Below are positions 1 to 25,379 of a stretch of DNA of 25,379 nt, piece by piece (positions within the stretch are counted from its first letter, which is position 1; every line of letters begins with the position of its first letter). Location of the stretch: positions 1 to 25,379 of the IMG/VR virus record IMGVR_UViG_3300025112_000169; one strand, 5' to 3'. The notes under the pieces are model-generated. The model had not been told where the DNA came from. It saw nothing but the letters and a program-made list of their open reading frames with translations, and ran no database searches. The DNA comes from a virus. Position numbers and translations under genes: made by a program.

Positions 1-322
1 ATTGATCAAAGTCTACGTTTGCTTGAAGCCAGTAAGCAGTTTGAATATTTGGAACACCTGCTATTTCGAAGTCAACCGCTTGGCCTTTTGCATGTTGCGA
101 CGTTTTTTTGCTGCCGATCGCTTCACACAGCGCCTCGGAGCGGTAGCCCGATGTAATAGTAATGGGTTTGTCAAACTTCGCACGAACCGGTTCCAAAATT
201 TCATAACAAACGTTTTCTAAATTTTTTATATCGCCAGCTCCTGGCGAGTTGTCGATACCCTTACGGGTAGCGGTCATTGATTTAGTAAATTCCTCTAGTT
301 TAAAGTGTTTGGATAATTGCAT
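1..322 (-). CDS. Endolysin, peptidase M15-type (partial, C-terminus off the window)
   Basis: The first 107 codons run off the window edge. The product resembles zinc D-Ala-D-Ala carboxypeptidases/endopeptidases of the Peptidase_M15_3 type, used by many phages to cut peptidoglycan at lysis. Visible signatures are the N-terminal LSKHFKLEEFTKS stretch (residues 3-15), the conserved ITSGYRS block (56-62), and the SQHAKGQAVDF motif (75-85) that supplies the first two Zn ligands, H77 and D84. The third ligand (a later His) would lie beyond the window. The start ATG at 322 follows a GGGGGA ribosome site five bases upstream and lies 19 bases after the holin-like gene, which fits a lysis cassette. Local GC is clearly higher than in the neighbouring genes. 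The family call is confident; bond specificity cannot be read from the sequence. Confidence 0.85.
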   Translation of the reverse strand, partial: MQLSKHFKLEEFTKSMTATRKGIDNSPGAGDIKNLENVCYEILEPVRAKFDKPITITSGYRSEALCEAIGSKKTSQHAKGQAVDFEIAGVPNIQTAYWLQANVDFDQ

Positions 323-341
323 GGTCCCCCGTGTTATAAGA

Positions 342-575
342 TTAGTTTTTAAAGAAAAAGAATACAGAGCCTAGAATTGAAAATATAATAAATAGAAGAG
401 CGCCTGCCCCTTTGCCACGGTTCATGAAAGTTTTAAGTTCTTTAACATCGCTACCCATTTCATCAATCCTTTTGAATAATGTTTTCATACGGTCCGCACA
501 GATTTTCTCGTGATACGAGATCCGCAGATGTGCATCTGCTGTTACTTTTGCTTTTGTCCTACGAGTTTTTTTCAT
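342..575 (-). CDS. Small membrane protein, XhlA/holin-like lysis protein
   Basis: A 77-residue protein with a basic N-terminus (MKKTRRTKAK), a charged helical middle with heptad-like spacing (about residues 22-52, MKTLFKRIDEMGSDVKELK) and one C-terminal hydrophobic segment (about 57-75, GALLFIIFSILGSVFFFF) ending FKN. This coiled-coil-plus-terminal-anchor layout matches XhlA-type haemolysin/holin accessory proteins. Its position directly before the endolysin supports a role in membrane permeabilisation or lysis timing. Its ATG overlaps the TAA of the large gene upstream (TAATG), and an AGGA element sits close upstream. A spanin or another small anchor protein is the main alternative. No classical two-TM holin is visible next to it. 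Confidence 0.6.
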   Translation of the reverse strand: MKKTRRTKAKVTADAHLRISYHEKICADRMKTLFKRIDEMGSDVKELKTFMNRGKGAGALLFIIFSILGSVFFFFKN

Positions 576-3500
576 TAAGTCCTCCCCGCAATTACTTTTT
601 CGGTAGGAGATAGTAAAGCAGTCTCCGTCGGTGTCAAGTTAGTAATTGGATCTTTTTGTGCCATTTGTCCTTGATTTACAACAGGCATTGATGTTGGTGG
701 CAGGGGTGGTGCTTTCGTTTCATAAATAGTTTTAACATCTCCTTGTCCCGGTAACATATCTTTCATCTTATCCAAGATAGAACCTTCTTTAAATAAAAAT
801 TTATCTTTATCTATTATATAATCTTTATTTAATCTTTGCTTCTTCAGTCGTTTGATAATTCTTTTAATTCTTTTTTTAACTTTTTTATTTAATGGATTCT
901 CAATTCCTTTTCTCTCTGCCAAGTCTTTATATGCTTCTTTATATCCGTCACTAATCTCAAAAGGTTTAAATTTATTTTTCTTAATCATTTTATAAATATC
1001 CATTCTATTTCTAGCTTTGAATATGGCTTTGATATCTTTTTCTTTAAACTTTAATGATTTAGCAGCATCATAGTATCTTTTCATTTCATTAAACGCATCT
1101 AGTCTTTGGTGATTAGCCCAGATAAATTGTTCTATAATTTTATTATCATCGGTTACAGGATCTCCACTTAAGGTGCCTGCATAAATTAATTTTCTTTCAT
1201 CACTCTCTCTTCCTAAAAACTTTCCAATATTTATTTGCATAGATCTATAAATATCTAAGGGTGCTTTTCTCATACCAATTAATCCTAACAATTCATCAGT
1301 CATTTGATACTCAGTTCCTTTTAAAGTTTTACCAGTATAAGCATGATATAATCTTCTCATCTGAATTGCAGATCCAGGTGAATATAGTAACGTCAAATGT
1401 TTAAAGGTTTTCCATGCTTTATCTCCGGGTGCATCTTCTTCATTCCATATTCTAGTTCCTTTCCTAGTGACTCCCCCTCGTGCAAACACATCTAAAAATC
1501 CACCTATCCAAATTGATTCTGCTATAAAGGGCTCAACAAATCTAGCCAATCCTGCTGCCATACCCTTGACTGTTGCTGGAAGAACGGGATCATCTTTGTT
1601 TGTCTCTAATGAGGTAATGATAGATTGCAGTGGATTAGTTACAACGTCATAGAAAAATGCTCTACTAAAATCTATATATTTATATTCACCATCTTCATAC
1701 ACTGGTATGATTGTAGAATCTTTAGAGAACCAAGGTACAAATTCTTTAATAGCATACAATTGATCTTTGGTTATGCCATACATTGTCATACCACCCCATA
1801 CAGCTAGTGGTGGAATCGCTGCCATTGTAAATGCCCAACCAAATAATCTTTCATAACCCATACCAGAAGCTAGTTGTCCAAAGACAGGATGTTTAGCTTC
1901 TGCCTTAGCCGCCATAACAATGTTAGTATTCGTTCTTACTTGTTCTGCACTCCATGATACGAAGTTTCCAAGAGGTGATCTTCTAGCTGCCTGTACTATT
2001 TCACTAACGTAAGCATAGTTAGGCATGAAGTCTCTTATCTTTTTAGTTGCCATCTTCATTATTTCTAGGTCAGCAGGAATATCAGCTTGTTTAATTAAAC
2101 CTTTTTTTAATGCGGCTGCGTATGCGTCATGGAGTTTCTGATCTTCAATAAAAAAGTTTGCTATCTTCCAGATGTCATCCTCTGCAACATACAATTGTTG
2201 TGCAGCTTTTATAAAAGATTTAGTTCTTCTCCCCATCTTGCCCCAAATACTTTGTAACCAACCTATCTTTTGAGTATCTTCGATTAGTCCTATTACATCT
2301 CTGTAAATGGCACTTGAGTTAACCATCCCTTCGTCAAGAAGGAATCTATATAAAGCTTGGCCACCTTTTTTTAATTCTTCAGCGCTTACCTTGGAGCCTG
2401 CTGTATAATTAACTCCAGGTTTATTTCTCCATAAGAGTTGAGGTTGAATTGTATTCAATGATCTCCATAAAGCTTTACCAAACACAGCAGGATTAGTTAA
2501 AGCATAACGAACATTACCCAATGCTACCATTGTAACACCACCTGATGTAAAGTTTCTGGCGTGAGTAAAAGGACCACCCACTGTTTTACCCGCTTGAATT
2601 AATCCTTTAGGTGCCATGATGATTGCCTGGTAGTATATATTTTTAGTAATGCTACCTAAATTATTTAAAGCACCGTGGACCAAACCTTGATAAATTTTTT
2701 CTGTGGTAAACATTCCATTGATTGGGGGAGTATAAACTGCATCCCCTAATTTATTTGGAAGTTTTATACCACTACTCATTTCAATAATTTTTTCTCCAGT
2801 GCCGGCCCATCCCTTAGCGGCTGCATTGTAGCTTGGATAAACTATTGCTCTTTCACCCCGAGCAATTTGTTCTACACCTGCTTGTTTTATTACATTATAA
2901 AATCTATCTCTTCCGGAAATCTCTGCAAGATCAGTAGTTACATTTGCAATAACATTCATTGCATTTTTATAACTACCAAATAATTTTTGAAAAGCTAAGA
3001 GGTCAGACTCTTTTTGTATTAATCCTCCTAACTCATCAGGTACAAATCTTCCTCCTCCTGTAATATTTTTAGCTATTGATTTTGTAATTAATGCCTGCTC
3101 GGCTGCCATGCCTGCTGGAGTATATTTAAAAAAAGGCTGTCCTGTTGCAGGATCTAGCCTAACATTTCTGATGACTTGATCTACCTGTAGTCTAGCTGTT
3201 TCTTTAGATATTGATTTTCCCTGCGCTGTAGCATTCACTTGAAATATTTTTGCTACTTCATCTTTAATTTCTCTTGAGACAATGTAGCCGTCTACTGGAG
3301 ACAAACCATTGTCTTTAAAAATTTTATATTCTGTAGATAAAGTATCGCCTATTCTTTCATTCATAATTTTAACTAATCCTTTTAAACCAACCTCTGGATG
3401 TAAATTTCCACCTTTAGCAATGGTGTTTAAATATTGTCCCCAATATTGATGTATGTTTCTCATCTCCCCAACAATATTATCTATTTCATTTTTAGGGATT

Positions 3501-5014
3501 TTTAATTGCTCCATTGATTTATAGAAAGACTTTAAAGATCTCTCATCAAATCCTCTAACCACAACTTTGCCTTGGCTTACTGCAAACTTACCTGCATTAA
3601 TAACTTTAATAATAGCTTGAGAGATTCCATCGGTAAGACCCGTGGCACTTGATACTATCTGGCTGTCTCTAGATATTCTTTTAACAATGTCATCTATATT
3701 TTTTAAAAAATCTTGTGATAATAATTCAGCCGATTCTGTTTTACCTCTTAGTCTTTGCATCGCTTGGAATTGTTCTTCAGGAAAAGGACCTCTGCCTCTA
3801 AAAGGTTGGGATACAATTTTCTCTACCATCTTGTTAAACTTGGTAACGTTGGCTGCTCTTTTATAAACTCCGCTCACGATACTTTTACCTACTTTACCTA
3901 GACCCCAGATAGCAGGGACAATTGGAAAACCCATCTCACCTGAAAACTTTAATTTATTCCAGAGCATTCTTGTGGCTTCATCTTTAGATGTGCTTTTCTT
4001 TTTTCTATCTAAAGCTGTTATTTCTCCGGACTCAAAACCTAAGTCCACGGCTAGGTCTCCAAAGGTACCTATGTTTTCTGCATCATAGACCACTGAACCA
4101 GCCAGTCCTCCGCCTACGGCAATAGATATAAATTTTTGTTTACGAGATAAATTAGTAAATTTGTTAACATCTTTTAAACCTCTACCTAGATTAATATTTT
4201 TAGCTGTTCTTACATACTTCCCACTCTTAACTCCATCGTATGCTTTGTTAAATATTTTCAAAGCTTTGTCTGTAACTTTAACTCCGTGAGTACCCACTGC
4301 TTTCCAGCCACCATACATTTGAACTATGACTTCAGTCAGTTTACCTAATGCATTTTCCCGTGCTTTTTCTTCACTGTACTTCATTAGGTTTCCAAAATAA
4401 GTTTGTTCAAACCACCTGTCTAATTGAGCTACGGCACTTTGATTCACTGGTAAGTTTTCTTTATTAGCAAAATCTATAAGCATTGCTCCAAGATTCATAA
4501 AGCCGTAAGGAATTTTAATAGCTCCAGATATTATTCCATGTGTAATTGATTCTATTTGACCTGTTTCTCCTGCAAAGGGATCAATGGTACTTTTTGATTC
4601 TATGGGGCCAGTCGTTCCATCCAAAATATAAGATGCAAACTGAGGTTTAATTTTTTCGTCGTCCCCGTATTCTTCCTCTAATGTTTTAGATTTATCTGTC
4701 TTAAACATTTTACCCAATAGAGTATTATCCTGCCACTCGTTCCATTTTTTCCACGCTTCTGAATCTTCTTTCTCTTTAGCTTTAAACCATGCATCTAAAC
4801 CATATTTGTCAGCATACTTGGTTTCTCTAATAGCTTTATCCGCCATAGAAATGGCTTCTTTAATCCTGCTTTGTTTTCTAGCCTTAGCGTTTTGTTCTTC
4901 TAAAAGCTGATCATATGCTTCTTGAGCCGATATAACTTCTTTTACTTTCTTTTGTTCGTTTTCTTTTTCCTCATCGATGAGAGTTTGAGGATCAAATATT
5001 AATTTTGATGCCAT
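575..5014 (-). CDS. Giant internal virion / DNA-ejection-like protein (1479 aa)
   Basis: This is the largest gene in the window. In size, late position and location just before lysis genes it resembles large internal-core or ejection proteins of podoviruses (T7 gp16 is of comparable length). No enzymatic motif was recognised. The N-terminal 100 residues are highly charged and helical. Glycine-rich hydrophobic stretches follow (about 157-182, 296-312, 362-385), and the strongest membrane-like segment lies near residue 1057-1080 (AFTMAAIPPLAVWGGMTMYG). The tail is very Lys-rich (about 1380-1430) and then proline-rich, ending NLTPTETALLSPTEKVIAGRT. Start: ATG at 5014, eight bases after the previous stop, with an AGGAGG ribosome site. 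Several amphipathic segments suit membrane insertion during DNA delivery, but that is inferred. A polyvalent multidomain protein is the alternative. Confidence 0.55.
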   Translation of the reverse strand: MASKLIFDPQTLIDEEKENEQKKVKEVISAQEAYDQLLEEQNAKARKQSRIKEAISMADKAIRETKYADKYGLDAWFKAKEKEDSEAWKKWNEWQDNTLLGKMFKTDKSKTLEEEYGDDEKIKPQFASYILDGTTGPIESKSTIDPFAGETGQIESITHGIISGAIKIPYGFMNLGAMLIDFANKENLPVNQSAVAQLDRWFEQTYFGNLMKYSEEKARENALGKLTEVIVQMYGGWKAVGTHGVKVTDKALKIFNKAYDGVKSGKYVRTAKNINLGRGLKDVNKFTNLSRKQKFISIAVGGGLAGSVVYDAENIGTFGDLAVDLGFESGEITALDRKKKSTSKDEATRMLWNKLKFSGEMGFPIVPAIWGLGKVGKSIVSGVYKRAANVTKFNKMVEKIVSQPFRGRGPFPEEQFQAMQRLRGKTESAELLSQDFLKNIDDIVKRISRDSQIVSSATGLTDGISQAIIKVINAGKFAVSQGKVVVRGFDERSLKSFYKSMEQLKIPKNEIDNIVGEMRNIHQYWGQYLNTIAKGGNLHPEVGLKGLVKIMNERIGDTLSTEYKIFKDNGLSPVDGYIVSREIKDEVAKIFQVNATAQGKSISKETARLQVDQVIRNVRLDPATGQPFFKYTPAGMAAEQALITKSIAKNITGGGRFVPDELGGLIQKESDLLAFQKLFGSYKNAMNVIANVTTDLAEISGRDRFYNVIKQAGVEQIARGERAIVYPSYNAAAKGWAGTGEKIIEMSSGIKLPNKLGDAVYTPPINGMFTTEKIYQGLVHGALNNLGSITKNIYYQAIIMAPKGLIQAGKTVGGPFTHARNFTSGGVTMVALGNVRYALTNPAVFGKALWRSLNTIQPQLLWRNKPGVNYTAGSKVSAEELKKGGQALYRFLLDEGMVNSSAIYRDVIGLIEDTQKIGWLQSIWGKMGRRTKSFIKAAQQLYVAEDDIWKIANFFIEDQKLHDAYAAALKKGLIKQADIPADLEIMKMATKKIRDFMPNYAYVSEIVQAARRSPLGNFVSWSAEQVRTNTNIVMAAKAEAKHPVFGQLASGMGYERLFGWAFTMAAIPPLAVWGGMTMYGITKDQLYAIKEFVPWFSKDSTIIPVYEDGEYKYIDFSRAFFYDVVTNPLQSIITSLETNKDDPVLPATVKGMAAGLARFVEPFIAESIWIGGFLDVFARGGVTRKGTRIWNEEDAPGDKAWKTFKHLTLLYSPGSAIQMRRLYHAYTGKTLKGTEYQMTDELLGLIGMRKAPLDIYRSMQINIGKFLGRESDERKLIYAGTLSGDPVTDDNKIIEQFIWANHQRLDAFNEMKRYYDAAKSLKFKEKDIKAIFKARNRMDIYKMIKKNKFKPFEISDGYKEAYKDLAERKGIENPLNKKVKKRIKRIIKRLKKQRLNKDYIIDKDKFLFKEGSILDKMKDMLPGQGDVKTIYETKAPPLPPTSMPVVNQGQMAQKDPITNLTPTETALLSPTEKVIAGRT

Positions 5015-5022
5015 GAGACCTC

Positions 5023-5895
5023 CTAATTAATTTTGATTTCGTCTAAATCAATCTTGATTAATTCAGTGGATCCTGGACCTACTTGATATACATCTCCGGT
5101 AAAGTGATCTACGTAATAAAGACCTTCTGTATATGTTTTTTGTTCATCTGGAGAAATAGCTATGTTTCCTTCAGGACTTAACCAGTCTTCTTGTTTTTTA
5201 CCTGCGGCTCTCCACTCCTCCTGGATAGCTGCTAGATCTATATAAGGTGTATCTGCTTCGTATCTCCATCCCTGGTCCTTTGCTTGTTCATAAAAATTGT
5301 GAATTACCGCTGCTTGTTCTTTACTAATATATTCAGTTTCTGAAGATAATCCACTTTGAATAAGTGCAATCTCTTTATCAAGTTGATCTCTCTCATATTC
5401 TGAGTCCAGTATCTTCTGCTCGTTCGGATCTCTTTGTTTTCTATATTGAGGTTCAAGCCTGTTTAATGCTTCCAGTGGAGTTAAACCATGTTCTTCTACT
5501 AAGTAATCTACTTGTTCTTGCAAAGCAATTTTTTCGTCTTTAGTCAGCGCTTTGTACCATTCTAATTGAAATTGTCTTTCACTTTGAGCATGTTTATATT
5601 TAAGTAGGTCTTCTTGAGATCTTTGTTGTTGATAACGTGCCAGAGGTTCTCTACCTGCGGTACCTAGAGTTTGTAGTATAGGTCTTCCTCCAGGTTGAGC
5701 TAGAATATTTGATCCAAAGTTTAACCAGAAGTCTGCGCCTGCTGAACTTTTAGGAGGTTCAGGTATCTTCTGTGTAACTATGTCTTCTATCTTCACGCTT
5801 TCACCGTCGCCGTATCCTGGTCTCAGTCCAGACGTAATACCTTCTCCGGTACTTCCGCCTCTTCTAAACATGGGTCTGTGTAAAAATCTACTCAT
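5023..5895 (-). CDS. Internal virion-like protein with RPGYGDG and EHGL motifs (290 aa)
   Basis: No enzyme family was recognised. The N-terminus carries a glycine-rich tag (RRGGSTGEGITSGLRPGYGD, residues 11-30) related to the GRPGY/GGRIGY tags of neighbouring proteins. Then come a Gln/Arg-rich helical region (about 82-130) and the segment LVEEHGLTPLEALNRLEPQY with RKQRDP (132-157), which closely matches a segment of the 219-residue protein encoded at 10017-10676. The C-terminus is acidic and beta-like (YYVDHFTGDVYQVGPG, 260-275). Its ATG overlaps the preceding stop region at 5895 by 1 nt, and it is followed after 8 bases by the 1479-residue gene. A structural/internal head role is inferred from context only. 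Confidence 0.5.
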   Translation of the reverse strand: MSRFLHRPMFRRGGSTGEGITSGLRPGYGDGESVKIEDIVTQKIPEPPKSSAGADFWLNFGSNILAQPGGRPILQTLGTAGREPLARYQQQRSQEDLLKYKHAQSERQFQLEWYKALTKDEKIALQEQVDYLVEEHGLTPLEALNRLEPQYRKQRDPNEQKILDSEYERDQLDKEIALIQSGLSSETEYISKEQAAVIHNFYEQAKDQGWRYEADTPYIDLAAIQEEWRAAGKKQEDWLSPEGNIAISPDEQKTYTEGLYYVDHFTGDVYQVGPGSTELIKIDLDEIKIN

Positions 5896-6755
5896 TATTG
5901 AAACGATTTATACGCTCCTATTCCTGTTCCTATTATTCCCATCGCCTGCTGCAACGCTGATTGGTTAGGGGATACTGTTGTTTGGTATTGCCCTTGCATT
6001 CCTCCTAGAACATTTCCGAGTCCTGCTCCCATGTATCCTAGTCGTTCGTAAGGTTCGTAAGCTGCCATTCTATTTGCTTCTCTTTGTGCATCAAGAGTAG
6101 CTTGTGTTTGCGCTTGTTGGATCGCGCCCGCTGATCCTAACCTTGCAATATCTTGTCCTTGAAAAGCTGGTGCAGCTTGTGCCATTTGCATTTGATTTTG
6201 TGCTAATTGTTGTAATCCACTAAAGTCTTGTTGTCTTGCTTGTGCTGCCTGACCATATCCTTGTTGTAACATTTGAGCTTGCAACATTGCTCTTTGTAAA
6301 TCTGATTGATTTTGAAATTCTGATCTCATCACACCTTCACGTCCTCCACCTAAGTTTCCAGACTTAGCTGCTAGTGATCCTATTCCGGTCATACCTTTTT
6401 GTGCTTGAATATCATATTGATCTAAAGTTTCTTGTATAACCTGTTGTTGATACGGAGACATATAAGACGCAATAGAACCTGTTCCAGTTCCTGCGCCTGG
6501 TCCAGTTAACCCTGCGGCTTGTGTTTGATATGCTCCAGCTTGAGTAAGGTAAGGTTGGTAAGCCCCGATTCCTTGTCCGGCAGTTGTAGCTCTTGTGTAA
6601 GCGTCTAATTGTGCTTGATCCTGGCCTGCAACCGTAGGTGCATAGCCAGCCGTTGGCATCGCCTTTCCGGTTAAGGCTGTTAAATCTTTTCCGTACTGTT
6701 CACCTAGGGCCTCAATATAGGGGGCCTGTCTACTTATTGTTGTTTCTGTTGCCAT
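5895..6755 (-). CDS. Gln/Ala-rich internal virion protein, ejection-protein-like (286 aa)
   Basis: A strongly Gln/Ala/Gly-rich, largely helical protein. The central block SYMSPYQQQVIQETLDQYD (97-115) followed by GNLGGGREGVMRSE (133-146) is a signature I associate with internal or injected virion proteins of many podo- and siphoviruses ('YMxPYQQxVIxxT...GGxRxGV'). A long Gln-rich helix (about 147-230) follows, and the C-terminus is a glycine-rich hydrophobic segment (LGNVLGG, 246-252; AMGIIGTGIGAYKSF, 271-285) that could associate with membrane. It is coupled by 1-nt overlaps to genes on both sides, inside the internal-virion block. The precise role (core, ejection or tail tip) is not resolvable here. 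Confidence 0.6.
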   Translation of the reverse strand: MATETTISRQAPYIEALGEQYGKDLTALTGKAMPTAGYAPTVAGQDQAQLDAYTRATTAGQGIGAYQPYLTQAGAYQTQAAGLTGPGAGTGTGSIASYMSPYQQQVIQETLDQYDIQAQKGMTGIGSLAAKSGNLGGGREGVMRSEFQNQSDLQRAMLQAQMLQQGYGQAAQARQQDFSGLQQLAQNQMQMAQAAPAFQGQDIARLGSAGAIQQAQTQATLDAQREANRMAAYEPYERLGYMGAGLGNVLGGMQGQYQTTVSPNQSALQQAMGIIGTGIGAYKSFQ

Positions 6756-7387
6756 TATTTTTTACCTTCTGGTTTTTTTCTTTGATATGATCCTGGATGT
6801 CTCTCCATAAGAGTTTTTGCAGTTCTCTCTTTAGTGGGTGTTTGAATAACATTTCCACCTTTACCTATTACAGTTCCTTTTTCTGCTTGGTCTCTTATGC
6901 TTATAAGTTTATTCCTTACAAAAGGATCTTGTTCTTTTGCAATTAACTTATGAATATTTTTTGAAGTTGGATAATTTGAAAAGTCTGGTTTAAAATCTTT
7001 CTTTACAGGTTTTTTCTTCGTGAATACTTTTTTTGCTATTTCTTTTGCACCTTTTAAAATACCACCAAGACCTTTTCCTGCTCTTCTCCATGATTTAGGA
7101 TGTTGTCCTTTTGAATACGCAGCCTTCGTCTCTGGAGACATAGGTTTTATATATTTTTTATGAAATGCTTTAGATTTTCCTTCTTCTATTCTATCTGTTT
7201 TTCTTTTTAGAATTTTTGTTTTTCTATGATAATCTTTTAATCTTTGTGCCTGATCCATTCGAAGTGGATTCTTTTTTCCTTTTACTATTTTCATACCAAG
7301 TTTTGTTGCTGCTTTAACGGCTGAACCAAGTCCAAAACCAGGTCTTCCTGCTGTAAGTTTATTTCCTCTTAATGCTATATCACCCAT
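6755..7387 (-). CDS. Highly basic virion-associated protein with two cationic amphipathic helices (210 aa)
   Basis: An extremely Lys/Arg-rich protein with no recognised domain. The N-terminus has AGRPGFGLGSAVKAATKLGM (13-32) continuing into KIVKGKKN, and a second cationic helix is GKGLGGILKGAKEIAKKVFT (104-123) followed by KKK. Both look like membrane-active antimicrobial-type helices. The first shares the GRxx[FY]GLGSx[VF]K pattern with residues 328-340 of the 876-residue protein encoded upstream. The high charge would also suit binding of packaged DNA. It is coupled by 1-nt overlaps to both neighbours in the internal-virion block. Candidate roles are an internal head DNA-binding protein or an ejection-accessory protein; neither is proven by sequence. 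Confidence 0.5.
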   Translation of the reverse strand: MGDIALRGNKLTAGRPGFGLGSAVKAATKLGMKIVKGKKNPLRMDQAQRLKDYHRKTKILKRKTDRIEEGKSKAFHKKYIKPMSPETKAAYSKGQHPKSWRRAGKGLGGILKGAKEIAKKVFTKKKPVKKDFKPDFSNYPTSKNIHKLIAKEQDPFVRNKLISIRDQAEKGTVIGKGGNVIQTPTKERTAKTLMERHPGSYQRKKPEGKK

Positions 7388-10017
7388 TATACTACCTCGC
7401 TTAACCTCTCTGATACACCAAACATCTCTTGAGCGCCAGTTAAACCTTGCGTCTCTTCAGATATTTGTCCACCTTGTTCTAAATTTTTCATAATATTTTC
7501 CATAATCTCTGCGCCCTTGTCAATGTCTCCATCGCCTGCGCCTCTTACAGCGTCCGCTGTAAATACAAATTCGTTTTTACTTAGTCTTGCTGGAACGTCG
7601 TCGGCTTTTTCTTCTCCGCCTAATGGAACAAAACCTCCATCGTTTCTATAATCTTTTTCCATACCACCTAGATCCATAAGCCCTCCTTCTTGAGCCATTC
7701 TTCTTCCACCCATAGGATTCATCATAGGTCTATTCATCATAGGGCTATTCATCATAGGATTCATCATAGGATTCATTCCTCCTGGCATTCCTCTCATTCG
7801 ATTTGGTTGTGGTGCTGGCATTGGATTTGGCCGTTGAGCTGGCGGTGGTGTTCGTCCAGGTGCTTGTGGTACTTGTCCTGTTGTTATTGGAGGATTACCT
7901 GATCCACCTGCATACCCAATTCTTCCGCCGTCAGCTGCATAATCCCAAGGGCTTCTATCAATTTGATCAATAAATTCATCGTAAGATCCTTTAAAACCAT
8001 CTCTAACTGCATCTAAATATTCTTGATACATAAAAGGACCTTCTCCCATTCCTGGATCGGAAGCCACCTTAACATCTCCAGCATCTCGATACCCAATTCT
8101 TCCGCCTTGAGCATACAAACCACCCATTCCTAATAAATTATAAATTTGATGTAAACCTTCGAATCCTAAGTCACCTGCTACCATGCTAGGACCACCAGCC
8201 CATCTAGTAAGTTTATCACTTAAAGATTCTTTTCTTGAACCTTTTTTTAAACCAATTCTTCCGCCTTCAGCTTTGTTTTGTTTTAATTCTTTTATCGCCT
8301 GGGCCATTGCTGAACCCAAATCTAAACCTTCATCTTGTAATTCTTTTACTCTTGCTAATATCTTGGATATATTGTCACCACCTATTTCAGCTGGTCCACC
8401 ATTCTCTGCATAGAATTGACCTACACTTCCTTGACGATTAAGATCAGCTTGTTTCATTACATCTGTAATGCCACCTAGTTTGTCTTGAGTTGTAGTCATC
8501 ATTGCATCTTCCATAGTATAGTCTGATGGAACTGATTGACCACCGGCATAGTATCCTGCTCTTCCACCATCTTTAACTCCTAAATATCTAAATTTAGTAG
8601 GATCTAAAGTACCAGCCATAGCCCCTGCTTTAATTCTCATCATTTCTTGTGCGTATGCATTTTTCGCTGCATCGTAATCAAACTTCTCATCTTCATCCTC
8701 TTCTTTACCACCCATGAAGAAAGGTAAAGCTGAAGCTGCAGCGATCCCTGTCCATGGATTTATTTTTTTGTACCATGGTAAGGCTTTAAATGCTTCGTCG
8801 CCCATTTCCCAACTTTTGGGTGCTTTACTTCTCATAAATAAAGCTCCTAAATTTTGTTTAGCATTACCCAAAGCAAATCTTCCAAATCCTGTTCCTGCTC
8901 CGCCAGGCATAAATGATCCTAGTCCAGTTCCTAAACCATACATTAAAGCAGCCTTACCTATCGGACTCTTTAAAACTTTCTTCGCAGCTCTTCCTATTTT
9001 TTTAAATATACTTCCTAAACCGTAAGCTCTTCTTCCAGTTTCAGTATCCATGATACCACCATACGCTGCCGGTATTCTTCCACCGTCTGCCCAAGATGTT
9101 TTGTACATGGTTCTTGGATCTACTCCAAACTTTTCTCCCCATGCTAAATTTGCTGCTGTTGGATCTTCCCCCACATAATAATCAAAAGGATTATTTACAC
9201 CAGTGGTAAGTGATTCTTGAAATGCCGATGGAGTAGTCGTAGTCGCTGCTGTAGTTCCACCTCCGCCGCCTCCACCTTGAGTTAATCCTCTATTTCTAAA
9301 AACATGAGGATCTATGCCTCCCTCTCCTGGTCTTTCCCTGTAACCATACTGTAAAGCTCGTCCTGTAATAGGATCTTTTTCAGTAACATATTTTTCTAAG
9401 TTACCAATGTCTCCTGAATGTTTAATATTTGGAGCACCTTTGTACGTTGCCATCCAATCTCCATAGTTTAATACATTTGAAGGTTTCTCTATGTGAGGAA
9501 GATGCGATACTGTTGGTTCATAATTATATGCATCGCTTTCCCAAAAACCAAATGGATTTTCCTCATCTAAAGTAGATGGAATATTAGTAACACCGAGCTC
9601 AGATAAATAATTTTTATAATCTTGGTGATATCCTTTTACTTTTGCTTTATTGGGTCTATACAAGTATTGTTTTATCTGGCTCTTTATAGATTTTTTCTCA
9701 GCTTTTTTCTTTGCTTTTTCTTTTTGATCAGGACCAGTATATTTCTTTATATTTCCTATGTCTTCTAATCCAGATGGTCCGGGGTCATCGCCCCCTCCAT
9801 GTTTAGCTGTTCCCATAGCACCTTTTCCCATTGCCGCCGCTGATTTTCTAGCATCGTCACCACGATATCCTGGTCTTCCTATACCTGGTTTAACTAACTG
9901 TGATATCCCACCATCATCTTTCTTAATTCTACTTCCATAGGTATCGGTCCAGTCTCTTGCGATTTCTGGTTCGTTAGCCCATAGGTATCTTCTTTGCTTT
10001 TCTGATTTGAAAGGCAT
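7387..10017 (-). CDS. Large modular virion protein with repeated DGGRxGY tags (876 aa)
   Basis: A mosaic, low-complexity-rich protein. The N-terminus MPFKSEKQRRYLWANEPEIA is a motif I recognise from many phage late proteins. Further along are GIGRPGYRG (46-53), a Lys-rich stretch (97-118), a Gly8 run (about 248-254), a cationic amphipathic helix (GLGSIFKKIGRAAKKVLKSP, 333-352) followed by Ala/Gly hydrophobic sequence, and five DGGR-type tags at 310-321, 483-493, 583-593, 636-647 and 695-705. A Pro/Met/Asn repeat spans 720-774. The C-terminal module includes EEKADDVPARLSKNEFVFTA (802-821) and DAVRGAG, common in marine phage proteins and reminiscent of the 'VPALLTPGEFV' motif of tape-measure/internal proteins. 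I infer an internal virion or assembly protein. The genes on both sides overlap it by 1 nt. Confidence 0.55.
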   Translation of the reverse strand: MPFKSEKQRRYLWANEPEIARDWTDTYGSRIKKDDGGISQLVKPGIGRPGYRGDDARKSAAAMGKGAMGTAKHGGGDDPGPSGLEDIGNIKKYTGPDQKEKAKKKAEKKSIKSQIKQYLYRPNKAKVKGYHQDYKNYLSELGVTNIPSTLDEENPFGFWESDAYNYEPTVSHLPHIEKPSNVLNYGDWMATYKGAPNIKHSGDIGNLEKYVTEKDPITGRALQYGYRERPGEGGIDPHVFRNRGLTQGGGGGGGTTAATTTTPSAFQESLTTGVNNPFDYYVGEDPTAANLAWGEKFGVDPRTMYKTSWADGGRIPAAYGGIMDTETGRRAYGLGSIFKKIGRAAKKVLKSPIGKAALMYGLGTGLGSFMPGGAGTGFGRFALGNAKQNLGALFMRSKAPKSWEMGDEAFKALPWYKKINPWTGIAAASALPFFMGGKEEDEDEKFDYDAAKNAYAQEMMRIKAGAMAGTLDPTKFRYLGVKDGGRAGYYAGGQSVPSDYTMEDAMMTTTQDKLGGITDVMKQADLNRQGSVGQFYAENGGPAEIGGDNISKILARVKELQDEGLDLGSAMAQAIKELKQNKAEGGRIGLKKGSRKESLSDKLTRWAGGPSMVAGDLGFEGLHQIYNLLGMGGLYAQGGRIGYRDAGDVKVASDPGMGEGPFMYQEYLDAVRDGFKGSYDEFIDQIDRSPWDYAADGGRIGYAGGSGNPPITTGQVPQAPGRTPPPAQRPNPMPAPQPNRMRGMPGGMNPMMNPMMNSPMMNRPMMNPMGGRRMAQEGGLMDLGGMEKDYRNDGGFVPLGGEEKADDVPARLSKNEFVFTADAVRGAGDGDIDKGAEIMENIMKNLEQGGQISEETQGLTGAQEMFGVSERLSEVV
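7711..7776 (-). repeat. Short tandem repeat encoding Met-Asn-Pro-Met motifs
   Basis: The 12-bp unit attcatcatagg recurs at 7717, 7732, 7747 and 7759 on the plus strand, with partial copies at both ends and spacing of 15, 15 and 12 bases. On the minus strand it encodes the MNPMMNPMMNSPMMNRPMMN segment of the 876-residue protein, in frame, so copy-number change would not shift the frame. Confidence 0.85.
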
Positions 10018-10676
10018 TATCTTCTTCCTCTTAAAGTCTCGATTCCTTCAATATCAATATCTTCTAATCGCTCAAAACCTGGGTCTATATTTCTTCCTCC
10101 ACCTTCTAGTCTAGGAGCAAAACCTGGGTCTATATTTCTTCCTTCACCTTCTAGTCTAGGAGCAAAACCTGGGTCTCTATTTTTTCTAAATTTTGGAAGA
10201 ACCCTTTCGAAAGCTTCTTCTTTTGATAAGCCATGCTCGTTCATTAAATACTTTATCGTTCTTATAAATACAGATTCATCTACTCCTGTACTAATTCCTT
10301 CTTTTATACCTTCAACCATTTCTCCACCTTGATATCCCATTCTTCCACCATACTCTGCACCCATTCTAGGCATAGGCATTTGTTGTTGCATGGGTCGTGG
10401 TCCAAGGCTCCCGATTCCTTGTTGTTGTTCTGGTCCTTGTCCTTCGTCAGCTTGCATTTGCTGGAGGATTTGTTTCCAAACCCCACTTTGAAAAAATTGT
10501 TCAAAGCTTTGAAACTGGCCCTGTTGTTCAGGACCTAAAGCGTCCCATATCTGTCTAGCAATCATTTGTTCTTGTTGATGCTGTGGAGAAGCTTGAGGAC
10601 CTTCGTTCCCTGTATATTTAATAGAAGGAGCGTCTGTCTGTAATTGTTCTGAAATATTAATATCTGTTATAGCCAT
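10017..10676 (-). CDS. Gln-rich virion-associated protein with DPGFAPRLEG repeats (219 aa)
   Basis: Unknown family. The middle is Gln/Met/Pro-rich (about 30-104), followed by a YGGRMGYQGG tag (109-118) of the kind seen repeatedly in the next gene. Residues 144-169 (LMNEHGLSKEEAFERVLPKF then RKNRDPG) match a segment of the 290-residue protein. The C-terminus has 15-residue repeats (166-180, 181-195, partial 196-205) with the core DPGFAPRLEG. Start ATG at 10676, with only a weak GGA element upstream. It is the first gene of the internal-virion block and overlaps the 876-codon gene by 1 nt. A structural, scaffolding or internal role is inferred from its neighbours. Confidence 0.5.
   Translation of the reverse strand: MAITDINISEQLQTDAPSIKYTGNEGPQASPQHQQEQMIARQIWDALGPEQQGQFQSFEQFFQSGVWKQILQQMQADEGQGPEQQQGIGSLGPRPMQQQMPMPRMGAEYGGRMGYQGGEMVEGIKEGISTGVDESVFIRTIKYLMNEHGLSKEEAFERVLPKFRKNRDPGFAPRLEGEGRNIDPGFAPRLEGGGRNIDPGFERLEDIDIEGIETLRGRR
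10074..10200 (-). repeat. 45-bp in-frame tandem repeat
   Basis: The plus-strand phrase aaaacctgggtct starts at 10074, 10119 and 10164, an exact 45-bp period. The intervening sequence (ttcttcc..cttctagtctaggagc) is nearly identical between the first two units. It encodes the repeated N-[IR]-DPGFAPRLEG-x-G-R motif near the C-terminus of the 219-residue protein. Sequence divergence between copies is low, suggesting recent duplication. Confidence 0.9.
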
Positions 10677-10730
10677 ATATATCCGTGTGTTTAAGGTTAA
10701 AGAGCAGGTATTTCTCCTGAGTTTATTATA

Positions 10731-10901
10731 CTACTTTGTTTTTGCAAACAAATCAAGGGGTGGCATGATTACTCTAACATCTCTTCGCACATCCTCCTCT
10801 GGGATATTAGCCGCTTTCAAAGCTGCTTCATCCTTATATTTCTCCCCAGTTTTCTTGTTAGAAATAGTTGTTATTACTTCTTTGGGTTCTAGTACTTGCA
10901 T
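10731..10901 (-). CDS. Small hypothetical late protein (56 aa)
   Basis: A 56-residue frame from the ATG at 10901 to TAG at 10731, starting MQVLEPKEVITTISNKKTGE and ending VIMPPLDLFAKTK. The ATG overlaps the stop of the upstream gene (TAATG), as at most junctions here, and the composition is that of a normal charged soluble protein (KYKDEAALKAANIPEEDVRR, 21-40). I do not recognise the family. It fills what would otherwise be a 225-base gap between two structural genes. The 54 bases between its stop and the next gene show no clear terminator. Confidence 0.65.
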   Translation of the reverse strand: MQVLEPKEVITTISNKKTGEKYKDEAALKAANIPEEDVRRDVRVIMPPLDLFAKTK

Positions 10902-11236
10902 TATGTTGTTACCTCTTTTTTAATGTTTAGATAGCTGACACCAAAATCAAATGAGTCTGCGCTACCTGCTTTAATTGTAAGGGTTGTACCCCCTACTACT
11001 ATTAACGGTTGGGTTAATAATTCCACTGTAGTGTTTGCCGTTAAAGCTGCTGTTTTAATAGCTGTAAAAGCATTATTAGTAACGGTTACACTGGGTGTTC
11101 CCGCAGAAGTAACGAGTATAGATTTAATAACATAGGTTTCACTAACTAAAGGATTACCTGCACCAAACGGATTAAGTTCCGCATCGGTAGTATCATTATC
11201 TATTCCTACAAAGTCGTATTGGTTTACTACTGCCAT
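10901..11236 (-). CDS. Small beta-rich virion-like protein (111 aa)
   Basis: Begins MAVVNQYDFVGIDNDTTDAE. It is rich in Thr, Val, Ala and Ser in alternating patterns (SVTVTNNAFTAIKTAALTAN, about 49-68; PLIVVGGTTLTIKAG, about 77-91), with no Cys or obvious catalytic residues. This profile suits a small beta-sandwich virion or tail component. It is translationally coupled by TAATG overlaps to the 54-codon gene before it and the 56-codon gene after it, directly downstream of the nozzle-like gene. No specific family was recognised. Confidence 0.5.
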   Translation of the reverse strand: MAVVNQYDFVGIDNDTTDAELNPFGAGNPLVSETYVIKSILVTSAGTPSVTVTNNAFTAIKTAALTANTTVELLTQPLIVVGGTTLTIKAGSADSFDFGVSYLNIKKEVTT

Positions 11237-11400
11237 TATTCCATAAAGAAGCTTCTAGCTTCTATCTCCTGTTTTAATTCTTCTTGAAAGGTAGTGTTTA
11301 ATTTCTCCAGAACAGCATCTAAATCTCTTACTAAAGATTGTGCCACGTCTACTTCATATTCATTGCTTGCTCTAGTTAATGATTGTACTATCTTAGCCAT
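11236..11400 (-). CDS. Small coiled-coil-like late protein (54 aa)
   Basis: A 54-codon frame running from the ATG at 11400 to TAA at 11236, with 1-nt overlaps (TAATG) to genes on both sides. The protein MAKIVQSLTRASNEYEVDVA QSLVRDLDAVLEKLNTTF.. has regular hydrophobic spacing through residues 18-50, consistent with one long helix or coiled coil, and ends EARSFFME. I think I recognise it as a small conserved protein of marine phages; its function is unknown to me. A structural or chaperone role beside the tail-nozzle gene is plausible. Confidence 0.7.
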   Translation of the reverse strand: MAKIVQSLTRASNEYEVDVAQSLVRDLDAVLEKLNTTFQEELKQEIEARSFFME

Positions 11401-13583
11401 TACCTTCTTCCTCCTGCATGTACATCTAACCTAAAAGTTCCCAGTTTCCAATTAGAATCTATTGCAGTGTTGGATATTTTTACTGCAACCGATCTGCCTC
11501 GTGCCCTGCACGATTGATAGTTAGTGGCTGAAGTAATAGTAAAAGGTCCTAGGGTAGAGCTTGCTGCGGTTTGATTAGGAAAATTTCTTAAGTCTAATTC
11601 AACGATTGTATTTCCAGATTGAGTTATAAAATCGGGTAAAAATCTGCTCACTCTCATTATAAATTCTCCATCTCCTCTAAAAGTAATTCCTTGTTTTTTG
11701 TCCTGAGTAATATCAAAATCTCCAGACAAAATATTGGCTGGAACAGCATAGGTAGTTCCACCCTTAACATAATTCACTCCTTTTTCATGTTCATAGTAAG
11801 TTGAAATTCCATCTGTATTTCCTACAGTATCACAGGTATCGGTCCCTGCATCATATGATGTAGCATGAGGTAAACCAAAGATAGCTGAATCTATCCAAGT
11901 ACTTCTTGGAAAAATTGAACTAGCGTTTGTAAACCAAATAGGTCTAGATGGGGTTGAATCTAAATAACTATAAATGACACATCTATTAACCACGTTAGAA
12001 TCAGAGGTTGGATAAAACCACATTACCTCTCCAAACAAGTTATTAATTCCACAATAAATAAATTGATTTGAAGTTGTATTGAGATCATCGTAAACATAGT
12101 CTTCTACTAGGCAATCCATCGATTCTAGTTTACCGGTAAATCTAAAGAAACCATTATCAGACATCCAGTACGCAGCACCATCTACTTCAACAGCTGCATT
12201 CTTTCCTATCAAACCACAGTTGGTTCCTACTTGTTCATAGGCGAAAGTAAAAGGTTGACCTACAAAACGCATGGTGAATAATGAGGTATCCGTCCATACA
12301 TAAAGTGCATTTCTTCCTAGTTTAGATCCCATGATCCGTGAGCCGGCAGCCAGTCTTTGTGTGCCAGCGCTATTGATTGCAGTAGGTGCCCAGTCAGTTA
12401 TATCCTCTTGAGAAGAGAATCTTAAAAACATATCATCTTGAGTACTTGTGTCTCCAATCGTGGTTTCAGTTCCAAATAAAACTAAGTGACGATCAGGAGT
12501 CGAGACTAACATATCTCTAGATGCTGTTGGTGCACCAGAAATAATTGTCGCTCTTGTAGTTGTAGCATTGGTTAAGTCTGAATCCCATTCAAAGACAGCT
12601 CCATTAAAAATTAAAGCTATAAGTGTAGATCCTAAATTGTCCAACGACCATAATCCTGGTTCAGCAACTTTATCAGTTGTAGCCGCAGCTTGACCCCATG
12701 CAGCATAGTCACTGTAATTAGTAACCGTTGCTCCATCAGAGTGAGCAGCTCTTGTTGTTCCTCGAGCAGCTCTACTTATTCCTGTTAGATCGCTTCCTGA
12801 AACTCCTGTATAAGAAATCTCTTCTGTGCCGACTTGAATATAATTTGTTCCTGTTGTTGGAAATCCTGTAACTGAATCTAAAGTAATGCTTGTTCCTGAT
12901 CCTCCAGTTCCATAAACATTGTCTCCTAAGGCTCCATCTAAAGTTGTTGTTTGAGGATTGGTTACGCTACCACCAAACTGGGATATACCCCATCCATAAA
13001 CTCCAACCTGTTCAGCTGGGCCTACTGGATAGTAAAATTTAACAGAAAGATCTCCATCAGTAGCGGTTGCGCTTGCAGTAGATCCCATTGTAATAGTAAC
13101 CGAGGTAGCGTCTACTACTTCAGTTATCATAAAACTTTTATTATCAAAATCAGAAGCAGAATAACCAGACCCTGTAGGAACGGTAACACTTTCAAGAAAT
13201 AAAATATCTCCTGCTGTCATTCCTGCGGTAGAGGATAAGGTAATTGTAAGAATAGCAGACCCACTAGTAGAAGCTAGTTTGTCGGTTAAGGCTCCGAAGT
13301 CAGTTTTAATTGGGTGAATGTCATAATACACCCCGCCAGAATATGCATATAAAATTCGATTGGTTCCAATGATGGCATATTTAATACCTTCTTTGTTAAC
13401 CATTTGATGAAGAGCCCGAGCTGATCCAGTTAAAGCTTTATCTCCTAACTGGGCCCATCCTCCTATTTTTTCAGGTGTGCCATATCTAAAGCGAACATTC
13501 TCGCCTCCTGTCCATTGTGCTTCAGCTCCTGTAGGGGTAATTTGTTTATTAAATCCTGGTAAAAAACCTATCTTTTGCAGCAT
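11400..13583 (-). CDS. Tail nozzle/hub-like protein, P22 gp10 / T7 gp12 role (727 aa)
   Basis: Starts MLQKIGFLPGFNKQITPTGA, followed by WTGGENVRFRYGTPEKIGGW (24-43), an N-terminus I associate with large tail-tube/nozzle proteins of short-tailed marine phages. The remainder is beta-rich with regular Trp/Gly motifs typical of propeller-like folds (SLDNLGSTLIALIFNGAVFE, then a long run through about 650). Two inserted beta domains are apparent: about 101-185, and about 226-289 with VGTEEISYTG...GISRAARGTTRAAHSDGATV, a module common in phage structural proteins. No peptidase or lyase motif was seen. Its own promoter candidate and a hairpin precede the start at 13583. The nozzle role is inferred from length, N-terminus and the two adaptor-like genes upstream. 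Confidence 0.6.
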   Translation of the reverse strand: MLQKIGFLPGFNKQITPTGAEAQWTGGENVRFRYGTPEKIGGWAQLGDKALTGSARALHQMVNKEGIKYAIIGTNRILYAYSGGVYYDIHPIKTDFGALTDKLASTSGSAILTITLSSTAGMTAGDILFLESVTVPTGSGYSASDFDNKSFMITEVVDATSVTITMGSTASATATDGDLSVKFYYPVGPAEQVGVYGWGISQFGGSVTNPQTTTLDGALGDNVYGTGGSGTSITLDSVTGFPTTGTNYIQVGTEEISYTGVSGSDLTGISRAARGTTRAAHSDGATVTNYSDYAAWGQAAATTDKVAEPGLWSLDNLGSTLIALIFNGAVFEWDSDLTNATTTRATIISGAPTASRDMLVSTPDRHLVLFGTETTIGDTSTQDDMFLRFSSQEDITDWAPTAINSAGTQRLAAGSRIMGSKLGRNALYVWTDTSLFTMRFVGQPFTFAYEQVGTNCGLIGKNAAVEVDGAAYWMSDNGFFRFTGKLESMDCLVEDYVYDDLNTTSNQFIYCGINNLFGEVMWFYPTSDSNVVNRCVIYSYLDSTPSRPIWFTNASSIFPRSTWIDSAIFGLPHATSYDAGTDTCDTVGNTDGISTYYEHEKGVNYVKGGTTYAVPANILSGDFDITQDKKQGITFRGDGEFIMRVSRFLPDFITQSGNTIVELDLRNFPNQTAASSTLGPFTITSATNYQSCRARGRSVAVKISNTAIDSNWKLGTFRLDVHAGGRR

Positions 13584-13587
13584 AAAA

Positions 13588-13607
13588 ATCCTAATTTATT
13601 TTAGGAT
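13588..13607 (-). promoter_or_regulatory. Hairpin over the ribosome site of the 727-codon gene
   Basis: Perfect 7-bp inverted repeat ATCCTAA-AATAAA-TTAGGAT followed by TTTTTATG, where ATG is the start of the nozzle-like gene. The right arm contains the AGGA ribosome site. In read-through RNA it could act as a weak terminator or mask the ribosome site. It is too short and AT-rich to be certain. Confidence 0.45.
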
Positions 13608-13609
13608 AT

Positions 13610-13638
13610 ACTATATTTACACCATATACAACGGTTAA
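13610..13638 (-). promoter_or_regulatory. Candidate sigma70-type promoter for the 727-codon gene
   Basis: Minus-strand TTAACC (13638-13633), a 17-base spacer and TATAGT (13615-13610) match the -35/-10 pattern at 4/6 and 5/6 positions. The -35 overlaps the stop codon of the last oxygenase gene. The expected transcription start near 13603 would fall inside the hairpin at 13588-13607, removing one arm. Confidence 0.45.
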
Positions 13639-14228
13639 GAAATATTGAAATTAACAGCTACACTAATTCTTTCGCCCTTGCTTTTAAAACTATTTACAAA
13701 ATGAGCTAGCCCAGATGGAAAGATAAAGAAATCACCTACTTCGGGTGTAAATGTCTTCATATTAATAAAATGTTTACTGGTTTGAGCATTTATGAAAAAG
13801 TTTATATCACCAGGTTTGGCTCCACTTGTTTCAAAATCATCTCTTTCTTTTTTTAAACCTTTGGGCATTTTTAAATAAAAAACAGCAGAAAACTCACAGA
13901 GAGTATGGGTATGAATTGGATTTGATTCACCAGCCTTCATGTAATTTACCCAAGCAGTATCTAGAGCCAGATCATTGCAGGGCTCTTTATACCAGTGTTT
14001 ATAGGCGTGTTTATATAAGATTAAATATGGTTTTAAAAGTTTCTCTAATTTTTTTTTATCTTTTATTAAATATTCTTTTTTAATTAATCCAGCTAGATTT
14101 TTATTCCATTTTTCTTTTTCATCTGTTTCACATAAACTTAAAAAAACTTTTAAATCTTCTTTCATTAAAGAAGATTGAAATAATAAAGGTCCAGTATAGT
14201 AAAAATTATATGTAAATTCTTTTTTCAT
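13635..14228 (-). CDS. 2OG-Fe(II) dioxygenase, PF13759-like (197 aa)
   Basis: A putative iron- and 2-oxoglutarate-dependent oxygenase of the '2OG-FeII_Oxy_5' type. Visible elements: TAWVNYMKAGESNPIHTHTL (91-110) with the H106-x-H108 pair that takes the place of HxD in this family; SAVFYLKMPKG (114-124); and GDFFIFPSGLAHFVNSF (165-181) with the distal ligand H176. These are followed by the 2OG-binding R187 in GERISVAVNFN, the family's typical ending. The N-terminal half is a Lys-rich helical region. Its ATG follows the upstream stop directly (TAAATG) with no ribosome site, implying coupled translation. It is the last member of the oxygenase array. The substrate is unknown. Confidence 0.8.
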   Translation of the reverse strand: MKKEFTYNFYYTGPLLFQSSLMKEDLKVFLSLCETDEKEKWNKNLAGLIKKEYLIKDKKKLEKLLKPYLILYKHAYKHWYKEPCNDLALDTAWVNYMKAGESNPIHTHTLCEFSAVFYLKMPKGLKKERDDFETSGAKPGDINFFINAQTSKHFINMKTFTPEVGDFFIFPSGLAHFVNSFKSKGERISVAVNFNIS

Positions 14229-14798
14229 TTATTTAAAATTAGGTCCTTTTATAAATAAAATTAAATTTCTTCTTTCACCTTTAGTCACAGGGGTTACCTT
14301 ATGTCTTGAATGTGGTTTAAAAAAAATCATGGAACCTCTTTCTTTCCACTCAGGTACTTTAATATCATTAGTCATTTGTAAGATCAAGTCTCCTCCTTCA
14401 AATGGTTTTTCAGAAAGATTTATGTTTAACGTAAGTTTAATATCTACATAAGGGTTGTTATCCATATCTACATGCCAATCATAACCTGCTTTTTCATCTC
14501 CTGAATATATATTATATAAACAATTGTCTTCGTCTCCATAAGGCCATAAATCAAAATTGTATGCTCTAAGGTTTGCATCATAAGCTTTGTCTACTAATTT
14601 AGAAATATATTCTTTTAATTGTCTATAAGGAATTACATAAGTTTTTACGTTTTTCTTTGGTCGACCATCGGGATGGCGTGCCTGTTGGTTTTTTTCTTCT
14701 TCGTGAGAATAATTTGACATTATTAACTTGTTTAAACGTTTTATTTCTTTCAAACTTAAAACATTTTTCCACAACCAATAAGGAGGATGATTAGCCAT
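14229..14798 (-). CDS. 2OG-Fe(II) dioxygenase, P4H/PiuC-like fold (189 aa)
   Basis: The double-stranded beta-helix core is readable. AGYDWHVDMD (104-113) gives the first two iron ligands, H109 and D111. KLTLNINLSEKPFEGGDLIL (121-140) is the usual beta-strand block with the EGG turn. GSMIFFKPHSRHKVTPVTKG (155-174) gives the distal H166, and R176/R177 supplies the 2-oxoglutarate-binding arginine. The N-terminal 100 residues are helical with a Lys/Gln-rich loop (34-51). The gene starts 2 bases after the preceding stop without a clear ribosome site. The complete set of ligands argues for an active enzyme. The target could be a protein, peptide or sugar and is not indicated by sequence. Confidence 0.85.
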   Translation of the reverse strand: MANHPPYWLWKNVLSLKEIKRLNKLIMSNYSHEEEKNQQARHPDGRPKKNVKTYVIPYRQLKEYISKLVDKAYDANLRAYNFDLWPYGDEDNCLYNIYSGDEKAGYDWHVDMDNNPYVDIKLTLNINLSEKPFEGGDLILQMTNDIKVPEWKERGSMIFFKPHSRHKVTPVTKGERRNLILFIKGPNFK

Positions 14799-14800
14799 TT

Positions 14801-15451
14801 TTAATTTCTTTTACAAAAAAAATCAGGTAGACCTAAATGAGGTCTCCCATCAAACAATATTGATTTTTTATTTTTAATGTTATAGTGAAGAAAAACTTGA
14901 GAGCATTCTTCACCTTTAAGTTCTTCTCGCCAATGTTCTAAGACAGATCCTGAAAAAATGAGCATATCACCTGGCTTAAGGGTGACTTTAATTCCTTTTG
15001 TGGTGCCTGGTACATAACCTTTACCTGGAACTATCCTTCCTTTTTTAGGGTCTGGTTCTAAATAAATGTCCCAAGGATCTCCTCCTAAACACACCGTAGT
15101 AGAAACTTCACAAGCAAAACGATCCTTATGGCGATGAAGAATGTCTCCTTTTTTATAATTACGAGCATAAGAATAGGTAGGAGTTAGTTTTAAACCTGTT
15201 TCTTTTTCCATTAATGGTTGAAGTTTTAATAATAAAGTTTCCATAGCAATATCTGCATAGTGAGCGTAGGTATTAGGAATTTGAGTATCGGTCCATACAC
15301 CAAAATAATTAGTAAATGGTGATATAGATTTAGTATCAAACAAAGTCTTTGCAACTTGTTTTTTCATTGAAAAATAATTATTGAGAAAAAAACAAAGGTC
15401 TTTTGATATTGCTTTGCGTACAACGGTAAAGTCCGGATATTTAAATTTCAT
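14801..15451 (-). CDS. 2OG-Fe(II) dioxygenase, phage type (216 aa)
   Basis: The core motifs are ARNYKKGDILHRHKDRFACE (96-115), containing H108-x-D110 (a second His at 106), then VCLGGDPWDIYLEPD (120-134), and KPGDMLIFSGSVLEHWREEL (159-178) with the distal H173. The motif order and the 'Y-x-x-GDxLxxHxD' approach are those of oxygenases I recognise in marine phage genomes. The expected 2OG-binding Arg/Lys near CSQVFLHYN (183-191) is not obvious, so the co-substrate contact may differ. An unusually good ribosome site (AGGGAGGA) precedes the ATG at 15451, which overlaps the previous stop. Third active-looking member from the downstream end of the array. Confidence 0.8.
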   Translation of the reverse strand: MKFKYPDFTVVRKAISKDLCFFLNNYFSMKKQVAKTLFDTKSISPFTNYFGVWTDTQIPNTYAHYADIAMETLLLKLQPLMEKETGLKLTPTYSYARNYKKGDILHRHKDRFACEVSTTVCLGGDPWDIYLEPDPKKGRIVPGKGYVPGTTKGIKVTLKPGDMLIFSGSVLEHWREELKGEECSQVFLHYNIKNKKSILFDGRPHLGLPDFFCKRN

Positions 15452-16044
15452 TAGGTTCCTCCCTCTAGTTCAAAGAAAAAAAATGATACAATAATATATT
15501 TAAGATTACTTATTGGTGGTGCTCCCCCATGAGTATGAGTATAACCAGCTGGAAAAAATACTACTTTTCCTACTTCTGGTTTAACTTTTATGTCCTGATA
15601 CGGCAATTCTGTTTCACCGCCATCTCTAACATCATTGAGATAAAATACAGATGCTAATATACGACCTTGATCTCCTATAAAATTCTTTTGTGCCTCATAA
15701 TGCCAGTCTCTACTACTATAATGTTCTCCAATTTCAACTCTTCTCAACTTCCAAAATTTAGCTTTATGATATGGTGAATGAGTTAAAATTGGAAATTCTT
15801 CAACATATTTGTCATATGCTTTTTGTTGTGCTTTTATTATAGTAGAAAGTTCTTCTTGAAATTGATTGCGATGTTCTTGCAAGAATATATCATGTGTAAC
15901 TCTACCTCTGTCATCCACATACTCCTCTTTAACCTTTTCAAATTTATCAATAAGGTGTGCACAAAAATCTTTAGATAAAACATTTTTATATGCTCTAACA
16001 AAATTCTCATTTGGTTTAACTGCTAAATCAAAACTTTTTATCAT
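15451..16044 (-). CDS. 2OG-Fe(II) dioxygenase with HxE ligand pair, P4H-like (197 aa)
   Basis: Resembles prolyl-4-hydroxylase-like phage oxygenases. EHYSSRDWHYEAQKNF (107-122) carries H115-x-E117 where most relatives have HxD. VFYLNDVRDGGETELPYQDI (133-152) is the typical EGGET-type strand/turn. GKVVFFPAGYTHTHGGAPPI (159-178) gives the distal His (H170, with H172 adjacent), and K182 in NLKYIIVSFF takes the position of the 2OG-binding basic residue. Glu as the acidic iron ligand is rarer but known in the superfamily. The ATG follows directly on the upstream stop (TAAATG). Likely active; the substrate is unknown. Confidence 0.8.
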   Translation of the reverse strand: MIKSFDLAVKPNENFVRAYKNVLSKDFCAHLIDKFEKVKEEYVDDRGRVTHDIFLQEHRNQFQEELSTIIKAQQKAYDKYVEEFPILTHSPYHKAKFWKLRRVEIGEHYSSRDWHYEAQKNFIGDQGRILASVFYLNDVRDGGETELPYQDIKVKPEVGKVVFFPAGYTHTHGGAPPISNLKYIIVSFFFFELEGGT

Positions 16045-16683
16045 TTATTTAAAAGGTTGTCCTAAGTTCCATATAACTAAAGAATATCTTGTGCCGCTTG
16101 TTACAGGACATACTCTATGCCACATAAATGAAGGAAATACCACCAAGGAACCTTTGGGTGCTATTTCTTTACACTTTCTAATGTTTGGTTCTTTATCTGG
16201 GTCCCGGTTTCTAAAATCAAATTCTAGTCCTCCGCCTTCATATTCACTTGGATCTGATAAATGAAGTACTATTGTTAATTTTCTAATTTTTCCCATAGGT
16301 AGGCCTTTTCCCTCGTATGGTTTTTCCGAACTATCAGTGTGCCAACCATAATATTGACCTTTTCCATATTTTGTAAATTGACAGTGTTCACTTTGATCCC
16401 ATTCAAAGTTCCAACCTGCATTTTCATTAGCTCTATGAACATAGGGAAGAAGTTCGTTATAAATCCATTGCTCACTCATCCATACAACATTGGAATCTCT
16501 CTTCTTCTTTATAGTTTTAAGTTCGTCCTTTGTTATAGGATTTTTTGTTAAATCTCTATTTAAGTTTAAGTCTCCAGTAAGAGCTTGTTCCTCTTTTCTT
16601 AATTTTCCATATCTAAGAATGTCATCACATATTCTATGTGGAACTGCACTTGAAAAATACCAATATTTATTATCTAGATTCAT
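16045..16683 (-). CDS. 2OG-Fe(II) dioxygenase, PiuC/PKHD-like (212 aa)
   Basis: The best-conserved member of the array. QFTKYGKGQYYGWHTDSSEK (102-121) contains H115-x-D117. RKLTIVLHLSDPSEYEGGGL (134-153) matches the strand block of PiuC/PKHD-type hydroxylases. GSLVVFPSFMWHRVCPVTSG (178-197) gives H189, and TRYSLVIWNLGQPF places R199 for 2-oxoglutarate. All catalytic positions are present. Its ATG overlaps the stop of the upstream gene (ATGA), and the frame ends immediately before the next start. Relatives hydroxylate protein residues or small molecules. The late-operon context suggests a virion or cell-surface protein substrate, which is inference. Confidence 0.9.
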   Translation of the reverse strand: MNLDNKYWYFSSAVPHRICDDILRYGKLRKEEQALTGDLNLNRDLTKNPITKDELKTIKKKRDSNVVWMSEQWIYNELLPYVHRANENAGWNFEWDQSEHCQFTKYGKGQYYGWHTDSSEKPYEGKGLPMGKIRKLTIVLHLSDPSEYEGGGLEFDFRNRDPDKEPNIRKCKEIAPKGSLVVFPSFMWHRVCPVTSGTRYSLVIWNLGQPFK

Positions 16684-17231
16684 GACACCATTACGTACGT
16701 AGTTGTTAAAAATATATTAGTTTGAAAGGAAATATTTTCATTAATAAAAAATTTTAAATATGAAGGAAATAATAAAAAATGGTTATTCTTTATTTTAAAT
16801 AAAGATAATTTTTCAATTCCTCTTTTATCCTTAGTTTCTATAATAACGGATGAATCTTTATCAACATCAACTCCATAAATCATAACATAATCAGGAGAGT
16901 CTTTTATATTTACCCGATCAATTGAATTTCTAAAAAAAGATTGTTGTTTTGGGTCAAACACATTTCCAAAAGATAGTCGGGGACTTATTGTAATTCTATG
17001 ATCCAGATATATATTTTCACTTATGTACTCTCTTAATAAACTTAAAGTTTTTGAAGTAGGAACTTCATAATCAGAATATGCATAATGATAAGGATTATCA
17101 CTTATAGTCTTGTGATGTAATTTAGAATTTAAAATTTCTGATTTAATTTGATATCTATCAATTTCATAATGTTTAGGCATTTTAACTTCGCCTTCAAACA
17201 AACAAGTTTCTGATAATATCTTTTTATTCAT
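16680..17231 (-). CDS. Unknown protein, possible ligand-less oxygenase relative (183 aa)
   Basis: First gene of the six-gene array, with no confident family. The C-terminal half resembles the second half of the PF13759-like fold: PDYVMIYGVDVDKDSSVIIE (113-132), then NNHFLLFPSYLKFFINENIS (149-168), ending in alternating hydrophobic residues (NIFLTTTYVMV). Compared with FPSGLAH of the gene at 13635-14228, the distal iron His is replaced by F161. No HxD or HxH pair is visible and the Arg is absent. It could be a non-catalytic paralogue, a partner subunit or an unrelated beta-barrel. The start at 17231 has AAAGG just upstream and follows an 81-base gap with a palindrome; the end overlaps the next gene by 4 nt. 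Confidence 0.45.
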   Translation of the reverse strand: MNKKILSETCLFEGEVKMPKHYEIDRYQIKSEILNSKLHHKTISDNPYHYAYSDYEVPTSKTLSLLREYISENIYLDHRITISPRLSFGNVFDPKQQSFFRNSIDRVNIKDSPDYVMIYGVDVDKDSSVIIETKDKRGIEKLSLFKIKNNHFLLFPSYLKFFINENISFQTNIFLTTTYVMVS

Positions 17232-17291
17232 ACCTTTATACTTTCTATCCTATATATTTTTTACATAAAATTCAATATAAACTAATCATAT

Positions 17292-17305
17292 TTGATCTAG
17301 ATCAA
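17292..17305. promoter_or_regulatory. Perfect 14-bp palindrome TTGATCTAGATCAA, FNR/Anr-box-like
   Basis: In the 81-base gap before the oxygenase array (17232-17312). It fits TTGAT-N4-ATCAA, the binding pattern of FNR/Anr-type oxygen-responsive regulators, and is centred about 68 bases upstream of the 17231 start. No strong -10/-35 pair accompanies it; a weak TATGTA lies near 17267-17262. It may be an operator for another factor, or chance in AT-rich DNA. The rest of the gap shows nothing else convincing. Confidence 0.4.
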
Positions 17306-17312
17306 TTTCGAA

Positions 17313-17705
17313 CTAATAAGGATTTTGAGTTAGTTTATAATTTTGATTTTCCTCGTCCCAAATATAGTATTTTCCCTGATCTTTTTCTTCTTGAGTAAGT
17401 TCCGGAGCATCTCCTGTTGGAGATACCCATCTTTTTTCTGCAATATTTTTAGTCCAATTTGCAAAGGGCATTCGTGGCCAAAAAATTTGATTTGTAGGAT
17501 CCCATTCCGATCCCATTAACATAGGATATTTTCCTTGACCATTATCCCAAATCCATTGATTAGCTGGCCAACCAGTAATATTTTCTAAAAAAGCTTGACC
17601 TAGGGATTCTTGTTTAACCCCGTCGCCGTCTAATAATTGTTTATCATCTACCTTTAATACAGATAATACTACATTAGCTTCGTTTAGTTTTCCAAAGGAT
17701 GCCAT
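17313..17705 (-). CDS. Small fibre-associated late protein (130 aa)
   Basis: Starts MASFGKLNEANVVLSVLKVD and contains many Trp residues in short motifs: ITGWPANQWIWDNGQG (43-58), RMPFANWTKN and KYYIWDEENQNYKL near the end. The layout ('MAxFxxLNxxNxVxxVxxVD...PF.W......W..P....Y.WDE') matches small proteins commonly found beside fibre genes in cyanophages and pelagiphages. Their role is not established to my knowledge; candidates are fibre chaperone or attachment factor. It starts 2 bases after the glycine-rich adhesin-like gene without a ribosome site, so translation is probably coupled to it. Confidence 0.55.
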   Translation of the reverse strand: MASFGKLNEANVVLSVLKVDDKQLLDGDGVKQESLGQAFLENITGWPANQWIWDNGQGKYPMLMGSEWDPTNQIFWPRMPFANWTKNIAEKRWVSPTGDAPELTQEEKDQGKYYIWDEENQNYKLTQNPY

Positions 17706-17707
17706 GT

Positions 17708-18634
17708 TTATTTATATTTATACCTTATTATAACAACGCCTGAACCACCGGCATCAGAGACATTTGAAACGTCTCCTTTGCTTCCTCCACCGCTGTTTGC
17801 CGCACCAAAATCTGCCGGCGTGGGAGCAGGATTATAAGGATTACCTCCTCCTCCTCCAACTCCTCCGCTTGTAGGAGATTGACTAGGAGCACCACCTCCA
17901 GCATAATATTGATATGCTGGGTCTGGACCTGGAATTCCAGATGTTGCACTAATTTGTGTTGCAGCGCCCGCTCCACCAGATCCACCAGGGTGTCCAGCTC
18001 CAGCTACTGTAGCTCCGCCACCGCCCGCAGTATTTGTTCCGGGGCCTCCGTCAGTTCCTTCAGCAGGTGTATAACTTCCAGCGTTTCCGCTTCCAGCAGA
18101 TGAAGAACCAGGTTCTCCTCCTCCGCCACCGCCGGATCCTCCTGGTTTTCCAGAAGTTGACGATCGGCCTCCACCGCCTCCTCCGCCTGAGGATGAGATA
18201 GTAGAAAAAGTAGATACGCTTCCTGGTTCACCTGCACAGCCGCAAGCAGGTGGGCTGTTGGTTTGACCGCCTCCCGCGCCAACTGTTATTGGGTAACTTG
18301 TTTCTGTAATTGGAATTGAAGTTGCACTAGCTAGAGGACTTGCAGTGTACGTACCAGAAATTGCGTCAACATGTGATTCTCTAAAACCTCCAGCTCCAGC
18401 GCCTGCACCCCATGAATATCCTCCAGCTCCCCCGCCAGCAACGACAACATAATCTACTGCTTTTGCGGGTGCGGGTAAACTAGCGTCAATAGAATCAACT
18501 ACAAAAGAATCAGTAGATGTAAAAGTGTGAACTCTGTAATCACCAATTTCTTCGATTGTACCGCCAGTAGCTTCAATTAATACTTTTACAGCTCCACCAC
18601 CTCCAAATCCTAAAACTTGATAGCCAAAAGACAT
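17708..18634 (-). CDS. Glycine-rich adhesin-like tail protein (308 aa)
   Basis: The N-terminal domain (about 1-60, MSFGYQVLGFGGGGAVKVLI) is beta-like and includes YRVHTFTSTDSFVVD (28-42). It is followed by a long low-complexity glycine-rich region (about 66-295) with poly-Gly runs and interspersed Ser, Pro and Ala. The C-terminus closes with GGSGVVIIRYKYK, an ending typical of phage and bacterial glycine-rich surface domains. Such regions form polyglycine-type sandwiches in adhesins such as S16 gp38, where variable loops bind receptors. Its position between the tail-fibre-like gene and the small fibre-associated gene supports a receptor-binding role. An AGGAG ribosome site lies upstream of the ATG at 18634. 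The extreme composition creates several long spurious frames on both strands. Confidence 0.65.
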   Translation of the reverse strand: MSFGYQVLGFGGGGAVKVLIEATGGTIEEIGDYRVHTFTSTDSFVVDSIDASLPAPAKAVDYVVVAGGGAGGYSWGAGAGAGGFRESHVDAISGTYTASPLASATSIPITETSYPITVGAGGGQTNSPPACGCAGEPGSVSTFSTISSSGGGGGGGRSSTSGKPGGSGGGGGGEPGSSSAGSGNAGSYTPAEGTDGGPGTNTAGGGGATVAGAGHPGGSGGAGAATQISATSGIPGPDPAYQYYAGGGAPSQSPTSGGVGGGGGNPYNPAPTPADFGAANSGGGSKGDVSNVSDAGGSGVVIIRYKYK

Positions 18635-18646
18635 ATTCTATTTCTC

Positions 18647-19861
18647 CTATGCGTCGTTAGCAGCGTCAGTAGTATAGAATAATTTAATTCCTAATACTCT
18701 TGCTTCACCTGTAAAGGTATCGCTACCGTCGGCTGCATCTCTGTAAAGTTGAAAAAACGTTTGATCATCGTCAGCTGGAGAGCCGGCAATTGTCATTGCA
18801 GAACTAACTGCAGTCATTTGCACATCTTCTACAGTTCCGATTCCAGCGTCTGTGACTTCTACAGCTGTTCCAAAAGCTACATCGGCTGTGTCGCCTTCAC
18901 TAACGCTAACACCTTGAAGACCAAAAATACAGTTATCTGTATTCGTAGTGCTTGGACTCCAAAAAACTTGATAGGTTACTGTTCCTAAATTCCATGATTT
19001 TGGCATTGCAATAGCAAACTGTGCATATTGTGCCGTACTCGCATCAAAATCTAAAACCTTTAATTCAGGTCTAGTTGCTGTTGTTTCAACCGATGCCGCG
19101 TCAGCGGGATTAGTTGTAGGAAGATAAAATGCATTTGCAGGTATCCACATAGTTTCTGTGCCTGCAACTTTGACTGCTGCTGTTCCTGATTTAAGAACAC
19201 CAGATCCTTTGGGATTTAAATTTATATCAACATTAGCTTCATCACCTGTTGAAGATAAAGTAGGTCCAGCACCTGATGCTGCATTAGCTATTGTAAATTC
19301 ATTTACCGCAGATCCTGTAGCTGTTATAAGAGCTAATTCAAGTCCATTGGTATCTAAAATAGAAGTACCAATTTTAGGACTTGTTAAAGTTTTGTTTGTT
19401 AAAGTTTCTGTTCCTGTAAGAGTTACAGTACCCATTCCAACGTCAACAATATTTGGATTCGTTGCATCATCCGCAGCTGCATAAACAATTTTAGTTCCTT
19501 TATCAGTAGTTCCCCATGTAATACTGGAACCAGAACCTGAAACATATTTAAAATTAACAGTGTAAGCACCTGATGAGCCATTTGTTATAATATAAAAAGT
19601 TTGAACATCTAGAGGAATTGTTACTGTAGTGTTTTCACCGATTGATCCTGTGAATTTTATAATTCTGTGTGCAAGAGTCGCTCCTGTTGATCCATCAGAA
19701 ACAGCTAATGTAGTAGGCGTTGATGCTATAGATTGCTCTACATAACCACCCGCATATTGTTCACCGATTTGTAAATTTACATTAGTTTTTGTTCCCCATG
19801 TACCAGCGTTTTCGCCAGTGGCCATTAATTCTACGCCGAGAGGGGTATAAGTTGATGCCAT
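18647..19861 (-). CDS. Tail fibre-like protein (404 aa)
   Basis: Starts MASTYTPLGVELMATGENAG then TWGTKTNVNLQIGEQ, a signature of marine phage tail fibres. A middle fibrous segment includes VTLTGTETLTNKTLTSPKIG (about 145-165) and INLNPKGSGVLKSG (about 212-226), motifs frequent in trimeric fibre shafts. The C-terminal part (about 240-404) is a beta-rich domain ending in FFQLYRDAADGSDTFTGEAR (about 369-388) and VLGIKLFYTT, probably the receptor-proximal or trimerisation head. It has an AGGAG ribosome site and a near-consensus promoter upstream, and the adhesin-like gene follows 12 bases after its stop. Exact attachment to the particle cannot be read from sequence. Confidence 0.7.
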   Translation of the reverse strand: MASTYTPLGVELMATGENAGTWGTKTNVNLQIGEQYAGGYVEQSIASTPTTLAVSDGSTGATLAHRIIKFTGSIGENTTVTIPLDVQTFYIITNGSSGAYTVNFKYVSGSGSSITWGTTDKGTKIVYAAADDATNPNIVDVGMGTVTLTGTETLTNKTLTSPKIGTSILDTNGLELALITATGSAVNEFTIANAASGAGPTLSSTGDEANVDINLNPKGSGVLKSGTAAVKVAGTETMWIPANAFYLPTTNPADAASVETTATRPELKVLDFDASTAQYAQFAIAMPKSWNLGTVTYQVFWSPSTTNTDNCIFGLQGVSVSEGDTADVAFGTAVEVTDAGIGTVEDVQMTAVSSAMTIAGSPADDDQTFFQLYRDAADGSDTFTGEARVLGIKLFYTTDAANDA

Positions 19862-19892
19862 AATTTTTCTCCTAATTGATACTTAGTTCGTT

Positions 19893-19921
19893 TTTATATT
19901 TTGTTTTGTTCATATTGTCAA
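19893..19921 (-). promoter_or_regulatory. Near-consensus sigma70 promoter before the tail fibre gene
   Basis: Minus-strand TTGACA (19921-19916), exactly 17 bases of spacer, and TATAAA (19898-19893): 6/6 and 5/6 matches to the bacterial housekeeping consensus, inside the 66-base gap between the repeat-protein and fibre genes. The expected start is near 19886, leaving a 25-base leader with an AGGAG ribosome site before the ATG at 19861. Confidence 0.75.
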
Positions 19922-19927
19922 CATGGA

Positions 19928-20878
19928 TTACTTAGTATTTCTAGTCCAGTTACCAGTTTGAGTAGCCGTTACTTGACTATAATTACCAGTTTGTTCAGCT
20001 GTAACACGTCCCCATCCTATAGGTGCTACGCCACTAGGAGAAAGTGTAACAGTTGCTGACACTCCAGTCAATCCCATTACGTCAGCTGGTGCAATAGCTC
20101 CTACTGATGCAGTTGCCGAAACTCCAGTTAAACCCATTTTTTGAGCTGGTGGTGTAATTGCTCCAACAGCAGAAGTTGCTGAAAGTCCTGTAGGCTGAAC
20201 TGTTGGATTAGATGTAATGTTTGGAGCACCTACAGCACTCTCTGCTGAAAGTCCTGTTAATGATTCTGTATAATCTCCTCTAGCGACTGGAGATCCTACA
20301 GTTGCTGTTGCTGAAAGTCCGGTTAAAGGAACTCCTTCTCCAACAATAATTGAACCTACTGCTGAAGCCATAGCTTGACCTGTTAATGATTCGGTATAGT
20401 CTCCTCTTGCCGTTGGAGATCCTACGGTTCCTGTTGCTGAAACCCCAGTTAATCCCATTACATCTGCAGGATTTAAATAAAATATTCCACCATATCCATC
20501 TTCACCCCAAGTTTGATATCCCCACGTTACATTTGGCAAAGAAGCTGTTGCAGAAACTCCGGTTAAAGAAACAGTGGTTGCGTTTTCACCCCAGTTATTA
20601 TCGCCCCACGCATCACGGCCCCAACCATCAGTAGCCCCTGCATAAGATAAATCACCTAAAGCTGTTGTTAAAGATTGTCCGGTTAAAGTTAGAGTGAGAG
20701 CATTTTCTCCCCAGTTCTCTGTTCCCCATGTATCACTTCCCCATCCTTGTTCAGGATAAGCGACTGCAGTTCCAAGAGCGGTTGTTAATGATTCTCCTGT
20801 AGTAGAAATTGTAACAGTATCAGATTGCCAAGAGTTATAACCCCAGGTTGTACCGGCTTTATTCCAAGTATTCGCCAT
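19928..20878 (-). CDS. LTGxSAT-repeat virion protein with WG motifs (316 aa)
   Basis: A repeat protein with no enzymatic signature. About ten copies of an LTGxSAT-type unit (e.g. MGLTGVSATGTVGSPTARGD, 141-160) recur with spacings of roughly 20-40 residues: about 28, 66, 106, 143, 165, 185, 207, 230, 250 and 270. The N-terminal third contains Trp-Gly clusters (GWGSDTWGTENWGENA, 45-60; GWGRDAWGDNNWGENA, 85-100). The C-terminus has two related copies (RVTAEQTGNY and QVTATQTGNW). Such regular short beta repeats suit a fibrous or baseplate-decorating component. Similar proteins occur beside fibre genes in marine phages, but I know no assigned function. A hairpin covers its ribosome site, and the upstream stop lies 14 bases before the ATG. 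Confidence 0.6.
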   Translation of the reverse strand: MANTWNKAGTTWGYNSWQSDTVTISTTGESLTTALGTAVAYPEQGWGSDTWGTENWGENALTLTLTGQSLTTALGDLSYAGATDGWGRDAWGDNNWGENATTVSLTGVSATASLPNVTWGYQTWGEDGYGGIFYLNPADVMGLTGVSATGTVGSPTARGDYTESLTGQAMASAVGSIIVGEGVPLTGLSATATVGSPVARGDYTESLTGLSAESAVGAPNITSNPTVQPTGLSATSAVGAITPPAQKMGLTGVSATASVGAIAPADVMGLTGVSATVTLSPSGVAPIGWGRVTAEQTGNYSQVTATQTGNWTRNTK

Positions 20879-20895
20879 AAGGAAGAACTCCTTAT
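20877..20895 (-). promoter_or_regulatory. Hairpin sequestering the ribosome site and start of the repeat-protein gene
   Basis: Perfect 7-bp stem ATAAGGA-GTTCT-TCCTTAT on the minus strand. The left arm contains most of the AAGGAG ribosome site and the stop codon of the preceding gene; the right arm enters the ATG. Ribosomes finishing the upstream gene would melt it, so it probably couples translation of the two genes. Confidence 0.6.
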
Positions 20896-21332
20896 GCTAT
20901 TGCTATAATAGCTGTTGCCGCAGCTGCTGCTGGAAATTCAATTGTGAAAGTTCCACTAGTAACTGTTTTATCTCCACCGAATGCGATTGTACAAACAGCT
21001 GGATCTCCACTTGCTGAATCATTAAAAATCATACATCCATTAGCTGTGAAAGTAGCAGTAGTCCAACTCGTATTTGAAAAATCACAAACCGCTGTATCTG
21101 AATCTAAAACTGGAGTTACACTCGTTAAAGCATTTCCTTTAGCAGAATAAGCACTTCCAGATGTATTAGAAATTTCGTTAGTGGCACTATATGCAGTTGT
21201 TGATTTATTAATAGTTGCTGAACTTGTATATAAAGCTAGATTAAAAGTATTTCCAGTTGATGCAGTAAAGTCATGAACAGCAGTTAAAATTTCTGTTTTG
21301 AAGCTATTACAAATTGCTGATGTTATTGCCAT
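20892..21332 (-). CDS. Small beta-rich virion-like protein (146 aa)
   Basis: Starts MAITSAICNSFKTEILTAVH. The body is Thr/Ser/Ala-rich: FNLALYTSSATINKSTTAYS (30-49), a central SGSAYSAKGNALTSVTPVLD block (58-77), then CDFSNTSWTTATFTANGCMI (83-102). The C-terminus is Ala/Ile-rich (FPAAAAATAIIAIA). The pattern 'Y-x-x-xNE-x-S..YSAxGxxL...xDFxxxxWxxxTFxAxGxxIYN/IFN' is one I associate with a widespread small phage structural protein near connector genes. The function is not established. It lies between the second adaptor-like gene and the repeat protein, with an AGGAG ribosome site before its ATG. Confidence 0.55.
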   Translation of the reverse strand: MAITSAICNSFKTEILTAVHDFTASTGNTFNLALYTSSATINKSTTAYSATNEISNTSGSAYSAKGNALTSVTPVLDSDTAVCDFSNTSWTTATFTANGCMIFNDSASGDPAVCTIAFGGDKTVTSGTFTIEFPAAAAATAIIAIA

Positions 21333-21346
21333 AAATTTTCTCCTAA

Positions 21347-22078
21347 TTATTGAGGCGGTGACTCGATTGGTATTCTTATTGTACCATCCGTGTAATCGTC
21401 TCGTCTTCGTCTTCCAATTTGCATTGATGCAAACTTTTGTAGTTCTTGTTTATACTTTCCCTCGTATAATGTCAACATATCTGCTGGACCTTTTAAAAAT
21501 CCAAAAGCTTCTCCTAAACAGGCATATAATAGCCCTTGTGGGAAGTACCTACTTACATAAGTCCCAGAAGTATTAGTCCCTAATCCTGTTGGTATTGCAT
21601 TTCCGTATATTTTAATAACATAATTGGCGTCTGGAGTAGGAGCCATTAAAATAGATCCAGAAGTAGTGTCTGTTAATCCTGTTGCTCCTCCAAACATAGC
21701 ATAATATTTAGGTTTCCCTGTAACATCAGCTCCTGAAGTTGTAGAGCCTTTAGGCCCAGTTAATTCTCCCACATACTCACTTAAAAAAGTTTGATCACGT
21801 TTTTGTAACCATGTGCCTTTTTCAGTAGAATTAGAAGTATTGAAAATTTCAACACCTCTTACAAATTGAAAACCTGCTGGAACTCTAACGGTATTAACAT
21901 CTGTAGCAACTGTTCCTTCCCACTCTTGTCTATCTGAGTCCATCGGAATATCAAGATTGATTCTATGTTCTGCATTTTCTATAAATCTACCTAGAACAGC
22001 ACCACTAAAAACAGTACTGTCTACTTCAGTATAACTTCTAATATCAGCTTCTAATGCTGAAAGTGTATATCCTGCCAT
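21347..22078 (-). CDS. Second head-tail adaptor-like protein (243 aa)
   Basis: Starts MAGYTLSALEADIRSYTEVD, then FIENAEHRINLDIPMDSDRQ (32-51), a helical opening typical of phage adaptor proteins that dock under the portal (SU10/T7 gp11-like fold). The middle is beta-rich (SILMAPTPDANYVIKIYGNA, about 141-160). The last third is helical again (YACLGEAFGFLKGPADMLTL, about 183-202), then YKQELQKFASMQIGRRRRDD. It shares 1-nt coupling with the preceding gene. Two adaptor-like proteins in one module suggest a podovirus neck with stacked rings. The family call rests on motif style and context rather than on an alignment. Confidence 0.55.
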   Translation of the reverse strand: MAGYTLSALEADIRSYTEVDSTVFSGAVLGRFIENAEHRINLDIPMDSDRQEWEGTVATDVNTVRVPAGFQFVRGVEIFNTSNSTEKGTWLQKRDQTFLSEYVGELTGPKGSTTSGADVTGKPKYYAMFGGATGLTDTTSGSILMAPTPDANYVIKIYGNAIPTGLGTNTSGTYVSRYFPQGLLYACLGEAFGFLKGPADMLTLYEGKYKQELQKFASMQIGRRRRDDYTDGTIRIPIESPPQ

Positions 22079-22644
22079 TATGCTTCTATGGTTACCGGTC
22101 CAACGGACACTGGATAACCACCTCCTTCTATTCCACCTGTTGTAGCTGTATCAGTATTTACAACAAAATAAAACCAGTCAGTTGTAAAATCTGTATCTCT
22201 TGCACCTGCCACATATTTTCCTGTAGTAATAGCGTAACCTGCAGCTAAAGCAATTTTAGCTCCAGTAATTCCATCCCAACTTTCTGGATTCGCATAGGCT
22301 CCTGCTGTACTTGGCATTCCTCTAAAACGATAAGTGTCTCCATTAGTTAAACCATGATTCGGTACATTAACATTTATATAAGCAGATCCTGCACCGTAAG
22401 TTGTAAAAGGATTAAATGGCATTAACTGTGGGACATCTGGAGCAGTTCTTGAAGGTCTTGCATGTTGCAAACCTTGAGGATCAGCTCCTACTGGATGAGG
22501 TTCTAATTGAGGTTGTTTAACTTCAAATTCAGAAGTATGCACCCATGCACCGGTCCATTCCTGTACCATTTCTCTATATGGAAATGCTACACCAGACCTG
22601 TCTGATATTGCAAGTGCTCTTCTACCTTTTGAAAATCTAGCCAT
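22078..22644 (-). CDS. Conserved virion-associated protein, MARFSKG type (188 aa)
   Basis: Starts MARFSKGRRALAISDRSGVA followed by FPYREMVQEWTGAWVHTSEF (21-40) and LEPHPVGADPQGLQHARPSR (47-66), a conserved N-terminus I recognise from marine phages; its function is not known to me. The C-terminal two thirds are beta-like and glycine-rich (PNHGLTNGDTYRFRG, about 95-109, resembling a ubiquitin-activating-enzyme-like fold seen in some tail proteins; then AGYAITTGKYVAGARDTDF). It is coupled on both sides by 1-nt or TAATG overlaps between the 51-codon gene and the second adaptor-like gene. A structural neck or tail role is inferred. Confidence 0.5.
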   Translation of the reverse strand: MARFSKGRRALAISDRSGVAFPYREMVQEWTGAWVHTSEFEVKQPQLEPHPVGADPQGLQHARPSRTAPDVPQLMPFNPFTTYGAGSAYINVNVPNHGLTNGDTYRFRGMPSTAGAYANPESWDGITGAKIALAAGYAITTGKYVAGARDTDFTTDWFYFVVNTDTATTGGIEGGGYPVSVGPVTIEA

Positions 22645-22799
22645 TATTTAGGTTTTCCTGTAAATATTTTATAGGATTTTTTTACGTCTCCCCAATCTAA
22701 ATCTTTTACCTTTTTTTTATCTAATATTTTTTTCAACTTTTTTTGATCTTTGGTTAAAATTTTTTTTATAATACCCATTCCTTTAGTTAATAATGTCAT
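22644..22799 (-). CDS. Small basic protein in the connector cluster (51 aa)
   Basis: A 51-codon frame from ATG at 22799 to TAA at 22644, fitting exactly between two genes: its ATG overlaps the preceding TGA (ATGA) and its TAA overlaps the next ATG (TAATG). The protein starts MTLLTKGMGIIKKILTKDQK, is very Lys-rich (21 of 51 residues by count are basic or close to it in the first 45) and ends KSYKIFTGKPK. A helix followed by a short basic tail is likely. No family is assigned. Tight overlaps on both sides are the strongest evidence that it is translated. Confidence 0.75.
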   Translation of the reverse strand: MTLLTKGMGIIKKILTKDQKKLKKILDKKKVKDLDWGDVKKSYKIFTGKPK

Positions 22800-23602
22800 A
22801 TGTTTGGATAATAAATTTTAGGGGTTATATAAGTACTCGCTGGAGAACCGTCTTCTGCTAATGCTCTCGCAAATTCATCTTCGTATAATAATTTCATTTC
22901 TTGTGTTCTTTGTGGCGCAAACTTCATTGATAAATAATATGCAAGTCCTGACACCATGGGTGGAATAAATCTATAAGGAGTGTCAGTTGCATTTGTAAAT
23001 GTTCCAACATCCTGAATTCTTTTTACATAATAAATATTTATATAATTAGATGCTGCTGTTGAATTAGGTAATGGATAAAGAGTAATACTAACTCGATCTA
23101 CTAATCTTTGAATCCAATATTGTGAAGGTGTTCCAAGCGATGCTTTATTTGCTGTTGCAGCATAAGCGTCTCTTGCAACTTTAGTTAAACCGGTATCTGA
23201 TTGAGAAGTGGTATTATAATTTTGTCTGTATGTAACATTTAAAATATCTGTAATACCATAGATATTAGTTACTGGAGTAGTGGTTGCTTGAGGCGATGCG
23301 GCAGCTGCTGCTGCGCTATCAACAGAGTTTCTATAAAAATTATAAACACCCATTCCTTCGTCAGTTGCATCTACACTTGTTGCAGAACCTTCTATGATAT
23401 TTATATTAGTATTTCCTACTTCCCAAAAATGTACACCTCTGTTTCCCCATTCTTGAAAAAGAATATTTAAAGACCTTCGAGCTGTTTTTAATTGATGACC
23501 GGCAGTTCCTACTAAACCAATGCGTTCATACGAATCAGCTATAATTTCATCAATAGAAAAGTCCTGGTCAAAACTATATGCTCCTGAAGTAGTGTTTGCC
23601 AT
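22796..23602 (-). CDS. Head-tail adaptor / tail accessory factor, P22 gp4-like (268 aa)
   Basis: The N-terminal half contains FSIDEIIADSYERIGLVGTA (16-35), GHQLKTARRSLNILFQEWGN (36-55) and RGVHFWEVGN (56-65). This is the helical signature I associate with gp4-type tail accessory factors that bind the portal ring in short-tailed phages. The C-terminal part includes YFSMKFAPQRTQEMKLLYED-like helices (LAYYLSMKFAPQRTQEMKLL, about 226-245) and ends YITPKIYYPNI. An AAGGAG ribosome site lies just upstream of the ATG at 23602, 10 bases after the previous stop. Together with the 243-residue protein it would form the neck between portal and nozzle. The assignment is from motif memory and gene order. 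Confidence 0.65.
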   Translation of the reverse strand: MANTTSGAYSFDQDFSIDEIIADSYERIGLVGTAGHQLKTARRSLNILFQEWGNRGVHFWEVGNTNINIIEGSATSVDATDEGMGVYNFYRNSVDSAAAAAASPQATTTPVTNIYGITDILNVTYRQNYNTTSQSDTGLTKVARDAYAATANKASLGTPSQYWIQRLVDRVSITLYPLPNSTAASNYINIYYVKRIQDVGTFTNATDTPYRFIPPMVSGLAYYLSMKFAPQRTQEMKLLYEDEFARALAEDGSPASTYITPKIYYPNI

Positions 23603-23612
23603 CGGCTACTCC

Positions 23613-23942
23613 TTAAAACGTTCCAACTATATATAAAAAATCTACGTTTGTTACATCTGCATATATTCCAGTGTCAGCATAAATACCAGCTCCTGGTAGT
23701 TTAAACTCCTGAACTGCATTATCGGCTGCACCAAACTTACCATGAAAAATTAATGCAGAAGCTGTTTTAGAACTGTCTGCTTCATTATAAAGTTTAATTT
23801 CACCATCAGCTGCATCACTTTGAGCATACACAGTCATAATATTTGCTTTAGTAATATCGGCTGCTGAACCTCCAACCAAAGCTTGTACTTGGCCATCTGC
23901 TGTAAGAACTACAGATTGTCTAACTTTAGATGTTATTCCCAT
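23613..23942 (-). CDS. Small virion-like protein (109 aa)
   Basis: Starts MGITSKVRQSVVLTADGQVQ, with KANIMTVYAQSDAADGEIKL (32-51) and EFKLPGAGIYADTGIYADVT (79-98), ending DFLYIVGTF. The alternating hydrophobic pattern and lack of catalytic residues suit a small beta-sandwich capsid or neck component. A very good ribosome site (AAGGAGAT) sits 5' of its ATG, partly downstream of the terminator hairpin at 23959-23984, so some transcription must pass the terminator or start nearby. No family was recognised; the structural role is inferred from its place between the decoration-like and connector genes. Confidence 0.5.
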   Translation of the reverse strand: MGITSKVRQSVVLTADGQVQALVGGSAADITKANIMTVYAQSDAADGEIKLYNEADSSKTASALIFHGKFGAADNAVQEFKLPGAGIYADTGIYADVTNVDFLYIVGTF

Positions 23943-23958
23943 AATCTTATCTCCTTAA

Positions 23959-23984
23959 AAAGATGCTCCCGAAGGAGCATCTTT
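23959..23984 (-). terminator. Rho-independent terminator with UUCG tetraloop
   Basis: On the minus strand AAAGATGCTCC-TTCG-GGAGCATCTTT, an 11-bp perfect stem closed by a UUCG loop and ending in a run of five T (the last three are in the stem). It lies 10 bases after the stop of the 173-residue gene and before the next ribosome site, so it would end or attenuate that transcript. Confidence 0.85.
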
Positions 23985-23993
23985 AATTATTTA

Positions 23994-24515
23994 TTAACTG
24001 TCAGCAAAAGGTGTTACCAGAGTACTTGACCCTAATAATTGTCCTGTGACATAGTAAGCATCGTTTGCTATTGCAGTGATCTGTACCACACTTCCAGCTA
24101 ATCCACCTTTAGTTGAACCATTCATAGTGATCACATCATTACTTGATGAATCAGAAATGAATGTTTTTCCACCAGCACTATCATCAATACCTGTATACAC
24201 AGCACCGTAAAACTTATCGGTTCCGTCTGTTTTGATATCCATGTCTGTTGCCGCTGTTTCTACCAAAAAGGTAAATGTAGCTCCAAGATTACTTAGAACG
24301 TTGTAATCGTTTGCTCCAGCTACCGCTGATGCACTACTCGCTAAAATAGTGGGTAAAGTAAATACACCATCCGCATCATTGCAAGTTAAAACTCTACCTG
24401 CATGAGATGCAACTGTTAAAGTTGTATTAGCTGTTAGACTAACGACTGCTTTAGGTCCGAAACTAATAAAACCATTTAATGATCTTACTGGTCCCGAAAA
24501 TGTTGTGTTTGCCAT
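23994..24515 (-). CDS. Probable capsid decoration / abundant small virion protein (173 aa)
   Basis: Starts MANTTFSGPVRSLNGFISFG, then KAVVSLTANTTLTVASHAGR (22-41) and VLTCNDADGVFTLPTI (42-57). Thr/Ser/Ala-rich beta strands continue to the end (VVQITAIANDAYYVTGQLLG, about 145-164). Similar 'MANTTFSGPVRSxNGF' proteins accompany capsid genes in marine phages; a decoration or head-surface role is likely but not proven. Expression signals are unusually complete: a promoter candidate at 24598-24626, leader hairpins, a perfect AGGAGG ribosome site 5 bases from the ATG, and a strong terminator just after the stop. This suggests a protein made in high copy. It lies two small genes downstream of the probable major capsid gene. 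Confidence 0.6.
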   Translation of the reverse strand: MANTTFSGPVRSLNGFISFGPKAVVSLTANTTLTVASHAGRVLTCNDADGVFTLPTILASSASAVAGANDYNVLSNLGATFTFLVETAATDMDIKTDGTDKFYGAVYTGIDDSAGGKTFISDSSSNDVITMNGSTKGGLAGSVVQITAIANDAYYVTGQLLGSSTLVTPFADS

Positions 24516-24533
24516 ATTATCCTCCTAGTTTCT

Positions 24534-24574
24534 GAACATAGTCTCTAGGCCGTCGACTATACTCGTCTATGTTC
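24534..24574 (-). promoter_or_regulatory. Structured 5' leader with two mutually exclusive hairpins
   Basis: An outer 8-bp stem pairs 24574-24567 (GAACATAG) with 24541-24534 (CTATGTTC). An alternative 6-bp stem pairs ATAGTC at 24560-24555 with GACTAT at 24543-24538. Both lie between the predicted transcription start and the AGGAGG site of the 173-codon gene, and neither covers that site. They may stabilise the 5' end of the message. Confidence 0.45.
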
Positions 24575-24597
24575 TTAATTAATTGTATAGTGTTTTA

Positions 24598-24626
24598 TTT
24601 ATACGCTAAATTTTAATACAGCGCAA
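24598..24626 (-). promoter_or_regulatory. Candidate sigma70-type promoter for the 173-codon gene
   Basis: Minus-strand TTGCGC (24626-24621), 17-base spacer, TATAAA (24603-24598). The -10 matches 5/6 and the -35 only 3/6 (TTG conserved), but the 17-base spacing equals that of the stronger promoter at 19893-19921. It lies in the 146-base gap 24516-24661, which holds no gene. Confidence 0.5.
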
Positions 24627-24661
24627 GGTATCCCTGGGGAAAAATTGATTTTTGATAGCGC

Positions 24662-24871
24662 TTAAGTGGCTATCGAAACTTGAGCCTTGGATTCATCTAC
24701 TTTATTAAGGCGAGTAGACTCTTCGAACTCTTTGGCAATGATTTCTTTAACAATTTCCTGAATTTTTTTATCAATATAGGACATGTTAATACTATACTTG
24801 CCCTCCTTCAGGTGCTCCTGTTGCCATTCTAACTCCAAGGACCGTTTTGTGTTGTATAGGTCTTGTGTCAT
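24662..24871 (-). CDS. Small acidic/helical protein of unknown function (69 aa)
   Basis: Starts MTQDLYNTKRSLELEWQQEH and continues INMSYIDKKIQEIVKEIIAK (28-47), a strongly helical, charged protein ending KAQVSIAT. It begins inside the 88-codon gene in another frame, overlapping it by 80 bases. A perfect AGGAGG site eight bases before its ATG at 24871 supports translation. No family was recognised. Its place between the capsid gene and the decoration-like gene suggests a late role. It is followed by a 146-base gap holding promoter and leader elements. Confidence 0.55.
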   Translation of the reverse strand: MTQDLYNTKRSLELEWQQEHLKEGKYSINMSYIDKKIQEIVKEIIAKEFEESTRLNKVDESKAQVSIAT

Positions 24872-25058
24872 TTATAACCTCCTCATAGGTTATTCTTTTT
24901 CGGTCATGATACGCATTCCCGAGATTTTCCCACTTTATACTCTTTTCTCCTAGCTTGTCAAGGATTGATTTTTCAATGGAAAGGGCATTATCTTCCGCTA
25001 AAACTTCAAATTTAGCATGATGATCGTAAGCCCAGATTGTTATGAGGAATTTTTTCAT
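24792..25058 (-). CDS. Small unknown protein after the capsid gene (88 aa)
   Basis: Starts MKKFLITIWAYDHHAKFEVL, followed by AEDNALSIEKSILDKLGEKS (21-40) and IKWENLGNAYHDRKRITYEE (41-60), a compact alpha/beta-looking sequence; the last 27 residues are Gly/Thr-rich and overlap the next gene. It has no clear ribosome site (TACAGTAATAATATG) and lies just after the terminator hairpin of the capsid gene, so its expression is uncertain. The protein-like composition before the overlap argues that it is genuine. No family was recognised. Confidence 0.5.
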   Translation of the reverse strand: MKKFLITIWAYDHHAKFEVLAEDNALSIEKSILDKLGEKSIKWENLGNAYHDRKRITYEEVINDTRPIQHKTVLGVRMATGAPEGGQV

Positions 25059-25077
25059 ATTATTACTGTATTTTTAA

Positions 25078-25105
25078 AATGAGGCCGTTTTAAGGCGGCC
25101 TCATT
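25078..25105 (-). terminator. Terminator hairpin after the probable major capsid gene
   Basis: Perfect 10-bp stem AATGAGGCCG-CCTTAAAA-CGGCCTCATT, 12 bases past the capsid stop, followed on the minus strand by TTAAAAATA. The T run is short, so termination may be partial. The stem is the strongest GC-rich inverted repeat in the window. Confidence 0.7.
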
Positions 25106-25117
25106 AATTAGTTTAGG

Positions 25118-25379
25118 TTACGCACCTTCAACGCCATAGATACCTCTATAGTCCGAACAGCCGAAGCTGTATCTTTCTCTAGCTTTGTATCTAACGTTAC
25201 CAGTATCAAAGTCTCCTTCCATTGATGTACTCAATGGAGTTCTTGAAAACAATTTCATACCGTTTGGAACGTCTGTAATGATGTACCATGAATCAGAGTC
25301 AGTTAAAAAGTTATTAACTCTATAACCTTGTGGGATCATTCCCATACTGTTGATTGCATTGATGTCATTATCAGCTGTC
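25118..25379 (-). CDS. Probable major capsid protein, C-terminal end (partial)
   Basis: The reading frame stays open to the window edge, so only the last 86 residues are seen, including IPQGYRVNNFLTDSDSWYII, then VRYKARERYSFGCSDYRGIY and the ending GVEGA. The 'RYKARERYSFG..D.RG.YG' ending is one I associate with major capsid proteins of marine tailed phages. The strong terminator just after it and the decoration- and connector-like genes downstream fit that call. The fold (HK97-type expected for tailed phages) cannot be verified from this fragment. An alternative would be another highly expressed head protein. Confidence 0.65.
   Translation of the reverse strand, partial: TADNDINAINSMGMIPQGYRVNNFLTDSDSWYIITDVPNGMKLFSRTPLSTSMEGDFDTGNVRYKARERYSFGCSDYRGIYGVEGA

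Follow-up and report, generated by a model that had tools for sequence, protein, structure and literature searches.

The window, i.e., the whole 25,379-nucleotide stretch of marine phage DNA that was analyzed, carries an oxygenase array of six adjacent ORFs on the minus strand (13635-17231), and comparison with relatives shows that this array follows the neighboring tip genes and not the equally adjacent nozzle gene, an association that is new here. Five of the six (Genes A-E, 13635-16683) are, judging from their sequences, apparently catalytically active 2OG-Fe(II) oxygenases, and the sixth, Gene F, is a conserved pseudo-oxygenase. The original prediction had placed the array at these same coordinates, inside a structural block with tip/adhesin genes on one side of it and nozzle genes on the other, and had described five such oxygenases with ligand motifs and one without; both the position and the description were borne out, the latter by Pfam, motifs and folds. 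The genes are tightly packed: neighbors either overlap at stop and start by 1-4 nt or are separated by 0-2 nt.

Superfamily membership was established by profiles for Genes A, B, D and E, all of which exceed the Pfam gathering cut-off, and by structure for Genes C and F. Gene A (13635..14228, minus strand) is a PF13759-type oxygenase (E 8.5e-19) with an HxH...H...R motif, in which H106xH108...H176 and R187 are conserved at 97-100% among 66 non-redundant homologues. The other three are of the PF13640 type. Gene B (14229..14798, minus; E 9.9e-10) has the motif H109xD111...H166, and these three residues and R176 are invariant in 6 non-redundant homologues; Gene D (15451..16044, minus; E 6.2e-9) has an HxE...H version, H115xE117...H170, with only two non-redundant close homologues; and Gene E (16045..16683, minus; E 8e-19), a core array member, has H115xD117...H189, its ligands being invariant and R199 occurring in 99% of 88 non-redundant homologues. 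The nearest solved relatives of Gene E are PiuC/PKHD hydroxylases (3dkq, E 1.7e-6; PiuC, E 2.3e-5). Overall, the HxD/E pair (HxH in the PF13759 type) and the distal His occur in the correct order in A-E and are conserved among homologues of A, B, C and E, with only two homologues for Gene D, and the ligand motifs originally named for all five genes were as stated.

Since four independent Pfam matches lie above the cut-off and the array is kept in relatives, it is not a product of chance, and chance motif matches were ruled out by the profiles and folds. Simple tandem duplication, which the original prediction had also doubted, was set aside, as 663 oxygenase-fold proteins fall into 109 sequence clusters. 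Genes A, B, C, E and F are under purifying selection, with dN/dS of 0.13-0.30 against the related loci L092 and L093 where dS was estimable. A megablast search of the window against phage records gave no match. Promoter and terminator scans of positions 11000-19900 yielded 35 and 8 hits against shuffled expectations of 31.9 and 5.0, respectively; being near chance, these counts are uninformative on transcription units.

Gene C (14801..15451, minus) had no Pfam family up to an E of 1 and no NCBIfam family up to 0.1 (NCBIfam was likewise without a match for Genes D and F and for the t130 and glycine-rich proteins described below), while its profile against PDB sequences retrieved weak Tet-like matches only (E 0.19 or worse), which the fold search superseded. 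The gene matches PHROG families named 'ferrochelatase', a label found in PHROG 2954 and in GenBank relatives, but the fold gives that name no backing. The AlphaFold2 model (pLDDT 94.4) is a double-stranded beta-helix over nearly the whole length and matches P4H (4iw3, E 3.3e-8), PiuC (Z 16.7) and SnoN (Z 17.4, rmsd 2.9, 188 aligned). The motif H108xD110...H173 and R175 are invariant among 49 homologues. As modeled, then, Gene C is a protein of the 2OG-oxygenase fold with an invariant HxD...H motif, and constitutes a third sequence family beyond the 'at least two' that had rightly been predicted. The fold speaks against a ferrochelatase identity, as the confident model is an oxygenase beta-helix without the ferrochelatase fold. 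These results indicate that the 'ferrochelatase' label of the gene at 14801 and its relatives is wrong, and the analysis indicates the same for several array genes labeled 'DNA endonuclease V'.

The 'ferrochelatase' label has entered a published inference. Wittmers et al. 2022 (PMC9599517) described HTVC023P-type pelagiphages with sets of 2OG-Fe(II) oxygenase and 'ferrochelatase' genes, which were read as metabolic genes partnered with a heme enzyme, whereas the 'ferrochelatase' itself is here predicted to have the 2OG-oxygenase fold. The window conforms to the same pattern and phage group, in that structural genes flank several clustered, non-orthologous 2OG genes adjoining a 'ferrochelatase'; the layouts of HTVC023P and 023Pt_psg01 are the same, with similar gene order and nozzle identities to the window of 39% and 45%, respectively. 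In HTVC023P and HTVC027P, glycosyltransferase genes are found further downstream. What is added here to the published account is the identification of a conserved dead member and the finding that the array travels with tip genes.

That dead member is Gene F (16680..17231, minus), which had no Pfam match. Its AlphaFold2 model (pLDDT 92) is again a double-stranded beta-helix, resembling the PF13759-type structures 2rg4 (Z 15.9, rmsd 3.4, 164 aligned) and 3bvc (Z 15.5). Among 40 homologues, however, there is no conserved His column, the iron facial triad is absent, and only D114 and Y119 are invariant. Considering this combination of the same predicted fold with no conserved iron ligands, Gene F is regarded as a conserved pseudo-oxygenase, a degenerate relative nearest the PF13759 type. 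Its dN/dS is 0.19-0.26 against L092 and L093. Gene F probably serves as a partner without catalysis of its own, such as a docking subunit or a chaperone that acts on t130.

The gene t130 (17313..17705, minus) lies directly upstream of the array and encodes a short Trp-rich protein of phrog_7759, the 'MAHFAKL' family, with conserved W and P columns. An oxygenase-fold gene lies immediately downstream on the same strand in 88 of the 105 family members that have a downstream neighbor, many of these loci being array-recruited. It is the closest genomic partner of the array and a candidate partner or substrate. Family members in HTVC025P, CRP-207 and Bellamy have no adjacent annotated oxygenase, so that t130 does not need the enzymes. 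Next upstream is the glycine-rich, tip/adhesin-like protein (17708..18634, minus; PF21722, E 9.9e-17), which is co-exchanged with the array in the related locus L091. The exchanged block is bordered upstream by a fibre-like structural gene (18647..19861, minus; phrog_31104, of unknown function, E 3.3e-45) and downstream by a nozzle-like virion structural protein (11400..13583, minus; phrog_3287, E 1.4e-94).

The slot between tip and nozzle is conserved in content. Among 24 nozzle-recruited loci that span it, window included, 23 hold at least three oxygenase-fold genes (median 5); array size is 3-8 in these 23 and up to 11 elsewhere. The count was restricted to nozzle-recruited loci because recruitment by Gene C or F favors loci with array genes. 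The array is therefore not unique, such arrays being common to relatives; they were neither missing nor scattered in close relatives, and the conserved co-occurrence with fibre genes that had been anticipated was indeed found. Within this slot, the array had a partial rank correlation of 0.35 with the tip (permutation p <= 0.001) and of -0.13 with the nozzle. Pairs of loci with the same nozzle but different tips had 3% of array genes in common, against 67% for pairs with different nozzles but the same tip (all loci used; pairs not independent). It is to be noted that the variable array members alone tracked the tip weakly (0.09, p 0.11, nozzle-recruited set). The exchange is seen directly in L091, where the eight-gene block is 88-97% identical in DNA, while the upstream flank (the 18647..19861 gene) is 73% identical and the downstream nozzle only 13% aligned; the L091 contig ends within the nozzle gene, of which 123 residues are present, 63% identical.

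In relatives, the slot also holds genes for Trp halogenase, sulfotransferase, carbamoyltransferase, methyltransferase and APS-kinase-like proteins, as well as heme oxygenase and bilin reductase. One slot sulfotransferase is fused to an Asp/Asn beta-hydroxylase domain. A like arrangement adjoins tail fibre or structural genes in S-SM1, S-RSM4, P-RSM4, Sf-CH11, Mosig and HTVC008M, so that oxygenases lie beside distal fibre genes in pelagiphage podoviruses, pelagiphage myoviruses and cyanophages of otherwise different genome layouts. The T4-like cyanophages S-SM1, S-RSM4 and P-RSM4 differ from the window in family and layout, but they too have runs of the same superfamily beside tail fibre genes. 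Among these are genes labeled 'ferrochelatase' and 'DNA endonuclease V' which match oxygenase profiles, and some clusters have halogenase and carbamoyltransferase neighbors. As many as 24 such 2OG genes are recorded in another T4-like cyanophage, S-SCSM1 (PMC9602691). Hypervariable host-recognition islands of marine phages that include Fe(II)-dependent oxygenases were described by Mizuno et al. 2014 (PMC3909814), whose passages on them, unlike the present analysis, give no array, linkage test or mechanism.

The exchange of the array together with attachment genes suggests decoration of phage attachment proteins rather than host-cell metabolism. We therefore lean, by a little, towards the array being a tailoring cassette that is exchangeable, acts late and has the receptor-binding apparatus of the virion as its target, the substrate, the chemistry and the late expression all being inferred. 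The exchangeable host-recognition cassette would consist of the glycine-rich protein, t130 and F-E-D-C-B-A, the six genes forming its enzyme half. The five oxygenases would be made together with the structural proteins, and would most likely hydroxylate amino-acid side chains of the phage's own tip or adhesin proteins, either ahead of assembly or while it proceeds; the nearest substrate candidates are the glycine-rich protein and t130. In relatives, the slot sulfotransferase, carbamoyltransferase, methyltransferase and halogenase could further modify the hydroxyls or side chains. A cassette swap would then alter the tip protein and its chemistry together, with a presumable effect on host range. 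Of the virion-protein modification pathway in the original prediction, the link to virion adhesins is made probable by the co-occurrence with fibre genes, and the remainder stays conjectural. No report of hydroxylated phage tail fibres was found in the literature searched, most subscription papers lying outside it.

The linkage admits other readings, chief among them hitch-hiking and modification of the host receptor. Crossovers in conserved flanks would co-move tip and array even without a functional tie. The array may have hitch-hiked, metabolic oxygenases happening to swap with the tip because their slot, flanked by conserved fibre and nozzle genes, is a recombination hot spot. Flanking homology accounts for whole-block swapping, heme oxygenase and bilin reductase do occur in the slot, and Sullivan et al. 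2010 (PMC3037559) proposed that cyanophage 2OG genes serve 2OG modulation and nitrogen signaling, or DNA repair. Nonetheless, we judge hitch-hiking unlikely, as the distal-fibre position recurs across the three differently organized phage groups named above, and neither a slot with as many as 11 diverged members nor a conserved dead Gene F is expected for 2OG consumption only. It is likewise unlikely, but deserves weight, that late in infection the enzymes act on the receptor of the host or on its surface glycans, blocking re-adsorption to debris or superinfection; this reading predicts the same tip-array coupling, the tip recognizing that very receptor. Sulfo-, carbamoyl- and methyltransferases, present in the slot of relatives, often decorate glycans, and the downstream glycosyltransferases of HTVC023P and HTVC027P also fit. 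Against it, Pfam and PHROG profiles identified none of the enzymes in the window array as glycan-specific, and the nearest folds include the protein hydroxylases P4H, PHD2 and PiuC. The array shares fold and HxD/E...H motif with these PKHD/P4H hydroxylases (PiuC, Pseudomonas P4H, PHD2), but identity in structural alignments is low (5-15%), and fold does not fix substrate.

NRPS/PKS genes adjoin bacterial Gene C homologues in Brasilonema and Rhizonema, so that small molecules are probably the substrates of some members. Together with the mix of tailoring enzymes in the slot and with fold matches in the array to SnoN, EvdO1 and BesD, this could mean that the array serves to make or tailor a small molecule or a peptide, with t130, for example, as a precursor-like peptide. 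Such a role appears improbable, as the slot genes examined included neither NRPS/PKS genes nor any for precursor processing, and t130 family members exist in phages without adjacent annotated oxygenases. Hypermodification of DNA in some phages does involve 2OG enzymes and carbamoyltransferases, but it is very improbable that the array enzymes modify phage DNA: the array sits in a structural block, no window gene reached a TET/JBP-type Pfam family, and the slot companions include a halogenase and a sulfotransferase, which to our knowledge have no role on DNA.

More broadly, it is possible, although tentative, that marine phages have a modular, multi-chemistry protein-tailoring island that diversifies the tail tip and moves from phage to phage as a single cassette, its chemistries being hydroxylation and, in relatives, also halogenation, sulfation, carbamoylation and methylation. 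Few unexplained genes recur as often in abundant ocean phages as those of the 2OG-Fe(II) oxygenases, which tend to be classed as auxiliary metabolic genes that tune nitrogen or 2OG levels in the host. The linkage seen here points instead to the virion attachment apparatus, a role directly testable by virion mass spectrometry. If the tailoring island is real, host range would depend not on adhesin sequence alone but also on post-translational chemistry.

The 25,379-base virus record carries, in minus-strand transcription order, tail and fibre genes, a gene for a glycine-rich protein (glyR, 17708-18634; PF21722), a gene for a 130-residue protein (t130, 17313-17705; phrog_7759), the six-gene array F-E-D-C-B-A (17231 down to 13635; assigned by Pfam, PHROGs and structure models) and a nozzle-like gene (11400-13583). 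The nozzle-like protein shares 45% identity with 023Pt_psg01 and 39% with that of Pelagibacter phage HTVC023P, which placed the virus near the HTVC023P-type podoviruses. A 1479-residue protein (575-5014), close to where the structural block ends, matched nothing in PHROGs at E 0.1. The t130/'MAHFAKL' family has Trp and Pro columns that are nearly invariant, and it occurs in SAR11 podoviruses, myoviruses and one autographivirus, and in cyanophages and roseophages.

The six array genes overlap by 1-4 nt or are separated by 0-2 nt. The original prediction of six oxygenase-related genes was confirmed by Pfam for A, B, D and E, by structure models for C and F, and by motifs. Gene A (13635-14228) matched PF13759, and genes B (14229-14798), D (15451-16044) and E (16045-16683) matched PF13640, all above cut-off. 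Gene A and its PF13759-type homologues have an all-His HxH...H plus a conserved Arg, in contrast to the usual HxD/E...H, and HxH...H...R is retained in 66 non-redundant relatives; by its sequence, gene A is a predicted 2OG-Fe(II) oxygenase with an all-His arrangement.

Gene C (14801-15451), named 'ferrochelatase' by PHROGs and in GenBank relatives, had no Pfam match. Its AlphaFold model (pLDDT 94.4) matched prolyl-4-hydroxylase (E 3.3e-8), SnoN (Z 17.4) and PiuC (Z 16.7) in structure comparison, and H108, D110, H173 and R175 were invariant in 49 homologues; by these matches and residues, gene C has the 2OG-oxygenase fold and keeps the motif intact. Its homologues in the cyanobacteria Brasilonema and Rhizonema adjoin NRPS/PKS or NRPS-like genes, a setting more in keeping with oxidative tailoring than with heme synthesis. 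In cyanobacterial genomes, homologues beside NRPS/PKS or NRPS-like reductase genes (L201:24-11982, L199:3985-8952) suggest natural-product tailoring. Gene F (16680-17231) likewise had no Pfam match; its model (pLDDT 92) matched 2rg4 (Z 15.9) and 3bvc (Z 15.5), and also prolyl hydroxylases. Across 40 homologues only D114 and Y119 were invariant and no His column was conserved, which makes F a conserved pseudo-oxygenase. Selection acts on it, as shown by a dN/dS of 0.19-0.26 in comparison with two related loci (L092/L093). Of the nozzle-recruited loci, 16 have a t130-type tip and 11 of these carry F; where the tip is of the more distant 'MAHFA' type, F is present in 0 of 20.

Using the nozzle gene to recruit viral contigs gave, with the window, 24 loci that span the slot between tip/fibre genes and nozzle. 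At least three oxygenase-fold genes occupy it in 23 (median 5; 11 in L020), and the remaining locus has zero; glyR-t130-F-E-(A)-C is a frequent order. The 663 oxygenase-fold proteins formed 109 clusters, a few of them core (C, E, A-like, F), followed by many that are rare. HTVC008M has a run of five such genes, and similar runs adjoin tail fibre or structural genes in cyanophages S-SM1, S-RSM4 and P-RSM4, in Sf-CH11 and in pelagiphage Mosig. Within those runs, 'ferrochelatase'-annotated proteins match profile C, and 'DNA endonuclease' or 'endonuclease V' proteins match oxygenase profiles, one directly matching PF13640 above cut-off. At L174:6618-7633, L179:6618-7608, L176:7514-8026 and L084:7313-7795, proteins labelled 'DNA endonuclease (V)' have 2OG-oxygenase profile matches and H-x-D/E...H-like motifs; judged from sequence, the label looks wrong.

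Interleaved in the slots of relatives are tryptophan halogenase (PF04820), sulfotransferase (PF13469/PF00685), carbamoyltransferase (PF02543/PF16861) and methyltransferases. Two relatives, L079 and L069, have an APS-kinase-like gene and its homologue, respectively, together with a sulfotransferase. In a related phage's slot, a sulfotransferase is fused to an aspartyl/asparaginyl beta-hydroxylase domain (PF05118; L025:898-2259). The slot also holds genes for heme oxygenase and for ferredoxin-dependent bilin reductase (L123:5737-6375, L124:4162-4734, Mosig L176:9835-11071). As a whole, these companions resemble a tailoring-enzyme set.

The array travels with the tip, not with the nozzle. In the related contig L091, an eight-gene block from glyR to A is 88-97% identical in DNA to the window, against 73% for the fibre gene upstream; downstream, 13% of the nozzle aligns, the contig stopping within that gene, and the 123-residue fragment is 63% identical. 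The dS was 0.05-0.27 within the block and 1.38 for the nozzle fragment. In L028, by contrast, the nozzle protein is 92% identical and the genes upstream are similar, but at 70% identity zero array genes are in common. Over 29 loci, array similarity followed that of t130 (partial rank correlation 0.35, permutation p <= 0.001) but not that of the nozzle (-0.13), although t130 and the nozzle gene both flank the array; array members outside the core tracked the tip weakly (0.09, p 0.11). Among locus pairs, which are not independent, 3% of array genes were in common where the nozzle was the same but the tips differed, and 67% where the tip was the same but the nozzles differed.

Clustering was described by Wittmers et al. 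2022 (PMC9599517), who found eight non-orthologous 2OG genes in the HTVC023P-type group, frequently clustered and adjoining 'ferrochelatases', and regarded them as metabolic. Sullivan et al. 2010 (PMC3037559) proposed that cyanophage 2OG oxygenases affect 2OG/nitrogen signalling and DNA repair. Cyanophage S-SCSM1 has 24 2OG-oxygenase genes, none named among its virion proteins in the parts of the account consulted (PMC9602691). Mizuno et al. 2014 list Fe(II)-dependent oxygenases within hypervariable islands assigned to host recognition (PMC3909814), and the HTVC027P oxygenase gp73 appears in a transcriptome study (PMC12753301). For the present array, late expression is what gene position would suggest.

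Taken together, the conserved place beside distal fibre genes across unrelated layouts, the co-exchange of array and tip, the tailoring enzymes as slot companions, and the conserved non-catalytic F tied to t130 favour a cassette whose enzymes would act on virion host-recognition proteins. The strongest rival is that the enzymes modify the host receptor, in which case the same tip-array linkage would be expected. Next comes hitch-hiking, whereby crossovers within conserved flanks would exchange tip and array jointly without a functional tie. The original prediction, successive or combinatorial hydroxylation of virion proteins or host surface molecules during assembly, is supported in part; for action on virion host-recognition proteins, we infer both substrate and chemistry. 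The array itself is of a kind already known; new are the function proposed for it here and the reinterpretation of two annotation labels, 'ferrochelatase' and 'DNA endonuclease V'.
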